Shown piece after piece: positions 1-64,000 of a stretch of DNA of 64,000 bases (position 1 is the first letter of the stretch; each line of letters starts with the position of its first letter). The notes beneath the pieces are model-generated. The model saw nothing but the letters and a program-made list of their open reading frames with translations, did not search any database and was not told the origin of the DNA. Source of the stretch: a virus. Location of the stretch: positions 124,001 to 188,000 of the IMG/VR virus record IMGVR_UViG_3300036985_002246; one strand, 5' to 3'. The translations under genes were made by a program, and so were the position numbers.

Positions 1-51
1 GGCGTCGCGGTTCGCTTTCTATGGCGTGCCCAGGCTAGGAAGCTCCCGTGA
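1..51 (+). CDS. 3' end of an unidentified gene (partial)
   Basis: The first frame stays open from the window edge to a TGA at 49-51. That TGA overlaps a GTG at 48-50, giving the GTGA coupling used repeatedly in this genome (28350, 34810). Only about 16 C-terminal residues (ending ARKLP) are visible, so nothing can be said of function. The call rests on the overlap pattern and the dense gene packing. Confidence 0.35.
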   Translation, partial: GVAVRFLWRAQARKLP

Positions 52-497
52 CACCTCGCAGGTCAGTTCTCGCGTCGGACCTACTTCCGATCATGCACCC
101 CCTCTACAACCTGAGGGAGATCTGCAAGCAATCCGCTCTGCTGGAGGACCACCTCAACAACGAGCGGAAGCGGTGCGAGGACTGCATTCGGAAGCACTTC
201 CTGACGATCGAGGCCCTCTACGAGGAGGCCCTCTCGCTCGATAACAAGCAGAAGTGGTCCAACCAGATCGTGGGCAAGGCTGACCTCGTTCGGTCGCTCC
301 AGGAGCGGTGGATTGACGAGGGTGATCCCCTGGAGATCGCGCAGGAACTGCGTGAGATCCGCAAGGAGTTCGCCCCGCTCTGCTTCGACCTTCGCGGAAT
401 GACCGAGGAGTCACGGCTCGCCTCAGGCAGGGTCTCTCTTGCCAGGCACGTCGCGGACGTACACCTCGCACGTCGTCCGAGGCACACGGGGTCCTGA
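48..497 (+). CDS. Conserved small protein with DCI-KH motif, function unknown
   Basis: A 149-residue soluble, mostly helical protein. The core has a charged segment with LLEDHLNN and RCEDCIRKHFLTIEALYEEA. I associate this pattern with a family of unknown role in large phages, but I cannot name it. The GTG at 48 is preferred because AGGAAG lies just upstream and it overlaps the preceding stop. An ATG at 93, directly before the conserved core (MHPLYNLRE), is the alternative and has no visible ribosome site. The gene ends one base before the GTG of the topoisomerase gene, so the two are probably translationally coupled. Confidence 0.7.
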   Translation: MTPRRSVLASDLLPIMHPLYNLREICKQSALLEDHLNNERKRCEDCIRKHFLTIEALYEEALSLDNKQKWSNQIVGKADLVRSLQERWIDEGDPLEIAQELREIRKEFAPLCFDLRGMTEESRLASGRVSLARHVADVHLARRPRHTGS

Positions 498-498
498 C

Positions 499-3400
499 GT
501 GAGTCCGATCAAGCTGCACGTCTTCGATTTCGACGGCACCCTGTTCCGCAGCCCGGAGAAGCCGGTCTGGTGGAAGGGCGGCTGGTGGGGGAACCTGGAC
601 TCCCTCTCGGACCCGTGCGTGCCGGAGCGCCCGCCCCCTGAGTGGTGGAACGAGTCTGTCGTCTCGGCGGCCAAGCAGGCGATCAGCAACCCAGACGTGC
701 TGGCGGTCCTGCTCACGGGCAGGGTCTCGAAGTTCTCCCTCCGCCTCAAGGACCTCCTGAACCAGGCCGGTCTGCACTTCGACTCCGTTCAGTTGAACGG
801 TGGCGGACCGACGGAAGCCTTCAAAATGAAGGCGATCAAGGCGATCCTCGAAGAGCACCCAGGGATCCGTGGGGTCGCGATCTGGGAGGACCGGGAGAAC
901 CACCTCCGAATGCTCGCAGACTGGATCGAGTCCAACGGGCGGGCCTGCACACCGCACCTGGTCACCGTCTCTGCCCATGCGGCAGAGTGCCGCCCCCCGG
1001 AGGACGAGCCTTCAGCCACGAAGGTGGCTGCCAAGTACAAGTCCAAGAAGAAGGACGACGAGGGGAACGTCCACTACGAGTACAGCGAGCGCCAGGTCGC
1101 TAACCGCCACAATCAGAAGGCTGAGCGGGTCGAGAACCTCCGTGGGGACATTTCCAATCTCCGCGAGAAGGTCACCAACGACCTGTCGGCGAAGGACCCC
1201 AAGAAGTACCTCCCTGCGCTCGCGGTTGCCCTGATCGACGAGACGTATGAGCGGGTTGGGAACGCTGAGAGCGCCGCCGACGGTCACTACGGGGTGACCG
1301 GCTGGTTGGTGAAGCACCTGTCCTTCGAGGACGGGGAGGCGGTCTTCCGGTACGTCGGGAAGTCCGGGGTCAAGCACGAGAAGGTCGTGTCAAAGGCCCC
1401 GGTCGTGAAGCTCCTCAAGAAGCTCGTCAAGGGCAAGGGGAAGGGCGACCAGGTACTCGAACTGGACGACTTCTCGGTCAAGTCAGAGGACGTGAACGCC
1501 TACCTGAAGGACTTCAAGATCACCGCGAAGGACATTCGCGGGTACGGGGCGAACCAGGAAATGTGCAAGGCGTTGCGGGAGGTCCGCCGGGAGGGTCCAG
1601 ACCTCCCACGCGCCCGGAAGGAACGCGACAAGATCCTCAAGGAGGAGTTCAAGGACGCGCTGGAGGAGGTCGCGGAGATCGTGGGCCATGAGCCTGCCAC
1701 CCTTCGGTCGGACTACCTCGTGCCGGGCCTCGAAGACTCGTTCATGAAGGACGGGACGATCCTCGCCACGTTCAAGTCGTCCAAGGCGGCCACGAAGACC
1801 ACCTCCGAGAAGGAGGACGAGGCCGTGGACGCCCTGATCAAGCCGAGCCCCAAGCTGAAGCCGCCCCGCGACGACCTCAAGAAGCGCCGGATCGACCTGG
1901 GTGACGACGACCTGGACAGCGGGGACGACGACCTCTCGCTCAACTTCAAGGACGGGGCGGCTCGGGTCGCAATGGCCCTCCGGGTCGCTCAGGCGTTCCT
2001 GAAGGTCGCGATCGTCTTCTCCACCGAGGAAGCCAAGAAGAAGTACCTCGAAGAGCACCCTGACGCGGACGCCGACAGCCACACCGTGGAGGAGTCCGAG
2101 AAAGGCTCCCCAGCAGAGGGTGAGGGGAAGCCCAAGGAGAAGTCCAAGAAGGACGACTCGGCGGAGGCGAGGGATCTCGCGTCGGAGGAACTGGACGAGA
2201 AGGCCAAGAGCCTGGTGTCAGCCCCTTCGCTTGACAGGGGCACCGCTGCCCACGTTGACGGGGTGCTGAACTCGCTGCTCAGGTCAATGCCGGAGGGTCA
2301 CGCCAAGGAGTTCCTCGACGGGATCACCAAGGCGCGGGACTCCGACCGGGACGCCCTGGCGGCTGGCAGGCCGCCGAAGCGGACGCCCCCCGACAAGGCG
2401 AAGATTGACGACAGCAAGAAGAAGCTCGACGACCTGAACTCCAAGGTCAGTGGGCTCCAGAGGGAACTGGATTCCGGCAAGGGGAACGCCGCCGAGATCC
2501 AGGCTCACGTCAAAAAGCTCACTGAACTCCGGGACAAGGTTGGGGTGGAGCTTCAGGAGGACTTCAAGTCCTACTACGCGCACGAGGCGCTGAAGTCAGC
2601 AGCGCGGAACCCGCTGACCTTCATTGACTCCGACCCCAAGCCGCTCGGGAAGGGCGGGGCGAAGGACCGTGTCAAGGCCAGCCTGGAGCGGTTCAAGGGC
2701 ATGACGGCGGAGGACCGGGCAGCGACTGGGGCCGCCTTCAAGAAGACCGTGACCGAGGCCCAGAAGGAGCGCGCCAGCCTGGAGGAGAAGCTCTCCTCAG
2801 GGGACTCCTCTGACCCCAATCGTGCAGAGGACCAGAAGAAGCTGGAGTCGCTCAAGAGCCAGATCGAGCACCTCGACGCCGATTGGCGGTCCCTGGAGAT
2901 CTCCGCGCTCGTCAGCGGCGACAAGAACGCGGCCTCCCGGATTGGGAAGGGCACCCAGGCGCTCGTGAAGGCTCTTCACGAGAGCGGCCAGGACGTGGAG
3001 GACATTGTCGATTCCGGTATCGGGCTCCTAGGGTCTGACCCTGACCCGAAGGCGCTGGAAGACATGATGATGCGCCTCAAGCCCGAGCACATGGAGTCTG
3101 CCCTGCGGGAGATTGATCCCAAAATGGCGGACACCTGGAAGAAGCTCGTCGAGTCCGGGGAGCGCGGGAAGATTGAGAACGCCCAGTCGATCTTCGCGGC
3201 CCTGCTCACCGACGTGGCCCTCGAAGACGCTGACCCGGACCTGGCCGGTCGTGCCGTAGGGGAGCAGACCAAGAGCAAGACCAAGAGTGAGCCGAGCGAC
3301 CTCTCGGGTCCGGAGGACGAGGAGGAGGAGACGCCCCCCTATGAGTCCCCGCTCCAGGACGCGGTTGGGGATTTGGTCAAGCTCGACATTCCCGTCCCAG

Positions 3401-3555
3401 GCGAGGGTTCAAGCAAGGAACCGGCTCCAGAGGTGCCCCGCAGCCAGCAGAAGCAGGACTCCGTGGAGCGCGTCGCTGCTAGATTTACGTCGTCCCTGTT
3501 CCCAATCCGGGCGACTGGCTCGTTTAGTTCCTTATCCCATGACCCTTTAGGGTAG
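499..3555 (+). CDS. HAD phosphatase-like / topoisomerase IB fusion with long charged tail
   Basis: The 1018-residue protein has three parts. Residues 5-160 form a HAD-type domain: the DxD nucleophile motif is VFDFDGTLF (D10, D12), followed by LLTGR and VAIWEDRENH. It resembles the Swiss-army-knife RNA-repair-like HAD group. Residues 171-430 match viral-type topoisomerase IB: R252 (ETYERVGN), K288 (YVGKSGVKHE), R347 (AKDIRGYGAN), H397 (EIVGHEP) and Y406 (LRSDYLVPG) fit the Arg-Lys-Arg-His-Tyr catalytic set. Residues 440-1018 are highly charged, predicted coiled coil, ending with VERVAARF. It would relax supercoils through a 3'-phosphotyrosine link. GTG at 499 follows the upstream TGA by one base; a TTG at 439 is less likely. 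Position beside head genes suggests, but does not prove, a virion or packaging role. Confidence 0.8.
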   Translation: MSPIKLHVFDFDGTLFRSPEKPVWWKGGWWGNLDSLSDPCVPERPPPEWWNESVVSAAKQAISNPDVLAVLLTGRVSKFSLRLKDLLNQAGLHFDSVQLNGGGPTEAFKMKAIKAILEEHPGIRGVAIWEDRENHLRMLADWIESNGRACTPHLVTVSAHAAECRPPEDEPSATKVAAKYKSKKKDDEGNVHYEYSERQVANRHNQKAERVENLRGDISNLREKVTNDLSAKDPKKYLPALAVALIDETYERVGNAESAADGHYGVTGWLVKHLSFEDGEAVFRYVGKSGVKHEKVVSKAPVVKLLKKLVKGKGKGDQVLELDDFSVKSEDVNAYLKDFKITAKDIRGYGANQEMCKALREVRREGPDLPRARKERDKILKEEFKDALEEVAEIVGHEPATLRSDYLVPGLEDSFMKDGTILATFKSSKAATKTTSEKEDEAVDALIKPSPKLKPPRDDLKKRRIDLGDDDLDSGDDDLSLNFKDGAARVAMALRVAQAFLKVAIVFSTEEAKKKYLEEHPDADADSHTVEESEKGSPAEGEGKPKEKSKKDDSAEARDLASEELDEKAKSLVSAPSLDRGTAAHVDGVLNSLLRSMPEGHAKEFLDGITKARDSDRDALAAGRPPKRTPPDKAKIDDSKKKLDDLNSKVSGLQRELDSGKGNAAEIQAHVKKLTELRDKVGVELQEDFKSYYAHEALKSAARNPLTFIDSDPKPLGKGGAKDRVKASLERFKGMTAEDRAATGAAFKKTVTEAQKERASLEEKLSSGDSSDPNRAEDQKKLESLKSQIEHLDADWRSLEISALVSGDKNAASRIGKGTQALVKALHESGQDVEDIVDSGIGLLGSDPDPKALEDMMMRLKPEHMESALREIDPKMADTWKKLVESGERGKIENAQSIFAALLTDVALEDADPDLAGRAVGEQTKSKTKSEPSDLSGPEDEEEETPPYESPLQDAVGDLVKLDIPVPGEGSSKEPAPEVPRSQQKQDSVERVAARFTSSLFPIRATGSFSSLSHDPLG

Positions 3556-3652
3556 GGTGCGCCGCATCCTTTCAAACCTGGTTCTGACAGACTCGGGACC
3601 GAGACAACGGATGCGTCGATCCCACCCCACGACGACACACAGGAGAGACTCC

Positions 3653-4228
3653 ATGACCGTTCGTAAGATGGCTACTGCACAGGGTGCGCGTCGGGTGACT
3701 TCGGGTCTCGACCGCTTCGCCTCGCTCTTCCAGGGCAACCACGAGTCCCTGGGCATTCCGAAGAAGGTCGCCATGGACTTCGCACTTCGGTGCGACATGC
3801 TCTCGGACGCGATCGACCGCCGGTTCAACACCAAGAACGCGGGCTACGTCGATCCCTCGACGATCGGCAAGGAAGTCCCCGGCCCCCTCGTCATGGACTC
3901 GAACAACCCGTTCATGTCGGGTGAGTTCACGCAGGAGAAGTTCTACGCGCTCGCCCAGAAGCAAATGAGCGGCGAACTCGCGGCGAACGCAGCGGCTCAC
4001 GTCGCCGACCCGAAGCTCGCGGCGCTGATCGCCAAGCAGGCCGCGAAGCTCGCCTTCGCCGTCCTCAAGCAGGCGAAGGCTGCCGAGGACGAGAAGGAGT
4101 CCGAGGACGTGGCCGAGGAGCCCGCCAAGGAAGCCGCCAAGAAGTCGGAGGGCGAGGAGCCCGACGGCGACGAGGGCGAGGACGCCGAGAAGACGGCCTC
4201 GATCTTCGGTCTCTTCGAGACGAAGTAA
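3653..4228 (+). CDS. Acidic scaffold-like head assembly protein
   Basis: A 192-residue protein. The N-terminal half is helical (SLGIPKKVAMDFALRCDMLSDAIDRRF). The C-terminal half is rich in Ala, Lys, Glu and Asp with repeated AAKKSE and DEKESEDV runs. The same KKSEDE style recurs in the larger acidic protein at 6306, so the two probably share a scaffold or prohead-core role. AGGAG at 3641 sits correctly before ATG 3653; in-frame codons back to 3557 lack a ribosome site. It directly precedes the zinc-ribbon and protease-like genes. A capsid-internal protein is an alternative. Confidence 0.6.
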   Translation: MTVRKMATAQGARRVTSGLDRFASLFQGNHESLGIPKKVAMDFALRCDMLSDAIDRRFNTKNAGYVDPSTIGKEVPGPLVMDSNNPFMSGEFTQEKFYALAQKQMSGELAANAAAHVADPKLAALIAKQAAKLAFAVLKQAKAAEDEKESEDVAEEPAKEAAKKSEGEEPDGDEGEDAEKTASIFGLFETK

Positions 4229-4237
4229 GGTCACCCC

Positions 4238-4822
4238 TTGTCCTCCCGCAGGGGCAACTACGCTGACTTCCAGGCACGGGCCTCCGCCTTTTCGGTGGGG
4301 GACCGTGTGTTCACTATGGTCGGGGCAAACCCGGCCATTGGTGGGACTGTGGTCGCCGTATGGCCCGCGATTGGGATGATCGATGTTCAGTTCCCGCACG
4401 GGGCCTCCAGGTACCCGGTCGAGGACATGGTGATCGACAACTCCGACACCTTCGAGAACTTCGGTGACTTCGCGGCGGACGGGATCCCCGGAGGTACGCC
4501 CACGGTCTCGGTGCCCGGAGGCCCAACCCCGCTCCTGAAGGACCAGCGGGAGGAGATCACCGAGGAGGCACTCACGCGAGTGGCCAGCCGGGTGATCGAA
4601 GCCCACGTCAAGAAGGCGCTCTACTGGGACGCCCCTGACCGCAAGTACCGAATGAACCGGGGCGAGCTTGAGGCAGGCGTTCCGACCTGCCCGAGGTGTT
4701 CCGGAGTGGGCCTCCGCAAGGTGGTTTACAAGCGTGAAGACGGGCGGAACGAGAAGCTCCACTGCTGCCCTGACTGCCTCTTCCTGATCCGCCGGTCCGA
4801 CATTATCGGAATGGAGGACTGA
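4238..4822 (+). CDS. SH3-like plus zinc-ribbon protein, function unknown
   Basis: This 194-residue protein starts with a small beta-barrel-like segment (FSVGDRVFTMVG, GGTVVAVWPAIGMIDVQFPHG) resembling KOW/SH3 folds. A linker and a helix (LTRVASRVIEAHVKKALYW) follow, then a zinc ribbon with CPRC and CCPDC at the C-terminus. A TTG at 4238 nine bases after the previous stop is used, with TAAGG upstream; an in-frame ATG at 4316 would cut into the beta segment. Its place between scaffold-like and protease-like genes suggests a head-assembly or processing partner, but no function is recognised. Confidence 0.6.
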   Translation: MSSRRGNYADFQARASAFSVGDRVFTMVGANPAIGGTVVAVWPAIGMIDVQFPHGASRYPVEDMVIDNSDTFENFGDFAADGIPGGTPTVSVPGGPTPLLKDQREEITEEALTRVASRVIEAHVKKALYWDAPDRKYRMNRGELEAGVPTCPRCSGVGLRKVVYKREDGRNEKLHCCPDCLFLIRRSDIIGMED

Positions 4823-4825
4823 ACC

Positions 4826-6295
4826 ATGCCGTTCCTCCGGTACGCCAATGCGCGGGTGACGCACCCCCATGTCCGGGACTCGCTCTGGGACAACGTGAGG
4901 GTCGCGTCGGGGAACGTCCGTTCCGACCGGAACCTGGTGGACCAGGCGTCGAAGATCCTCAAGGCGGAGTTCGACCCCAAGCAGTTCCTGCTGACCCACG
5001 CCACGATCGTCGCGTCGGTCGATACGATCGTCGTTCCGAACGTCAAGGTCGGGCGGACCACCGAGAACGGCAAGCAGATCGTCCGCAAGACGGCCAGCTT
5101 CCGGATCAAGGCTGACTGCGACAAGTACATCAACAACAACCTCGACTCCTGGGCGAGGCCCGTCCTCCTCAAGAGCTACCCGACGTTCATTGGCGGCCAC
5201 TCGTTCGTCGAGCACGTCCAGGTCGAGGACCTCTCGAAGGGCCGGATCATTGACGCCGTGGCCCGCGACGTTGGTGACAGCGTCTACGTTGACATTCTCG
5301 TCGCCAACGACCGCAAGCACGCGAGCCTGATCAAGGAGATCGAGTCCGGGGAGCTTTCGACGCTCTCCATGGGCTGCTCGATTGACGGCTCGACCTGCAC
5401 GAAGTGCGGCCACTGGGCGGCTGACGAGACCGAGTTCTGCGACCACGTCCGGTACGAGAAGGGCAACACCTTCTACGGTGAGGACGGCCAGAAGTACCGG
5501 GTCGCCGAGTTGTGCGGTGACGAGAGCCTGGACCCGAACGGCGGGGTCATGTTCATTGAGGCGTCCTGGGTCAAGGTGCCTGCCTTCACGGGTGCGGTCG
5601 CCCGGAACGTGATCACCGTGGACACCGGCTCCGACTCGAAGAAGACCGCTCAGAAAATGAAGCGCGTCTTCGAGTCGCCCGCACGGCAGGCCGACCCGAC
5701 CGCCATGAAGAAGGCAGCCTCCGACCTGACCGCCGACGATATGTTCGACGGGGAGCCGTCGGAGGAGGGGGCACCTGAAGAGGCAGCCCCGCCGCCGCCC
5801 CCAGCGCCCCCTCCCTCCCCTCTCCACGGGATCCAGGACGAACTCAAGAAGTTCATTCTGGACAACGTGCAGGAGCAACTGAAGACCGAGCTTCGGAAGA
5901 CGAAGATCGACGACCAGACGCTCCCCCCCACGGACGCCCCGAACGACACCATAGTCAAGCAGGCAGCGGCCAATCGCCTTGCGGGCATGAAGAAAGCCTA
6001 CACCGCGTCCCTCCGGGAGATCGTCGCGACCTCCCTGACGGACGTGGACCTGCTGGACCGGGTTGCGACTCTCAATCGAGAGATTGGAATTTCGGTTCCC
6101 GTTTCCCTCTATAGGGCAATGCTAAAGGTTGGAGCCCGAAGTTCGTATTCGGGGGTCAATCCTTTTCTGAGGGCAGCCTCTAAGGCTCTAGGACATCAAC
6201 CTACCCCCAATGAGGCGCGGACAATGATTCGTCTCGCGTCCTTGTTGGAGGCACACCGGTACTCTCGGCGTCACGCCGACACGAAGCGATCCTGA
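4826..6295 (+). CDS. Putative prohead maturation protease with embedded zinc cluster
   Basis: A 489-residue protein. Residues 110-265 carry features of phage prohead proteases: histidines in GGHSFVEH (H125, H130), GRIIDAVARDVGDSVYVDI, and a LSTLSMG segment with candidate nucleophile S181. Straight after it is a probable metal site, C191-x2-C194-x10-C205-x-H207. Residues 245-300 are Pro/Ala/Glu-rich and likely disordered; the rest is helical. Context supports the call: scaffold-like genes on both sides and the capsid gene downstream. It would cleave scaffold and capsid precursors inside the prohead. The last 60 codons shift to AT-richer, less biased codons, possibly hiding regulatory sequence. 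Catalytic residues are assigned from pattern only. Confidence 0.6.
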   Translation: MPFLRYANARVTHPHVRDSLWDNVRVASGNVRSDRNLVDQASKILKAEFDPKQFLLTHATIVASVDTIVVPNVKVGRTTENGKQIVRKTASFRIKADCDKYINNNLDSWARPVLLKSYPTFIGGHSFVEHVQVEDLSKGRIIDAVARDVGDSVYVDILVANDRKHASLIKEIESGELSTLSMGCSIDGSTCTKCGHWAADETEFCDHVRYEKGNTFYGEDGQKYRVAELCGDESLDPNGGVMFIEASWVKVPAFTGAVARNVITVDTGSDSKKTAQKMKRVFESPARQADPTAMKKAASDLTADDMFDGEPSEEGAPEEAAPPPPPAPPPSPLHGIQDELKKFILDNVQEQLKTELRKTKIDDQTLPPTDAPNDTIVKQAAANRLAGMKKAYTASLREIVATSLTDVDLLDRVATLNREIGISVPVSLYRAMLKVGARSSYSGVNPFLRAASKALGHQPTPNEARTMIRLASLLEAHRYSRRHADTKRS

Positions 6296-6305
6296 AGGAG
6301 ACAAC

Positions 6306-7811
6306 ATGACGACCCGACGCCGCCTGACCCAGTCCGCTGACCGCAAGGCTTCCGCACCCCCGGCAACCCCCGGCTACCAGGAGGGGACCAATCACCCTGC
6401 CTACACGCAGCCGGACCCCGACGCGAACCAGTACGAGAACGGTGACACGTCCTCGTGGGCGGAGGACCCGCACCCCGGCCCGTACCCGAACACCCCGCCC
6501 CCGGCGACCCCCGGCACGAACGCGCCCCAGGGCCACCCGGCGACGGACCCGAAGCACTACTTCCCCGCCGGAGTCGGCAAGGAGGCGTCGCGCAATCTCC
6601 GTGCAGCCATGGAGCACAAGGCGGCGAAGTGCATTCGGATCGCGCAGGCCATGTTCGGGCGCAAGGCGTCGGTCCAGGCGATCGAGGACCAGGCTCTCGA
6701 CCTCATGAACCTCTCGGACCGTCAGATCCAGGCCATGCTTTCGCGGATCGCGGACCAGGCGAAGGAAGGCCCCGAGGCCAACTACACCCTCACGCCGCCC
6801 CGCACGGGTGACGACCTGCTCGCCGACGACCTGCTCGTGGACGACGAGGACGTGATCGTCCCCGCCGCCGCCAAGGCCGCCAAGAAGTCCGAGGACGAGG
6901 CGGAGAAGGAAGTCGAAGAGGGCGTCAAGCCGGAGGACGAGGCCGAGGCAGCCGCCAAGAAGGCCGCTCACTTCAGCCGCCTCGCCGCCTTCTGGTCGAA
7001 GGCCGCCAAGAAGGCTGCCGAGGACGAGAAGGAGTCCGAGGACGAGGAGCCCGTCAAGGAGGAGCCCAAGAAGGAGGCTCGCAAGTCCGTCAAGGCGGAC
7101 CAGAACGACCCGGCCACCTACATGGCTGAGGACGACGAGGAGCTTCTCGTCGAAATGATGGCCGAGGAGGCTCTCAAGCAGGCCAAGGCTGCTCGTCTCG
7201 CGAAGCAGAAGCTGATCGCCGCCAAGAAGTCCGAGGACGAGGACAGCGACGAGGACAGCGACGAGGAGAGCGACGAGGCCCTGCTCGAAGAGATGGAGAA
7301 GGAAGCCGCCAAGCAGTCCGAGGACGAGAAGGCGTCTGCCAAGAAGTCCGAGGGCGAGCCCGACGGCGACGAGCCCAAGGCGGAGGACGAGGGAGCCAAG
7401 AAGGAGGCTTCCGACGACCTCACGATCGCCGATATGCTCGCCGACATGAACGAGCCGCTGGCGGACGAGGACTTCATGGACGACCCCATGTCGCTCATGG
7501 ACGAGTCGGACGACATGGGCATGGGCGACGTGGAAATGGGCCTCCTCTACGGTGGCCGCTTCGCCAAGAAGTCCGAGGACGAGAAGGAGCCTGAGGCGAA
7601 GGAGTCGGAGGAGAAGGAGCCCGAGGCGAAGTCCGCCGCTGCTCGCACTGCCGCCGCCAAGCGCACCGCTGCTCTCAAGCCCCAGCCCCGCCTCGCCTCG
7701 ACCGGCGTGAAGACGCTCGGTGCGGTCAGCAAGACGGCTGGTACGTCGGAGATCTCGGACCTCTCGAAGCTGTGGGAGTCCGCTCCCGACGTGTCGAAGA
7801 TCTTCGGCTGA
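6306..7811 (+). CDS. Large acidic scaffold / prohead core protein candidate
   Basis: A 501-residue, extremely acidic protein. It has a Pro-rich disordered N-terminus (residues 20-85), a short helical segment around 95-150 (AKCIRIAQAMFGRK, QIQAMLSRIADQAKEG) and then long Ala-Lys-Glu-Asp repeats with at least eight KKSEDE or KQSEDE units. The last 40 residues are more ordered (LSKLWESAPDVSKIFG). Composition, repeats and position between a protease-like gene and shell genes fit a scaffold that is proteolysed during maturation. AAGGAGA precedes ATG 6306. A strong terminator follows at 7855. No sequence family is recognised. Confidence 0.6.
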   Translation: MTTRRRLTQSADRKASAPPATPGYQEGTNHPAYTQPDPDANQYENGDTSSWAEDPHPGPYPNTPPPATPGTNAPQGHPATDPKHYFPAGVGKEASRNLRAAMEHKAAKCIRIAQAMFGRKASVQAIEDQALDLMNLSDRQIQAMLSRIADQAKEGPEANYTLTPPRTGDDLLADDLLVDDEDVIVPAAAKAAKKSEDEAEKEVEEGVKPEDEAEAAAKKAAHFSRLAAFWSKAAKKAAEDEKESEDEEPVKEEPKKEARKSVKADQNDPATYMAEDDEELLVEMMAEEALKQAKAARLAKQKLIAAKKSEDEDSDEDSDEESDEALLEEMEKEAAKQSEDEKASAKKSEGEPDGDEPKAEDEGAKKEASDDLTIADMLADMNEPLADEDFMDDPMSLMDESDDMGMGDVEMGLLYGGRFAKKSEDEKEPEAKESEEKEPEAKSAAARTAAAKRTAALKPQPRLASTGVKTLGAVSKTAGTSEISDLSKLWESAPDVSKIFG

Positions 7812-7854
7812 TCGCCTGACCGTCGGCTGAGAGGCCCAATCGAGGGCCAAGTAG

Positions 7855-7893
7855 AGGGGCTGAGTGGATTTTCCACTCAGCCCCTTCGCTTTT
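7855..7893 (+). terminator. Intrinsic terminator after scaffold gene
   Basis: A 13-bp perfect stem (GGGGCTGAGTGGA, 7856-7868, pairing with 7872-7884) has a 3-base T loop and is followed by TTCGCTTTT. It separates the assembly block from the shell genes, so scaffold and capsid levels can differ. Confidence 0.85.
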
Positions 7894-8023
7894 GTCTCAA
7901 TACCAATCCCTTACTACGACAGCCCTACTGTTTGGGTTGTCCCGTCTGCTTCGGCAGGCGGAGGCTTCGAGACACGATCCAACACCACTCTCCCGAACAG
8001 GGAGCAGAGACAGGAGCAAGGCT

Positions 8024-8710
8024 ATGCCTTTGCTTGGACAGGCGAGCGGTGGGTGGACGGAGAGCAGCAGCGCGCTGAGGATTCTTCACGTCGGTATTCG
8101 GAATACCGTCGGAGTCCTCACGGATGATGCGTTCCGTCAGCAGAACCCGCCGATCATCAACACCGCAGGAACCGTCACCACGTCGCCCGGAGCCCTCACC
8201 GAGGTCTTCGGCGTTCTCTCGGGCTCGGTCGCGTTCACGCGCCCGGACGCGGGAAGCAACCACATCGGCGGTCCCGTGACCGTCGCCGTGAGCGGCGTCA
8301 CCGCAGCCCAGGCGTTCAACACGCGCCCGCTCGGCTGCTTCATCAACAACGCCGCAGGCAACCCCTACGAGAACCTCCCCGCGAGCGCCTCGAACAAGGG
8401 TCCCTACGTCGCTGCCATGGGCACCTACGGGAACCGTCTCTACGAGACGCAGTTCCTCATGGCTGCCGCGCCCTTCCTGATCGGCGCGTCGCTCCCCTAC
8501 CTGGTCGGCCAGGACCTGATCTCGTCGGTCAACGGCTACCTCATGCCGCGTTGGGTGGACAACGCGGGTGCGGTCGTCTCGCTCGACATCGCGGGCTTCT
8601 CGCTCGAAGTCACCAACGGCCATGGCGCTGGGACCTCGCAGACACTGGGCGTTCTCAAGATGGTCCCCGACTCGGTCATGACCGAGTGCGTCTACGACGC
8701 GCGCGTCTGA
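8024..8710 (+). CDS. Putative capsid decoration or head-shell protein
   Basis: A 228-residue, beta-rich, Gly/Ala/Asn-rich protein without signal or membrane segments. CAGGAG at 8011 is correctly spaced before ATG 8024; in-frame codons back to 7892 overlap the terminator region and are not favoured. It lies directly ahead of the major capsid gene with a 25-base gap, a common place for decoration proteins, and like that gene uses strongly biased codons. Both genes also keep normal numbers of the otherwise depleted CATC/GATG tetramer. No family is recognised; decoration is inferred from position. Confidence 0.5.
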   Translation: MPLLGQASGGWTESSSALRILHVGIRNTVGVLTDDAFRQQNPPIINTAGTVTTSPGALTEVFGVLSGSVAFTRPDAGSNHIGGPVTVAVSGVTAAQAFNTRPLGCFINNAAGNPYENLPASASNKGPYVAAMGTYGNRLYETQFLMAAAPFLIGASLPYLVGQDLISSVNGYLMPRWVDNAGAVVSLDIAGFSLEVTNGHGAGTSQTLGVLKMVPDSVMTECVYDARV

Positions 8711-8735
8711 ACCGAAGGAAAGGAGACACCCAGTC

Positions 8736-9614
8736 ATGACAACCAACGTCAACAACGCTGTCAAGCAGAAGATCATCAGCGACTACCTCAAGACAGCGTC
8801 GGGCCGCAACAAGCTCGCCGCGTCTATGACGCAGCCGCTCCGCACTCGCCGGGACTACATGAGCGTCGGTCGCAAGACCTTCCTCGTGGAGCAGCTTCCC
8901 GACGGCGCGCTTCCGATCTACGACAAGGACCCGGACGTGACCGCGTTCGTGGTCGGCGAGGAGGGCGAGAACATTCTCGCTATCACCAAGCCCCGTCGTG
9001 TGATCTTCCCGCTGTTCGAGATCGCCTCGAACCCGGAGATCCCGCTCACGCAGATCAAGGAGCGTCGCTTCGACCTGATCGAGCGCGCCCAGGATCTCGC
9101 TCGGGCGCAGATCCAGGCTGCTGAGGACGAGCGCGTCTTCGCGGTTCTGGACGCAATCGCAATCAACGGCTTCGACTCGCTTCCGGGCGGGACGAACCCG
9201 GACGTGCCGGTCATCGCCCCGATCACGGGCGCTGTGCTCGCGGACGCCTTCTCGCTCATCGAGCGCCACGACCTCCGGGTCGCTCGCGTGTACATGAACG
9301 CACGGGACTACGCGGACATTCGCAAGTTCGGTCGCGACATTCTCGACATCGAGAGCCAGGCGACGCTGCTCAAGACCGGCCTCCAGGCGACCCTCTGGGG
9401 CGCTCAGGTCATCACGAGCCGCCTCGTTCCCGTCGGCACCGTGTACGTCTGCTGCGAGCCCGAGATGTTCGGTCGGATCCCGGTCCGCACGGAACTCACG
9501 GTCCTCTCGGCGGACGACCCGAAGGCCCGCACGATCGGCTTCAGCGTCTTTGAAAATCTCGGCATTGGCGCGTACAACCCCCGTGGGTTGGTCCGCCTCA
9601 CGATCACCCGCTGA
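8736..9614 (+). CDS. Major capsid protein, HK97-fold type
   Basis: A 292-residue protein. The N-terminal region has LRTRRDYMSVGRKTF, LPDGALPIYDKDPDV and FVVGEEGENI, a pattern I associate with phage major capsid proteins. A long helix follows (LIERAQDLARAQIQAAEDERVF), then the P-domain-like part (VYMNARDYADIRKFGRDILD) and a beta-rich C-terminus (GFSVFENLGIGAYNPRGL). Size fits the HK97-like range. AAGGAAAGGAG lies just before ATG 8736. It is followed by a strong hairpin terminator, as expected for a highly expressed late gene. Confidence 0.85.
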   Translation: MTTNVNNAVKQKIISDYLKTASGRNKLAASMTQPLRTRRDYMSVGRKTFLVEQLPDGALPIYDKDPDVTAFVVGEEGENILAITKPRRVIFPLFEIASNPEIPLTQIKERRFDLIERAQDLARAQIQAAEDERVFAVLDAIAINGFDSLPGGTNPDVPVIAPITGAVLADAFSLIERHDLRVARVYMNARDYADIRKFGRDILDIESQATLLKTGLQATLWGAQVITSRLVPVGTVYVCCEPEMFGRIPVRTELTVLSADDPKARTIGFSVFENLGIGAYNPRGLVRLTITR

Positions 9615-9661
9615 TAGCGGTTGGTCGCTGAAAAGCCGGGACTCAAAGCGAGCCCACCCGC

Positions 9662-9700
9662 CAGACCCGGTTCCCGAAAGGGGGCCGGGTCTGTCGCTTT
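9662..9700 (+). terminator. Intrinsic terminator after capsid gene
   Basis: CAGACCCGG (9662-9670) pairs perfectly with CCGGGTCTG (9685-9693). An inner CCC/GGG pairing closes a GAAA-type loop, and TCGCTTTCT follows. Confidence 0.8.
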
Positions 9701-9761
9701 CTGGTTGCATTTTGGAGCATTGTCTGCCACATTTTGCCCAATGTGAGCTATCGACTGCCCT

Positions 9762-10685
9762 GTGTCTCCGGAGGAGCTTCGCCGTCTCGTGAGGGACGAG
9801 AAGTTGACCGACGCAGAGGTGGCTGCACGCCTCCCTGGTGGGACAATCAAGCGCGTTCAGTCGTGGCGACGCCGATACGCCATTGAGGTTGTGGCTCGGT
9901 GGGAGCGGGGTGAGGTACCACCTATCGAGGGGCAGTTGAGGTCCCTCTTGGTGGGCTCAATGCTGGGGGACGGTCGCATTGTTCACCGCACCCATGCTGC
10001 TCACTTCGCAGAGGGTCACTGTGAAGCCCAACGCCCCTACTTGGAGTGGAAGGCCAGTCTCTGGGGCGCTTGGGCACGCCCAATCTTCGACGTGCCTGAC
10101 AAGCGGGGGTACGTCCACTCTCGAATGAACACAGTGGCGCATGGGTCACTCGTCCCGTGGCGTGACCTGTTCTACGCCACCAGAGACAAGGGTTGGAAGC
10201 GGCTCCTGCCGGAGGTGGCGGACCTCGTAGACGAGTTTGCCCTGGCCGTCTGGTACCTGGACGACGGGTGTGCAGCCTGGTGGCCTACGATCACCTTCGG
10301 GGCAGACGAGCAGAGCCGCCAGGTCGCCCTAGCAATCTTCGAGAAGTTTGGGCTCAATCCTCGCTGGAGCCCTGTGAAGGGGAAGACCGGTGAGTTCCAC
10401 ATGGAGCGTGAGGACACAGCCCACAGGTTCCTCGACCTGATCCAGCCCCATGTCCCGGAGTGCATGGCCTACAAGCTCCGTGACTTTGGCTTCCAGGGGC
10501 CGCACTACCAGGTCCGACAGAAGGTGTCTCCGGACAGACTCCGGGAGCTAGCCTCCCAAGGCACTCCGATCCGCCGCATGGCGAAGCTCCTGGGTGTGGG
10601 TGCCTCTACAGTGGACCGCTGGCTCCTGGACCTGGGTATCCCCCATGCTCGAAAGAAGGGCCGACCCTCGCTACTTGCCCTGTGA
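9762..10685 (+). CDS. LAGLIDADG homing endonuclease, free-standing
   Basis: A 307-residue protein with two LAGLIDADG-type helices: LLVGSMLGDG (62-71) and LAVWYLDDGC (161-170), each ending in the acidic residue that binds catalytic metal. Residues 1-45 resemble a helix-turn-helix, and residues 265-300 (RRMAKLLGVGASTVDRWLLDLG) form a second one, probably for target recognition. It would make a site-specific double-strand cut that promotes its own spread. It sits between the capsid gene and tmRNA and does not split either. The GTG at 9762 gives the full N-terminal domain; GGAGGAG lies just inside the coding region rather than upstream, so translation may be weak. Confidence 0.85.
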   Translation: MSPEELRRLVRDEKLTDAEVAARLPGGTIKRVQSWRRRYAIEVVARWERGEVPPIEGQLRSLLVGSMLGDGRIVHRTHAAHFAEGHCEAQRPYLEWKASLWGAWARPIFDVPDKRGYVHSRMNTVAHGSLVPWRDLFYATRDKGWKRLLPEVADLVDEFALAVWYLDDGCAAWWPTITFGADEQSRQVALAIFEKFGLNPRWSPVKGKTGEFHMEREDTAHRFLDLIQPHVPECMAYKLRDFGFQGPHYQVRQKVSPDRLRELASQGTPIRRMAKLLGVGASTVDRWLLDLGIPHARKKGRPSLLAL

Positions 10686-10744
10686 GGGCGTAAGGGTGTG
10701 GTCGGGTTGCTCCTCGCTTAGATTGGGTGTAGCTTCAAATCTCA

Positions 10745-11151
10745 GGGCTCGTCACGGTTTCGACGGGGTGTTCTACGACTGTGCTGCGTGTCCCGGTTGG
10801 TCTGCTCGCCGGGTAAAAAGCAGACCAAACATAGCTGCGAACGACAACAGCTACGCCTCAGCCGCAATCGCGGCCTGAAGCCGTTGACGAGGAGAGTCCG
10901 CCTAACACTCTCCTCGTTGGCGTAATCGAGTTGGGCGAAAATCCCGGACGTACTTCAGCGGGAGCCGAAAGGCGATCTGAGGAACTGGTGGAGGGCAATC
11001 GGGCAACCGTGAGCCCCTCGGGGAGTCCCGAAAGGGAGAGGTCGTCGGGCCTCGTGCTTTCCTCGTATCAAAACAGGCACGGACTTCGGCTACGCACGTA
11101 GACGCACAGAAGAAGGCATTCCGGACGCGGGTTCGACTCCCGCCGAGTCCA
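10745..11151 (+). ncRNA. ssrA: Transfer-messenger RNA (tmRNA)
   Basis: The 5' acceptor strand GGGCTCG (10745-10751) pairs with CGAGTCC (11144-11150), with a G-U at the third pair, the alanine identity signal. A T-arm GCGGG-TTCGACT-CCCGC lies at 11127-11143, and discriminator A is 11151. CCA is not encoded. GGTTTCGACGGGG near the 5' end is the usual tmRNA signature. The first pseudoknot stem GGTCTGC/GCAGACC precedes the tag, and GAGGAGAGT/ACTCTCCTC follows its stop. The reading frame encodes ANDNSYASAAIAA. It would release stalled ribosomes and mark products for degradation. No SmpB gene is seen here, so host SmpB would be needed. Confidence 0.95.
10837..10878 (+). other. tmRNA proteolysis-tag reading frame
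   Basis: The frame starts at GCG 10837, five bases after a TAG in ATAGCTGCG, and reads ANDNSYASAAIAA then TGA (10876-10878). The start ANDN and the small hydrophobic end IAA match the general form of degradation tags. Confidence 0.85.
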
Positions 11152-11157
11152 CAAGTG

Positions 11158-11194
11158 GGGGCGGGCAACCTTTCAAGTTGCCCGCCCCTTTCCT
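11158..11194 (+). terminator. Intrinsic terminator after tmRNA
   Basis: A 12-bp perfect stem GGGGCGGGCAAC (11158-11169) with 11177-11188, 7-base loop, followed by TTTCCTTT. It begins seven bases after the tmRNA 3' end. Confidence 0.9.
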
Positions 11195-11232
11195 TTGGTG
11201 CTTCGGTGGACTCTCAATAAAGTCCATGGGGC

Positions 11233-12054
11233 ATGACTGACAAGCTCGCCGCTGCCGATTCCGGGGACTTCGCTCGTTGGGTGCTCTCGAACTACTCGGA
11301 CCCGATCCCGGAGTCTGAGGCGCGCTCGTTTATCGAGAGCAAGCTGGGCCTGGAGATCAAGCCGCCCCGCAAGCCCCGTGGCGGCCCCCGCTTCCAGAAG
11401 GGTGACGAGGTTGTCATCAAGAAGGACAAGCACAAGAACGCCGAGACCATGGAGGTCTACGCGGAGTTCAACGGCAAGGTCGGCGAGGTGATCGACACCG
11501 ACTCGACTGGGGCCACCGTGAAGTTCAAGTCGGGCGGCGAAGGCGTGTTCCCGGACGCTCAGAAGCTCCGTGGCGTCGGGATCTACAAGTACACGCCCCC
11601 CTTCGTCATGCAGGGCTCCCCGGCGCTGGAAATGGTCTACCTCGCCGAAGAGAAGGAGATCCGCGACGAGCAGAAGGTGATCGTCGATCGGTATCTCTCG
11701 AACGGGAAGACCCAGACCCGCTCCGGCAACTACTACTCTGGCTACGCCTTCACGGCCAGCGTGAACCAGGGCGGCCAGGTCTACTTCTCGGTCTTCCCCC
11801 AGCAGCGCGTCGAGGTGGACCCGGAGTCGGAGAGCGGCTTCCTCCCCCGCAGCTTCAACCCGACGAAGGGCCAGGTGCTCTACATGGGCCTGCTCGGCAA
11901 GCGTCCGGTCGGCTGGAAGGACCAGTGGGCGGAGCAGGAGAACGCTGGGCCGGAGGGTGCAATGCACTCGGCCTCGCTCCGCGCCAAGGTCATTCGGCTC
12001 GCCCATGCGAAGCCTGAGCTTCGGGCAGCCCTCCTCCCGCTCCTGAAGAAGTGA
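11233..12054 (+). CDS. Virion-associated protein with C-terminal LIRLAH-type tag
   Basis: A 273-residue protein. After a helical N-terminus it has KOW/SH3-like beta segments (FQKGDEVVIKKD, FNGKVGEVIDTD, VKFKSGGEGVF) and a longer mixed domain. The last 25 residues carry VIRLAH, PELR and LLPLLK, the short tag found at the N-termini of the products at 30523, 30947 and 34517. The ATG at 11233 follows the tmRNA terminator; the ribosome site is weak. No enzyme motif is seen. The shared tag suggests a common destination, possibly the head; this is inference. Confidence 0.6.
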   Translation: MTDKLAAADSGDFARWVLSNYSDPIPESEARSFIESKLGLEIKPPRKPRGGPRFQKGDEVVIKKDKHKNAETMEVYAEFNGKVGEVIDTDSTGATVKFKSGGEGVFPDAQKLRGVGIYKYTPPFVMQGSPALEMVYLAEEKEIRDEQKVIVDRYLSNGKTQTRSGNYYSGYAFTASVNQGGQVYFSVFPQQRVEVDPESESGFLPRSFNPTKGQVLYMGLLGKRPVGWKDQWAEQENAGPEGAMHSASLRAKVIRLAHAKPELRAALLPLLKK

Positions 12055-12090
12055 GTCTCACGGCCCTCCAGGTTGAGGGCTGGCCACGTC

Positions 12091-12100
12091 GGTAGAGTCC
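12091..12100 (+). promoter_or_regulatory. GGTAGAGTCC repeat, -10-like
   Basis: The decamer GGTAGAGTCC lies 31 bases ahead of ATG 12131. It recurs exactly at 19473 and 46011 and as GGTAGAGTAC at 60884, each time in a gene gap. TAGAGT resembles a bacterial -10 box; no consistent -35 is seen. Confidence 0.4.
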
Positions 12101-12130
12101 CCCGGAGGCACCAACCTCTGGAGGACTCGT

Positions 12131-13327
12131 ATGGCCGCTGAGACTGCTGAGATCCAATTCGCCACTGGGACGTTCCAATCGTTCCGGGCTGTCGCGAAGA
12201 TTCACCTTGGGAAGATCGCGACGGACGTTCGCGAGGGCGACATTATCCAGTTCGACGGTCAGACGATCAAGCTCGGGGGCGTGGACCACTCCTACCCCGA
12301 GCTTCGAGCGGGTATCCGTGTCGGCTGGTTCGTCCCTGAGGCCGACAATATCTCGAACTACAAGCCCAAGCCCGCCGACACCAACGTCCGGGCTGCCGTC
12401 GAGTCCAAGACCAAGGGGAAGAAGCAGGCGCTCCCCACAGTCTCCGACGACGAGAAGGACATGGGACCGGCCCGTGGGCGTCACGTCGTCAAGGCGGACG
12501 ACCCCGACGAGGCCACTGAGGTCGCTTCCTTCAGCCGCGAAGTGAAGAACCAGGACGACCTGGAGCGCCCTGTCGGCCCCTCAATCCGGCGGACGGCAAG
12601 CGAGCAGAAGACCGACTCTGTCGGCAACGAGGACGCAAGGCCGGTTGGCAAGGTCCGGACCCCTGCGGTCATGAAGACCGTCGTGTCAGACGGCACCCAG
12701 GCTGCCCGTGAGGCAGCCAGGCTCGACAACGCTCCCCCTCCTCGTGCGATCCTCAACACGCCCAAGGGTGCGATCCATGCGGCGGAGGCTGAGAAGGTCG
12801 AGTCAATCCTCGACACTCTCAATCCTGAGGACCAGGCTCGTATCGTCCAGGAGCAGCGCAAGGCTCAGGCGCAGGCCGCTGCCAAGGCCGCTGCCAAGGT
12901 TGAGACAGCCGAAGAGGCTGCACCGAAGAAGGTCGAGCCCAAGGCTGCGAAGCCCGCCCAGGTCCCGGACGCGCCCCCTCCTATGACCCGTGAGCAGCAG
13001 ATCGCCGCTGCCCGCCTCCTCCTGGCTGAGGAGGACGCTCGGGTCGCCGCAGCGGCAGCACCTCCCAAGGCTGCCGCCCCCAAGGCTGTGCCGCCCAAGA
13101 AGAAGGCACCGACCTCAATCGAGCAGATCGTGATCGAGGGCACCGACCTCGACCTGGGTCACGGCGTCAAGTGGGACAAGACCCTCCACTGGCGGACCCG
13201 AGCGAAGATCGCTGCTGAGCAGTACGGGACCAATCAAGTGGTCCTGGAAGCTATCCGGGCAGTCGAGGCTCCGGCGGTGGTGGCTCTCATTGCAGAGCGC
13301 CTCGCTGCGATCCACCCGACCGCCTGA
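12131..13327 (+). CDS. Ala/Lys-rich virion protein, function unknown
   Basis: A 398-residue protein. Residues 1-85 form a compact domain (DVREGDIIQFDGQTIKLGG, LRAGIRVGWFVPEAD). A charged, Ala-, Pro- and Lys-rich middle of about 250 residues is likely disordered or coiled. A small C-terminal domain (residues 335-398, LHWRTRAKIAAEQYGTN) follows. GGAGGA precedes ATG 12131. Neighbours point to a head or neck component. No known family is recognised. Confidence 0.55.
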   Translation: MAAETAEIQFATGTFQSFRAVAKIHLGKIATDVREGDIIQFDGQTIKLGGVDHSYPELRAGIRVGWFVPEADNISNYKPKPADTNVRAAVESKTKGKKQALPTVSDDEKDMGPARGRHVVKADDPDEATEVASFSREVKNQDDLERPVGPSIRRTASEQKTDSVGNEDARPVGKVRTPAVMKTVVSDGTQAAREAARLDNAPPPRAILNTPKGAIHAAEAEKVESILDTLNPEDQARIVQEQRKAQAQAAAKAAAKVETAEEAAPKKVEPKAAKPAQVPDAPPPMTREQQIAAARLLLAEEDARVAAAAAPPKAAAPKAVPPKKKAPTSIEQIVIEGTDLDLGHGVKWDKTLHWRTRAKIAAEQYGTNQVVLEAIRAVEAPAVVALIAERLAAIHPTA

Positions 13328-13396
13328 CCGGGTCCGTCTCGGTTTCTCGCGGATAGGACGTGGTAGTACGAAGCAGCCTTCGCTGCCTGTACACCC

Positions 13397-14119
13397 ATGA
13401 ACAGAACCAAAAGAGCCTCCAGTCAGGTCGCCTGGTCACTCCTCACTGAGGGTGTGACTCAGGCCCGCGTGGACATTCACCGTCTGCGGCTCATGTTCGA
13501 CCGAGCCCAGGTGCTGGTGGAGGAGTCCACGCAGCGGGACCACCTCTACTCGGTGGCGGGCGACATGATTGAGGGTCTTCCGGACACCCTCTCCTCCGTG
13601 GAGAGGGCGCTCGACCGGACCTCCTACGCGCTCGCTGTCATGGGTGAGGACTTCCTCCGCAGCAGGCTCACGTTCGACGACCGTGTCCGGGTGGACAGGG
13701 CCACGACGACCTCTCCCTTCTCGTCAAACCGGCAGAAGGAGTCGATCGAGGCCCGTGTGGCTCGTCGCTTCATTCAGGCTCAGAAGGGTGTGGCTCCGAG
13801 CGCGGAGCCCTACTTCTTCCACAACCCTGAGTTGCATGAGGTCCGGCAGTTCAGCCGGTCCAACGCCCCCTCGAACATTCCTGCCGTCGCCGTCAACGCG
13901 GTGAAGGACCTGGACTCCTCTGAGCGGACGGTCGGTGAGGCCCGCCGAGAGGTCAAGAACGCCCCTCCGGTCCCGACGAAGATCGACCAAATGCCCGGTG
14001 GCAAGGAGTTCTCCACGCTCAACCGCTACCTCGTGAGGACCGTGCAGCCTGGGGTGCGTGGTGTTCCGGAAGGCCACGACGAGGTTCGCAAGCACCCCAA
14101 GCCGAAGGGGAACCTGTGA
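13397..14119 (+). CDS. Hypothetical phage structural protein
   Basis: A 240-residue protein. The N-terminal 100 residues are helical (RLRLMFDRAQVLVEES, SVERALDRTSYALAVMG). The centre has the short ARVARRFIQAQ segment that resembles VA-rich segments in other products here. The C-terminal half is polar and Pro-rich. The stop overlaps the start of the next gene (TGATG), so the two are coupled. No function is recognised. Confidence 0.55.
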   Translation: MNRTKRASSQVAWSLLTEGVTQARVDIHRLRLMFDRAQVLVEESTQRDHLYSVAGDMIEGLPDTLSSVERALDRTSYALAVMGEDFLRSRLTFDDRVRVDRATTTSPFSSNRQKESIEARVARRFIQAQKGVAPSAEPYFFHNPELHEVRQFSRSNAPSNIPAVAVNAVKDLDSSERTVGEARREVKNAPPVPTKIDQMPGGKEFSTLNRYLVRTVQPGVRGVPEGHDEVRKHPKPKGNL

Positions 14120-14694
14120 TGCCCCGGAACATTTCCAACCTCAACGGGTACACCTCCGAGCGGCAGCTTTCGATCTTCCACAAGGGCGACTCCATGCCCA
14201 TGAAGATCGACCGGGCCATGGCGCGACATGGCTGGCCCGGAGGTACGTTCGTTCGCTGGGTGGACGACGGCACGGGCGACCCCTGCGTCACGATCGCTGA
14301 CGGTCGCTACTGCGGGTTCACCCCGTGGGGCTCGAACGAGCCTGCGGACCAGTACACGTCGATCACACAGACGAACCCGACGTACCGGTACATTACCCTG
14401 TTCTTCGGTGGCAACTTCGTCGCCACCACGACCTTCGAGACGCAGACCTACAAGGCCCGTCACGGCTTGACCCCGCCCACGCCTCTCGTCTACGCCCCAC
14501 AGGACTTCCTGTACGTCAGCGAGAACGGGATCATTACCAATCAGGACGAGAGCAACCCGCTGGTGAACCCCGGTGGTCTGTTCCCTGACGGCACCCCAAT
14601 CCTCGTGCCGTTCCTGTACTTCGGCCTGTGCGCTGTGCCCCCGAGCACCGCGACCGACGGCAAAATCTTCGTACAGACGAACGTCGGAGTCTGA
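14119..14694 (+). CDS. Hypothetical virion protein
   Basis: A 191-residue, beta-rich, aromatic and Gly-rich protein (FFGGNFVATTTFETQTYKARHG, YAPQDFLYVSENGIIT) with no signal peptide. ATG 14119 overlaps the previous TGA; an adjacent GTG at 14116 is the alternative. The composition suits a capsid decoration or other assembled protein, but no family is recognised. Confidence 0.55.
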   Translation: MPRNISNLNGYTSERQLSIFHKGDSMPMKIDRAMARHGWPGGTFVRWVDDGTGDPCVTIADGRYCGFTPWGSNEPADQYTSITQTNPTYRYITLFFGGNFVATTTFETQTYKARHGLTPPTPLVYAPQDFLYVSENGIITNQDESNPLVNPGGLFPDGTPILVPFLYFGLCAVPPSTATDGKIFVQTNVGV

Positions 14695-14696
14695 CC

Positions 14697-16289
14697 ATGA
14701 GCGGGCCGTCCCGACAGGCAGGACACGCTGCCCCGGCGGGCGAACTCTTCGGGGTTCGCACCGTCGTGGACGAGAAGCCTGCCAAGGGGATCGACGACCC
14801 TCTCGGCGACACGATCTACCACTCCCCAGGTGAGTCTCCGAAGTCTGACCGTGAGCGGGCCAAGCCGCAGCGGACGGACACCAGGGAGAACCTCGACAAG
14901 GACCCGCCGGACCCGCCGGTCTTCAACACCCCCGGCCCCTCTGTTCCCATGCGGGACAGGGACACCCGGACGCCTGGCGACCCAGACCAGAGCGACAAGA
15001 TCAAGGTCCGCACGCCCAGCGTCCCCGGTGAGGAGTACGGCCACCCCTACAAGGACAACGTCTACCCTCGCCGCACCGACGGGGAGGGTGGTCCGAAGCC
15101 CTCACACACGGCCTCTGACTCCGACTTGAGTGAGGAGGAGGAGTTCCGGCTGGCTGGGCTCTTCCCCTCGTACTCGAAGCGGCAGCACAAGCAGCGGGGC
15201 CAGGCGAAGCGGTACTATCAGAAGTACTACCGGCGGCACAAGGGTCGGATCAAGACGAAGGCCAAGCGCCGGTACAAGAAGGTCCGCAACAGTCCGAGCT
15301 TCAAGCGGCAGCGCAAGCTCCGGAACAACCCCAAGTACAAGAGCCGCTTTCGCAGGCTCCCGGCTGGGGGGGTTCACTCGACGACTGAAATGGCGGACAG
15401 GCACCGCAAGCACGCCTCTGAGCCGCTCACCTTCTTCCACTCGGTCTTCGGGTGGGGGGACATTACGGACTTCTCTGAGGAGGGTGTGGTAGTCCACCTC
15501 GACGGCGAGGAGGAGGAGTGCCTCACGATCCCGATCTCCCTGTTCGTGAGGGGCGTCGTCTTCGACTCGGAGGAGGACACAGACTCCTTCTTCGACACTC
15601 TCGACGAGGTGTACGGAACACCTGACCCACGGGCCGTCGCTGCCACCTTCTACCGGGAGGTCTACACGCCCGGCTGGAACATGGACCCAGGGCAGGGGGC
15701 GCAGAATCTCGGCCTCCCAGGTCCGGAGAGCCCGATCGTGGACTCCCTCGAAGAGGAGCACGACGACCGGGCTCCAGGGCACAAGCTCGACATTCGCGAG
15801 TTCGACGGTGGCGGCGGCTCGGCCAAGGTCATTCCTTCGGGCCATGACTTCGCCAACAAGGAAGCCCACGGCCCCTCCGCCATTCGGGTCGCCAAGCGGC
15901 TCGCTGAAATGCTCGACGGCACCTCGAATGAGGTCCTTCAGCGGTCCACCTCGATCAAGCCGAAGGGGAAGCGGTTCGACCCGAAGAACTCAATGTTCAC
16001 GTTCAGCGTTCCCGGCTCGGGTGGTGACTCCTACGTCGTGCGGATCAAGGCACTTCGCAAGGGCAACGTCACGAAGCTCTCGAAAATGGACCTGCTGGTG
16101 TCATGCTCGTGCGACTTCTGGCGGTGGCAGGGTCCAGAGCATTGGGCGAAGGTTGAGAGCTACCTCTACGGGAAGCCTCGTGGGACGGCCTCCAAGCCCG
16201 ACATGAAGGACCCCTCCGGAGACCACCGTCTCTGCAAGCACGCAGCAGCCTGCCTTCGCTCGGTCAAGGGTTGGGAGCTTTCGAGGTAA
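14697..16289 (+). CDS. SWIM-type zinc-finger protein with basic linker
   Basis: A 530-residue protein. Residues 1-150 are Pro/Asp-rich and disordered. Residues 155-225 are extremely basic and Tyr-rich (AKRYYQKYYRRHKGRIK, KRRYKKVRN), a likely nucleic-acid contact. The C-terminal 100 residues carry CSCDFW and LCKHAAACL, the CxC...CxH pattern of SWIM zinc fingers, with a GTAS..DPSGDH segment between. ATG 14697 is two bases after the preceding stop; earlier in-frame codons overlap that gene. SWIM fingers bind DNA or protein. A role in or on packaged DNA is possible but unproven. Confidence 0.65.
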   Translation: MSGPSRQAGHAAPAGELFGVRTVVDEKPAKGIDDPLGDTIYHSPGESPKSDRERAKPQRTDTRENLDKDPPDPPVFNTPGPSVPMRDRDTRTPGDPDQSDKIKVRTPSVPGEEYGHPYKDNVYPRRTDGEGGPKPSHTASDSDLSEEEEFRLAGLFPSYSKRQHKQRGQAKRYYQKYYRRHKGRIKTKAKRRYKKVRNSPSFKRQRKLRNNPKYKSRFRRLPAGGVHSTTEMADRHRKHASEPLTFFHSVFGWGDITDFSEEGVVVHLDGEEEECLTIPISLFVRGVVFDSEEDTDSFFDTLDEVYGTPDPRAVAATFYREVYTPGWNMDPGQGAQNLGLPGPESPIVDSLEEEHDDRAPGHKLDIREFDGGGGSAKVIPSGHDFANKEAHGPSAIRVAKRLAEMLDGTSNEVLQRSTSIKPKGKRFDPKNSMFTFSVPGSGGDSYVVRIKALRKGNVTKLSKMDLLVSCSCDFWRWQGPEHWAKVESYLYGKPRGTASKPDMKDPSGDHRLCKHAAACLRSVKGWELSR

Positions 16290-16297
16290 CGTCTCCC

Positions 16298-16681
16298 ATG
16301 CCCACCTACGACTACGAGTGCCCCAAGTGCGAGTCGAGCTTCGAGCGAGTGCTCCCGCTGGCTCAGTACCGAGACCCCCAGACCTGTGAGACGTGCGGGG
16401 AGATTGCGACGAAGGTCATGTCCCCGGTCAACTTCGTGCTCAAGGGCGACAACTGGGCGTCGAAGGCCAATCGGATCAGCGGGCAAATGGCTCAGAAGAA
16501 CCGCAAGCTCGACGCCAAGCAGGCAGAGAGAAAGCGGTCCATGCCCGGCGTCACCCTCGTGCCCAACGTCAACGGGGAGCGCGTTGGCTCCTGGTCGGAA
16601 GCTCAGAAGCTCGCGGCCTCGAAGGGCAAGAACGCCGAGTCCTACGCTCCGAAGGTCCGCAAGGAACAGGCGAAGCAGTAG
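16298..16681 (+). CDS. FmdB-type zinc-ribbon protein
   Basis: A 127-residue protein that opens with MPTYDYECPKCESSFERVLPL and CETCGE, the two CxxC knuckles and spacing of the FmdB-type zinc ribbon. A basic, helical C-terminus follows. ATG 16298 places the signature at residue 1. The cellular role of this family is not settled; in a phage it may be a small structural or regulatory zinc protein. A second, more divergent copy is at 53644. Confidence 0.75.
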   Translation: MPTYDYECPKCESSFERVLPLAQYRDPQTCETCGEIATKVMSPVNFVLKGDNWASKANRISGQMAQKNRKLDAKQAERKRSMPGVTLVPNVNGERVGSWSEAQKLAASKGKNAESYAPKVRKEQAKQ

Positions 16682-16715
16682 GTACGCAATAGATCCCCGG
16701 TAGGAGAACCTCTAC

Positions 16716-17474
16716 ATGACCCGCCAGCGAGACATTCCCTCCATTCAGTACCGGAGCCAGGGCCAGATCAATCTGACCCTCCCGAAGGCTCCGGGGATCG
16801 ACTTCTACGAGGTCCGTGGCGCGGCACGCCTGAATGACGCCTACGGGGCGGTCGCTGGCGTGCCTGGGTTCGGGGCGAACCCAATGTTCCGGATTCCCTG
16901 CGGAGGGGACTTCCGCTCGAAGGCGATCCAAATGAAGCGGCTCCCAGCCGTCGAGGAGTCGCAGCGAGGTCTGTCTCGGGCGGTCTATGACCCCGACGAC
17001 TTCGCCACTCCGATCGTGGCAGGGGCGACCTACCTCCCGAGCGACGAGGTGACGGCGTACCTTCGTGTGGCCGCGTTCGACCGTGCGACCAACGCCTTCC
17101 TGCCCGAAGGTCCGATCCTGATTGTGCCACCCTACGACTTCTTCTCGACGAAGGAGCCGATCTTCACGCTCACAGGGGTTGCGCCCAATCTCGGTATCGG
17201 GGCGTTCCCCCCGAACCTCCCGGACACTCTGCCCCCGTCGGTCATGAACTTCCTGCTGCCCTCGTACAGCATGACGCTCTCGATCGTGAACCTCGACCCT
17301 GTGGTCGGTGGGAAGCCTATCTTCGTGGGATTTCACCCAGGTATGCCTCCGACCGTCGTCATGCCTGGGGACGAGATCGGGCTCACGGGCGCTGGTTCCC
17401 CTGAGTTCTTCATTGCCAGCCCGAACGGGAACCCCTGGTTCACAATCCGAGTCGCGGTCGCAAACAGCGCCTAA
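16716..17474 (+). CDS. Hypothetical virion protein, beta-rich
   Basis: A 252-residue protein with many short beta segments and Pro/Gly turns (FYEVRGAARLNDAYGAVAG, SMTLSIVNLDPVVGGKP). TAGGAGAA precedes ATG 16716. It has no signal peptide, membrane segment or enzyme motif. It lies in a run of probable virion genes and is followed by a hairpin. Family not recognised. Confidence 0.55.
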   Translation: MTRQRDIPSIQYRSQGQINLTLPKAPGIDFYEVRGAARLNDAYGAVAGVPGFGANPMFRIPCGGDFRSKAIQMKRLPAVEESQRGLSRAVYDPDDFATPIVAGATYLPSDEVTAYLRVAAFDRATNAFLPEGPILIVPPYDFFSTKEPIFTLTGVAPNLGIGAFPPNLPDTLPPSVMNFLLPSYSMTLSIVNLDPVVGGKPIFVGFHPGMPPTVVMPGDEIGLTGAGSPEFFIASPNGNPWFTIRVAVANSA

Positions 17475-17489
17475 CGCAGATTGGGTCCG

Positions 17490-17516
17490 GTAGAGGGTCT
17501 ATCGTGGACCCTCTAC
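17490..17516 (+). terminator. Hairpin in gene gap
   Basis: GTAGAGGGTC (17490-17499) pairs perfectly with GACCCTCTAC (17507-17516). There is no clear T tract, so it may be a weak terminator or a stabilising leader for the gene at 17588. Confidence 0.45.
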
Positions 17517-17587
17517 GGAGAGGGCTTCGGGCTCTCACATTTCACCCCCGTTCTCTGCGGCGGGTCCATTCTCAGGGAGACAAGACA

Positions 17588-18268
17588 ATGCCGTTCATCT
17601 GCAAGCGCCGTAGTGACATCCAGAATGGGATCCTCCAGGTCACTGACCTCTGGCCCAACGCCAGCCAGCGGAACCAGTCGATCGACCCGCAGCCCCAGGG
17701 TCCCCGCTACGTCAGCGCCCCGGTGACCAACACGGTCGTCCTGAGCAGCACGGGCGCGACCCAGCGGTACCTCGCGACGGCCCAGTCGGGCCTCTCGGCG
17801 TACCTCGTCGCCAACGTCGATGTGGCTGGCCCCGCGCTCACGCCCGCCCAGGCGGACGTGGCCTCGGCAGCCCTGATCGCTGCCATGCAGGCAGGCGCGG
17901 TCCTCAACCTCGCGGCGATCAACGTGATCCTCAACGCGGCTGCGGCAGGTGCAACCCTCACGGGTGGTACCTCGACCGGTGCGGTCATGGACGTGCTCCG
18001 GATCCTCTCGGGCGCGACCTACACAGTCCCGGCTGGCACGGTCGTTCAGGTCGTCGTCTCGACGTTCAACCCCCAGGCGACCCCTGCGGTGTGGAACGCG
18101 AACAACTTCGACTTCAACGCCTACCACGACATTCTCGTGAGCGACTCGTCGTTCTACATCTCGCTCGCTCAGGGCCAGATCAACGGCTTCTCGTCGGCTT
18201 CGTTCATGTACCTCGGGACGGCGGGCGCGGCGCTCGTCGTGTACGACAACACGGGTGCAGTCCTCTGA
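17588..18268 (+). CDS. Virion protein, first of a tandem paralogue pair
   Basis: A 226-residue protein beginning MPFICKRRSDIQNGILQVTD. It is closely similar along its whole length to the next gene's product (shared DLWPNASQRNQSIDPQPQG, STGATQRYL, LRIL.GATYTVPAGT, VSDSSFY.SLAQGQI.GF). It lacks the roughly 130-residue domain inserted in that copy: here INVILNAAAAGA runs straight into TLTGGTSTG. Probably a repeated surface or tail component; function unknown. Confidence 0.6.
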   Translation: MPFICKRRSDIQNGILQVTDLWPNASQRNQSIDPQPQGPRYVSAPVTNTVVLSSTGATQRYLATAQSGLSAYLVANVDVAGPALTPAQADVASAALIAAMQAGAVLNLAAINVILNAAAAGATLTGGTSTGAVMDVLRILSGATYTVPAGTVVQVVVSTFNPQATPAVWNANNFDFNAYHDILVSDSSFYISLAQGQINGFSSASFMYLGTAGAALVVYDNTGAVL

Positions 18269-18275
18269 GTCCTGG

Positions 18276-18298
18276 AGGGACCTGATTCTCAGGTCCCT
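18276..18298 (+). terminator. Hairpin between the paralogues
   Basis: AGGGACCTGA (18276-18285) pairs perfectly with TCAGGTCCCT (18289-18298), with a 3-base loop and no T tract. It may be a partial terminator or an mRNA-stability hairpin. Confidence 0.5.
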
Positions 18299-18336
18299 TG
18301 CAGGTCTTGGTATCCTGCAACGCAAAGGGAAGTGGG

Positions 18337-19386
18337 ATGCCTTTTATCTGCCTCCGGCGCTCGGACATTCAGGACGCGGTTCTTCAGATCACTGACCTCT
18401 GGCCCAACGCTTCGCAGCGGAACCAGAGCATTGATCCGCAGCCGCAGGGTCCACGCTACGTGGACGGGCCGAAGACCTCTTCGGTGATCCTGAGCAGCAC
18501 AGGTGCAACGCAGAGGTACCTCGCGCAAGCGCAGGTTGGCCTCGCCGCGTACCTGATCGCGAACGTGGAGGCCGCCAATCTGGCGGCCCTCACGCCCGCT
18601 CAGGCCGACACGATCGCTGCCTCCCTGATCGCCACAATGCGGGCGGGTGGGACGCTCAATCTCGCGGCGATCGACGCGGCCCTCTCCACGACTGCCGGTG
18701 TGGCTGCGACCGCCACCCTGACGTTCGGTGGTGCCCCGGTCAACGGCGAGACCGTCACGATCAACGGCAAGGTCTACACCTTCCGAGCGGTGATCAACGG
18801 GGCCTCTGTCAACGGTGACGTGCTGAACGACGCTCTGGCGGCCAACGCCATTGCGAACCTCGTCGCTGCGATCAATCTCGGTGCGGGTTCCGGCGTCAAG
18901 TACGCCGCCGCCATGACGCTCCACCCGACGGTGTCCGCAGCCCCTGGGCTTCTTCCTGAGATCCTGGACGCGACGGCCAAGTTCCTGGGCGCAGCAGGCA
19001 ACCTGCTCACGAACGCGACGAACGTCACGCTCGGCGTCTGGGCACCTGTCGGGTTCTTCGGTTCGGGCCTGGACGCCTCCCTGACCGGCGGTGCCTCGAC
19101 CGGGACGGTCCTCGACGTGCTTCGGATCCTCGCTGGTGCGACCTACACGGTGCCCGCAGGGACCGTCATTCAGGTGCCCGTCTCGACGTTCAATCCTCAG
19201 CCGACCCCTGCGGCGTGGAACAGCGCGAACTTCTCGGACTTCAAGGACGTTCTGGTCTCGGACTCGTCGTTCTACACCAGCCTCGCGCAGGGTCAGATCA
19301 GCGGCTTCCTGTCGCCCCAGTTCAGCTACCGGGGCGTCACGAGCCCGGCGCTCACTGTGTACGACAACGCTGGCGCAGTTCTCTGA
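18337..19386 (+). CDS. Virion protein, second paralogue with inserted domain
   Basis: A 349-residue protein that repeats the preceding gene product and carries an extra domain at residues 119-247 (about 18691-19077). The insert has GETVTINGKVYTF, LVAAINLGAG and FLGAAGN, matching inserts in the products at 20647 and 54211. The flanks (AAIDAALST before, LTGGASTGTVLDVLRIL after) align directly with the shorter paralogue, so this is a clean domain insertion or loss. ATG 18337 is chosen by homology to the paralogue start. A strong terminator follows. Confidence 0.65.
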   Translation: MPFICLRRSDIQDAVLQITDLWPNASQRNQSIDPQPQGPRYVDGPKTSSVILSSTGATQRYLAQAQVGLAAYLIANVEAANLAALTPAQADTIAASLIATMRAGGTLNLAAIDAALSTTAGVAATATLTFGGAPVNGETVTINGKVYTFRAVINGASVNGDVLNDALAANAIANLVAAINLGAGSGVKYAAAMTLHPTVSAAPGLLPEILDATAKFLGAAGNLLTNATNVTLGVWAPVGFFGSGLDASLTGGASTGTVLDVLRILAGATYTVPAGTVIQVPVSTFNPQPTPAAWNSANFSDFKDVLVSDSSFYTSLAQGQISGFLSPQFSYRGVTSPALTVYDNAGAVL

Positions 19387-19431
19387 CCTGAGCCCATGAG
19401 GTCCTCCCCCCGCCGCTTCGGCAGCGGGGTC

Positions 19432-19458
19432 GAAGCCGCCGAAAGGCGGCTTCTGCTT
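19432..19458 (+). terminator. Intrinsic terminator with GAAA loop
   Basis: GAAGCCGCC (19432-19440), GAAA, GGCGGCTTC (19445-19453), then TGCTTT. A second stem, CCCCGC with GCGGGG, lies just upstream. Confidence 0.75.
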
Positions 19459-19472
19459 TGGCCCTCCACGGC

Positions 19473-19482
19473 GGTAGAGTCC
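19473..19482 (+). promoter_or_regulatory. GGTAGAGTCC repeat, -10-like
   Basis: An exact copy of the decamer at 12091 and 46011. It lies between a terminator and the TTG-started gene at 19511, a suitable place for a promoter. Confidence 0.4.
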
Positions 19483-19510
19483 AACGGCTCACCCAGGGAA
19501 GGCCGAAGCA

Positions 19511-19741
19511 TTGGACGACGCTCATTACCACACAAGCGATCTGTACTACGCAGCGTTCCTGCGTGTGGCAGGCGTCAAGTTCATTGAAACGACCCGTGAC
19601 GGCACCCGGACTATCTTCGTCTTCGAGAACGCTGAGGGCATTCGAGACCTGAAGCGCGAGTACTTCAATCGAACGGCCAAGGTAGGCGCACTCGACTACG
19701 CCGACCAGGTTCGCAGCATGAAGGCCATGATCCACCTGTAG
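19511..19741 (+). CDS. Small DUF5659-like protein
   Basis: A 76-residue protein. TSDLYYAAFLRVAGV, TRTIFVFEN and LKREYFNRTAKV..LDYADQVRSMKAMI resemble a small domain of unknown function (DUF5659-like) found in phages. A TTG at 19511 is the only start that keeps the whole domain; GGGAAGG lies upstream. Role unknown. Confidence 0.6.
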   Translation: MDDAHYHTSDLYYAAFLRVAGVKFIETTRDGTRTIFVFENAEGIRDLKREYFNRTAKVGALDYADQVRSMKAMIHL

Positions 19742-19758
19742 CGGGCCGCCTAGCTCCG

Positions 19759-19768
19759 CTATAGGCCG
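19759..19768 (+). promoter_or_regulatory. CTATAGGCCG repeat, possible promoter core
   Basis: This decamer is 13 bases before ATG 19781 and recurs exactly at 33510, also just before a start codon. It could be a -10-like element, but two copies are weak evidence. Confidence 0.3.
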
Positions 19769-19780
19769 CTTCGGATAGAG

Positions 19781-20149
19781 ATGGCTGTAGACGCTTACAT
19801 CAACGAGCCGTTCATCTTCCAGACCCTCTTCGTGGATCCGGAAGGTGCGCCCGTTCTCGTCCTCAGCCCGAATATCACAATCTTCCGCATGGACCCGCTG
19901 ACCGGGGACGAGATCCCCATGGTGGTCGCAGGTCCCATGTCCCCTGTCTTCCCCCCGGAGCCAGGCCGGTTCGTCTTCCCGTATGTGATCCCGGCCACAC
20001 TGCTCGACGGGGACACCCTCTACGCTGAGACACGGGCCACAGACCCGGTGACCCTCTACGTCACTATCTCGAACGAGACCCTCAACGTCAAGTCACGAGC
20101 CAGCAGCCCAACCGCCTGCGCTGGCCTCAACGCTAGGTTCGTGAAGTGA
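19781..20149 (+). CDS. Small virion or neck protein, function unknown
   Basis: A 122-residue beta-rich protein (PFIFQTLFVDPEGAPVLVLSPNITIFRM, ETRATDPVTLYVTISNETLNV). The pattern of an immunoglobulin-like or neck-associated beta domain resembles the first 100 residues of the product at 31419, but the similarity is loose. The ATG at 19781 has a weak ribosome site. No family is recognised. Confidence 0.5.
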   Translation: MAVDAYINEPFIFQTLFVDPEGAPVLVLSPNITIFRMDPLTGDEIPMVVAGPMSPVFPPEPGRFVFPYVIPATLLDGDTLYAETRATDPVTLYVTISNETLNVKSRASSPTACAGLNARFVK

Positions 20150-20203
20150 GCCAGGCGTCCGGACAGGACGTGACCGGCAGACTCCCGCCTCCGGGGGTCC
20201 GTC

Positions 20204-20581
20204 ATGGTTGAGTTCAACAAGATCATCACGATCCCCACCGGGGGCGGAAACCCCGCTGCCCCAGGTCCAGGGGACTCTGTCGTCCTGAACATTGCCTCCC
20301 TCACGGTCGCGGGGCGGTACATTATCCGGGACTTCCAGCAGCCCCTGACAGGGCCGCTGAACGGCTTCAACACGGTCTTCACGACCGCGACCGCCTTCAT
20401 TGCCTCAGGCCCCTCGAAGGAGTCGTTCTACCTGAACGGCGTGCTCCTTCTCCAAGGGGTCGGGAACGACTACACGGTGTCAGAGTCCGGTGGGGTGGGC
20501 ACTGGGTTCAACACCCTCACAATGGCCTTCGCCCCCAAGTCAGTGGACTGGCTGACGATCGACTACTGCCCGGCCCCGTAA
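20204..20581 (+). CDS. Small virion protein, function unknown
   Basis: A 125-residue protein with a Gly/Pro-rich start (TIPTGGGNPAAPGPGDSV) followed by beta strands (YLNGVLLLQGVGNDYTVSESGG, LTMAFAPKSVDWLTIDYC). The latter resembles repeat units seen in phage fibre or baseplate proteins. It lies just ahead of a large probable tail-appendage gene. A structural role is inferred. Confidence 0.5.
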   Translation: MVEFNKIITIPTGGGNPAAPGPGDSVVLNIASLTVAGRYIIRDFQQPLTGPLNGFNTVFTTATAFIASGPSKESFYLNGVLLLQGVGNDYTVSESGGVGTGFNTLTMAFAPKSVDWLTIDYCPAP

Positions 20582-20646
20582 GCCCTGCCTCGACTGGCGG
20601 TGTTTCACCTATGCTGACGCCGGGATAACCCACCAGGAGTGTAGAC

Positions 20647-22596
20647 ATGGCCCGCACGTTCATTCAGCAAGAGACGCAGATCCGCAACACCCCAGCGGCG
20701 GAGTACGCGGACAATATTGCGCCCACGCTGGCCAACTACCAGACGAACCCGACGAACCTCCAGCAAGACCTGAACAACATTCGGTCTCAGGTTCACAACC
20801 TGCTGGAGACGATCTCGGTCGGCAACTGGTACGACCCCCTCAACACCCCCAGCACGTTCGAGTTCGGGGCGCAGCGTGGCGTCAACGACCTGAACACCGA
20901 CCTGCACGACCTGGAGCGCAAGCGCGTCCTCGTCACGGTCTCCAGCCTGATCGACGTGGTGGTCCCGGCCAGCGTGCAGGCGACCAACACGTTCACCTCG
21001 ACGGGTGCCTTCAGCACCACCGAGACGATCACGATCGGCGGCCAGGTCTACACGTTCGTCAGCCCCTTCGTGGACGTGGCGGGCAACATTGACGCCTCGG
21101 GCACGACCGCCCAGACGCACCAGAACCTTCGCCGGGCGATCAACGGCAACGGCGTCGCGGGTGTCAACTACGGCACGGGCACTCCGGTCAACACCTCCGT
21201 CACGGCGACCGACGGAGCCACCTCGAACGTCTTCACGGCGATCCTGGGCGGCACGGCGGGCAACCTGATCGCGACCACGACGACGTGCGCGAACGCCACG
21301 GTTCCTGCGACGCTCACGGGCGGCACGGGTGACATCAGCATCCTGACGCTCGGCCAGCTTCCCTCGAACACGACCCAGGCCGTCGGCGCAGTCACCACGC
21401 TCGGCACGGTTGCCGCGTTCAACGCGACGTTCGGCTCAATCTCGCTCGCAGAGGTCGCAGGCTCCACGGCGATCTCGCCGAAGAACCTCTGTGAGATCGT
21501 GGACGGCTCGACACGCGACCCGATCCTCTCGTCAGGCCGCACGATCTACGCCCTGTTCCAGGTCGAGACGGTGACCGACGGGATCACCATGACGGGCACC
21601 ACGCCCAACCGAGCCCAGCTTTCCTACGTCCGCCTCACCTCCACTGGCGACGACCTGGAAATGGTCCCGGCAAGTGACATTGCGGGCAAGACGATCAACT
21701 ACTCCTCGGTCGAGCGCAAGGGCCTCGACTCGCTGAGCGAGCAGGACTTCCTGCGCGGGGCGATCATTGACGTTCCCGCCGGAACCACGGTCACCCGTCA
21801 GATCGGCTACGACAATCAGGGCACGACTCCGGTCACCGTCCTGACCAACTCCCTCCTCGACCTGGGGACGGCCAGCGTGGACTGGGAGATCCGCGACCTC
21901 GCCTCGGTCATGCTGTTCAAGGTGCTCGAAGGCAGCACGGGCGGCACGAGCGAGGTGCAGGTCGGCGCAGCGACTGACCTCTTCAAGTCGAACGCCGTCC
22001 TCAACGAGTTCAACACGGGCGCGGCCTTCGACAACGCCGCAGCGGGCACCACGATCAACGTGGGCGTCACGGCGAACCAGATCGACGCGGGCGGTGCCCT
22101 CACCGTCACCTCGGGCGGCGCTGCCGACCTGAACCTCGTGGGTGCCCTGGAACTCAACCTCACGGACAGCTACCGTGCGGGCTCGACCTGGAGCCTTGCA
22201 GCCGGTGTCGCGCTCTCCAGTGCCTCGGCTGAGTGGTCACTCTTCGAGACGAACTTCGGTGAGGTCAGCCTCCTCAACGCGATCAACCAAGCCTACGCCT
22301 CGGCGGCTGGCCCGACTCGCGGCACGAAGACCTACTCGAACGTGACGGTCACCTCGGTGGCGGGCACGGACATGAGCCTCGCCACGGCGACGCTCGACGC
22401 GGCGCTCCCGGACATGAGCCAGGGCACCTTTACCGACCACGACGTGTACCTGAACGGCAACCTGCTTCGTGGTGAGGCGTCGTATCCCGGAGCGAACGAC
22501 TACGGCCCCGGTACAGTCCTCAACCCGGCACGGCTGAAGTTCGAGTTCATCACCAAGGTTGGTGACGTGATCTGCGTCGTGCCGTGGAACCCGTGA
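20647..22596 (+). CDS. Large tail or baseplate-associated structural protein
   Basis: A 649-residue Thr/Gly/Ala-rich protein. The N-terminus is helical (LANYQTNPTNLQQDLNNIRSQ), suggesting an assembly interface. Residues 112-228 (about 20980-21331) are a copy of the inserted beta domain shared with the products at 18337 and 54211 (TETITIGGQVYTF, LRRAINGNGVAGVNYGTGT, GGTAGN). The remainder is beta-rich, ending with YLNGNLLRG. CAGGAG precedes ATG 20647. A tail fibre, baseplate wedge or head-fibre role is likely; which one cannot be decided here. Confidence 0.6.
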   Translation: MARTFIQQETQIRNTPAAEYADNIAPTLANYQTNPTNLQQDLNNIRSQVHNLLETISVGNWYDPLNTPSTFEFGAQRGVNDLNTDLHDLERKRVLVTVSSLIDVVVPASVQATNTFTSTGAFSTTETITIGGQVYTFVSPFVDVAGNIDASGTTAQTHQNLRRAINGNGVAGVNYGTGTPVNTSVTATDGATSNVFTAILGGTAGNLIATTTTCANATVPATLTGGTGDISILTLGQLPSNTTQAVGAVTTLGTVAAFNATFGSISLAEVAGSTAISPKNLCEIVDGSTRDPILSSGRTIYALFQVETVTDGITMTGTTPNRAQLSYVRLTSTGDDLEMVPASDIAGKTINYSSVERKGLDSLSEQDFLRGAIIDVPAGTTVTRQIGYDNQGTTPVTVLTNSLLDLGTASVDWEIRDLASVMLFKVLEGSTGGTSEVQVGAATDLFKSNAVLNEFNTGAAFDNAAAGTTINVGVTANQIDAGGALTVTSGGAADLNLVGALELNLTDSYRAGSTWSLAAGVALSSASAEWSLFETNFGEVSLLNAINQAYASAAGPTRGTKTYSNVTVTSVAGTDMSLATATLDAALPDMSQGTFTDHDVYLNGNLLRGEASYPGANDYGPGTVLNPARLKFEFITKVGDVICVVPWNP

Positions 22597-22610
22597 GGAG
22601 TCACTGAACC

Positions 22611-23180
22611 ATGAGCCATGAGAGAGTCGAACTGCGCGCTTCCGGAATGCACGACGTAGGGGTCCGTATGGACGACCTGCTGGAGGGTGCCCGGAAGGAG
22701 GTCCTTCGCTGTGACGGAGCCGTGTCTGGGCTCCAGCAATGTGCGAAGGCAGTCGGCGAACTCACGCCTCATGTGGACAGGGACGTGGACGAGGGAAAGT
22801 ACGACCTGGAGACGGCAAAGCAGATCAAGCTCTACTTGAGCCGGGCTATCCAGGTCGTACAGAACCTCGGCATGAACGCCAGCAACCAGCGAATGCTCTC
22901 GGCTGGCCAAGTGCAAATGGCTGAGGTGGCGGTCTCCGTCACGAAGAAGATGTACGACGGCGAAATGCAGAAGTCGGCTGCGATTGCAGCCGCTGAAGCG
23001 TCTCCTGTCAGTGCGGACGGTCGCGGGCGTGTGGTGGGAATGCACCCGTCAGCCACGATCAAGGAGCAGCGCCTGGCAGAGGAGGCCGCTCCGGCTGTCG
23101 TCCCTCAGGTGGCCCAAGGGACAGCTACAGCCCCGGCCAGGAAGAAGCCGGGGCCAAAGCCGAAGAACACCAGTGTCTAA
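22611..23180 (+). CDS. Helical protein with basic Pro/Lys tail
   Basis: A 189-residue, mostly helical protein (EGARKEVLRCDGAVSGLQQ, DLETAKQIKLYLSRAIQVVQNLG). It ends in an AT-hook-like basic tail (ARKKPGPKPKN). It may be a structural adaptor or a DNA-binding virion protein. Its last 8 bases overlap the GTG of the next gene, implying coupled translation. No family is recognised. Confidence 0.55.
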   Translation: MSHERVELRASGMHDVGVRMDDLLEGARKEVLRCDGAVSGLQQCAKAVGELTPHVDRDVDEGKYDLETAKQIKLYLSRAIQVVQNLGMNASNQRMLSAGQVQMAEVAVSVTKKMYDGEMQKSAAIAAAEASPVSADGRGRVVGMHPSATIKEQRLAEEAAPAVVPQVAQGTATAPARKKPGPKPKNTSV

Positions 23181-23958
23181 GACCCCCGACAGGCACCCAG
23201 GAATCCTCGTCGAGACTGAGGAGATCCTGCTGGGCGGGGATGTCTCCGGCGACCCCACTGACCTGGGCGGAATGCGCTATGTCAGTGGTGCCTTCCGGTT
23301 CATGGACGCCATTGGGGTTTTCGATCCGAGAGGCACTGGTTCGGGTGACGTTGTCGGTCCGGCGTCCGCGACAGACAACGCTATCGCCCGCTACGATCTG
23401 ACCACCGGCAAGCTGATCCAGAACAGTTCCGCCACTGTTGACGACAACGGGTACATTGACAACGCACAGGGTCGGTTCAACGGCGTCCGCTACTACACTA
23501 GCTCGGCCACCGACCCGTCGTCACCCACCCCAGCCGACGGGGACATTTACTGGAACACCGCACTCGAAAAGGAAATGCGGTACGACGGCACGCGCTCAAA
23601 GTGGCTCAGCGTGGAGTCGGTGACGTTTCTGTTCAACAGCCCGCAGGCCGCGATTGGCAGCTACTTCAAGCTGGGCGACGTTACCATGACCTCGACCAGG
23701 GGCTACAATATGCCCCACAACGCGACGCTCGTCGCCATGGGCGTCACGCGCAGCAACACGGGTACTGCGACACTTGAGGCGGTGGCCGCTGGATCTTCGC
23801 TGGCGACTCAGGCGATCGGCACTGCGACGAAAGTGAAGACCAACACGGTGAACGCTGACATTGCCGTTGACGTGGTGCTCTCAGCAAAGAATGCAAGCGC
23901 GAGTGCCAACGAGATCCTGAACGGAATCGGGTACTTCGTCGTGAAGTGGAGAGTCTGA
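23173..23958 (+). CDS. Tail fibre-type protein
   Basis: A 261-residue protein. Near the N-terminus it has GDVVGPASATDNAIARYD followed by TTGKLIQNSS, a repeat I associate with phage tail fibres. YYTSSATDPSSPTPADGDIYWN and a beta-rich C-terminus follow. The GTG at 23173 is used: codons further upstream in frame run through the preceding gene and look non-natural. It ends one base before the next GTG (TGA-C-GTG). Probably an appendage subunit partnering the large fibre at 23960. Confidence 0.65.
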   Translation: MSKTPDRHPGILVETEEILLGGDVSGDPTDLGGMRYVSGAFRFMDAIGVFDPRGTGSGDVVGPASATDNAIARYDLTTGKLIQNSSATVDDNGYIDNAQGRFNGVRYYTSSATDPSSPTPADGDIYWNTALEKEMRYDGTRSKWLSVESVTFLFNSPQAAIGSYFKLGDVTMTSTRGYNMPHNATLVAMGVTRSNTGTATLEAVAAGSSLATQAIGTATKVKTNTVNADIAVDVVLSAKNASASANEILNGIGYFVVKWRV

Positions 23959-23959
23959 C

Positions 23960-26900
23960 GTGGTCACGATCATTGCGAAGAACACGACCGCTGCGGACCT
24001 CCCGATCGACAACCTGTCGGTGGTGGACGCTGTTATCCCGGCGTTCGGAACGGTGACGCTGACGGACTCCAACTTCGTCTATCAGATCCAGGCCGACCCG
24101 CAGCTTCGGGACTACGTCACCTCGGGCGACATAGTGATCAGCGACGGAACGTCCGACCTGTCCCTCACAGACGGTCTGAACTACCTGTCAACCGTCGCGA
24201 TTGCGAACTCTTCGGCGAGCGTTGACACCTTCATAGCGGAGAACAGCCCCGCGCAGGTCGTCACGGTCGCGGTGAGCGGCGGGCAGCTTACGTCCGTAGC
24301 GGCAGCCATTGCGAGTATCACGGACGCGACGGTCACGAAGCCGTACATGGTGTCGGTGTACCCAGGCGAGTACACCGAGCCGCCGTTCACAATGAAGCCC
24401 TACGTCTCGGTCGTCGGCGTGGACGGGTTCTACTCGGTCCATATCAAGACGAACAACGACTCGGCGCACTTCATTACGGGCGAAGCGGGCTCCGAGCTTC
24501 TCAACGTCTCGCTCACGGGTCCAACCGGAGTCGGCTACGCGACCATTGACTACCAGACGGAGTCGCGGATCCCGTTCATGCTCGATCACGTTCTGATCCG
24601 TGGCGGCTACTACGGGGTCTGGTGCCACCCAGCCGCAGCACGGGGCGTCGTCCACGCCTTCTTCGTCACCGACTGGTACTCGGGCAACACGATCAATCAG
24701 CTTTTCCGCTCGACCGACTACGGCAATATCACCTGCATGAACTCGGCAAAAATGTCGGGTCCCGCAGGTAGCTGCGTGACCGGGTGGTATGGGTCAGGAC
24801 CGCACGCCGAGTTCACCCTGGACCTGTGTGCCTTCCGCGACTCCAGTGGCACAGCCTTCTTTGCAGACAACGGTGCCTACTACCGCCTGACGGCCTGTGC
24901 GGTGTCAAAGGCGTCGAAGGCACTCCATATTGGGAGCACAGGCACGGCCTCTGAGTTCCAGGCGATCGGCTGCGTTATCAACGAGGCTGAGGTCACCACT
25001 CATATCCAGACCGACACCCCGAACTGCGTCGTTGAGTACCAGGGATCGGCATGGAGCAGCCGGTTCAATCTGGCGAGTGGGACGGATGCGTTCATCCTGG
25101 CCACGGACACCGACGCCTTGGCGGTGACTGTTGTTGGTGAGCTTCGGGTCGGCGACCTTGCCACGGCTGTTCCGGTGGGATCCTATCTCCGCAAGACCTC
25201 TTCGACAGCAAGCACCACGTTTACGACGCTCTCACGGGGCACCGGGCGCGTTCTGAACGTCGGTGCTGGAACCGGGTTTATCTCGAACGGGTCCAGTATC
25301 GTTGGGGTGACCTGGGGGGCAGCAACGCCTACCCTCACGGCGAACAGCAACCTCTGGGTCATTGTGGATTCAGCGGGTGTGGTTCAGGAAGTCCTCACGG
25401 AGCCGGACTATGAAGCCGTGGTTGTGCTGGCAATCGCGACCACCAGCGCCACCGACACTATCTTCCTTTCCAGGCACTACGTCGCGGCGAGTCAGCACCT
25501 CCCGCACATGCACGAGTATTTCGAGACCGTGCTTGGGCCGCTGTCGGTGTCTGGCTGCACCACGGTCAAGCACGCTTCGCCGTCGCTCCAACTCGATGTG
25601 GATGGCGGCGTCTTTTACATTGCGGAGAATGAGTTCACGGCCAGTGCGAATGCTCCGATCACGTTCACCTACTGGTATCGCAACGGAAGCGGCGGGTGGA
25701 ACTGGGTCACGTCGCAAACCTCGATCAACGTCACCCAGTACGACGACGGGTCCGGGACGCTCGCCACGCTAACGGGGACCAACTTTCGCCGCGATTCCGT
25801 CTATCTCATTTCCGGCACCTGGGGCACGGAGTACCATGTGGTACTCGGTCAGGAGCAGTTCGCGACCGCACTCCTCGCCGTTGTGAATCCGACCCCTCCG
25901 GAACAGCTTCGAGTGAACTCGCTGCGGGTGGCTGCGGTGGTTGTCCAGAAGGACGCGACAGACCTGACTTCGGTCATTGACCAGCGCCCGATCCTCGGGC
26001 AACTCTCCACCGGAACGACAGCAGTCACGTCCCATGGTTCACTCTCTGGGCTCGGTGCGGACGACCACCCTCAGTACCAGCTTGTCACGGGGAAGAACGC
26101 AGCGAACGGGTACGCGGGGCTGACTGCCGGGACGATGATTGCGACGGCTCAGCTTCCCTTCACAGCGACGCCTCCGGTCAACGTCACGAAGGCGGCGGCA
26201 GCCGTAGGGACTTCGACTGAGATTGCTCGACAGGACCACAAGCACGACGTGACGACGGCGGCGGCTGTTGCAGTTGGGACGGCGAACGCAGAGGGGTCAG
26301 CGACTTCACTTGCACGCTCTGACCACACGCACCAGGTCACGGGCTTCTCGATCGCAAACCTCACGATCGACGCGGAGGGCTACCCGAACCTGGGCGACGC
26401 CTCGACGACGACGCCAGCGACGCCAGCGACTGGGGTGACCCTCTTCTCGCGGTTCCGTGCTGGTCGCCACATGGCCTCCCAGGTCGGGCCGTCTGGCATT
26501 CCATACTCGTTTCAACCGGCGCTGTTCGCTAGCAAGATCACGCTCTGGACGGCGCAGGGCAACGGCACTTCGGTCAGCACGATCAACTTTGGCACGAGCA
26601 ACACGGGCAACGCAACGGCTCGCAACGTCGCAACCACGAATTTCGCGACCTCACTCAGGCGACTGGCCTTCGTATCAACCACAGGCTCCGGCAGTTCGTC
26701 GGGCACACGCCACAACCTGCTTCAGTTCTATCGTGGCGACGCTGCTGGGCGTGGCGGCTTCTTCTACGTGGCGCGCTTCGTGGTTGATACGATCTCGGCT
26801 GGAGCCCGGTGGTTCGTCGGCCTCTATGGCTCTGCTGCGGCGATCGGGAACGCGAACCCATCGTCACTTGCCAACACCCTCGGGTTCGGGATCGACGCCA

Positions 26901-27211
26901 GCCATACGACGGTGCGGTGGTTCTACAATGACGGATCCGGAACGGCGTCAAGCTCTGACATGGGTGCGAGCTTTCCCGCGAAGACGGCAAACGTCGTCTA
27001 CGAGATTCGCATTTTCTGCCCGCCCAATGGCTCGACGATCTACTACTCGATCGAGCGGCTCGACTCGGCTGCTTTCGCTGAGGGGAGTGTCACTACGGAC
27101 ATTCCGGCGGCCACACAGCTTCTCTCGCCGCAGATTTGGGCGAACAATGGTGTCGATAACTCAGCAGTCGCACTTGCGGTCGTGTCGCAGTACCTTGAGA
27201 CGGACAACTAG
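23960..27211 (+). CDS. Large tail fibre / appendage protein
   Basis: A 1083-residue protein. Residues 90-400 are beta-helix-like repeats with small and aromatic residues in register, as in fibre or lyase-type appendages. Around residue 695, HGSLSGLGADDHPQYQLV is a fibre hallmark. It is followed by two metal-box repeats, ARQDHKHDV and ARSDHTHQV (HxH), like those that bind metal in trimeric fibre shafts. The C-terminal 270 residues are a beta-rich, probably receptor-facing domain. GTG at 23960 follows the previous stop by one base. No lyase catalytic residues could be assigned. Confidence 0.75.
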   Translation: MVTIIAKNTTAADLPIDNLSVVDAVIPAFGTVTLTDSNFVYQIQADPQLRDYVTSGDIVISDGTSDLSLTDGLNYLSTVAIANSSASVDTFIAENSPAQVVTVAVSGGQLTSVAAAIASITDATVTKPYMVSVYPGEYTEPPFTMKPYVSVVGVDGFYSVHIKTNNDSAHFITGEAGSELLNVSLTGPTGVGYATIDYQTESRIPFMLDHVLIRGGYYGVWCHPAAARGVVHAFFVTDWYSGNTINQLFRSTDYGNITCMNSAKMSGPAGSCVTGWYGSGPHAEFTLDLCAFRDSSGTAFFADNGAYYRLTACAVSKASKALHIGSTGTASEFQAIGCVINEAEVTTHIQTDTPNCVVEYQGSAWSSRFNLASGTDAFILATDTDALAVTVVGELRVGDLATAVPVGSYLRKTSSTASTTFTTLSRGTGRVLNVGAGTGFISNGSSIVGVTWGAATPTLTANSNLWVIVDSAGVVQEVLTEPDYEAVVVLAIATTSATDTIFLSRHYVAASQHLPHMHEYFETVLGPLSVSGCTTVKHASPSLQLDVDGGVFYIAENEFTASANAPITFTYWYRNGSGGWNWVTSQTSINVTQYDDGSGTLATLTGTNFRRDSVYLISGTWGTEYHVVLGQEQFATALLAVVNPTPPEQLRVNSLRVAAVVVQKDATDLTSVIDQRPILGQLSTGTTAVTSHGSLSGLGADDHPQYQLVTGKNAANGYAGLTAGTMIATAQLPFTATPPVNVTKAAAAVGTSTEIARQDHKHDVTTAAAVAVGTANAEGSATSLARSDHTHQVTGFSIANLTIDAEGYPNLGDASTTTPATPATGVTLFSRFRAGRHMASQVGPSGIPYSFQPALFASKITLWTAQGNGTSVSTINFGTSNTGNATARNVATTNFATSLRRLAFVSTTGSGSSSGTRHNLLQFYRGDAAGRGGFFYVARFVVDTISAGARWFVGLYGSAAAIGNANPSSLANTLGFGIDASHTTVRWFYNDGSGTASSSDMGASFPAKTANVVYEIRIFCPPNGSTIYYSIERLDSAAFAEGSVTTDIPAATQLLSPQIWANNGVDNSAVALAVVSQYLETDN

Positions 27212-27222
27212 GAGCTAGATCA

Positions 27223-28353
27223 GTGGCCGCCACGACCCCCAACACCGTGTTCGAGTACACCGTCGATTCCGACGGCATTTTCCCCAACAAGCGCGTGGAC
27301 ATTCCGCGCTTCACGGAGGAGATCCGCGCCAGCAGTATCTCCGTCGCGCTTCGTGGGATCACGATCGCCTCCGGCAACTGCGTGATCGAGTTCTCCGGCA
27401 ACGCAAGCTCACCCCCAGGGCTGTCGTCGGCGGAGATTCTGGTCCTCGACACTCTGGTCACAAGCCACACAGGGGAGCCCCTCCCTGTGGGTGCTGCGAC
27501 TGTGACCCTCTCCTCCCCGTCCAACCCGGAGAACAAGATCCCACTCTTTTCCCTCGCGGGACGCGAGGGCAGTGAGGTGATCTACGCCACGCACAACTAC
27601 TGCGACAAGACCACCTGGTACTCGCAGAGCCTCCGGGCGGAGTCAGAGACCCTCGTGGACTCCGGGAATGGCCTCACCTGGGGGAGCGCCCATACCCACT
27701 GGGTGGATATGTACTCCGGCAAGGTCATGGACGACGACGGGGTTCGCACAGACGTTTCCCACGGGTACTCCGTGGTCGTCACCGCGAACGGGGTCGAGAA
27801 GACCATGCGCGAGGTCTACGAGGACAACGGGGGTGACTACACCGTGGACTTCGCTGCGGGCACGGTCACGTTCTTCTCGGTCCCAACAGGCCCGGTGGTG
27901 GCGACCTACTCGTATGCGGACGGGTCTGCATGGATCCTCCGGGCCTCGCCCGGTAAGAACCTCGACGTTGAGTCCGCCGAGACGCAGTTCAGCACCGACG
28001 TGGAGATCACGGACTCGATCGTGTTCACCTTCCACGGGTATGCGGCTGTGTTCGCCCCAGCCGCCGTGGCCGCCAACCTCTTGCAGCCCACCGACCTCGT
28101 GGAGATCGGGAGGGACACGTACAAGCGGTTCACCCAGATCATTGACAACGCGATCGGTTCCTTCCCTGTCGTCCCGGCCATTGGCGGTGCTGCCAGGGGC
28201 ACACAGCACGCAGTCTACGGGTTCCCGTTCAGGTACGGGACGCTCCGACGGATCTACTCGGAGTACGGAATGGAACTGCGGGTGTTCACGAAGCACGGTC
28301 GAGTGCTTCCCGGCGAGTACGCCACCACAACCTTCTACTGCGTGTCAAGGTGA
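27223..28353 (+). CDS. Hypothetical tail-associated structural protein
   Basis: A 376-residue beta-rich protein from GTG 27223, 11 bases after the large fibre gene. It contains VTANGVEKTMREVYEDNG and DYTVDFAAGTVTFFSVPTG, which resemble fibre or baseplate repeat units, and ends YATTTFYCVSR. The stop overlaps the next gene's GTG. It may be a fibre tip or baseplate part; the family is not recognised. Confidence 0.55.
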   Translation: MAATTPNTVFEYTVDSDGIFPNKRVDIPRFTEEIRASSISVALRGITIASGNCVIEFSGNASSPPGLSSAEILVLDTLVTSHTGEPLPVGAATVTLSSPSNPENKIPLFSLAGREGSEVIYATHNYCDKTTWYSQSLRAESETLVDSGNGLTWGSAHTHWVDMYSGKVMDDDGVRTDVSHGYSVVVTANGVEKTMREVYEDNGGDYTVDFAAGTVTFFSVPTGPVVATYSYADGSAWILRASPGKNLDVESAETQFSTDVEITDSIVFTFHGYAAVFAPAAVAANLLQPTDLVEIGRDTYKRFTQIIDNAIGSFPVVPAIGGAARGTQHAVYGFPFRYGTLRRIYSEYGMELRVFTKHGRVLPGEYATTTFYCVSR

Positions 28354-29282
28354 AGGCCCTCTGTCTCAGTGGTGGGGGTGCTCGTGGTGCCTACCAGGTG
28401 GGCGCGATCAAGTACCTCATGGGTGAGCGTGGTGAGAACTACGACATTTTCACCGGCACCAGCGTCGGCGCTCTCAATGCGGCGTACCTTGCTCAGTTCC
28501 CTGTAGGGGAGGAGTTGGACGCGGCACACGGCCTGAGGGAACTGTGGCTCGGGCTTGACTCCTCGAAGGTCTGGCGGGAGTGGTACTGGGGGCTGCTGGG
28601 GCTCCTTCCAGTCGTTCTGCCGAAGTGGTTTGGTGGCAAGACCTCCGCCTACTCAACGGCTCCTCTGAGGGGATTGGTTGACCACCACCTCAGGCCGCGA
28701 GCGATCCTGTCTTCGGGGAAGAAGCTCCGAGTCGGGGCCGTGGACCTGGACTCAGGGGTCCGCAGGGTGTGGGACGAGCAGGATCCTGCCCACCTACGGA
28801 AGGCTGTGCTCGCAAGCTCGTCCTTCCCGGTGTTCTTCGAGCCTGTCGAGATCAACGGACGCCTCTACACGGACGCCGGGGTGCGTGAGGTCAGCCCAAT
28901 CGAGGACGCGATCAAGGCCGGGGCCAGGGAGATCCACCTGATCTCCACCAGACCCATGGAGGTCGTGGGTGCCTTCGACCGCAAGGGCGGCCTCTCGCTC
29001 GGGCGACGTGTGCTCGGGATCATGGAGTCTGAGATCGAGCGGTGGGACGTGAGGGCCGTCGAGTTGTACAACGCCCTCTACGAGGCGAGGCACCCGCTGG
29101 CCGTCGGCAAGTCCTACGTCACCCTGAAGGTGTTGCGCCCGGAGCAGGACCTGCTGGACAACGCCCTGGACTTCAACACGACCGACATTATCGCCAACAT
29201 GGGGCGCGGCTATGCCGACGCGAAGGCCATGAACTGGGGGTCCGGTCCTGCGGTACAGTCCGAGAGCAAGGTGCCCTCATGA
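28350..29282 (+). CDS. Patatin-like phospholipase
   Basis: A 310-residue protein with the complete patatin signature. The oxyanion loop is SGGGARGAYQVG (7-18), the nucleophile elbow GTSVG has S38, and the catalytic aspartate is D175 in YTDAG. SSSFPVFFEPVEINGRLY precedes the latter, as usual. It would hydrolyse acyl chains of membrane lipids. No signal peptide is seen, so it acts in the cytoplasm or from the virion. GTG 28350 overlaps the preceding stop and its own stop overlaps the next ATG. Its placement between fibre genes and a small membrane protein suggests a role in envelope damage at lysis or entry. Confidence 0.85.
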   Translation: MKALCLSGGGARGAYQVGAIKYLMGERGENYDIFTGTSVGALNAAYLAQFPVGEELDAAHGLRELWLGLDSSKVWREWYWGLLGLLPVVLPKWFGGKTSAYSTAPLRGLVDHHLRPRAILSSGKKLRVGAVDLDSGVRRVWDEQDPAHLRKAVLASSSFPVFFEPVEINGRLYTDAGVREVSPIEDAIKAGAREIHLISTRPMEVVGAFDRKGGLSLGRRVLGIMESEIERWDVRAVELYNALYEARHPLAVGKSYVTLKVLRPEQDLLDNALDFNTTDIIANMGRGYADAKAMNWGSGPAVQSESKVPS

Positions 29283-29734
29283 GCGCAGAATCCAAGGTGC
29301 TTCAGGTCGGTCTAGGGGACGCCATGCGCCGTCTCCTCGACATTGAGATCCGCGTCCGCCACGGGATCACCACCCCCGAGGTGGCTGTCGAGCGGGATAT
29401 GCTCCTCGAAGCCCTGAACCGGGTCGAGATCAATCTCGGGTTCGACTGTGACAGCGACGGGCTCCCCGACACCGTGGACCTGTTCAGGGAGACCTCTGAG
29501 ACTTCCTGCTGCCGCCTCATTGACCTGCCAGGCGTGAAGCCCACGAAGAAGCCCACTGTGAAGAAGGCGGCACCTCCCCCGGCTCCCGTGCCACCTGCGG
29601 TCTCGCAGGAGGTGTCCTCCTCCCGTCTGGAGGAGCTTCCTTCGCTCACCACGGGTCCGCTCGGGACCCCAGCGGGTCCGGGCTTCTTCTCTCGAATGTT
29701 CAACCCGGCTGACAAGAAGGGTGGGAAGCAGTAG
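29279..29734 (+). CDS. Hypothetical protein with Pro/Lys-rich tail
   Basis: A 151-residue protein. It has a helical N-terminus (AMRRLLDIEIRVRHGI, AVERDMLLEALNRVEINLG), a DCDSDGLPDTVDLF segment resembling a calcium-loop-type turn, then CCRLIDLPG and a disordered Pro/Lys-rich stretch ending FSRMFNPADKKG. It overlaps both neighbours (ATGA at its start, TAGTG at its end), so it is translated as one unit with the patatin and membrane protein. Function unknown. Confidence 0.55.
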   Translation: MSAESKVLQVGLGDAMRRLLDIEIRVRHGITTPEVAVERDMLLEALNRVEINLGFDCDSDGLPDTVDLFRETSETSCCRLIDLPGVKPTKKPTVKKAAPPPAPVPPAVSQEVSSSRLEELPSLTTGPLGTPAGPGFFSRMFNPADKKGGKQ

Positions 29735-30042
29735 TGCCGACGCTCAACTTCCTGCTGCTCGCCTACGGGATCGCCTTCGGGGTCCAGAACAAGCTCCCGT
29801 TCCTTCGGGGCAAGCTGGCTGTCCTGGACGCACTGATCAAGTGTACCTACTGCTTGGGGTTCCACACGGGATACCTGGCTTGGGGTCTGTACTGGGTCAT
29901 GGAGAGGCCGTCTCTTGGGACTGACGCCGGAAGCATTGCACTCTCGGTGGTCCTCGCCGTCGTGACGTGGGGGCTCTCTTCGGCGGCGTTCTCCTACGGG
30001 GTGGACACGGCGATCCGGTGGCTTGAATATCGCCCCCGGTAG
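29734..30042 (+). CDS. Small membrane protein with CxxC, DUF1360-like
   Basis: A 102-residue protein with about two to three hydrophobic segments: LNFLLLAYGIAFGV, a GFHTGYLAWGLYWVM stretch and IALSVVLAVVTWGLSSAAF. CTYCLG lies between the first two. This resembles small inner-membrane proteins of the DUF1360 type. GTG 29734 overlaps the previous TAG. It could assist the adjacent phospholipase, or be a holin-like protein; neither is shown. Confidence 0.55.
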   Translation: MPTLNFLLLAYGIAFGVQNKLPFLRGKLAVLDALIKCTYCLGFHTGYLAWGLYWVMERPSLGTDAGSIALSVVLAVVTWGLSSAAFSYGVDTAIRWLEYRPR

Positions 30043-30057
30043 GCGAGGGCTTCAAGC

Positions 30058-30489
30058 GTGCCGGTCGTACAACTTTTCCGACCTCAGAGTTCCGGGGACG
30101 TGATTCTTCCGGCGTCCATGCCGCCAGGGTATGTGCCCGGCTCGTACCTGAACATGGCCGTGAAGATCGTGGACGTGCTCGGGGTGCCCACGATCTACCC
30201 GTGCATGGCCCAGAAGAACACGGACAGCCCGCAATCGTTCTACGGGATCCTGAAGCAGGACCTCCCGACGGTGATCGTCACGGCAGGCAGGGGGGCCGCC
30301 ACGACTCCGCTCGTCGAGGGGGCGATCCCACTTGTGCCGGACAAGGACGTGTACCTGTCCTCGACCACGCCAGGGTATGTGACCCAGGCGACGCCCCAAT
30401 CTTCAGGGACCGTCATGCTCCGGGTCGGGTTCGCCCTTGACGCTGCTCGGGTCATTCTGTCCGGTGACTTCCGGGTGGACTACTACTGA
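30058..30489 (+). CDS. Small virion protein, decoration-like
   Basis: A 143-residue beta-rich protein (GDVILPASMPPGYVPGSYLNM, KDVYLSSTTPGYVTQATPQSSGTVMLRVGFALD). The fold pattern resembles small capsid or tail decoration proteins, but no family is recognised. GTG 30058 is used, preceded by GGCGAGGG. Confidence 0.5.
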   Translation: MPVVQLFRPQSSGDVILPASMPPGYVPGSYLNMAVKIVDVLGVPTIYPCMAQKNTDSPQSFYGILKQDLPTVIVTAGRGAATTPLVEGAIPLVPDKDVYLSSTTPGYVTQATPQSSGTVMLRVGFALDAARVILSGDFRVDYY

Positions 30490-30522
30490 GCCTATCAGCA
30501 GACCCTGCTAGGAGTCTCGTCC

Positions 30523-30906
30523 ATGTCCAATCTCCGCTCGAAGCTGATCCGCCTGGCCCACCAGAAGCCAGAGCTTCGGGCTGACTTGCTGCCGCTGCTC
30601 AAGTCGGCGAGACCCACGTTCGTGGAGGCCAAGCAGACGATCCTCGACTACCTGGGGGAGCACGGCTGGAAGCTCTCGGCCCCTGGACTCAAGGTCATGC
30701 ACGCCACGTCCAAGGACGGGAAGGTGCGCCTCTGGTTCAAGGCACAGGCGGTCTACTTCACCTACAGCACGGGTAGACACGACTTCGGGGAGGCACACTC
30801 CCTTCACAACGACATTCGCTCAATGACCCCAGAGGCGTTCGCAAAGGACGCCGACGAGACCGCCAGGGCTGACCTCTGGGTGGAACGGGACGCTGAGCGG
30901 GGGTGA
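30523..30906 (+). CDS. LIRLAH-tagged protein with KVRLWFKAQAVYF domain
   Basis: A 127-residue protein. Residues 4-26 carry the short tag LIRLAH, PELR, LLPLLK shared with three other products here. The rest is one small domain (HATSKDGKVRLWFKAQAVYF, HDFGEAHSL, DIRSMTPEAFAKDA) of a type I have seen in other large-phage proteins but cannot name. TAGGAG precedes ATG 30523. The tag may direct it to the prohead. Confidence 0.6.
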   Translation: MSNLRSKLIRLAHQKPELRADLLPLLKSARPTFVEAKQTILDYLGEHGWKLSAPGLKVMHATSKDGKVRLWFKAQAVYFTYSTGRHDFGEAHSLHNDIRSMTPEAFAKDADETARADLWVERDAERG

Positions 30907-30946
30907 GCCACACCTCGTCTTTCACAACCAGTAGGGAGTCCTCTCA

Positions 30947-31405
30947 ATGTCCGACCGAACACTTCGAGCCAAGCTGATCCGCCTCGCCCACGCCAACCCC
31001 GAGCTTCGCGCTCAGATCCTCCCGCTCCTCAAGGACGCGGGCTGCGAGAAGCTGCCTGAGGGCGGCATGAGGGACAACTGCGAGGAGAAGGTCGAGGAGG
31101 GCAAGGAGTCTGCCTCCAAGAAGGCCGGTGGCAACGACGTGATCGAGTACGTCCTCCCCATGGACGACATGGCCAAGCTCTACCACACGCTGAAGAAGCA
31201 GGACGAGCAGTCAGCCAAGCTCCTCATGGAGGTCTACAACGTCCTGCGGGATAGGCTCAAGCTCTCCGACGGCGAGAACGAGGCCATGAGCCGGGTCCGT
31301 GGCATGGTCACTCGTGGGCAGAACTGGGACGCGGCCCTCCTCCGCAACAACGTCTTCAAGGCCGCCCACTCGCTCGGCATGAAGCTGCCGAGCTTCATGT
31401 TCTGA
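30947..31405 (+). CDS. LIRLAH-tagged helical protein
   Basis: A 152-residue protein. Residues 6-28 carry LIRLAH, PELR, LPLLK. Then come a charged linker and a helical C-terminal domain (DDMAKLYHTLKKQDEQSAKLLMEVYNVL, SRVRGMVTRGQNWDAALLRNNVF). It lies directly after the tagged gene at 30523, and the tag region is the only shared part, so the tag looks modular. AGGGAG precedes ATG 30947. Function unknown. Confidence 0.6.
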   Translation: MSDRTLRAKLIRLAHANPELRAQILPLLKDAGCEKLPEGGMRDNCEEKVEEGKESASKKAGGNDVIEYVLPMDDMAKLYHTLKKQDEQSAKLLMEVYNVLRDRLKLSDGENEAMSRVRGMVTRGQNWDAALLRNNVFKAAHSLGMKLPSFMF

Positions 31406-31418
31406 GCGGAGACACTCG

Positions 31419-32315
31419 GTGGCAGTCGCATTTCTACCAGGGACAGTGCTCGGGCAGGGAGATCTCGACATTTTCCTGACGAACTCGTCGTCGATTGCGA
31501 CCAACGCCTTCGAGATCACCTACGCGATCTACTGGGTCAGCAACGTCTTCCCGTTCCCCGAGATCCTGATCGGGTCGCCGAACCGGATCCCGCTGAACCC
31601 GAACGTCGGCGAGTACTACGCCTCGCTCCAGGTGCCGACCAACGCGAGTATCGGCACCTACCACATTCGGTGGAACTTCAAGCAGTTCGCCGGGAGCCCA
31701 GTCCAGCAGGTCGTGCAGGAGTGGGCCGTGGTCACGCCTGGGACGACAACCTCCCCGATCTACACCCAGTGCGTCACGTCAATGATCGGGAAGCTGCGGC
31801 TCCTCCTCCGCGACCAGAACCCCGACAAGTTCTACCACTTCCGCCCACCGGAGGCGGAAGGCAACATTGGCGCGTACAACCAGGTCTTCGGTCAGATCTG
31901 GGAGGACGCTGAGCTTCTGGAGTACCTGGAGCGCGGGCTCGACTGGTGGAATATGTTCCCACCGACGACGCCTGACCTGGACACCCTCGACAAGCTCTGC
32001 GCCGAGAAGTCCGTGTGGCGGACAGCCGTTCTGTGGGAGGCGATTGCTCACGCCTGCTTCGCTGTGTCACTCAACTGGGTGGCGGACGAGTTCGACTACT
32101 CAATCGGTGGTGTTTCCCTCTCGATCGAGAAGTCCTCGAAGTACGAGTCACTCAAGCAGAACGCCGAGTCTCAGTTCGACAAGGCCACCGAAGCCAAGGC
32201 TCGGACCGTGAAGTTCATTCGCGGCTTGCAGCAGCCCAAGTACGGGATCGGGATAAGGTCGGCCTTTGGACCACAGGTAGGTCGGGGTGTGCTCAGTCCG
32301 AGGAATTTCCTCTAA
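31419..32315 (+). CDS. Putative neck / head-completion protein
   Basis: A 298-residue protein. Residues 1-110 are an Ig-like beta domain (QGDLDIFLTNSSS, FEITYAIYWVS, IGTYHIRWNF). The second half is helical (VTSMIGKLRLLLRDQNPDKF, DAELLEYLERGLDWWNMFPP, KTVKF-type basic helix near the end). This arrangement resembles connector-associated proteins of contractile-tailed phages. GTG 31419 is preceded by GCGGAGA. The role is inferred from layout and context. Confidence 0.5.
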   Translation: MAVAFLPGTVLGQGDLDIFLTNSSSIATNAFEITYAIYWVSNVFPFPEILIGSPNRIPLNPNVGEYYASLQVPTNASIGTYHIRWNFKQFAGSPVQQVVQEWAVVTPGTTTSPIYTQCVTSMIGKLRLLLRDQNPDKFYHFRPPEAEGNIGAYNQVFGQIWEDAELLEYLERGLDWWNMFPPTTPDLDTLDKLCAEKSVWRTAVLWEAIAHACFAVSLNWVADEFDYSIGGVSLSIEKSSKYESLKQNAESQFDKATEAKARTVKFIRGLQQPKYGIGIRSAFGPQVGRGVLSPRNFL

Positions 32316-32433
32316 AACCTGAATCATTCCGGGTACCATCACTCCGTCATCAAGTACCTGAAGCGGTAACAGACAGCAAGAAAAGTACGGGTTAGGGGTA
32401 GACGTTCGGTTCTGGGTCAAGTAGACTCCAGGC

Positions 32434-33504
32434 ATGAAGTCCACGGCGACCGTCGAATGCCCGGCCTGCAAGAAGCTCATTCCGACCAAGGCGATCCCCA
32501 AACACACTTCGGGGTGTCACAGTTGGTCTACGGTCGTTGGGGTTCCCCCGTCCAAGTTCAACTGGGACGCCCACTGCAAGCGCGGCCCATACGCAGACGG
32601 GCTCATGGAGGGCACCAACTACGTTCGGTGCTTGGAGTGTGCGAAGAAGGGCTGGGACGCTCGTTTCAAGCGCATGATGGACCACCTCAAGAAGGTCCAC
32701 GGCTATGACGAGGCGACGTACCTTGCGAAGTACTCCAACGCGGCGGTGAGGATCGCCTCTACGGCCCAGAAGCGTGAGGGGACAGTCCAGGCTCGTTACG
32801 GGGTCGAGAACGTCTTTCAGGCCGACTCTGTGAAGCAGCAGAGCCGCAAGACAATGAGACAGCGGTACGGGGCCAGTCACCCACTTCAGGCTCTGAAGCC
32901 TCGCCAGAAGATGCTTGCAACCAATCTCACTCGCTACGGGTCAGCCAATCCGTTCGGCTCTGCTAAGATCAAAGCGAGGCTGAAGGCCACCAACATTCTC
33001 CGCTACGGGACCGAGTTCCCCAATCAGAACCGGGGGGTTATCGCTCGTCGTGTTGGGACGAACATGATCCGGTACGGATCTCCCGTGCCACAGGGGTTTG
33101 GTAGGTCGGGAAAGACCTCCCTTGAGGATTGGGTAGACAAGCTCGCCCTAGCAGGCGTCGTCTACACCGGGGACCGTTCGTACTGGGTCCGGTGTACCGG
33201 ACAGGACGGTTTTCCGAAGAACCGCAATCCCGACTTCGTGGTCTACTCGCCTGAGAACCTCGCCAGGGTGCTGGAAGGGGCACCTACCAATGAGGTCCGC
33301 ACGAACAAGGTGATCGAGGTGCTGGGGGATTGGTGGCACCGGGAGGAGATCGTGGGCCTCCCCCGAGACGCCTACGTTGCTTCCCGCATCGCGGAGTACG
33401 CCTCCGCCCGGATCTCCTGCCTCATCCTCTGGGAGTCCGAGGTCAAGAAGCAACCTGAGCTAGTCCTGGAGCGCCTCGCTGGGTTCCTCTCAGTAGGTCC
33501 GTGA
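32434..33504 (+). CDS. Homing endonuclease, EDxHD/Vsr-like with MucR-type zinc finger
   Basis: A 356-residue protein. Residues 9-29 (CPACKKLIP...H..GCH) and about 66-100 (CLECAKKGWDARFKRMMDHL, HGYDEATYLAKY) are zinc fingers, the second of Ros/MucR form. Residues 115-215 hold four repeats of the RYG type (ARYGVENVFQ, RYGASHPLQ, TRYGSANPFG, LRYGTEFPN), typical of phage homing-nuclease DNA-binding arrays. The C-terminal 130 residues (NRNPDFVVY, KVIEVLGDWWH) match the Vsr-like EDxHD nuclease core. It lies between a structural gene and a lipoprotein gene and is free-standing. The upstream 118 bases are AT-richer with no clear gene. Confidence 0.8.
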   Translation: MKSTATVECPACKKLIPTKAIPKHTSGCHSWSTVVGVPPSKFNWDAHCKRGPYADGLMEGTNYVRCLECAKKGWDARFKRMMDHLKKVHGYDEATYLAKYSNAAVRIASTAQKREGTVQARYGVENVFQADSVKQQSRKTMRQRYGASHPLQALKPRQKMLATNLTRYGSANPFGSAKIKARLKATNILRYGTEFPNQNRGVIARRVGTNMIRYGSPVPQGFGRSGKTSLEDWVDKLALAGVVYTGDRSYWVRCTGQDGFPKNRNPDFVVYSPENLARVLEGAPTNEVRTNKVIEVLGDWWHREEIVGLPRDAYVASRIAEYASARISCLILWESEVKKQPELVLERLAGFLSVGP

Positions 33505-33509
33505 GTTCT

Positions 33510-33519
33510 CTATAGGCCG
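33510..33519 (+). promoter_or_regulatory. CTATAGGCCG repeat, possible promoter core
   Basis: Exact copy of the decamer at 19759, nine bases before ATG 33528. It may mark the start of the accessory transcript, but the evidence is only sequence identity and position. Confidence 0.3.
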
Positions 33520-33527
33520 GGGGTGAC

Positions 33528-34520
33528 ATGACCAATCTGCTTCGTCTGGTCGCAGTGCTGGGAGTGTCCCTCCTGTTCTCGTGCGGGCCGTCACCGGCTC
33601 CTCTTGTGGACGCAGGGTTCGACGCCGGGACGACCGACGGTGGGGTTCCTCCGACACGGCTCCGGGTGATCAACGGCTCCACCGAGACGCTGTGGATCTT
33701 CTACCAGGTCGGCTCGGGCGGCGGGTCGATCCCCACGGCTCACCAGGTCCAGTTGGCGGCTGGCGAGCACCTCGACTACCCGATCCCCGACGAGGGCCTC
33801 GCGGCCACTCGGTTCTGGCCAGGCTACGGCTGTGACGACACCGGGAACAACTGCCAGATCGGGCAGTCAGGCGGCCCCGCAGACCAGGGCTTCACCTGCC
33901 CAAGCTACGGCTGCGCCCCGCCGATCGACTCGAAGTTCGAGGGCACCTTCGGCTGCCTTCCAAGCGTGCCGGTCGGCGACTGCCTGATCAACCCGTCGAG
34001 CCCGACGCATGACCCGCTCCCTGCCACGGACGGCTGGGACACGAGCATGGTTGACGGCTTCACGCTGCCCTTCCGGGTCGAGGTGTTCGGGGACTGTCCC
34101 GGCGGTCCGATCGCCAACACGATCGACTGCTCGGCGCTCCCCCTGTCCATGTGCCCGACCACGGAGGACCTCTCCACGGACGGGGCATTCCCGGCGCTCA
34201 TGTCGGAGAGCATGATGCTCACGAACCCCTCAAGCTCGCTGCCGGGTGGCTGCTACGCGGACTGCTCGAAGCTCACCATGTCCCAGTGGTCTGGGCTCTC
34301 CTACGACCCCGCTTCGGCTGAGGCGCAAATGTACTGCTGCCCGACGCCGCCGATTGAGCCCCCGGCCTGCCGAGTCGGCCCAGTCGCGAGCACAGCCTAC
34401 ACCGACCTGGTTCACCGGACCTGCCCGCAGGTCTACGCCTACTCCTACGACGACGGGAGCGGGCTGTTCTCGTGCCCGGCGGGCGTCCACTACGAAGTCA
34501 CCTTCTACGGACTACAATGA
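33528..34520 (+). CDS. Thaumatin-like lipoprotein
   Basis: A 330-residue protein. Residues 1-19 are a lipoprotein signal ending LLFSC (C19), then a short Asp-Ala-Gly stalk (VDAGFDAGTTDGG). The remainder resembles the thaumatin family: RVINGSTETLWIFYQ at the start, GWDTSMVDGFTLPFRVEV in the middle, and HRTCPQVYAYSYDDGSGLFSC with YEVTFYG at the end, plus many cysteines. Thaumatin-like proteins bind or cleave glucans, or act as defence proteins; which applies is unknown. It would be exposed on the host outer membrane. The stalk style is common in Myxococcota, which suggests acquisition from such a host. Confidence 0.75.
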   Translation: MTNLLRLVAVLGVSLLFSCGPSPAPLVDAGFDAGTTDGGVPPTRLRVINGSTETLWIFYQVGSGGGSIPTAHQVQLAAGEHLDYPIPDEGLAATRFWPGYGCDDTGNNCQIGQSGGPADQGFTCPSYGCAPPIDSKFEGTFGCLPSVPVGDCLINPSSPTHDPLPATDGWDTSMVDGFTLPFRVEVFGDCPGGPIANTIDCSALPLSMCPTTEDLSTDGAFPALMSESMMLTNPSSSLPGGCYADCSKLTMSQWSGLSYDPASAEAQMYCCPTPPIEPPACRVGPVASTAYTDLVHRTCPQVYAYSYDDGSGLFSCPAGVHYEVTFYGLQ

Positions 34521-34813
34521 CCAATCTCCGCAGCAAACTGATCCGTCTCGCCCACTCGAATCCCGAGCTTCGGGCTGACCTCCTGCCGCTGCTCAAGACG
34601 GCTACCCCGCAGGAGTCCACCCCTGAGCAGCAGGCGGCTTCAGCAGAGGCCAAGCGTCTCTCGGAGATCGCGAACGAGAAGGGGACGCGCTCCGCCCACG
34701 CCAAGGCGGCCTCTGCCCACAGGGCAGCCGCCGACCTCTACCCTTGGGGGCACCTCATGAAGAGCACACACAAGGGAATGGCGCAAATGCACAAGCAGAA
34801 GGCCGGGCGGTGA
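34517..34813 (+). CDS. Small LIRLAH-tagged protein
   Basis: A 98-residue protein. Residues 3-25 carry LIRLAH, PELR, LLPLLK. The rest is helical and Ala-rich (QQAASAEAKRLSEIANEKGT, AHAKAASAHRAAADLY), like small helical-hairpin proteins. ATG 34517 overlaps the thaumatin-like gene stop, and the next gene's GTG overlaps its own stop. The three are probably cotranslated even though the first is a secreted lipoprotein. Confidence 0.6.
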   Translation: MTNLRSKLIRLAHSNPELRADLLPLLKTATPQESTPEQQAASAEAKRLSEIANEKGTRSAHAKAASAHRAAADLYPWGHLMKSTHKGMAQMHKQKAGR

Positions 34814-35838
34814 GCAGCGCGTACTTCGTAGCGACCCGCTTCCTGACTGCGAAGGTCTGGGTCAACCCGGAGAAGCTCCTCTCGGCCTACCAGGGGGAGT
34901 TGGTTGCCCTCAAGCGGGGGTTCCAGATTGGGTGGAGCAATCAGGGGCTGCGGATCTCTCTGTCCCATGTGCTCAACGCAGCCAGGCCACTGGCTGACTG
35001 GGTGATCCAGACCCGCTCAATCCCCGCTGGCAAGTCCAAGGCGGTGGAGTTGGCCGCTCGCCTCGTGACGAATATCGCCCGTGTGCCGACCGACGCCGTC
35101 GCCTGGTACGGGAAGAACTCTGGGAAGCTGGACCTTCTCCTGGAGGCTGCACAGTGGGGCGAGCGGGCGTCAACGGAGTCCGACGACAACCTGGAGGTCG
35201 CCACGGTTGGGCCGTTCAAGGTCCACAACACGATCGGGGCGAACGCCAAGCAACTCGGTGAGATCAAGGGGATCGTCGAGAACGCAGTCAGGTCACTGGG
35301 CACCACCCTCGACTTCAGGAAGGTGCTCTACGGCGACGTGTTCATTGTCGGCCAACTCAAGCAGTCAACCACGCTCGCTTGGTACTCGGTCACGGAAGAC
35401 GACGTGTACGTCCGGTCCCTCATGAAGAAGGGGATCGACAGCCTCAAGAGCCTGACCCACGAGCTAGGGCACCGCTACTGGTTCAAGTTCTTCCCCACCG
35501 ACGCAAAGCAGAGGGTCCTCAAGCTCTACTACGACCTGGGGAGCCAGCGCCCGGAACTGCCTGACCTGAAGGTGGGTGACCTCCTCCCAGTGGAGGTCCG
35601 TGGGGCGAAGGGTCCGATCACGATCGTCAGCAGGACAGGGCTCACCCTCGGGCTCTCCACAGGTGGTGCCGTGAGCATGATGGACGTGCAGAAGTTCCTT
35701 CGCAACAAGGCGGTCTTCCCGACCGTCTACGCGGCGAAGAACGTCGAAGAGTTCTTCGCCGAGTGCTTCGCGTTCTACACAATGGGGACGCTCAAGCCTG
35801 ACCTGGCCGCTCAGTTCGAGGCCGCGATCAAGGGCTGA
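34810..35838 (+). CDS. Putative zinc metallopeptidase
   Basis: A 342-residue protein with HELGH (H217, E218, H221) in SLTHELGHRYWFKFF. A downstream NVEEFFAECFAFY segment near residue 320 offers a third-ligand glutamate, a gluzincin-like layout. The N-terminal 200 residues are helical then beta. No signal peptide is seen. GTG 34810 overlaps the preceding stop. The gene converges with the minus-strand operon, overlapping its last gene by 11 bases. Substrate unknown; host protein, virion precursor or toxin are all possible. Confidence 0.65.
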   Translation: MSSAYFVATRFLTAKVWVNPEKLLSAYQGELVALKRGFQIGWSNQGLRISLSHVLNAARPLADWVIQTRSIPAGKSKAVELAARLVTNIARVPTDAVAWYGKNSGKLDLLLEAAQWGERASTESDDNLEVATVGPFKVHNTIGANAKQLGEIKGIVENAVRSLGTTLDFRKVLYGDVFIVGQLKQSTTLAWYSVTEDDVYVRSLMKKGIDSLKSLTHELGHRYWFKFFPTDAKQRVLKLYYDLGSQRPELPDLKVGDLLPVEVRGAKGPITIVSRTGLTLGLSTGGAVSMMDVQKFLRNKAVFPTVYAAKNVEEFFAECFAFYTMGTLKPDLAAQFEAAIKG

Positions 35839-36043
35839 CCTCGACGCGGAGTTCGTCAATGAGGAACCAGCGGTCGAAACCCCGTGCCTCATTGACCACT
35901 CGGGCGTGAGTACCAGCCGCCACTGTGACGACACACCATAGACCAGTGGGTCGCCCCTCGTGAACGTAGGGGGCGATCACCTTCTGGCCCACGTCCACAT
36001 AGTCCAGGGACGTGTACTTGGCGTTCAGGACTAGGTCAGTCAT
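35828..36043 (-). CDS. Small hypothetical protein (minus operon, gene 5)
   Basis: A 71-residue beta-rich protein (YTSLDYVDVGQKVIAPYVHEG, LWCVVTVAAGTHARVV). Its ATG (36043-36041) overlaps the preceding stop in ATGA form. It ends inside the 3' end of the convergent metallopeptidase gene. No family is recognised. Confidence 0.6.
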   Translation of the reverse strand: MTDLVLNAKYTSLDYVDVGQKVIAPYVHEGRPTGLWCVVTVAAGTHARVVNEARGFDRWFLIDELRVEVSP

Positions 36044-36228
36044 CGCGACCCCTTGTGGGCGAGGTCAAACGCCTCGTCTTCCAGCTTCGTGATTCGGGCT
36101 CGATTGACCTCGGCGCTGATACCCCCACCGTAGAAGGTCTTGAGCCAGGTGTGGAGGTACTGGTAGCCCCTGTCGGAGTTGTCTGCCGACGAGTACGGCA
36201 CGAGCTTGTGCCTAGCAGGCGTGCTCAC
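36040..36228 (-). CDS. Small hypothetical protein (minus operon, gene 4)
   Basis: A 62-residue polar protein (SDRGYQYLHTWLKTFYGGG, NRARITKLEDEAFDLAHKG). The GTG at 36228 lies inside the end of the preceding gene (17-base overlap). In-frame codons further upstream are antisense-like low-complexity and not used. Function unknown. Confidence 0.5.
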   Translation of the reverse strand: MSTPARHKLVPYSSADNSDRGYQYLHTWLKTFYGGGISAEVNRARITKLEDEAFDLAHKGSR

Positions 36229-36730
36229 GCAGTAGCTCGTCGAGCTTTGCGATCCGCTGGTCGAGGGGGACCCTCTTGTCCTTGAGGAAGGCGACCACTC
36301 CAGCACGCTCGTCCCTGCGCTTCTGGACGCCCGCCTTGCGGTCAGCCTCAGCCTTCCGACTGGCCTCACGCTCCCGGTAGAAGTCCTCCATGACTTGGGT
36401 GTGGTCCACGCCTGCCGCACGGCAGACCTCGTGAATGAGCGCGTGGAAGGTGCGTGCCTCGTCCTTGCTTCCGATCAGCAGGTAGCTCCACGCCTGGGAG
36501 CCGAAGATTGGGGCGTCGAACCGCTCCTTCAGTGGTGTCTTGTCGTCCTTCTCGACCCACTCGCACTCCCGACCGGCCTTCACGAGCGCCTTGGCCAGTC
36601 CTTCGGTTGCCGGGCCGTAGGAAGGCACCCAGGTCAGGAGGCTCACGATCGCCTTGCGGATACTGGAGTGGCAGTGGTGCTCGACCACGTCTCCGCAGTC
36701 AGGACAGATCACTCGGATTTCCTTGCTCAC
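36212..36730 (-). CDS. Hypothetical protein with N-terminal CxxC (minus operon, gene 3)
   Basis: A 172-residue protein. The N-terminus has ICPDCGDVVEHHCH, a possible metal knuckle. Helices follow (GPATEGLAKALVKAG, ARTFHALIHEVCRAAG), then a long charged helix (EREASRKAEADRKAGVQKRR). Its GTG overlaps the upstream stop (GTGA). It is probably a small host-takeover or regulatory protein, but this is only from its location in the accessory operon. Confidence 0.6.
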   Translation of the reverse strand: MSKEIRVICPDCGDVVEHHCHSSIRKAIVSLLTWVPSYGPATEGLAKALVKAGRECEWVEKDDKTPLKERFDAPIFGSQAWSYLLIGSKDEARTFHALIHEVCRAAGVDHTQVMEDFYREREASRKAEADRKAGVQKRRDERAGVVAFLKDKRVPLDQRIAKLDELLREHAC

Positions 36731-37347
36731 AGTGGCGGCTCCTCGTGCTTGTAGGGGGTCAGCTTGACCTTGTAGAGGCCGACTGAGCAGTCGGGTTCGT
36801 CCCAGAGCAGCTTCTCGTCGCCCTGTGGAATGCGAGGGTCGTGGCGATTGAAGTCCAGGGCGCTGGAGAAGCTCCGAGCGCCCTGGTGCCCGAAGTAGTT
36901 GACCTCGTCAACCTGGTGGAAGTCGTCCTCACCATGGGTCTTGATCCGCACCCAGATCGGAGCGTCTGTGGCAAGTCCCTCGAACTGTGCTGCCGTCAGC
37001 ACACGTCCGCGTGAAGCCTGAAGCTCACCCTCGACTCGGTACTGGCGGTAGTGGGGGGCCGGGGCTCCCTTGTAGGTGCGGTCGAAGACCTTCCACTTCG
37101 CGAGCCATTCCTCGACCTCGCGTGCAGACCGGTAGGTCTGCGACGTGTCCACGTCGCAGACGAGCTTGCCGTTGCGGACGAGCCACACGAGGATCTGGAG
37201 GCCCTTGCGCCCCTTGCCGACGTTTCGCAGGCGGGTTCCGGGAATGGGTGAGTCCGTGCTCGACCGGCTCGACTGACACTCAGCCCGGAGCCCAAGCGCC
37301 GGGGTCGCGTTGATCTCTGCTGCGATAGCCTTGAGGGTTCTCGGCAC
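36727..37347 (-). CDS. Hypothetical protein (minus operon, gene 2)
   Basis: A 206-residue protein with mixed helix and strand (LQILVWLVRNGKLVCDVDTSQ, WVRIKTHGEDDFHQVDEVNYFG). The GTG at 37347 follows the upstream TGA by one base, the TGA-C-GTG junction also seen at 499, 23960 and 50150. A TTG four codons earlier is the alternative. No family is recognised. Confidence 0.6.
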   Translation of the reverse strand: MPRTLKAIAAEINATPALGLRAECQSSRSSTDSPIPGTRLRNVGKGRKGLQILVWLVRNGKLVCDVDTSQTYRSAREVEEWLAKWKVFDRTYKGAPAPHYRQYRVEGELQASRGRVLTAAQFEGLATDAPIWVRIKTHGEDDFHQVDEVNYFGHQGARSFSSALDFNRHDPRIPQGDEKLLWDEPDCSVGLYKVKLTPYKHEEPPL

Positions 37348-37348
37348 G

Positions 37349-37522
37349 TCAATCTCCAAGCAGGGTGACGAGGGCCTCACGGCACACACGCTGACCCGCC
37401 TGACGGGTCTTACGCTCAATCGCCCGGTCGTTGCGGCGACGGTTTTTCGCCTTGCTCACGAGCCCCCACGACTTGTAGGAGCCACCAGCGACACGTTCCT
37501 TGCGTCCGACGTTGGTTGCCAT
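37349..37522 (-). CDS. Small basic protein (minus operon, gene 1)
   Basis: A 57-residue, strongly basic protein (NVGRKERVAGG, KAKNRRRNDRAIERKTRQAG), possibly nucleic-acid-binding. ATG 37522 has GGTGAGGA upstream on the minus strand; an earlier in-frame start at 37537 is less well placed. It is the first gene of the only minus-strand operon and is divergent from the gene at 37645. Confidence 0.6.
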   Translation of the reverse strand: MATNVGRKERVAGGSYKSWGLVSKAKNRRRNDRAIERKTRQAGQRVCREALVTLLGD

Positions 37523-37590
37523 GTTCGTCTTCCTCACCTATGAAGCGATTGAGCGCCACCTCTTTTCACGTTTCGTGCGAAAGATTGAGT

Positions 37591-37630
37591 GGATCGTGTA
37601 AAAGGGACCTCCCCACCCGCTTCATGGGTG
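37591..37630 (+). promoter_or_regulatory. Promoter-like intergenic repeat, copy 1
   Basis: GGATCGTGTAAAAGGG, then CCACCCGCTTCATGGGTG. It shares its layout with copies at 38903, 39382 and 44571. CACCC/GGGTG could form a small hairpin. It lies in the 122-base divergent gap and 14 bases before ATG 37645. Confidence 0.55.
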
Positions 37631-37644
37631 TAAGGGAGACGAAC

Positions 37645-37860
37645 ATGACGACCTGCCACGAGATCCCCAAGGGCTGCGAAGAGTGCGACGGCGAGGGTTG
37701 CGACAAGTGCTGCGAGCGGGACGACCTGGAAAACTACGCGGACTCGGCTCTCGCGGACGCAGACGCAGACGACATGGACGGGGACGCGGGTTCGGCGCTC
37801 GCGTCGGCTGGCTTCGGCACCGACGAGGACTACGGGGGCTTCAGTGACTTCGACGATTGA
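37645..37860 (+). CDS. Small Cys-rich acidic protein
   Basis: A 71-residue protein. The N-terminus packs seven cysteines within the first 27 residues (CHEIPKGCEECDGEGCDKCC), a likely metal-binding knot. The rest is almost all Asp, Ala, Gly and Ser (ADADADDMDGDAG). AAGGGAG is correctly spaced before ATG 37645; in-frame codons upstream overlap the promoter-like repeat. Function unknown. Confidence 0.6.
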   Translation: MTTCHEIPKGCEECDGEGCDKCCERDDLENYADSALADADADDMDGDAGSALASAGFGTDEDYGGFSDFDD

Positions 37861-37921
37861 ACGTCGAAGCCGTCGGCGCAGACCTGCACCACTCCCCACC
37901 AAGCGGACCGTGGGAGGGGAC

Positions 37922-37984
37922 GTGCTCACCTCCCTTCTCATGTGGGCCGTCATTGCCCTCTGCTGGTTCTCAGTCCACTCCTGA
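37922..37984 (+). CDS. Possible 20-residue hydrophobic micropeptide
   Basis: GTG 37922 is preceded by GGGAGGGGAC and encodes LTSLLMWAVIALCWFSVHS, enough for one short membrane helix. It fills the gap between the genes at 37645 and 37992. Evidence is the ribosome site and composition only. Confidence 0.35.
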   Translation: MLTSLLMWAVIALCWFSVHS

Positions 37985-37991
37985 GGTCGCC

Positions 37992-38318
37992 ATGAAGCTC
38001 ACCGAGTACGTCGTCTTCGTGTCCTGGTTCGACGAGCTTGCTACGCTCGTCCTGGACGCCTCCTCACCTGAGGAGGCTGTTGCTATGGCGAAGGACGCCA
38101 TGGAGAAGCGCGTCCGGGACAAGGGCACCGAGTGCAAGTGGTCCGAAGCAGACACTGAGGAGCGTGTCGCCCGGTACAGGAACGGCTACGAGTACAGGGC
38201 GAGCACGACGGCGAAGATCCTCGCAAACAGCAGCAAGGCCCCCGTCGAACGGAAGCGCCTGCTGGAGACGCTCAAGTCCTGGCGCGAGCCACGGCTCCCC
38301 ACGGGCTGCCCGTATTGA
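37992..38318 (+). CDS. Small hypothetical protein
   Basis: A 108-residue protein. Residues 1-45 (MKLTEYVVFVSWFDELATLVL, ASSPEEAVAMAKDAMEKRV) read as a beta strand and helix of a small ferredoxin-like fold. A charged helical tail follows. ATG 37992 matches this domain start; codons upstream in frame are low-complexity. No function is recognised. Confidence 0.55.
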   Translation: MKLTEYVVFVSWFDELATLVLDASSPEEAVAMAKDAMEKRVRDKGTECKWSEADTEERVARYRNGYEYRASTTAKILANSSKAPVERKRLLETLKSWREPRLPTGCPY

Positions 38319-38327
38319 AGGAACCCC

Positions 38328-38591
38328 ATGGCCGACAAGAGAACAGTTCCGGCGTTCGCAGTCTTCCTCTCCGGCATTTTCATGCACGGCAAGGAAGAGC
38401 CCAACTCCAACTTCGGGGCGCTCGGGCCGCTCGCGGTGTTCGCACGCGAGATCGACGCCAAAAACTACGTCAAGTGTGGCCGGAGGCAGGGGTTCCTTCC
38501 CCCAGGTAAGGGGAAGGGTCTCCCGAAGGTCACAATCGTTCAGGTCGAGATCGCAGTCCCGGAGGCAGCGTTCTCCCCTGAGTGGTTGTGA
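38328..38591 (+). CDS. Small hypothetical protein
   Basis: An 87-residue protein (VPAFAVFLSGIFMHGKEEP, GPLAVFAREIDAKNYVKCG, KVTIVQVEIAVPEAAF) with alternating strands and a helix. GGAACC precedes ATG 38328. It lies between a small protein gene and a lipoprotein gene. No family is recognised. Confidence 0.5.
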   Translation: MADKRTVPAFAVFLSGIFMHGKEEPNSNFGALGPLAVFAREIDAKNYVKCGRRQGFLPPGKGKGLPKVTIVQVEIAVPEAAFSPEWL

Positions 38592-38623
38592 CCTGCTTGA
38601 TCCGCCTATCGGCCTGCTCCCGT

Positions 38624-38896
38624 ATGACTTCCCTCAAGCTCGCTCTCCTTCTCGCTCTCTCAATCACAGTTCTCGGCTGCGACTCCACGCCCGCCCCCAC
38701 GCCCGTGGACGCAGCCGTGGTGGTGGACGCTGGCGACCTCTCCGACGCAGCCGACGTTGGTGTTGCTGACGACGCAGCGGCTGACGACTCTGGCACCGTC
38801 GAGGACGCAGGCACCGTCGAGGACGCTGCGGTCGCGGACGACGCAGGGTCAGTCGAGGACGCTGGCGAGATCGACGCGGCGACCGACGCAGGTTGA
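38624..38896 (+). CDS. Short lipoprotein made only of an Asp-Ala stalk
   Basis: A 90-residue protein: signal MTSLKLALLLALSITVLGC (C19 is the lipid anchor) and then an Asp/Ala/Gly/Val-rich stalk (VDAGDLSDAADVGVADDAA, EDAGTVEDAAVADDAG) with no folded domain. Such stalks are common in Myxococcota lipoproteins. It may be a remnant that lost its head domain, or an acidic surface coat, for example against superinfection; both are guesses. ATG 38624 starts the signal. Confidence 0.6.
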   Translation: MTSLKLALLLALSITVLGCDSTPAPTPVDAAVVVDAGDLSDAADVGVADDAAADDSGTVEDAGTVEDAAVADDAGSVEDAGEIDAATDAG

Positions 38897-38902
38897 CCTG
38901 CT

Positions 38903-38943
38903 GGAATCGTGAAAAGGTCGTTCTCCCACCCGCTTCTAGGGTG
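38903..38943 (+). promoter_or_regulatory. Promoter-like intergenic repeat, copy 2
   Basis: GGAATCGTGAAAAGG, then CCCACCCGCTTCTAGGGTG. It ends exactly at the GTG start of the kinase gene, so a transcript starting near its 3' end would be almost leaderless. CACCC/GGGTG can pair. Confidence 0.55.
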
Positions 38944-39392
38944 TGAAGAGCCTCGTCATTCTCGTCGGTGCTTCTGGCTCTGGGAAGTCCTCCTGGTGCC
39001 GTGGTCACCCAGGACCGGCTGTGGTCTGCTCGGCAGACGACGGGCTCATTGACCCGGACGGCGTGTACAGGTACGCCCCTGAGAAGCTCGGGGCAGCACA
39101 CTCGGCCTGCATGGAGAAGGCGCGTGGCGCAATGGTGAGGGGTGTGTCCCTCGTCGTGATCGACAACACGAACACGCGCATTTCCGAGATCGGGCGCTAC
39201 CTCAATCTCGGGGACCAGTTCGAGTACAGCCCTCAGATCTTCGTGTTCGACTCGGAGCGCAACCCGGAGGTCCTTGCTGCCAGGAATCAGCACGGGATCC
39301 CCGCCTTTGCGATCCGGAAGCAGCTTGATCGGATCGGCTACACGCTGGACAACTGGCCTGAGTCGTTCCCGCTGTTTCGACGAATCGTGTAA
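38943..39392 (+). CDS. P-loop polynucleotide-kinase-like protein
   Basis: A 149-residue protein of the AAA_33 / polynucleotide-kinase-like type. Walker A is GASGSGKS (9-16); VVCSADD and a VSLVVIDNTNTR strand follow, a pattern typical of 5'-kinases such as the T4 Pnkp kinase domain and NEDD4BP2-like proteins. It lacks a phosphatase domain. GTG 38943 puts Walker A at the expected distance from the N-terminus. An RNA ligase is encoded 1.4 kb downstream, so a role in 5'-end healing of RNA is plausible. Substrate is not shown. Confidence 0.7.
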   Translation: MKSLVILVGASGSGKSSWCRGHPGPAVVCSADDGLIDPDGVYRYAPEKLGAAHSACMEKARGAMVRGVSLVVIDNTNTRISEIGRYLNLGDQFEYSPQIFVFDSERNPEVLAARNQHGIPAFAIRKQLDRIGYTLDNWPESFPLFRRIV

Positions 39393-39421
39393 AAGGGTCT
39401 CCCCCGCCCGCTTGTAGGGTG
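39382..39421 (+). promoter_or_regulatory. Promoter-like intergenic repeat, copy 3
   Basis: GAATCGTGTAAAAGGG, then CGCCCGCTTGTAGGGTG. It overlaps the stop codon of the kinase gene and lies 12 bases before ATG 39434, with GGAGG between. Confidence 0.55.
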
Positions 39422-39433
39422 GAGGACCCGTCC

Positions 39434-40243
39434 ATGCGCTACAGATACATGATCGTCTCGGCCCTACTCCTGTGGGCCACCCCCCTGCAAGCACAGGCTC
39501 CGACGCCTCTCGAAGAGGCTCGTGCTCTCTTTGCTAGGGGCGACACGGCGTTCAACGAAGCTCGGTGGATCGATTGCGCCCACCTGTTCGAGCGGAGCTT
39601 CACGATCGCTTTCCGCCCCGAGCTTCTCTACAACGTCGGCCTCTGCTACCAGCGGGCGGCGGGTGCTCTGCCGGACGAGCAGGCTGCACCGCTCCTGGGC
39701 CGGGCGGTGGCTGCCTTCCGGCGCTACCTGCGCGAGGTTCCTGCTGCGACCAACGCGGAGCGGGTCCAGACGGCGGTGGCCGACATTCAGGCTCGGCTCG
39801 ACAGCATGGACCCCGCTGTCAGCCCAGTCACGGAGGTCACTGCACCGCCTGTGAGGGAGGTCGCTCCGGTCGTACCTGAACCTGACTCGGTGGTTGTGGG
39901 GGACCCAATCCCCACGCCAGCGCCCGTGACGGTGGCCCGCAACGACTACACGCTCACGATCGTCACGGGGGCGTTGACCCTCGTCTCGACGGCACTCGCA
40001 ATCGGGCTTGGACTCCACGCGCAGTCGCTCTACTCGGACCTCTCCTCGACGTGCGGTCAGACCCCGGCAGGTTGCAACGAAGCTCGGATCTCGGAGGTAG
40101 GCTCGTACTCGCTCGCCACGAACCTCCTGTGGGTCGTCTCTGGTCTTGCCCTTGTCGGAACTTCAATCAGCTTCGCAATCGAGTTCACAGCGACAGACAC
40201 GCGACCCTCCTTGGTCGCCCTCACGGTGGGAAGGACCTTCTGA
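39434..40243 (+). CDS. Secreted TPR-type membrane protein, myxobacteria-like
   Basis: A 269-residue protein with a Sec signal (MIVSALLLWATPLQAQA). A tetratricopeptide-like helical region covers about residues 25-120 (EEARALFARGDTAFNEARW, PELLYNVGLCYQRA, AAFRRYLREVPAATN). A Pro/Val linker and two hydrophobic segments (IVTGALTLVSTALAIGLGL, LLWVVSGLALVGTSISF) follow. This architecture is frequent in Myxococcota. ATG 39434 with GGAGG upstream is preferred over GTG 39419. Its stop overlaps the next lipoprotein start. Probably a host-derived surface modifier. Confidence 0.65.
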   Translation: MRYRYMIVSALLLWATPLQAQAPTPLEEARALFARGDTAFNEARWIDCAHLFERSFTIAFRPELLYNVGLCYQRAAGALPDEQAAPLLGRAVAAFRRYLREVPAATNAERVQTAVADIQARLDSMDPAVSPVTEVTAPPVREVAPVVPEPDSVVVGDPIPTPAPVTVARNDYTLTIVTGALTLVSTALAIGLGLHAQSLYSDLSSTCGQTPAGCNEARISEVGSYSLATNLLWVVSGLALVGTSISFAIEFTATDTRPSLVALTVGRTF

Positions 40244-40770
40244 TGCGCTACCTACTGACGACGGTCCTGATCCTCACGTCCGGGTGTGCCTTCGACGTTG
40301 CAGGGCTTCATGGAACGGGAGTGCTCGACGACGCTGGCCCAATGACGGGCGATACTGGTCCTGAAGTGGACGCAGGCTCCGAAGTGGACGCAGGTCCAAC
40401 GCTCGTGGACTCCGGTTCCGAAACCGACGCAGGACTGGACTCTGGATCTGACGTGGACTCCGGCTCAACTGAGGACGGGGGTTCAACCGGGCCGACTTGC
40501 TGCCTGCCAGAGCGTGTCCTGCCCTCACCTGTACCCTGTCACCTGTTCACGGACGGCACGTCTGACTGCTGCGACGGGCTCCTGTGCTACGGCAGCGGTG
40601 GGTGCGTGCTGCCCACTGGTGGTGGTGGACGGCTTGGCTCCCTATGTCTTGACGGAGGCGACGGTCCCGACGGCGGGCGTCTGCTGCTCTGTGTCACGGC
40701 GACCACTTGCAACATGGACACTGGAATGTGCGTCGTGGACCCCACGCACGTCACCCTGCTTCAGTGCTAG
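40243..40770 (+). CDS. Lipoprotein with Asp/Gly stalk and Cys-rich domain
   Basis: A 175-residue protein. The signal ends LTSGC (C15). An Asp/Ala/Gly/Ser-rich stalk (about residues 25-85: VDAGSEVDAGPTLVDSGSE) leads to a Cys-rich head with some thirteen cysteines (TCCLPERV, DCCDGLLCYGSGGC, TTCNMDTGMCVV), probably a disulfide-bonded module. This is the third surface lipoprotein in 7 kb. ATG 40243 overlaps the previous TGA. A surface-exposed binding or exclusion role is inferred. Confidence 0.65.
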   Translation: MRYLLTTVLILTSGCAFDVAGLHGTGVLDDAGPMTGDTGPEVDAGSEVDAGPTLVDSGSETDAGLDSGSDVDSGSTEDGGSTGPTCCLPERVLPSPVPCHLFTDGTSDCCDGLLCYGSGGCVLPTGGGGRLGSLCLDGGDGPDGGRLLLCVTATTCNMDTGMCVVDPTHVTLLQC

Positions 40771-40792
40771 TCGATAGGATTGGAGGTGCGCA

Positions 40793-41488
40793 ATGAAGAC
40801 CAAGTACCCTCGGACCTTCCACCTCCCGTGGAGTGAAGGCGCGACCGACGACGACAAGACGCATGACCAGGAGACCGTCGAGCGAATGTTCGGCGGCAAG
40901 CAGGTCATTGTCACCGAGAAAATGGACGGGGAGAACACCACGATCTACTCGACGGGGGAGTGCCATGCGCGGAGCCTCGACTCGGCTGGACACGCCTCGC
41001 GGGACTACGTTCGCGGCAAGGCCCGTGAGGTGGGCTGCGCAGGGTTCCCTGAGGGTTGGCGTCTCATGGGGGAGAACCTCTACGCCAAGCACTCAATCGA
41101 GTACGACCTGCTCCCCGACTACTTCGTGGTCTTCGGGGTTGCAGACGCCTCGAACATGGCTCGGCCCTGGTCTGAGGTCGAGGAATGGGCAGACCTTCTG
41201 GGCCTGCCCGCTGCGCCTGTTCTCTGGCAGGGCACCTGGGACACGAAGAAGGTCATGTCCCTCTACCCGTTCAAGTCCCTTCTGACCTCCACCGGAACGA
41301 GCGAGGGGTACGTCGTGAGGGTCGCGGGCTCATTCCCAATGAGCAGCTTCGACAAGCACGTCGCGAAGTTCGTGCGGGCCAAGCACGTTCAGACGGACCA
41401 ACACTGGATGCACCAGCAGGTCACGCCCAACAAGCGCGTCACGACCTCGGCTGAGCAGGTCGTGGAGAGAGTTCTTGGCTCTCGCTAG
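40793..41488 (+). CDS. RNA ligase, Rnl2-like
   Basis: A 231-residue protein of the nucleotidyltransferase ligase superfamily. Motif I is TEKMDGENTT with candidate nucleophile K43; RLMGENLYAKHSI, EGYVVR (171-176, motif IV) and KFVRAKHV (motif V) follow. Its length and the sequence after motif V resemble small Rnl2-type ligases that seal nicked RNA. GGAGG precedes ATG 40793. With the P-loop kinase at 38943 it could form an RNA-repair pair. A perfect 17-bp hairpin follows the stop. Confidence 0.75.
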   Translation: MKTKYPRTFHLPWSEGATDDDKTHDQETVERMFGGKQVIVTEKMDGENTTIYSTGECHARSLDSAGHASRDYVRGKAREVGCAGFPEGWRLMGENLYAKHSIEYDLLPDYFVVFGVADASNMARPWSEVEEWADLLGLPAAPVLWQGTWDTKKVMSLYPFKSLLTSTGTSEGYVVRVAGSFPMSSFDKHVAKFVRAKHVQTDQHWMHQQVTPNKRVTTSAEQVVERVLGSR

Positions 41489-41530
41489 GGCTCCTATCCA
41501 GGTCGCAGATTGTGACCTGGATAGGAGCCC
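41488..41530 (+). terminator. Long hairpin after RNA ligase gene
   Basis: GGGCTCCTATCCAGGTC (41488-41504) pairs perfectly with 41514-41530, with a 9-base loop. There is no T tract; CCTCTCC follows. Probably a terminator or RNA-processing hairpin. Confidence 0.65.
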
Positions 41531-41571
41531 CTCTCCACGCTCCCCCTCGCCGCCCCTTCAAGTGAGGGCGC

Positions 41572-41955
41572 ATGAGCCGCCCCCGATCCCCACCGCCCCC
41601 GGCCCCCTACGTGGTCGAGTTCTGGCGGGAGACAGTCAAGCGCGGAGGGGCCTTCGCAACTGTTCCCGGTGGTCGCGTCCTCCGGCACGGTCGCCGGTAC
41701 GTCCCGCATTTCCGTGGACCCAGCACTCAGAGCGTAGACCCGAACACGTTCTATATGTCAGAGTTCTCCTCTGCACGGGCGCGGCCTTGGCAGAAGTTCC
41801 GGGTGTGTTACTACAACCCCCTGACGGGTGCTCGGTCGGCTCTGTCGGCTGAGACGATTGTTGTGATTGGTACTGCTTCGACAGACCAGATCCGCACCTA
41901 CGGGGTAGGGCGGAACCCGGCGCACGTCGCTGGCTCGGTGGTGATCAAGCGGTAG
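41572..41955 (+). CDS. Small hypothetical basic protein
   Basis: A 127-residue protein with a Pro-rich start, then basic beta segments (GGRVLRHGRRYVPHFRG, WQKFRVCYYNPLTGARSAL). No family is recognised. Its stop is immediately followed by the large folded element at 41956. Confidence 0.5.
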   Translation: MSRPRSPPPPAPYVVEFWRETVKRGGAFATVPGGRVLRHGRRYVPHFRGPSTQSVDPNTFYMSEFSSARARPWQKFRVCYYNPLTGARSALSAETIVVIGTASTDQIRTYGVGRNPAHVAGSVVIKR

Positions 41956-42062
41956 ATTGGAAGTGGACCCCTGCTACGGTGGCTTCAAGGTTGCCCTCTG
42001 GCAGCCTCAAAGTGTCCCCCCGGAGACTTCAAAGCCACCCTAGGAGGGGTTCACTTCCCAAT
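41956..42062 (+). other. Large Y-shaped folded RNA/DNA element in the VWA gene leader
   Basis: The arms 41956-41985 and 42032-42062 pair almost continuously (about 26 pairs with a few mismatches and a G-U). The stem opens into two hairpins: GGTTGCC-CTCT-GGCAGCC (41989-42006) and GTGTCC-CCCC-GGAGAC (42012-42027, one mismatch). CTTCAA/CTCAAAG/CTTCAAAG joins the three arms. It starts on the base after a stop codon and ends 56 bases before ATG 42119. There is no T tract. It looks like a three-way-junction RNA, or a cruciform in DNA. Function unknown. Confidence 0.65.
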
Positions 42063-42118
42063 CATTGGGGGCTAGGTCAGGTTCTCGGGCCGGTGCGTAA
42101 AGATCCCACAGAGGATCA

Positions 42119-44572
42119 ATGCCCACCACCGAAAACACAAAGTTCTCCCTTCGCAACTTCTCCGGCAAGCCCACCAAGCACTTCCGCGTCGAGCGGGACG
42201 ACCTGACGGGCCAGGCCCCTGTCGCCAAGAAGACGCCCTCCCACCACATTCTCGTGGTGGACCGGTCGGGCTCCATGTACGGCGACCTCCCCGACCTGAA
42301 GACCATGGTCGAGAAGCTCCTGACGCTCGGCGAGTTCGACGACCCGACGCTCCGGGTCAGCCTCGTCAGCTACTCGTCCCAGGGTGACGTGAAGCTCCAC
42401 TTCAGCCGCGTCACCGTCGCCGACGTGATGAAAGCGTCGAGCCCGTACCTCAAGGAGATCCGTGCGATCCGTGCGACCGCCATGACCTGTATCTCCCAGG
42501 GGCTCGTCATGGCCGAGACGGTGATCGACGACAAGGAGACGACCTGCGTCACCCTCCACACGGACGGCTTCGCGAACGACGCCTCCCCGTCGGCAGAGGC
42601 CCGCACGATCGCTGCGACCGTCGAGAAGCTCAAGAAGCACCCCAACCTCTTCGTCAACACGATCGCCTACCGCGACTGGTGCGACTTCAATCTGCTCTCC
42701 TCGATCAGCAACGCGCTCTCCGGCGCGTGTATCCAGGCCAAGAGTATCAAGCAGGTCTACGAGGCGCTCTACAACGCGACGGCGCTGCTCGCGGGCTCCA
42801 TGGCCCCGGCGATCGAGGCGTCGGTCGGCAACGCCGACTATATTGCCTTCGTCTCCAAGTCCGCCCGCAAGGTGCTTGGGTCGGAGGACAACCTCGTGGT
42901 CCGTGGTCTCGGCTCGACCGACGACCGCTCGGTCTACCGCTACTTCGAGGTCACGGAGGCTGAGTACGCGAAGCTCTCGTGCCCCGAGACGCTCGGCTCG
43001 GCGTCGGCGGACGCAATCGCGACCTACTGCCGGGCGCAGATCAGCGAGGGCCACCACAACACGGCCAAGTACGCGCTCGTCGCCATGAAGAGCGACACGC
43101 TCCTGAACTCGCACTACCGGGCGCTCGTCTCGTCGGACGTGGCGACCTTCGCGGGTGCGGTCGAGGACACGCTGTTCTCGGCCACGGCGTACCCGCTGGC
43201 TGCGGACTACGGCCTCGCGGCGAAGGGTCCGTCGGTTCTGAAGGTGCTCTCGGTCCTCGACCAGCACTCGAAGTCCCTGAGCGTCAACCTGAAGGTGCTG
43301 CTCGCTGGTTACAAGCGGCGCGGGCTCAAGAAGGTGCCTGGGGTTCGCCTCGAAGACGGTACGCTCCAGGTGCCGACCGTCGAGTCCCGCTACCGCACGG
43401 CGAACGAGGAGTGGGTCACGGTCAACGGGTTCGAGTTGAACCGCAACACGGCCACCGTGAATATGCTCGTCTCGCAGCCGATCGACCTCTTCCCGCACGG
43501 CGGGAACGCTCGGATCGCCTCCGTCTCCGGCGTGGGTCTGGACGGCCTCAAGTCGTTCAACAACTACACGCTCGTGAGCGACGGCTCGCTGAACGTGGGG
43601 CAGATCATGCTCAAGACCTCGGACAAGCGGTGCTTCCGCGAACTGAAGGACCTGGGCGTCGTCACGGGTGAGTACGCTCCGGGCGTGGTCTTCGCGATCG
43701 ACTTCTCGAACCTCCCGCTCGTGGACTTCGAGGCGAGCTTCGACACGGTGGCCCCGGACGAGGTTCGTGACCTCGCGAAGCTCACGGTCCTCTCGAAGAT
43801 CCTCTCTGGCATGACCAAGGGGGAATCGACGGCCATGACTTCGGAGCAGATCGCCGAACTCAAGAAGCACTACCTGACCCCGGCGCTCTACTTCTCGCCC
43901 CCGACGACCGGAGAGCACGCCAATCTCCAGGACGCAATCGCCCAGGGCAAGATCGACACGCGGCTCTCGTACAAGATCGACGTGGGTATCCCGGCGCTGA
44001 CCTCGGTGTCGAAGCTGAAGTCGGGCAACGAGTACCTCCAGCGTCGGTTCACGTCGTCGTTCCACGGCAAGCCGGTCGAGAAGTCGAACCTCCAGGAGAT
44101 CCTCCTCCCCGGCACGACCTGGGAGGTGAAGAAGCTCACCGCCCGCACCCAACTCGACGAGGTGGACGCCCTCTCGTTCCCAATCTACGAGGGTGTCCTC
44201 GGGACCGGGGCGACCGCCGAAGTCGAGCGCGTCCTCAAGCTCGCCGGACACGAGGACCCCAAGGGCTTCCTCAAGAGCCTCTCGGGTGACCACGAGGCTG
44301 CGGTCGCCTCGGTCACGGACGCGCTGCGGCTCGTGGACGGCATGATCGAGTCGTTCTACGACCGGATCCGCCCCCTCGCCTTCTACATTGGGGCAACCGG
44401 GCTGGTCCCGGATTCGCTCAATGCGAAGGCGTCCGCTGCCGAAGCGTTCGCGACGCAGTTTCCGGAGGCCAAGCTCTCGAAGGCGGAGAAGGAGGACGGC
44501 ACCTTCTTCACGCTCCCGAACGGGCTCGTGGTGACGGTGTTCGTGAAGGGCGAGTACTTCACGGTCTCCTGA
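42119..44572 (+). CDS. Large VWA-domain protein
   Basis: An 817-residue protein. Residues 40-215 are a von Willebrand A domain with a full metal site (MIDAS): VVDRSGSM, a threonine in IRATAMTCISQG, and HTDGFAND. The next 600 residues are mixed alpha/beta without recognised motifs (VRGLGSTDDRSVYRYFEVTE, LVSDGSLNVGQIMLKT). VWA proteins mediate metal-dependent protein binding, often with AAA+ ATPases; none is adjacent. Strong codon bias, only one GATG and no CATC suggest long residence in this genome and high expression. Behind the folded leader at 41956. No signal peptide, so cytoplasmic. Confidence 0.75.
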   Translation: MPTTENTKFSLRNFSGKPTKHFRVERDDLTGQAPVAKKTPSHHILVVDRSGSMYGDLPDLKTMVEKLLTLGEFDDPTLRVSLVSYSSQGDVKLHFSRVTVADVMKASSPYLKEIRAIRATAMTCISQGLVMAETVIDDKETTCVTLHTDGFANDASPSAEARTIAATVEKLKKHPNLFVNTIAYRDWCDFNLLSSISNALSGACIQAKSIKQVYEALYNATALLAGSMAPAIEASVGNADYIAFVSKSARKVLGSEDNLVVRGLGSTDDRSVYRYFEVTEAEYAKLSCPETLGSASADAIATYCRAQISEGHHNTAKYALVAMKSDTLLNSHYRALVSSDVATFAGAVEDTLFSATAYPLAADYGLAAKGPSVLKVLSVLDQHSKSLSVNLKVLLAGYKRRGLKKVPGVRLEDGTLQVPTVESRYRTANEEWVTVNGFELNRNTATVNMLVSQPIDLFPHGGNARIASVSGVGLDGLKSFNNYTLVSDGSLNVGQIMLKTSDKRCFRELKDLGVVTGEYAPGVVFAIDFSNLPLVDFEASFDTVAPDEVRDLAKLTVLSKILSGMTKGESTAMTSEQIAELKKHYLTPALYFSPPTTGEHANLQDAIAQGKIDTRLSYKIDVGIPALTSVSKLKSGNEYLQRRFTSSFHGKPVEKSNLQEILLPGTTWEVKKLTARTQLDEVDALSFPIYEGVLGTGATAEVERVLKLAGHEDPKGFLKSLSGDHEAAVASVTDALRLVDGMIESFYDRIRPLAFYIGATGLVPDSLNAKASAAEAFATQFPEAKLSKAEKEDGTFFTLPNGLVVTVFVKGEYFTVS

Positions 44573-44610
44573 ATCGTGAAGTGTCCGGGTCCCCAATCGC
44601 TTCCAGGGTG
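44571..44610 (+). promoter_or_regulatory. Promoter-like intergenic repeat, copy 4
   Basis: GAATCGTGAAGTGTCCGGG, then CAATCGCTTCCAGGGTG. The most divergent copy. It overlaps the VWA gene stop and lies 11 bases before ATG 44622; GGGTCC/GGACCC can pair around it. Confidence 0.45.
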
Positions 44611-44621
44611 AGGACCCAGAC

Positions 44622-44936
44622 ATGACACTGCGAGAGAAGCCAGAAGCAGGCTGGAACCCGCGATTCGTACTGTGGTGCGAGTCTCGCGGCTTCCAGCCTG
44701 ATTCGTTTGACCGGGCTGAGGGCGAGGACATGAAGCTCGTCGAGCATGGCGACGGGAAGCAGTATCCGTGGACGCTCGTGTTCTCCGACTGGATCAAAGC
44801 CCAGTGGAAGGAGTGGGCTCACTCGATCGGGTTCAAGGACAGCAACTTCTGGCAAGCTCACCGGCTGGCCCAGGCTGCTGGTCACGGTCCCGCAGAGTTC
44901 GACGCCTGGCTTCGGCTGAAGGTCAAGGGAGCCTGA
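44622..44936 (+). CDS. Small hypothetical protein
   Basis: A 104-residue protein rich in Trp and charged residues (WNPRFVLWCESRGFQPD, PWTLVFSDWIKAQWKEW), probably all helical. It follows promoter-like copy 4 and directly precedes the methyltransferase-like gene. No family is recognised. Confidence 0.55.
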   Translation: MTLREKPEAGWNPRFVLWCESRGFQPDSFDRAEGEDMKLVEHGDGKQYPWTLVFSDWIKAQWKEWAHSIGFKDSNFWQAHRLAQAAGHGPAEFDAWLRLKVKGA

Positions 44937-44939
44937 CCG

Positions 44940-45479
44940 GTGGGCTACGGCAAGCTCAACCAAGCGCAGCGTCGGGCGGTCACCCCGCACCTCGTCGGAA
45001 AGACCGTCCATGACCTCGGGGCGGGGGACTTGGAGTTGGCTCGGGAGTGCCTGTCCCTCGGGGCAGGACACGTCGTCGCGATCGACAAGGAGAGGAACTT
45101 CTCTCTCCCGCGAGCGAAGATCACCAAGCTCCACATGAGCTTTGCCGAGTTCAATGACCCTGCACCGACGGTGATCCTCTCCTGGCCTGTGAATCACCCG
45201 GCTCACGGACTCCTGCGGCTCGTCAAGGAGGCTGAGACAGTCGTCTACCTCGGGACGAACACTGACGGCATGGCGTGCGGCACCAAGCCTCTGTGGAAGC
45301 ACCTCGCCACGAGGAAGGTGCTGGCCCATGTCCCCGTCCGGGAGAACACGTTGATCGTCTACGGCGCGCTCCTGGGGAAGTCCCGCAAGGTCTTGCCGGA
45401 GGAGTACGCGGCTCTGAACACGGACGAGATCTACTCGTTCGACAGCCTGTACGGACCCAATCCGGTTGTCAGGCTCTAG
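44940..45479 (+). CDS. Methyltransferase-like (Rossmann) protein
   Basis: A 179-residue protein with an SAM-binding-type start: TVHDLGAGDLELARECLSLGA, then HVVAIDKE, matching motif I and the acidic end of strand 2. TVILSWPVNHP stands where the catalytic motif IV would be. Substrate is unknown; the short length suggests a minimal enzyme or a non-catalytic relative. GTG 44940 is three bases after the previous stop. Confidence 0.55.
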   Translation: MGYGKLNQAQRRAVTPHLVGKTVHDLGAGDLELARECLSLGAGHVVAIDKERNFSLPRAKITKLHMSFAEFNDPAPTVILSWPVNHPAHGLLRLVKEAETVVYLGTNTDGMACGTKPLWKHLATRKVLAHVPVRENTLIVYGALLGKSRKVLPEEYAALNTDEIYSFDSLYGPNPVVRL

Positions 45480-45491
45480 CCTGCTCCGAGC

Positions 45492-45905
45492 ATGACGTGG
45501 GAGTACGCGGCCACAATCGTTCGAGTTCTCGACGGTGACACCGCCGTCTTCAGGCTGGTCAAGACCTTCACCCAGGAGGTTGACTTCGGCTTCTCCATTC
45601 ACGACTCCATGGCGCTCACCAAGAGCACGGAGTTGAGCTTCAGGTTCTTCGGGATCAACTGCCCGGAGATCCATAGTTCAAACGCGGCGCTCAAGGCCCG
45701 TGGGCTGAAGGCGAAGGCGGAGGTCGAGCGCCTGTGCTCCCTCGGTCCCCTGCGGCTCGTGAGCTACAAGCCAGACAAGTACGGGCGCTGGCTCGCAGAC
45801 CTCTATGTGACCCCTCCTGGCAAGCCGGAGGTCTGGATCAACAAGGCTCTCCTGGACGGTGGTTTCGCCCTCCCCTACAACGGCGACGGTGTGAAGCCGG
45901 TTTGA
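45492..45905 (+). CDS. Staphylococcal-nuclease-type (thermonuclease) protein
   Basis: A 137-residue SNase-family protein: VLDGDTAVFRL, FRFFGINCPEI and YKPDKYGRWLADLYV...WINKALLDGGFALPY. Against staphylococcal nuclease the arginines (R51, R99) and glutamate (E59) are kept. The metal aspartate of the usual VDTPE segment is asparagine (N56), and two other aspartates (D14, D16) remain. It has no signal peptide, so it would act in the infected cell, possibly on host DNA or RNA. Activity with N56 is uncertain. Confidence 0.75.
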   Translation: MTWEYAATIVRVLDGDTAVFRLVKTFTQEVDFGFSIHDSMALTKSTELSFRFFGINCPEIHSSNAALKARGLKAKAEVERLCSLGPLRLVSYKPDKYGRWLADLYVTPPGKPEVWINKALLDGGFALPYNGDGVKPV

Positions 45906-45910
45906 CTCCC

Positions 45911-46003
45911 ATGTCAGATCTGTCCGGGACGGAGGTCATATGGGTCTTGGCGCTGATTCTTTTCTGGATCGCCATGATCGTTCGTGACGACTGGAAGCGG
46001 TAG
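45911..46003 (+). CDS. 30-residue single-span membrane peptide
   Basis: ATG 45911 encodes a peptide whose centre, VIWVLALILFWIAMIV, spans the membrane, with charged ends (MSDLSG, RDDWKR). It sits six bases after the nuclease gene. It may be a small inner-membrane effector or holin-like peptide; function unknown. Confidence 0.5.
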   Translation: MSDLSGTEVIWVLALILFWIAMIVRDDWKR

Positions 46004-46010
46004 GCTCTCT

Positions 46011-46020
46011 GGTAGAGTCC
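46011..46020 (+). promoter_or_regulatory. GGTAGAGTCC repeat, -10-like
   Basis: Exact copy of the decamer at 12091 and 19473, 32 bases before ATG 46052; the 12091 copy has a nearly identical distance to its start codon. Confidence 0.4.
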
Positions 46021-46051
46021 CGAGCCCAGGACCCTCGGGCAGAGGAAGAAC

Positions 46052-46363
46052 ATGACTGACAAGACGATCGAGACGGCAGAGGCCACCCCGACTGAGATCG
46101 CAAAGAAGCTCTCCCCTGAGGAGGTGACGGCGCTGACGCAAATGCACCGTCAGGCGCAGGAGACCGTTCAGCAGATCGGGCAGAGCGAGGTCCGCAAGGC
46201 TCGCCTTCTCGCGAGCCTCTCGGAGGTCGAGGAGCGCGCTCAGGGGATCATGAACGCGGCGGCGGCTCGGCTCGGGATTGAGCCTGGGACGCCCTGGCAA
46301 ATGGCACCGGACGGGACGGTCGTGATCCTACCCCGCCAGCAGCCGCCTGCTCAGACGCACTAG
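46052..46363 (+). CDS. Small coiled-coil structural protein
   Basis: A 103-residue protein. A helix (SPEEVTALTQMHRQAQETVQ, RKARLLASLSEVEERAQG) is followed by a short C-terminal motif GTPWQMAPDGTVVIL that I associate with small phage virion proteins. AGAGGAAG precedes ATG 46052. Probably head- or neck-associated. Confidence 0.55.
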   Translation: MTDKTIETAEATPTEIAKKLSPEEVTALTQMHRQAQETVQQIGQSEVRKARLLASLSEVEERAQGIMNAAAARLGIEPGTPWQMAPDGTVVILPRQQPPAQTH

Positions 46364-46392
46364 GCACGCTATCTTCCCCAAGAGGGAAGCCA

Positions 46393-47766
46393 ATGGTGTG
46401 GACCCCGACGACGTACCCGCTGGCCCCCATGAACGTCATGGTGGTCAGCCCCTTCGAGAAGGGAATGCTGGACATTCGCTGGGACGACCCGTCCCTTCTC
46501 GGTGGGAATTCTGCGTACAACGTCCTTGGAGTCAACGTGTACCGGTCGGACGCCTCCGACCGTGGGCCGTTCCGCAGGGTGAACTCGTTCCCGGTCGGTG
46601 GGACGTTCTTCCGTGACTACACGGACGTGGCTCTCGTCGCCAACGAGGTCATTCCGTGGGAGACGGGCTGGCAGTCCCGTGGAGACGCTCCGAACGTCCG
46701 ACGGTGGACGCTCAGGACGCGGTACCCGCAGTACAAGCCCCGGACGCAGGGGATTGCGGCGAACTCCCAAGAGGACGTGATCGTCACGATCAACGGGCTC
46801 CCGGCTCGGATTCACGAGGTCTTCGGCCCGTCGAACGAGATCACCCTCGGAGACGCCCCGGACCTCAACCCACTCAACGACAGGTTCGTGTTCGCGCCCC
46901 TACCTACGGGTTCGGCGGACGCGGTGGTAGTCACCTACTACACGCTCAGGAACCTCGTTCAGCCTGGGGTGGACAAGAAGAGCTTCTACCGGGTGACGAC
47001 GGTGGCGGAGGACGCGACTCAGCCTGGGGGTCTGATTGAGACTCCGCTGAACGTGACCATGCCCGCGTCGGACCAGCAGGTCGAGCAACTCGACTACATT
47101 TGGCGCGAGGCGATCCGCCGCAACAACTGGATCCTCACCCAGGGCGGCGAGCGCGTGAAGCTCTTCGTTCAGAAGGTCGCGGGGGTTCCCTGCGAGTGTC
47201 GGATTGACGTGGACGGTCGGCAGCGGGCCTACTCGAAGCAGCCCTCGAACCGCTGCAAGATCTGTTACGGGACCGGGTTCGTCGGCGGTTACGAAGGCCC
47301 ATACGACATTATCATGGCTCCCGACGACGCGGAGAAGCGCATTTCCCAGACCTCCACAGGTCGCCGGAAGGAGCACTCCTACGAGGTCTTCATGACCTTC
47401 ACGCCGATCGTCTCCCAGCGTGACTTCGTCGTGAAGCAGAGCAACGACCGGTACTCGATCGGTCCTGTCCGTCGTCCCTCGAACCGGGGGAACGTCATGC
47501 AGCAGCACTTCAATCTCGGGTACCTCGACTCGGCGGACATTCGGTACTCGGTGCCGATCGACGGGGCGATTGCGTCCCCCAATCTCCCGTGGCCTCAGAC
47601 CCGGTACACCTACAACCCGCCTCGGGAGACCTACGACGCACGGGAGGATCCGCCGTGGCCAGTCACGCCGGACGCGGCCTTGCCGGAAGCAACCGACAAG
47701 GACAACGTCCCCGGCCCTGTTCAGATTCGCTCAAGGACGGGTACCGGGGAAAACATTGACTACTAA
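46393..47766 (+). CDS. Putative neck/baseplate protein with zinc knuckles
   Basis: A 457-residue protein. The N-terminal 100 residues look fibronectin-like (LDIRWDDPSLLGGNSAYNVLG, VYRSDASDRGPF). Near residue 265, CECRIDVDG and, 18 residues on, CKICYGTGFVGGYEGPY form a two-knuckle zinc site resembling those in phage neck or baseplate proteins. Later FMTFTPIVSQRDFVVKQSNDRYSIG is beta-rich. It is followed by connector-like genes, so a head-tail joining role is favoured. Confidence 0.6.
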   Translation: MVWTPTTYPLAPMNVMVVSPFEKGMLDIRWDDPSLLGGNSAYNVLGVNVYRSDASDRGPFRRVNSFPVGGTFFRDYTDVALVANEVIPWETGWQSRGDAPNVRRWTLRTRYPQYKPRTQGIAANSQEDVIVTINGLPARIHEVFGPSNEITLGDAPDLNPLNDRFVFAPLPTGSADAVVVTYYTLRNLVQPGVDKKSFYRVTTVAEDATQPGGLIETPLNVTMPASDQQVEQLDYIWREAIRRNNWILTQGGERVKLFVQKVAGVPCECRIDVDGRQRAYSKQPSNRCKICYGTGFVGGYEGPYDIIMAPDDAEKRISQTSTGRRKEHSYEVFMTFTPIVSQRDFVVKQSNDRYSIGPVRRPSNRGNVMQQHFNLGYLDSADIRYSVPIDGAIASPNLPWPQTRYTYNPPRETYDAREDPPWPVTPDAALPEATDKDNVPGPVQIRSRTGTGENIDY

Positions 47767-47814
47767 CAGGAACCGGAGAGAATCACAATAGGGGCTCTAT
47801 CGCCGCCGCTAGGT

Positions 47815-48813
47815 GTGAACGTCTGCGGCGTGTGTTTTCTCCCCGTTGTCTCTCACAACGCCTACGCTCAGCACCTTCGTGGAAGGTTGGACGCCCGCCA
47901 CCAGGAGGCTCTCGTCAGCTATGAGGCGTGGCTGGCAGTTCACCTCACGACGTACAGGTGCTCGAAGTGCAGGTGTTTGTACCGGCGGGAGCCTCTCACT
48001 CACAGGAGCGGGCCAGGTCTGTGTACCTCGTGCCGACACCTCAAGGAGACCCTGCCGACCAGAACCTACGAGTCCTTGGTGAATCGTAAGGACGAGGCCC
48101 CTGTCGGTTGGGATTCTCTGGTGGTGCAACAGGACGTGTGGACCCCAAACGAGGCTCTCTGCGAAGAGGTGCTCAGAGTCACCCAGGGCCAAGAGAGGGT
48201 CCGTGACGCCATGGCTAGGTTGGGCCTCAGCTTCAGGCTATTCAAGGCTGTGGGTGTTCATGTCCTTGGGGCAGACGCCTACAAGGAATGGGCTTCAGCT
48301 AGAGAGTGGAGACGGTCGTCCAAGGTCGGGAAAGCCCATGCTGACCGTTACCGGGCGATGAGCCCTGACGAGAAGGCAGCCGTGCTCCAGAAGCGGTTCC
48401 CACGGGTGAGGTCGAAGATTGAGATCATGATGACCGACGTTCTCGTGGCACTTGGTGAGACTGACTTCGTCACGAACCACTGGCAAGCTTTTGAGATCTT
48501 CGGTCGTGTTTCTCCGCGAGAGGCTGACATCAAGCTGACCCTCGGGGCCGACCGCAAGCTGGTTCTGCTGTGTGACGGTGAGGCTTTCCACGGTCCAGGG
48601 TGCATTTTCGGCAACCCCGCCGACCGCATTCGCGACGACATGGCGACTACTCACGCCTACTTTGACGCCGGATACTCCGTGGTGCGGTACTCAGAGACTG
48701 AGATCAAGTCAGGGGTGGCTGGTGGTCACTTGTCCATGATCCTGACGAGATTGAGAGCAGAGGGTGGGCGAATCTTCCGCCTATGGTATCCCGCACTTGA
48801 GGAATGGGTCTGA
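47815..48813 (+). CDS. Homing endonuclease-like protein, DUF559/Vsr-type nuclease
   Basis: A 332-residue protein. The N-terminus has two Cys pairs (CGVC and CSKC, later CTSC) likely to bind zinc. The C-terminal 110 residues carry EADIKLTL, LVLLCDGEAFHG, ADRIRDDMATTHAYFDAGYSVVRYSE, matching the Vsr/DUF559-like PD-(D/E)xK fold used by free-standing phage homing nucleases. GTG 47815 has a poor ribosome site, and the upstream 48 bases show no promoter. It sits between structural genes. Confidence 0.7.
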   Translation: MNVCGVCFLPVVSHNAYAQHLRGRLDARHQEALVSYEAWLAVHLTTYRCSKCRCLYRREPLTHRSGPGLCTSCRHLKETLPTRTYESLVNRKDEAPVGWDSLVVQQDVWTPNEALCEEVLRVTQGQERVRDAMARLGLSFRLFKAVGVHVLGADAYKEWASAREWRRSSKVGKAHADRYRAMSPDEKAAVLQKRFPRVRSKIEIMMTDVLVALGETDFVTNHWQAFEIFGRVSPREADIKLTLGADRKLVLLCDGEAFHGPGCIFGNPADRIRDDMATTHAYFDAGYSVVRYSETEIKSGVAGGHLSMILTRLRAEGGRIFRLWYPALEEWV

Positions 48814-48829
48814 AGGAGGGCACCCCAGC

Positions 48830-49495
48830 ATGACCAAGAAGAGCACACCCTCCACTCCCCCACCGGCAGACTCGTCGATCGTGCCTGACCCCACAGACAG
48901 CCACCCGATCGTTCGGGTGAGCAAGTGGGTTGGTATCTTCGTCGGGATCGGCGGGGGCCTGGCCTTGCTGGTGACGGGGATCTGGAAGGTCGGCGACCTC
49001 CTCAACGACCTGGAGCAGGTCCAGACCGACGTGGCTGCCCTCCGGTCCTCGGTGACTGAGGCTTCAGCGGAAGCCCGCCGTCGCAGCGACATTCAGGAGG
49101 AGATCCTCCTCAACCTACGCATTGCGGTGGCCTCGCTTCAGGCCAGGTCAGGCACGCCACGAGGCGGGAGCGCCCCGTCTTCCACACCCCCTGTCACTCG
49201 TCCGCGTGTGCCCGTAGCCCGTGTTCGGCCCCACCCAGTGGCAGATACCCCCCCGAGCCCTGAGGTGGCTGCGCTGGTGCTGAGCCTGCCACCGCTTCCT
49301 ATGGCCCCACCCGACCCGCCTGTGGCCCCGCCTCAGCCGCTTGTCGCAGTGGCCCCACCCCACGTCGTGTCCCTGGCCGAGTTGCCCACGATTGTGAGGG
49401 AGGGGAGGAGCCTGGACGCCACCGCCTACGCCCGCGAGGTGGAGACGACTGACGTGGCGCTGGAGCGGGCGAACATTCTCCTCGACGCACTATGA
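48830..49495 (+). CDS. Single-span membrane protein with coiled coil and Pro-rich tail
   Basis: A 221-residue protein. A polar N-terminus is followed by one membrane helix (WVGIFVGIGGGLALLVTGIW, about residues 33-52) and a coiled coil (LNDLEQVQTDVAALRSSV). A Pro/Val-rich stretch resembling spanin or TonB-like linkers comes next, then a short helical end. AAGGAGGG precedes ATG 48830. Its stop overlaps the next ATG. A lysis role (spanin-like) is possible, but no lipoprotein partner is adjacent. Confidence 0.55.
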   Translation: MTKKSTPSTPPPADSSIVPDPTDSHPIVRVSKWVGIFVGIGGGLALLVTGIWKVGDLLNDLEQVQTDVAALRSSVTEASAEARRRSDIQEEILLNLRIAVASLQARSGTPRGGSAPSSTPPVTRPRVPVARVRPHPVADTPPSPEVAALVLSLPPLPMAPPDPPVAPPQPLVAVAPPHVVSLAELPTIVREGRSLDATAYAREVETTDVALERANILLDAL

Positions 49496-50148
49496 AGATC
49501 CAGAAGAGGCCACGACCGACTCAGAAGACCCCGCTCAGGAGCAGATACGTCGGCCCTCTGGAGCGTCAGGTTGGGGCAATCCTCGACAGGTCTGACCTTC
49601 AGTTCTTCGGGCGCTGCCTGATCAAGTACATTCGCGAGGAAGCCAAGAAGGACGCGGCCAAGACCGGCCAGGTGCCCACCTCGGACGAGTTCTACAAGTC
49701 GTTCTCGTACCAGGTGAAGGACAACACGATCGAGGTGTCCTCAAGCTGGCCCTGGATCGACCTGGTCGTCTTCGGCACCAACGGGCCGTACAAGATGACC
49801 TGGCTCACGCAGCAGGCTCACAAGGAGGGCGGCGGGAAGGACGCTGCCAAGCCCAACCCCAAGGAGGCCAAGGCAGCGCCCTTCAAGCCTCGTGGTACCT
49901 ACAAGCCGCCCTCGATCCGACAGGTCGTCGAGAGGAAGAAGGCGGCCAGCGTTCTGAAGGTGCCGCTCCGCACTCGAACTGGGGAGATCGTCATTCGCAC
50001 GGCCCCCCTCACGTTCGACAAGGCTTGGGTCCACCCAGGGATCGCCAAGCACAACTTTATCAACCGCGCCTTCGAGCGCGCTCGGAAGGATTGCGTCTCC
50101 CGGTTCATGGAGAAGAACATTGGGAAGATCCTGGACGGGGTACTCTGA
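49492..50148 (+). CDS. Putative tail-completion (HK97 gp10-like) protein
   Basis: A 218-residue protein. An N-terminal basic segment is followed by FYKSFSYQVKDNTIEVSSSWPW and LVVFGTNGPY, and near the end WVHPGIAKHNFINRAFERAR. The FGT...WxHPG...FI.RA pattern resembles HK97 gp10-type head-tail completion proteins. It overlaps the previous gene (ATGA) and meets the next with TGA-C-GTG. Confidence 0.55.
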   Translation: MKIQKRPRPTQKTPLRSRYVGPLERQVGAILDRSDLQFFGRCLIKYIREEAKKDAAKTGQVPTSDEFYKSFSYQVKDNTIEVSSSWPWIDLVVFGTNGPYKMTWLTQQAHKEGGGKDAAKPNPKEAKAAPFKPRGTYKPPSIRQVVERKKAASVLKVPLRTRTGEIVIRTAPLTFDKAWVHPGIAKHNFINRAFERARKDCVSRFMEKNIGKILDGVL

Positions 50149-50149
50149 C

Positions 50150-50770
50150 GTGGGGGAGGTCGAGATCACCTGTATTGGGGACACAGCCCATGTCCCCGAC
50201 CTCGGCCTGAGAATGACCCGTGGGTCGAAGGTCCACACGAGCCTCTCCGCGATTGCCAAGTCGCGTGACCTCGAAGACGCCAAGAGCCGTGGGCTCGTCT
50301 CGGTGAGGATTCTGAGGGCACAGACGATCCGAAGGGACAGCCTACCCATGTCAGCACCCCCGGAGTCCTCCTCCGCGAACCAGAGAACGATCGCCAGGTC
50401 CGCTCACCAGCCCACCACTGAGGGGGGTGACAACCACTCGACAGACCTGCTGAGGGAACTCCTCTTCGAGATCCGTGGCCTTCGAGAAGACCTCCGGAAG
50501 CGCCAACCGGAACCTCAGACTGCGCAACTGGCGATAGCAATCGGGAACGCTGTCCGGGGTGCCTTGAGCGGCCTTCAGTTTGGGTCAGGCGGGGGAAGCA
50601 CAGCCTCCTTCGCCTCGGAGCCAGAAGAGCGGTTCATTCCTCGTGGTATCGTCTCAGAGTCGGCGAAGGCTGACATTGAGATCACCCACTCGGTGACTCC
50701 AAGTACCTCAGGTCTGGACGACGCGAGCGGGGCTCTTCGGAACGCCCGCCGCCAGACGAAAGAAAGATGA
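50150..50770 (+). CDS. Hypothetical protein, partly disordered
   Basis: A 206-residue protein. A short beta-rich start (VEITCIGDTAHVPDLGLRMTRG, LVSVRILRAQTI) is followed by a disordered segment, one helix (LLRELLFEIRGLREDLRKRQ) and a Ser/Gly-rich tail. GTG 50150 follows the previous stop by one base. Probably a structural accessory; no family is recognised. Confidence 0.5.
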   Translation: MGEVEITCIGDTAHVPDLGLRMTRGSKVHTSLSAIAKSRDLEDAKSRGLVSVRILRAQTIRRDSLPMSAPPESSSANQRTIARSAHQPTTEGGDNHSTDLLRELLFEIRGLREDLRKRQPEPQTAQLAIAIGNAVRGALSGLQFGSGGGSTASFASEPEERFIPRGIVSESAKADIEITHSVTPSTSGLDDASGALRNARRQTKER

Positions 50771-51786
50771 CCGGAACCATGAGCGGGAAATCCGAAACAG
50801 TCCGTGGTGTGGGCCTCGACGTAGGTACCATGAATTTCGTCTCCGCCCGGCGGACCTCGAAGGGCGTCGAGACTCGCCGAATGAGGGACGCATTCCTCGA
50901 TCTCCCGCCTGAGTCGAAGAAAATGCTCAAGCTGTCGGGGGTCTCCTATGTGGACCGGGAGGACGAGATCCTGATCCTCGGCGACGCAGCCCTCGACATG
51001 GCCAACGTCTTCGGTCGTGAGGCGCGGCGTCCGCTCTCGGGTGGTCTTGTCTCCTCCACGGAGGCGGACTCCCTGGAGGTGCTGGGGCTCCTCGTCCGGA
51101 ACGTCCTCGGGCCGCCGGAGGAGCCAGGCGAGCACTGCTACTTCTCGGTCCCAGCGGCCCCGGTCGATCTGGTGGGCCGCGACGTGGTCTACCACCGTGG
51201 GATCTTCGACCGCATTGTCTCTGAGTGCGGGTACACGCCCCACTCGGGGAACGAGGCCATGGCGATCGTCTACGCCGAGACGGCGAAGGACGGCTTCTCG
51301 GGGATCGCCCTCTCGTTCGGCTCGGGCATGACCAACGTCGCGCTCTCCGTGAGCACGGTCGAGGGGTTGTCCTTCTCGGTCGGGCGGGGTGGGGACTGGA
51401 TCGACGCAGGCGCGGCGAAGTCGGTCGGGTCCACGCAGGCGCGAATGTGCTCGGTCAAGGAGAAGGGGATCGACCTCAACAACCCGACCTCCAGGGAGCA
51501 GGAGGCGCTCGCCTTCTACTACAAGAACCTCGTCGAGTACGTCCTCGACCAGATCGCCCTTCAGTTCAAGGCCGTCGAAGGCCGGTTCTCGCTCCCGAAG
51601 CCGATCCCAATCGTCGTCTCCGGGGGCACCTCCCTGGCCGGTGGGTTCCTGGAGTTCTTCATCGGGGTCTTCGAGAAGAAGCGCAAGCGGTTCCCGATCC
51701 AGGTGAGTGAGATCCGAGCCGCTAGCGACCCGCTCAACTCGGTCGCTCACGGCCTCCTCGTTCAGGCTCTCCAAGAGTACGAGTGA
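50767..51786 (+). CDS. Actin-like ATPase (ParM/MreB type)
   Basis: A 339-residue protein with actin-fold motifs in order: phosphate-1 GVGLDVGTMNFVSAR, phosphate-2 GIALSFGSGMTNVALSV and the adenosine motif IVVSGGTSLAGGF. Length suits ParM-like or MreB-like filament proteins. It would bind ATP and may polymerise to position or move phage DNA or capsids. The gene overlaps both neighbours and is followed immediately by a GIY-YIG homing nuclease. An ATG at 50779 is an alternative start. No filament partner (ParR-like) is evident. Confidence 0.7.
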   Translation: MTGTMSGKSETVRGVGLDVGTMNFVSARRTSKGVETRRMRDAFLDLPPESKKMLKLSGVSYVDREDEILILGDAALDMANVFGREARRPLSGGLVSSTEADSLEVLGLLVRNVLGPPEEPGEHCYFSVPAAPVDLVGRDVVYHRGIFDRIVSECGYTPHSGNEAMAIVYAETAKDGFSGIALSFGSGMTNVALSVSTVEGLSFSVGRGGDWIDAGAAKSVGSTQARMCSVKEKGIDLNNPTSREQEALAFYYKNLVEYVLDQIALQFKAVEGRFSLPKPIPIVVSGGTSLAGGFLEFFIGVFEKKRKRFPIQVSEIRAASDPLNSVAHGLLVQALQEYE

Positions 51787-52478
51787 TGCCTGCGGGTGGC
51801 ATTTACCTGATCAGACTTTCAGATACCCACTACTACGGTGGTAGGGCGTCCGATTTTCGCGTCAGGTGGGGGAACCATCTCTCGGCCCTGAAGGCTGGGA
51901 GACACCCAAACCCGTTCATGCAAAACGTCTTCAGCAAGCACAGACTTTTCAATGCTTCGGTGCTGTTGGAGATTCAGGACGAGTCTGGGAGGCTCAGGGC
52001 AGAGCAGGAATGGCTTGACGCCAACTTTGGCAGAGCCGGTTGTCTCAATGTCAGCCCGTCTTCCGAGCGTGGCTCCAGCAAGGGTGTGAAGAGAGCCACC
52101 CCCGAAACCGGAAAGAGAATCTCTGCGTCCCTCAAGGGAAGGCCCTGCTCTCCTGAAACGCGAGAGAAGCTGAGGTCTGCTTCAAGGAAGCGGTGGGACA
52201 CAACCACCGACTCGGAGGAAACGAGGGGGAAGAAGTCTCTCGCTGCTAGGGGACGCAAGCATACCGAGACCTCAAAGGTGAGAATGTCAGAGATTGCTCT
52301 GGGTAGGGGTGGTTTGGGGCCAAGACACCACTCGGTAGAGACACGTCAGAAGATGTCTGACAGCCAGAAGGCTCGGTTTGACAGTGCGGCCCGGCACAAG
52401 TCTTCAGAGGCGCAGAGGGCGAGGCGGGCTAGGGAGCGGGTCGCTCGTGAACAGGAGGCGACGTGTACTTCCATTTGA
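51786..52478 (+). CDS. GIY-YIG homing endonuclease with NUMOD3 repeats
   Basis: A 230-residue protein. The N-terminal GIY-YIG domain has GGIYLIRLSDTHYYGGRA and FRVRWGNHLSALKAG, with a later E (AEQEWLDANFG). Then come NUMOD3-type repeats (GVKRATPETGKRISASLKG, SPETREKLRSASRKRW, HTETSKVRMSE, HSVETRQKMSDSQK), which bind DNA. ATG 51786 overlaps the previous TGA by one base. It sits between an actin-like gene and a virion gene without splitting either. Codon use is more relaxed than in the neighbours, consistent with recent arrival. Confidence 0.85.
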   Translation: MPAGGIYLIRLSDTHYYGGRASDFRVRWGNHLSALKAGRHPNPFMQNVFSKHRLFNASVLLEIQDESGRLRAEQEWLDANFGRAGCLNVSPSSERGSSKGVKRATPETGKRISASLKGRPCSPETREKLRSASRKRWDTTTDSEETRGKKSLAARGRKHTETSKVRMSEIALGRGGLGPRHHSVETRQKMSDSQKARFDSAARHKSSEAQRARRARERVAREQEATCTSI

Positions 52479-53584
52479 CCGAAGCCACGCGCAGGCGTCT
52501 GATCAAGGAGATTAGGGCATATTGGTCCCTTCACCCACGCTATCAGGATCTGGTGGCGAATGTGCAGGGCAAGTATTCCTTCGAGGAACGCCCTCAGTAC
52601 GGGATCATTCTCAAGACCGGCTCGGCCACCAAGGTCCAGTTCTCGGCGGACAACTTCATGGGGACCGTGGCGAGCTATGTGGCTCTCGCGAGGATCCCTG
52701 GCTACGCCGGGCTGTCGGTCGAGTGGGTCCGAGAAGACGCCCTCGCAATCCAAGCGAACGGCGGGCGGTTCCCGTCGCCTGCGGGGGTCTACTACTGCGA
52801 AATGGCCACGGAGGACACGTTCTTCGTGGACCCGCTGCTCGACGTGAGAGACGAGCGGGTGCTCATGACGACGAACTCGGAGGGCTCCCTTCAGGGGATC
52901 CCCTACGCCGGGAGCCTGCGGGTCTTTGAAATGCCCAGCGGGCGGCTCCTCACCCCTGGGGTGAACTACACGATCGGAGCGGACCAGACCACGATCTACC
53001 TGGCTGTGCCTCTGGCCAACGGTCAGGCGCTCTCGGCGGACTACCGGGTCGCTGGAGCGTCCACCGGGCCGTGGAAAATGGAGCCCCAGTCGGGCCTCAG
53101 CCATGTGATCCCCGGCGTCGTGCTGGTCTTCGGTCGGCGCTACCAGAAGGGCGACCGCTGGGCGGTGGTGGTGTCTCAGATCCGCGAGCCTGCGTACCTG
53201 GAGTACGGCGGCAAGTGGGAACTGAGTATCGACATTGACATTATCGCCCGTGACGTGACCTCCCAGGTCGAGATCGCCGACCAGACGGCCATGTTCCTCT
53301 GGGCGATCCTACGCCCGAACCTGATCAACGAGGGTATCGAGATCTCCGACGTGTCCATGGGCGGCGAGTCCGAAGAAGTCTACGACGAGAACGGCGACGA
53401 CTACTTCTACAACTCGTCGATCTCCATGACCGTGGCGACCGACTGGTTCATGCACGTCCCAATCCTCCCCAGGATCTTGTCCTACCAGGAGGACGTGAAG
53501 GGGCTGCCTCAGGACCTCACCCTGTCGCCGTTCAAGGACCCGTTCTTCTCAGGGAAGTTCGAGCACTTCGAGAAGATTCTCTGA
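52463..53584 (+). CDS. Putative tail-associated virion protein
   Basis: A 373-residue protein (RDLI-like start TRRRLIKEIRAYWSLHPRY; GKWELSIDIDIIARDVTSQ; YFYNSSISMTVATDWFMHV). A helix at the N-terminus is followed by long beta regions. It contains no CATC or GATG at all. GTG 52463 lies inside the end of the homing nuclease gene. It directly precedes the tail module, so a tail terminator or neck role is likely. Confidence 0.55.
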   Translation: MYFHLTEATRRRLIKEIRAYWSLHPRYQDLVANVQGKYSFEERPQYGIILKTGSATKVQFSADNFMGTVASYVALARIPGYAGLSVEWVREDALAIQANGGRFPSPAGVYYCEMATEDTFFVDPLLDVRDERVLMTTNSEGSLQGIPYAGSLRVFEMPSGRLLTPGVNYTIGADQTTIYLAVPLANGQALSADYRVAGASTGPWKMEPQSGLSHVIPGVVLVFGRRYQKGDRWAVVVSQIREPAYLEYGGKWELSIDIDIIARDVTSQVEIADQTAMFLWAILRPNLINEGIEISDVSMGGESEEVYDENGDDYFYNSSISMTVATDWFMHVPILPRILSYQEDVKGLPQDLTLSPFKDPFFSGKFEHFEKIL

Positions 53585-53643
53585 TTGTGTGGCCCTTCGT
53601 GGCGGTGCTGTACCTATATCCGCCGCATTGAGGAGAGGCCACC

Positions 53644-54081
53644 ATTCCCGTCTTTCGCTACCAGTGCTCGTCCTGCGGATTGAACTTCTCTGCCCGCGTC
53701 GCTTCGGCGACGGCAAAGGCGAAGTGCGTCTGCGGGGCAGAAGCAGGGCAAGACCTCCCTCGGTCCTTCTCGGTGAGCACCAACGTCCCCACGCAGGGGC
53801 TGTCGGCTCCTGACACCGGGCTGTCCTCGCACGACTACGTCTATGACCGGGTCGTGGGTGAGGACTCCAGGACGAAGTGGGCGCAGATTGCGGCCCGCCA
53901 GAAGGACAAGGTTCGGGTGATCGAGGCTGAGGGTGTCACCGGCTTCGACCTCAGCCGGAAGCCAGACGGCACCTACGGGGTCATGACCCCACAGCAACGA
54001 GCGGCCTCCGAGAGGTCACGGAAGTTTCACTTCAAAATGGACGCCCACGGCAAAGCCCTGAAGGCGCAGAAGGCCACCTGA
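53644..54081 (+). CDS. FmdB-type zinc-ribbon protein with ATT start codon
   Basis: A 145-residue protein. From ATT 53644 it reads (M)PVFRYQCSSCG...CVCG, the FmdB-like pattern also seen at 16298; later residues are polar (KVRVIEAEGVTGFDL). AGGAG at 53631-53635 is ideally spaced for ATT. The first standard start in frame (TTG 53680) would delete the first CxxC and has no ribosome site. Hence ATT is proposed as the start. Role is unknown, probably structural zinc binding. Confidence 0.65.
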   Translation: MPVFRYQCSSCGLNFSARVASATAKAKCVCGAEAGQDLPRSFSVSTNVPTQGLSAPDTGLSSHDYVYDRVVGEDSRTKWAQIAARQKDKVRVIEAEGVTGFDLSRKPDGTYGVMTPQQRAASERSRKFHFKMDAHGKALKAQKAT

Positions 54082-54210
54082 ACCTGGTCACCTCCCGGTG
54101 CTTCAGCACCGTGGTCAATCACCGACTCACGCTATCCCCCGCGCTTTCCACTTCTCCTCCTTTACTCGGGAGGGGTTTGATTCACCCAGCAGTTCCAGGA
54201 GCGCGCTACC

Positions 54211-57200
54211 ATGCCGACACTTCTTCAGGGCGGATATGCACCGCCGGGCGTCTACACCCAGACCTTCTTCGGCGTCCCCCCGACCCCGACCCCGATTCCC
54301 GACCGCCTGCCTGTCTTCATTGGCACGGGTATCGAGATCCTCTCCCGCTCGAACCTCCCCGTCGTCCGTGGCTCCTCCAGCACGATCGACCAGCAGGTCG
54401 TGGACGAGGACGAGTCCGGTCGCGCCGTCGTGAACGTCTCGCCGAGTGGTGTCGTCACCCTCGGGGACTTCGACGGGTCGCTCACGAAGTTCCAGGTCCG
54501 CAATCTCCCGATCGTCTCGGGTGACGGAACGGGCACCCCGGCGGTGGACACGAGCGCCGTCTCGTGCCGGATCAACGGCTTCCCCGTCGTCGTCCTCGGG
54601 CTCGACGCCGCGAAGGGCCTCGTCGAGATCGCGGTCGCCCCGGCTGCCACGGACATTGTCCGCTGCACCTACTACTTCGACCGCTCGGACACCCTGACGA
54701 CCGACAACGTGTCGGACCAGGTCACCCAGGACGCCGCCGTCCTCGACGGCCAGGCTGGGCAGAACTTCGCGTTCTCGGCTGGCGCGAACGACGTTTTCTC
54801 AATCTCGGTGGACGGCCTCGCGTTCGTGAACGTCACCATGCCCTCGTCGGCTCCCTCGGTGAGCGGCGCAGTGGTGGCAGCGACGATCAACGGCGCAGCC
54901 GGTATCGGCTCGCTCGTCGCCACGACCTACGTCAACAACCTCGGCCAGGTCTGCCTCCGCCTCTCGGCGGACAAGTCGATCGTGATCGGGACCGGGACCT
55001 CGAACACGACCCTCGGGTTCACGCCGAACACGGCGACCTCCCGCAATCGGATCTTCTACACGTTCCAGGGTCCGATCGTGGACGGCACGGGCGGCGGTAT
55101 CACGACCACGGACCCCTCGCGGATCGTCGTCCTCGTGGACGGTGTCCAGGTCATTCCGACGGCGGTCAACGGCTCGGCTCGGAGCTTCACGCTCCCGTTC
55201 GCTCCGGCCATGGGCTCCACGGTCACGGTCAGGTACTTCTTCAACACCTGGCAGGACACGTTCGACTACCTCGCCAACATTGGCGTCACCTCGATCTCTC
55301 GGGTCGCACTGACCCCGGACGGCTCGACGGCGGGCACGTTCATTCAGGGCGTCAGCTACGTCCTGAAGGACGACGTGATCGTGTGGGGAACGGCGGCCCT
55401 GATCTCGGCTGCCACTCACACGGAGGGCGGGGCGACGCTCGGCAACTCGCAGATCCAGGCCATGCTCGTGGACAACCAGGTCTTCCTGGCCCCCTGCTCG
55501 CCGACGGTGAACAACACTGGGGTCGTCTCGGTCGAGAGCCGCACGGTGTTCCAGCTTCCGTACCAGCCCACGACGGGCAACGGTCGCGGCAACCCGCTCG
55601 GCTCGGCGCTCTACCAGACGGTGTCCAACGGACGGATCGACCTTCCGACGACCCGCCCCGACCTGATCACGGCGTACTGGGGCTTCGGCGTTCAGGACGC
55701 GATCAACCGTGGCTCGGTCACGGTCCTCAAGGTGGACAGCACGACCTCGCAGATCACGCTCGGCACGAGCGTCCCTGAGGGTGCCTCGGTCTACGCGAGC
55801 TTCTACTACAACACGCTCGTGGACATGGCGAACATTGGCTCCAGCCACGCCTACACGCTGACGTGCGTGACGGCGGGTCCGGGCGGCCTCGGCACCTACT
55901 CGCTCACCAACGGCTCGGGAACCTCCCTCTTCGGAGTGAGCCTCACGGGCAAGGGCACCGACCTCACGACCGTCGAGATCGTGTTCCCGAGCGGCTCGGA
56001 GTTCTTCCCTGACGCACGGGTCGAGGGTGCTGTCCCGGTCGAGGAGACCGCCACGATCGAGTTCGCCACGTCGGACGTGACACCGGCTCGGTTCACGAAC
56101 CTCGGACCTGGCCCCTACTACACGATCGACAACGTCTCGGACCACCTCCGGGTGACCTTCGACGGTGTCGCGGCCAACACGGGCCTCGCTGCCGGTGTGG
56201 ACCTCTCCTCGCCCACAGGTGGGACTCGCGCTGGCGCGTTCGCCCACCTCCTCGGTGAGGAGATCAAGTACACGGCGGCTTCGGGCGAGACGACCTACGA
56301 CCTCACCTCGGGTGTGGACGACGCACTCAATCTCCTCGTGGACGGCGTGCCTCTGGCAGCGACGACCGGCACGGTCGCTGGTGCCACGGCAGCTACGTTC
56401 GTCTCGGCGATCAACGCAGCGGCGGTCGCGGTGGGCAACGAGCCCTACCTCAGCAGCGCGGGTGCCTTCACCGGGTACACGGTCGCTCTCAACGAGTACG
56501 ACCAACTCACGCTCCACTACACCGGAGGCACGAGCGGTGCGTCCGGCAACCAGGTGATCACCCTCACCCCTGGTCTGTACGTCTCGGTCGGGGCGCTCGT
56601 CACCCAGATCAACACCCAACTCGCGACGGTCAACGCCACGGGCGGCCTCCTCGGCTCGGTCACGGCTTCGGCGCTCGCGTCGGGTCAGATCCGGTTCACG
56701 CTCACCCTCGGGAAGGCCAGTGACCTTCTGACCTTCGGCGGGATCCCGCTTGCGGCAGAGACGGTCACGATCGACGGCGTGGTCTACACGTTCGTCGCGG
56801 TGCCTGCCCTGCCGGGCGACGTGTTGATCGGCCTCTCGGCAACGGCCTCGCTCCAGAACCTCGTCGCAGCGATCACGCTCGGTGCGGGTGCAGGCACGCT
56901 CTACGGAACGGGCACGACGCTCCACCCGACGGTGACGGCGGCCATGGGTGTCGGCGCAACCATGCTGGCGACGGCAAAGCTCAGCGGGATCGCTGGGAAC
57001 CTGATCGCAGTCGCCTCGGGCGTCACGCTCGGAGTGTGGGCCACCCCGACGCTCCTCGGCGGTGACGACGCGGGCTACCTGGAGTTCGTGACGAACGCGG
57101 CTCCGGCTCGGGACTTCGCAATCCTGGCGGGGATCGACACGGACGCGGCAACGAACGGCAATCAGACCAAGCTCTACAACGGTCCGATCGCTCGTCGCTA

Positions 57201-59517
57201 CACGGTGGCCACCACCTCGGGTCGTCTCCCCTACGACCGGATCATGCTCCGCAACCGAATCTTCCCCGGCGGGAACTCGGTGTCCTACGCCTCGGTCCTT
57301 CCGCAGACGGGGATCACCCTCCAGGGTGGCACCGGAGCGGTGAAGGCTGGTCTTCTCAACGGCGAGACGGCTGAGGCGGTCTTCGGGGCGAACGTGAAGG
57401 CCCCGACGCTGGTCGCCTACACCGGGTGGACGGACGGTCAGGTCGCCGCTGCAACCTTCGGCGACGCCCGCGACGGCCAGGCGAACGTGATCTTCTTCGA
57501 CGGGACGGACCCGTCGAACCCCGCGAACAACCTCCTGACCTTCACGGCAGGCGGCGGGCTCGTCACCGTGGTCTTCACGGCCTCGGCTCTTGGCACGAGC
57601 ACAGCCCTTGGGCCGGTGACGGTCGCGGGCTCAGTGCTCGGTCAGATCAACGCCGCGATCGTGGCGGCTGGCCTCGCTTCGACCGTCCAGGTTCTCCAGG
57701 AGGGCTCCGCTATCCGGCTCGTCGGCGGCGGTGTCGGCCCGGCTGCAACCCTGGTGATCGGAGCGGGTAGCTCGAACAACACCCTCGGCTTCGCTGAGGG
57801 CGACTCGGCGGCCCCGGTCCCCGTCTCCACCCGCCAGTTCGTGTCGGCTCTCATGGCCCACTCCCAGGCGGCTGGTGCGTTCACGACGGCCATGCTCGCC
57901 TACGCGGCACCCAACGTGTTCTTTTTCGCAGGTCGGGCACTCGCCGGTCTCCAGAAGGACTCGACGGGCAACGTCTTCCTGTACTTCCAGAGCCTGACGC
58001 TCGGAGTCGGGTCGAGTATCGACTTCAACAACGCCACCTCGCTCAATGCTCTCGTGACCGGGACCATGCTCCTGATCACGGCGGCGGACGGGTCGTCCGG
58101 CGAGGCTGCGATCAGCGGCTTCTTCGTCACCTCCTCGAACCCCGGCCTCGGCTCGGGCTCGTCGAACACCTCGGTGTTCAACTCGGGTGTCGGCCAGGAC
58201 GGTGTGGTCGGTCAGACCTACGTGGACGACGTGACGGGCCTGACCTTCACGATCCTCCCACGCACGGGCGGGCTCGCCTACCCGACGGGCGCGAACGCGA
58301 CCCTCACCTTCCGGGTGAGCAAGACGTTCACGACCGACGGCAACATTCCGACCCTCGCCGTCCCCGGCCTCGAACTCACGGTCACGAACACCTCCTCGGT
58401 GTTCGTGGGTGACTCGGCGTTCGTGGAGACCTTCAAGAAGACCGGGTCGGAGCCCACGAACGGCGAGGTCTACTACGTCAGCTACAGCTACATGAAGCAG
58501 GACTTCACCCCGAAGTTCTTCTCGCGGCTGTCGGAGGTCGTGGCGGAGTACGGACCGGTGAGCCCGGACAACCCGCTCTCGCTCGCGGCGTACCTGGCCT
58601 TCCAGAACGGCTCGTCGATCATTGCGACCTACCAGGTGCTCAAGCAGCCTGGTTCGTCCCAGGCGAGCGAGCAGTCGTACCTCGACGCCCTCACAGCCCT
58701 GGAGGGTGCGTCCCTCCCCGGCAATATCTCGCCGACGGTCCTCGTGTTCCTGACCCCGGCGACGTACAACCTGGCGAAGTTCACCGCGATCCACTGCGAC
58801 GTGCAGTCCTCGATCCGCTACCGGTCGGAGCGCACCGCAATCTTCGGCTACGCCTCGGGCACTCAGCCGTCGCAGGCTGGTGCGCTCGCGGAGTCGGTCG
58901 GCGCAACGCGAGTTCGCTTCGTCTACCCAGACATTGCGACGCTCACCCTCACCGACGTTCTCGGCACGTCCAAGACGTACCTCGTGGACGGTCGGTACGT
59001 CGCAGGGGCTGTCGCCTCTTCGACCACCGCCCCGAGTATCGACTCGGCAACCCCGTGGACGGGTCGGCTGCTCAGCGGCTTCACGAGCCTCGCCCGGACG
59101 CTCGACGCAGTGGAGGCCAACCAGGTCGCCTCGCGTGGTGTGACCGTGATCGAGGAGCGGCTCCCCTACATGAGGATCCGCCACGGCCTCACCTCCGACA
59201 TGAGCAACACGCTCACCAAGCTGCCGACGGTCATTCAGATCGCCGACGATATGCAGCGTCGCGCTCGTGCGGTCCTCGACCAGTTCGTCGGGGTCAAGTT
59301 CCTCCCGCAGATCCTCGGGCAGATCGAGGGCCAACTCAGCGAAATGTTCAAGCGCGCTGTGCAGGGCCAGATCATCACGAGCTTCACCGGAGTCTCCGTG
59401 GTGCTCGACCCCGCCGACCCCACGGCAGTCCTCGTCGAGGCGTTCTACATTCCCGTCTTCCCGCTGCTCTACATTCAGTTGACCTTCCGCGTCTCGGCGC
59501 AGTCGGCGACGGTCTGA
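54211..59517 (+). CDS. Tail sheath protein, unusually large
   Basis: A 1768-residue protein. The start PPGVYTQTFFGVPPTPTPIPDRLPVFIGTG is a typical sheath N-terminus. The last 330 residues (AEYGPVSPDNPLSLAAYLAF, VLVFLTPATYNLAKFTAIH, GVTVIEERLPYMRIRHGLT, QILGQIEGQLSEMFKRAVQG) match the conserved sheath C-domain. Known sheaths are about 400-700 residues, so about 1000 residues are inserted beta domains. One of these, at residues 838-953, is shared with the products at 18337 and 20647. It would form the contractile outer tube. CAGGAG precedes ATG 54211. One CATC and no GATG in 5.3 kb. Confidence 0.85.
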   Translation: MPTLLQGGYAPPGVYTQTFFGVPPTPTPIPDRLPVFIGTGIEILSRSNLPVVRGSSSTIDQQVVDEDESGRAVVNVSPSGVVTLGDFDGSLTKFQVRNLPIVSGDGTGTPAVDTSAVSCRINGFPVVVLGLDAAKGLVEIAVAPAATDIVRCTYYFDRSDTLTTDNVSDQVTQDAAVLDGQAGQNFAFSAGANDVFSISVDGLAFVNVTMPSSAPSVSGAVVAATINGAAGIGSLVATTYVNNLGQVCLRLSADKSIVIGTGTSNTTLGFTPNTATSRNRIFYTFQGPIVDGTGGGITTTDPSRIVVLVDGVQVIPTAVNGSARSFTLPFAPAMGSTVTVRYFFNTWQDTFDYLANIGVTSISRVALTPDGSTAGTFIQGVSYVLKDDVIVWGTAALISAATHTEGGATLGNSQIQAMLVDNQVFLAPCSPTVNNTGVVSVESRTVFQLPYQPTTGNGRGNPLGSALYQTVSNGRIDLPTTRPDLITAYWGFGVQDAINRGSVTVLKVDSTTSQITLGTSVPEGASVYASFYYNTLVDMANIGSSHAYTLTCVTAGPGGLGTYSLTNGSGTSLFGVSLTGKGTDLTTVEIVFPSGSEFFPDARVEGAVPVEETATIEFATSDVTPARFTNLGPGPYYTIDNVSDHLRVTFDGVAANTGLAAGVDLSSPTGGTRAGAFAHLLGEEIKYTAASGETTYDLTSGVDDALNLLVDGVPLAATTGTVAGATAATFVSAINAAAVAVGNEPYLSSAGAFTGYTVALNEYDQLTLHYTGGTSGASGNQVITLTPGLYVSVGALVTQINTQLATVNATGGLLGSVTASALASGQIRFTLTLGKASDLLTFGGIPLAAETVTIDGVVYTFVAVPALPGDVLIGLSATASLQNLVAAITLGAGAGTLYGTGTTLHPTVTAAMGVGATMLATAKLSGIAGNLIAVASGVTLGVWATPTLLGGDDAGYLEFVTNAAPARDFAILAGIDTDAATNGNQTKLYNGPIARRYTVATTSGRLPYDRIMLRNRIFPGGNSVSYASVLPQTGITLQGGTGAVKAGLLNGETAEAVFGANVKAPTLVAYTGWTDGQVAAATFGDARDGQANVIFFDGTDPSNPANNLLTFTAGGGLVTVVFTASALGTSTALGPVTVAGSVLGQINAAIVAAGLASTVQVLQEGSAIRLVGGGVGPAATLVIGAGSSNNTLGFAEGDSAAPVPVSTRQFVSALMAHSQAAGAFTTAMLAYAAPNVFFFAGRALAGLQKDSTGNVFLYFQSLTLGVGSSIDFNNATSLNALVTGTMLLITAADGSSGEAAISGFFVTSSNPGLGSGSSNTSVFNSGVGQDGVVGQTYVDDVTGLTFTILPRTGGLAYPTGANATLTFRVSKTFTTDGNIPTLAVPGLELTVTNTSSVFVGDSAFVETFKKTGSEPTNGEVYYVSYSYMKQDFTPKFFSRLSEVVAEYGPVSPDNPLSLAAYLAFQNGSSIIATYQVLKQPGSSQASEQSYLDALTALEGASLPGNISPTVLVFLTPATYNLAKFTAIHCDVQSSIRYRSERTAIFGYASGTQPSQAGALAESVGATRVRFVYPDIATLTLTDVLGTSKTYLVDGRYVAGAVASSTTAPSIDSATPWTGRLLSGFTSLARTLDAVEANQVASRGVTVIEERLPYMRIRHGLTSDMSNTLTKLPTVIQIADDMQRRARAVLDQFVGVKFLPQILGQIEGQLSEMFKRAVQGQIITSFTGVSVVLDPADPTAVLVEAFYIPVFPLLYIQLTFRVSAQSATV

Positions 59518-59524
59518 ACGGGCC

Positions 59525-60025
59525 ATGGACGACTCGAAGCTCGGCGGTTCGGACGGTAACTACATGACGAAGCAGAACCTCTGGGTTCTGCATGAGACAA
59601 GTAGCCTGCTCAACGAACTGATCCCTGAGGGTGAGCCGCTGCCCGATTGGGTCGAGGCTCATATCAACTCCGCCGCCACGCATATGCAGGACGTGGCGGC
59701 GTGGGCGGCCTCCGAAGCCAAGCTCAGTATCAAGACCTCTGGGTACGGGCGTGGCTACGGTCAGGTGCTTCGAGGCGACCCTCGGTGGCTCACGGCGAAG
59801 TACCCTGGCACCGACTCCAAGGGCAACCCCTTCAAGAAGGGGGAGGAAGTGCTCTACTGGCCCTCGACCAAGACCTTCATGACTGGAAAGGACGCCCAGG
59901 ACGCCTGGCGCAAGTTCCAATCCGAGAAGGGCGACGAAGAGGGCAACCCCTACGCTCGAAGTGCCTCCAGGGTCGCCTCCAAGTACCTGGGCACCCGTTT
60001 CCGCCCCTATAGCCCGCCACGGTAA
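59525..60025 (+). CDS. Conserved virion-associated protein
   Basis: A 166-residue protein. Residues 14-70 (MTKQNLWVLHETSSLLNEL, PLPDWVEAHINSAATHMQD) and a second segment (GEEVLYWPSTKTFMTGKDAQD, WRKFQSEKGDE) are patterns I have seen in large-phage structural proteins but cannot name. It ends with SRVASKYLG. ATG 59525 lies eight bases after the sheath stop. It sits between sheath and tube, so a tail-related role is likely. Confidence 0.6.
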   Translation: MDDSKLGGSDGNYMTKQNLWVLHETSSLLNELIPEGEPLPDWVEAHINSAATHMQDVAAWAASEAKLSIKTSGYGRGYGQVLRGDPRWLTAKYPGTDSKGNPFKKGEEVLYWPSTKTFMTGKDAQDAWRKFQSEKGDEEGNPYARSASRVASKYLGTRFRPYSPPR

Positions 60026-60052
60026 GGACGGCCCTCGTCCCCACGGAGATCC

Positions 60053-60865
60053 ATGTCCAACACCGACATCAACCCATCGAATGGCGTACAAGGTAGCTCC
60101 TACCTCTACGACTTCGGGACGAGCCCGAACACACGGGTTGCCGTCTCCCAGAAGGTCCGACTCCTCGCCCCGGCCTACGGCTCGGGGACGAAGGCTCTGT
60201 TCCAAATGGGCGTCGTCTCCTCGTTCAGCCCGAGCCAGAGCCGGAGCGTCGAGCCCGTTCGTGGTATCGGCTACGGCGACATGATCGCGGAACTCGTTCC
60301 GTCGGTCACGGAGCCCGTCACCGGCTCGATCGAGCGCGCCCTCCTGTACCTCGCGAACCTCTGGCAGGCGACGGGCTACTCGGGCGGCGTGGACGGCCCG
60401 GTCCGTTCGCTCGCCCACCACAGGTGGCCCTTCGACATTGAGCACCAGTTGGTGTTCTCGACCCTCGCTGACTCGGACCTCGGGTTCGCCAACACGGGTC
60501 ACTCGGGAGCAGAGCGGAACTTCGGCGGCGGCGTCCAGAAGGTCAGCTTCCCCCAGGTCAGCGTCCCGACCCCGGCTCCGCCGACCTACGGTGCAAACCA
60601 GGGGCACTCGGCGATCATCACCATGTACGAGGCGTGCTGGTTCACGTCCTGGTCGGCGACCTACACGCAGGACGCCGGGCAGATCATGGAGTCCGGCGAC
60701 GTGAGCGTCTCGGACGTTCACGACTTCTCCTCGCTCTACGGGGAGTTCCTCCCGACCGGCAACGACCCCTCGGTGGACCAGCTTGGTTCGATCCGCTACG
60801 GCGGCTCGGCTGAGATCGGAACACTGACGGGCGCTGGCGCAGTCGGCGGCACGGGTATCCGCTGA
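60053..60865 (+). CDS. Tail tube protein
   Basis: A 270-residue protein. The segment GIGYGDMIAELVPSVTEPV, IERALLYLANLWQATGY and VRSLAHHRWPFDIE is a conserved tube-protein pattern of contractile-tailed phages. Its position directly after the sheath (one small gene between) is the standard order. It would stack into the inner tube. The C-terminal 50 residues are Gly/Ser-rich. A strong terminator follows, as for an abundant protein. Confidence 0.8.
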   Translation: MSNTDINPSNGVQGSSYLYDFGTSPNTRVAVSQKVRLLAPAYGSGTKALFQMGVVSSFSPSQSRSVEPVRGIGYGDMIAELVPSVTEPVTGSIERALLYLANLWQATGYSGGVDGPVRSLAHHRWPFDIEHQLVFSTLADSDLGFANTGHSGAERNFGGGVQKVSFPQVSVPTPAPPTYGANQGHSAIITMYEACWFTSWSATYTQDAGQIMESGDVSVSDVHDFSSLYGEFLPTGNDPSVDQLGSIRYGGSAEIGTLTGAGAVGGTGIR

Positions 60866-60883
60866 GCCTAGGCTCAGGTCTGC

Positions 60884-60930
60884 GGTAGAGTACGGGGAGC
60901 CTGCGGGAACGCAGGCTCCCCGTATCCGTT
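60884..60930 (+). terminator. Terminator after tube gene, overlapping a GGTAGAG repeat
   Basis: TACGGGGAGCCTGCG (60891-60905) pairs perfectly with 60910-60924 around a GGAA loop; TCCGTTT follows. GGTAGAGTAC (60884-60893), a one-base variant of the -10-like repeat, overlaps its left edge, so termination and re-initiation may be combined. Confidence 0.8.
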
Positions 60931-60944
60931 TCAGGAGCAAACCT

Positions 60945-62213
60945 GTGGCTCTCACTCTCCAAGATCTCAAGGCGGCAATGGCCCCTCTTGCCTTGATTGG
61001 CAAGGGCGAACTGACCTTCGAGGTCAATGGGACGAAGATCTCCCTTCGAGCCCTGACCCCGGAAGAAGAGATCCAGGTGCAGCGGTTTTCCCGGTCGGTC
61101 CTGGGTGAGGGCGACCTCACTGACCAGAGCAATGCCCTGGAGTACCTCGACAGGTTCAGGATCGGCTCGCTCGGCTACAGTATCGTCCAGGTCGGCGACC
61201 TCGACTTCCGTAACGTGGAGTTCGTCGAGACTGGGGAGAAGCTCGCGAGCGGGGTTGCAATCAAGGTCAAGCGCCACGAGGCGATCCAGCAACTCGTGAG
61301 CACCTGGTCGCGGAACATGACCGTCGCCGTCTTCAAGAAGTTCGGCGAACTCATGAACCAGGTCGAGAAGGAAGTCGAAGGGCTGATCGAGTTTGAGTCC
61401 GTCGATTTCGACGGTGAGATCGCCCGGCTCGAAGAGCGGATCCGGGAACTCAAGGAGGACAAGGCCCGCCTCACCCTGTCAGAGGCTGACCCCCGGACCA
61501 ATCTCCGGCAGCAGGTCGCTGTCTCCGGCAAGTCGTTCCGACGCCCGGAGGCTGGGAGCACAGCAGCCGCTGCGGGGTCAACCGACTCGCCCCAAGAGCA
61601 GCAGAACACGGCCCAAGAGGCCGAGACCGTCACGGTCCCCTCCGACATTGACCGCGAACTCTCTGAGGACCAGGAGGAGGAAGAGCAGGCTCAGGAGGAG
61701 CCCTCCATGGACCTCCTCGGAGCCCAGGAGGCGGCCCCGCCGGTCGAGAGCCTCCGCAAGTCCGTGCTGGACCGTGGGGCCGGACGTGTGGCCTCCCCGC
61801 TCCCTCTGAGGCCACAGAGCCAAACCCAAGAGGAGCCTCAGGCGGCCCTGGGTGAGGAAGACGCCCCGGAGCCCACGGCGGACGACCCGCTCTCGAACGT
61901 GGTGTCGTCCATGGTGGACATGGGAGACCCTGAGGCGTCCGAGAAGGCCGTCGAGGCGGAGACGCGGCGGATCATGGAAATGCGGGCCAATGCCGCAGCG
62001 CGAGGTGTCGTCCGGAAGCCTCCCCATGTCGCAGCGAAGCAAGCGGCTCAAGAGGTCGAGCACCCGATCGCCGCAGGCACCAAGGACGGCATGGAGGTGT
62101 ACCGAATGCCCACGCAGACCCTCTCCGACCGGAAGCCCCCCGAGCAGGTCCAGGCTCAACCGGCACGCAGCAACGTCAACCCCCGCTTCAAGCCGACACG
62201 CAGCGGGGGCTGA
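60945..62213 (+). CDS. Tail assembly chaperone-like protein 1
   Basis: A 422-residue protein. The N-terminal 160 residues (GTKISLRALTPEEEIQVQRFS, YLDRFRIGSLGYSIVQVGDL) resemble chaperones encoded between tube and tape measure genes. A coiled coil (IARLEERIRELKEDKARLT) and a long disordered Pro/Glu/Ala-rich tail follow. GTG 60945 has CAGGAGC upstream. It would guide tape-measure folding and tail-tube polymerisation. Confidence 0.65.
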   Translation: MALTLQDLKAAMAPLALIGKGELTFEVNGTKISLRALTPEEEIQVQRFSRSVLGEGDLTDQSNALEYLDRFRIGSLGYSIVQVGDLDFRNVEFVETGEKLASGVAIKVKRHEAIQQLVSTWSRNMTVAVFKKFGELMNQVEKEVEGLIEFESVDFDGEIARLEERIRELKEDKARLTLSEADPRTNLRQQVAVSGKSFRRPEAGSTAAAAGSTDSPQEQQNTAQEAETVTVPSDIDRELSEDQEEEEQAQEEPSMDLLGAQEAAPPVESLRKSVLDRGAGRVASPLPLRPQSQTQEEPQAALGEEDAPEPTADDPLSNVVSSMVDMGDPEASEKAVEAETRRIMEMRANAAARGVVRKPPHVAAKQAAQEVEHPIAAGTKDGMEVYRMPTQTLSDRKPPEQVQAQPARSNVNPRFKPTRSGG

Positions 62214-62376
62214 CCCCGCTCCGGTGAACCACGCCTGTGCTTCCCTCCACGACCTCTCGACTTCCAAGGTGTCGAGCTACCTATTTCAGAAGGGCTAGCA
62301 GACAAGGTAGCCCCTGTCCAACGGCTCTCCTGAGGGTGTGATGCTGCCTAGCACGACCAAGGAGCAGAGGGGTCCC

Positions 62377-63552
62377 ATGTACGAGGACCTGATTCCTCTG
62401 GTCGTACCTGGGTTCCTCACGACGCGCCTTCAGATTGGGGACACCTCCCTCGGTGTCCGCTCTCTGTCCCTGAACGACACCAACCACCTCCGCAAGGTAG
62501 CTCGTGAGGGTGGCACCGACTGGGCGTTCCACCTGGCGGCAGCCAGCATTTGGATGATCGACGGTGTCTCCCTGCTGGAGAACTACCCGAACAATCAAAT
62601 GCCTGCGCTTGTGGCCCTTCGGGGTAGCCACAGGTCCATGGTCCGGCTGGTGTTCACGCAGGCGCTGAGCTTCTTCCGCCGAATGCGGGACGCCAACCGC
62701 GTGTTCGAGGCGTTCCTCTACGAGGACGAGTCCAGGCGGCTCTGGAAGTCCACGAACAACGGGACGCACCCAATCTGGGCGCAGACGGGAATGCCGGGGC
62801 TCGACCGCCTCGGCCTGAACCCGTTCCAATCCTCGTGGATCCAGTGGAACCGCTCGGAGGACGACAGGCTCGACGACGACTACCAGTGGAGCCTGACGAA
62901 AATGCTCGTGTCGGTGCAGTCCTCGAAGTCGGCCAAGAAGCTCGACGCGAAGGACAAGACCAGGCTCGAAGCAGAGAAGTCACGCAGGGCAGAGGTCCAG
63001 AACCGCGCCTACTACACCTTCAAGGGCGTCCTCGACGAGGAGGGCAAGCGGAAGGAGGACCCAATCCTTCAGGTGCTCCAGCCCAGGACGGCCCAGGAAC
63101 TCTCGGAGGAAATGCGCCGCTGGGTCACGGGCGAGAAGGACATTCACGACCTCGTGGTCGAGGACTACAAGAACCGTATCAAGGTTGAGTACGAGGAGAA
63201 GGAGCACGAGGCAGAACTGGCTCTTCAGCAGGCCCAGGCGAGGAAGTTCCGGGAGGAGCAGAGCCTGGGGGTCGCGAAGCCTCGCATGGTCGGGTACACG
63301 GCGGAGGAGCTTGCCAGGCTACGTCCGGCTTCTCAGAAGGCGGGCGCGAAGTTCATCATTGAGGCCAACATGACCTCCCGGAACTTCAATCGCTACCTGC
63401 GGGACAACCCGGACGCTGGCTCCCTCGACGTGGTGGACGGGCGGATCGTCGTGAAGAACCCCTCTATCAGCCCCCAAGGTGACGAGGAGGCTGCTCCTGC
63501 TCCGACTCTCAACGAGTTGATCGCGAACCGGAAGCCCACCCTGAATGGCTAA
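62377..63552 (+). CDS. Tail assembly chaperone-like protein 2
   Basis: A 391-residue protein. The N-terminus (VVPGFLTTRLQIGDTSLGVRSL) resembles that of the preceding product in layout. A helical middle (MVRLVFTQALSFFRRMRDANRVFEAF) and a long charged coiled coil follow. ATG 62377 is favoured because AGAGGGG lies just upstream; GTG 62338 and ATG 62341 are alternatives. The stop overlaps the next gene by 8 bases. No slippery sequence linking the two chaperone-like genes is evident. Confidence 0.6.
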   Translation: MYEDLIPLVVPGFLTTRLQIGDTSLGVRSLSLNDTNHLRKVAREGGTDWAFHLAAASIWMIDGVSLLENYPNNQMPALVALRGSHRSMVRLVFTQALSFFRRMRDANRVFEAFLYEDESRRLWKSTNNGTHPIWAQTGMPGLDRLGLNPFQSSWIQWNRSEDDRLDDDYQWSLTKMLVSVQSSKSAKKLDAKDKTRLEAEKSRRAEVQNRAYYTFKGVLDEEGKRKEDPILQVLQPRTAQELSEEMRRWVTGEKDIHDLVVEDYKNRIKVEYEEKEHEAELALQQAQARKFREEQSLGVAKPRMVGYTAEELARLRPASQKAGAKFIIEANMTSRNFNRYLRDNPDAGSLDVVDGRIVVKNPSISPQGDEEAAPAPTLNELIANRKPTLNG

Positions 63553-64000
63553 GAGCAACAGCGATCATACAGTCAAGCTGAACGCTGACTTCTCCGACTT
63601 CGTCCGCCAGGCGAAGAAGGCGGGGGAGAAGTCGGCTGACCTGCTGAGCAAGGCGATTGAGGCGGGGGTCAAGGACTCCACCTTCAGGGCATACAAGAAG
63701 TCGGTCAAGGACTACTCGAAAATGCGTGCAGAGGCGGAGCAGACCGCCTCAGCCCTTCAGTACGCCCTGGCTGCGAAGCAGGCGAACAAGGTCGGGGCCA
63801 AGCTCAAGAAGACCGCTGAGGAGATCGCCCGGCTCACCACCGAACTCAACGACGCGAGCCTCGACGACGACATGAAGAAGCGGAAGAAGGCCGAGAAGGC
63901 TTTCTTCCAGGAGAAGTGCAAGCTCCTCGAAAAGCTGAACGCGAACTCCTCGGAGACCCTCAAGGACGACATGACCGCCCTGCGGACGGGCATGGCGAAG
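63545..64000 (+). CDS. Probable tail tape measure protein, N-terminus (partial)
   Basis: ATG 63545 opens a frame without stop to the window end (152 residues). The visible part is highly charged coiled coil (NADFSDFVRQAKKAGEKSADLL, KKTAEEIARLTTELNDASL). LNADFSDFVRQAKKA resembles the start of tape measure proteins. Its position after the tube and two chaperone-like genes is the standard place. Full length and any membrane or peptidase domain lie outside the window. Confidence 0.65.
   Translation, partial: MAKSNSDHTVKLNADFSDFVRQAKKAGEKSADLLSKAIEAGVKDSTFRAYKKSVKDYSKMRAEAEQTASALQYALAAKQANKVGAKLKKTAEEIARLTTELNDASLDDDMKKRKKAEKAFFQEKCKLLEKLNANSSETLKDDMTALRTGMAK

What the first reader, a model, noticed from the sequence alone, without database searches (positions are those of the whole stretch)
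41956..42062. Y-shaped structured element ahead of the VWA gene
Two ~30-base arms pair almost fully and enclose two small hairpins, giving a three-way junction with repeated CUUCAA/CUCAAAG joints. It fills most of the gap between two genes, has no terminator tail and matches no RNA family I know. It could be a regulatory leader RNA, a processing site or a DNA cruciform.
Basis: seen in the sequence. Interest (0 to 1): 0.66.

Follow-up and report, generated by a model that had tools for sequence, protein, structure and literature searches.

The report
Y-shaped gene-end hairpin in a phage
Between two genes of an uncultured large phage there is a real, strongly folded Y-shaped RNA/DNA hairpin, but its closest relative lacks it, and it most likely marks the end of the upstream gene's message rather than switching the downstream gene.

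Summary
Window 41955-42063 folds as a three-way junction: a 29-bp stem broken by two 1x1 mismatches and one bulge, plus two hairpins. Its energy is -68.9 kcal/mol against -35.4 +/- 3.7 for 1000 dinucleotide shuffles (z -9.1). The first stem base is the last base of the upstream stop codon. It is single-copy, matches no RNA family at threshold, and has no relative in the collections searched. The nearest related phage contig (VWA protein 88% identical) has no Y. There, another gene's stop codon is followed directly by the last 67 nt before the VWA start, 87% identical. So the conserved VWA leader (42052-42118) lies after the Y. It holds a small hairpin (42055-42071) whose stem differences between the two phages all keep pairing, and that hairpin cannot coexist with the Y's base. 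The phage has other strong hairpins at gene ends, gained or lost between relatives. Best reading: a lineage-specific 3'-end element (RNase III-type processing, mRNA-end protection or U-less termination) that arrived or was lost with the orphan gene orf127. A ribosome-sensed switch with the VWA leader is possible but untested. The surroundings, including a 21-copy promoter-like element, are as interesting as the Y itself.

The parts
41955..42063 (+). Y-shaped element: 29-bp stem with two 1x1 mismatches and one bulge, enclosing two hairpins (three-way junction)
41955..41985 (+). 5' arm; its first base is the last base of the orf127 stop codon TAG
   Evidence: sequence; fold
41988..42007 (+). hairpin 1 of the junction (8 bp, loop 4)
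42010..42029 (+). hairpin 2 of the junction (7 bp with a 1x1 mismatch, loop 4)
42032..42063 (+). 3' arm; its last 12 nt (42052-42063) lie in the block conserved in the relative that lacks the Y
42055..42071 (+). small 7-bp hairpin, mutually exclusive with the Y's basal helix; all four stem differences to L002:3452-3468 keep pairing (one C-G to U-A double change)
42052..42118 (+). VWA leader conserved in L002 (3449-3516, 87% identity) without the Y
42095..42100 (+). GCGTAA leader motif, strongly over-represented upstream of genes in this phage; promoter or translation-initiation signal, role not shown
   Evidence: similar hexamers ahead of VWA genes in L014, L015, L016, L023
42102..42117 (+). 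GATCC-CACAGA-GGATC small hairpin overlapping the VWA ribosome-binding region, arms kept in L002
41572..41955 (+). orf127, orphan upstream ORF with atypical codon-position GC; replaced by an unrelated ORF in L002
41488..41530 (+). 20-bp near-perfect hairpin right after the RNA ligase stop codon, also absent in L002
42119..44572 (+). VWA-domain protein gene
   Evidence: PF13519, PF00092

Best explanation
The Y is a structured RNA at the 3' end of the orf127 message. It begins at the stop codon and folds once transcribed. It works as a double-stranded gene boundary: cut by RNase III or a similar nuclease and/or left as a protective 3' end (or acting as a U-less terminator), so that orf127 and VWA mRNA are produced and decay separately. 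VWA is expressed from its own conserved leader further downstream. Shown: the fold, its position, its absence in the nearest relative, conservation of the downstream leader, and the presence of other gene-end hairpins in this phage. Inferred: that it is transcribed, and the cutting, protection or termination.
For: Strong fold, better on the coding strand. [quoted passage not shown] The relative with 88% identical VWA lacks it while keeping 67 nt of leader. The other end of the same variable segment also has a stop-codon-abutting hairpin absent in the relative (41488-41530). Other co-directional gaps carry strong hairpins close after stops, e.g. record positions 42627 and 142269, and a gene-junction hairpin at window 60888-60927 is kept in the relative. 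An enriched leader motif lies between the Y and the VWA start. A stem over 20 bp suits RNase III (established knowledge of that enzyme).
Against: No RNA data. No U-tract. No second example of the Y, so no covariation test. Terminators a few bp after a stop codon are repressed by ribosomes in E. coli (PMC4824070), which weakens the plain terminator version. The downstream promoter is only a motif, not a mapped start site.
Confidence: 0.5

Rival explanations
1. Cis-regulatory switch of the VWA gene: the Y and the small conserved hairpin 42055-42071 compete, and a ribosome finishing orf127 covers the Y's 5' arm and lets the small hairpin form, tying VWA expression to orf127 translation.
For: The Y's basal helix and the small hairpin share bases 42055-42063; hiding the first 14 nt after the stop codon raises the central pairs of the small hairpin from 0 to about 0.9 probability. 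The small hairpin's pairing is kept through changes in L002.
Against: The effect depends on exactly how much is hidden: hiding five more bases drops it to about 0.05. L002 has the small hairpin without a Y or orf127. Neither structure traps the VWA start site.
Confidence: 0.15
2. DNA-level element: a quasi-palindrome from local inverted duplication, an insertion remnant, or a cruciform with a role in replication or recombination.
For: Both strands fold well. The element is present or absent between close relatives at a gene-replacement boundary. The 5' arm complements sequence conserved in the relative, as a template-switch copy would.
Against: Single copy, no relatives in phages or plasmids, no target-site duplication visible, and two G.U pairs favour the plus-strand RNA.
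Confidence: 0.2
3. The Y is a leader RNA (riboswitch-like or protein-binding) controlling VWA directly.
For: Complex multi-branched shape just upstream of VWA.
Against: Absent in the closest relative and not found ahead of more distant VWA homologues; no Rfam family at threshold.
Confidence: 0.08

Closest known systems
RNase III processing sites between phage genes (T7 early mRNA type; from general knowledge)
   Same: Long irregular double-stranded stem between co-directional genes, no U-tail
   Different: Three-way junction rather than one irregular hairpin; cutting not shown; host enzyme unknown
Rho-independent (intrinsic) terminator
   Same: GC-rich hairpin after a stop codon, other examples nearby
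   Different: No U-tract; too large and branched; directly abuts the stop codon
REP/MITE-type palindromic elements
   Same: Intergenic quasi-palindrome, present or absent between relatives
   Different: Single copy, no target duplication, no transposase-linked relatives found
attC sites of integrons
   Same: About 109-nt imperfect inverted repeat next to a small gene
   Different: No RYYYAAC/GTTRRRY ends, single site, no array or integrase seen

Membership tests
Intrinsic terminator | GC-rich hairpin | tested here: met
Intrinsic terminator | U-tract directly after the stem | tested here: not met
   sequence after 42063 is ATTGGGGGC
RNase III processing site | double-stranded stem of about two helical turns | tested here: met
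   29 bp with small defects
RNase III processing site | cleavage by RNase III | not testable with these tools
   needs RNA end mapping or in vitro cleavage
Known Rfam RNA family | score at or above the family's gathering threshold | tested here: not met
   best is MIR844 at 32 bits against a cut-off of 70, on both strands, a generic long-hairpin match
REP/MITE element | multiple copies | tested here: not met
   one copy; no relatives
attC site | terminal RYYYAAC and GTTRRRY boxes | tested here: not met
   arms end GATTGG / CCAATC
Conserved cis-regulatory RNA | pairing kept by covariation in homologues | tested here: inconclusive
   no homologous Y found; the covarying pairs seen belong to the small hairpin 42055-42071

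The most novel reading that the evidence does not exclude
A ribosome-sensed RNA switch in a large phage: a three-way-junction fold starting at one gene's stop codon competes with a small conserved leader hairpin of the next gene, so that translation of the first sets expression of the second.
Probability: 0.08. Interest if true: 0.55.

Novelty: new member of a known kind. Interest (0 to 1): 0.27.

Why it matters
If it is a processing or boundary element, it shows how an uncultured large phage separates the messages of neighbouring genes without ordinary U-tailed terminators, and how such boundaries come and go with gene replacement. The comparison also locates the conserved VWA leader and uncovers two phage-wide leader motifs that may be the phage's own expression signals.

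Tried and rejected
Rfam at gathering and permissive thresholds: only MIR844-type hairpin resemblance. Blastn and pattern searches for other copies in the own record, phages, plasmids and viral contigs: none; one search's 16-base hit (L017) and searches's short hits in G004/G005 showed no Y fold. VWA profile in bacterial and archaeal genomes: none. orf127 homologues: none, so no test of an orf127-Y cassette. L026 has the ligase and VWA genes adjacent but divergent, so not comparable. A sigma-70 promoter or U-tailed terminator near the Y: none. I first treated GCGTAA as a promoter; because many copies merge into Shine-Dalgarno-like GTAAGG, I now leave its role open. The strong structures in divergent gaps 18860 and 60507 look like opposed copies of the AATCGTG element, not RNA folds like the Y.

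Full report
What is there. The window is bases 124001-188000 of a 199,475-bp linear IMG/VR phage record. Between the stop codon of orf127 (TAG, 41953-41955) and the start of a VWA-domain gene (42119; PF13519 and PF00092) lie 163 nt. Of these, 41955-42063 fold as a three-way junction. The lower helix has 18 bp with one bulged C. It is followed by a G/G mismatch, 3 bp, a C/C mismatch and 8 bp, and the junction carries two hairpins. MFE is -68.9 kcal/mol against -35.4 +/- 3.7 in 1000 dinucleotide shuffles, z -9.1; the larger stretch 41930-42090 gives z -5.2. The minus strand is weaker. As DNA the strand also folds well (z -8.2).

How unusual it is. The element occurs once in the record, has no convincing blastn relative in 50,697 phage or 72,556 plasmid records and reaches no Rfam threshold. 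Among forward-strand 120-nt windows of the whole record it ranks ninth by energy, and fifth among 88 intergenic gaps by z-score. So it belongs to a small set of very strongly folded gene junctions in this phage. Other members are ordinary long hairpins, such as 41488-41530 right after the RNA ligase stop codon.

Comparison with relatives. The closest relative (L002/G001, a 37.7-kb contig, VWA 88% identical) keeps the order RNA ligase - small ORF - VWA, but the small ORF is unrelated. Its stop codon is followed directly by CACCTCTCAATCTTTGAGAGCTAGG..., the counterpart of window 42052 onward. Blastn places the homology at 42052-42118, 87% identical. Hence the Y, except its last 12 nt, is absent there, and so is the 20-bp hairpin before orf127. 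The other VWA relatives (L014, L015, L016, L022, L023; 52-62% identical) show no sequence match to the Y ahead of VWA; L015, L016 and L023 have their own, different, strongly folded upstream regions. The retained leader contains a small hairpin, 42055-42071. Of its five differences from L002, one is in the loop and four are in the stem, and all stem changes keep pairing: one C-G to U-A double change, U.G to C-G, and U.G to U-A. With two sequences this is modest evidence, but it is the only covariation found at this junction, and it supports a structure that cannot coexist with the Y's basal helix.

What it most likely does. The Y begins at the stop codon of orf127 and ends within the first bases of the conserved VWA leader. 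orf127 is an orphan with atypical codon-position GC (0.62/0.58/0.73 against 0.60/0.43/0.92 for VWA) and sits in a segment replaced in the relative. I read hairpin - orf127 - Y as a variable segment with structured gene ends. A 29-bp stem is a natural RNase III substrate and a good exonuclease block (general knowledge of these enzymes); an ordinary terminator is less likely because there is no U-tract and because ribosomes repress terminators placed a few bp after a stop codon in E. coli (PMC4824070). Transcription, cutting and protection are inferred.

The switch idea. Because the Y's base and the small hairpin exclude each other and the 5' arm starts at a stop codon, a terminating ribosome could choose between them. 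Folding with the first 14 nt after the stop codon hidden gives the central pairs of the small hairpin about 0.9 probability; with five more hidden another pairing takes over and it falls to about 0.05. The idea is not excluded but fragile.

Surroundings. GCGTAA occurs upstream of genes 15 times against 0.7 expected, GTGTAA 10 against 0.4. One copy lies at 42095 in the VWA leader, and similar hexamers precede VWA in L014, L015, L016 and L023. A second, longer element, AATCGTG[A/T]AAAG followed at nearly fixed spacing by CCCnnYCGCTT, occurs 21 times in the record against about 0.1 expected. Window copies are at 37593, 38906, 39384 and 44573, the last directly after VWA; three of these positions are also occupied in the relative. 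It looks like a phage promoter class, which suggests that VWA and its downstream genes are separate units.

Limits. Gene calls used for the record-wide counts are my own codon-model calls.

Noticed in passing
window 37593, 38906, 39384, 44573 (+); 21 copies in the 199-kb record: Dispersed promoter-like element AATCGTG[A/T]AAAG-N8-CCCnnYCGCTT-N3-GGGTG shortly upstream of start codons, about 0.1 copies expected by chance; conserved at three orthologous positions in L110 (1091, 1575, 5976).
   Followed up: partly
window 42095 and about 25 intergenic sites in the record: GCGTAA/GTGTAA leader motif roughly 20-fold enriched upstream of genes; promoter, ribosome-binding or processing signal not resolved.
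   Followed up: partly
window 10745-11154 (+): Phage-encoded tmRNA gene with tag ANDNSYASAAIAA.
   Followed up: no
window 44573-44625 and L110:5976-6025: The element after VWA also forms a hairpin over the next gene's ribosome-binding site, with a compensatory pair change between the two phages.
   Followed up: partly
window 60888-60927: 18-bp hairpin between genes, preceded by GGTAGAGTAC and kept in the relative (G001 about 20701), unlike the Y.
   Followed up: no
window 38582-38896 and 40051-40770: Asp/Ala-rich lipoprotein-like ORFs that resemble bacterial surface proteins; may hint at the host.
   Followed up: no
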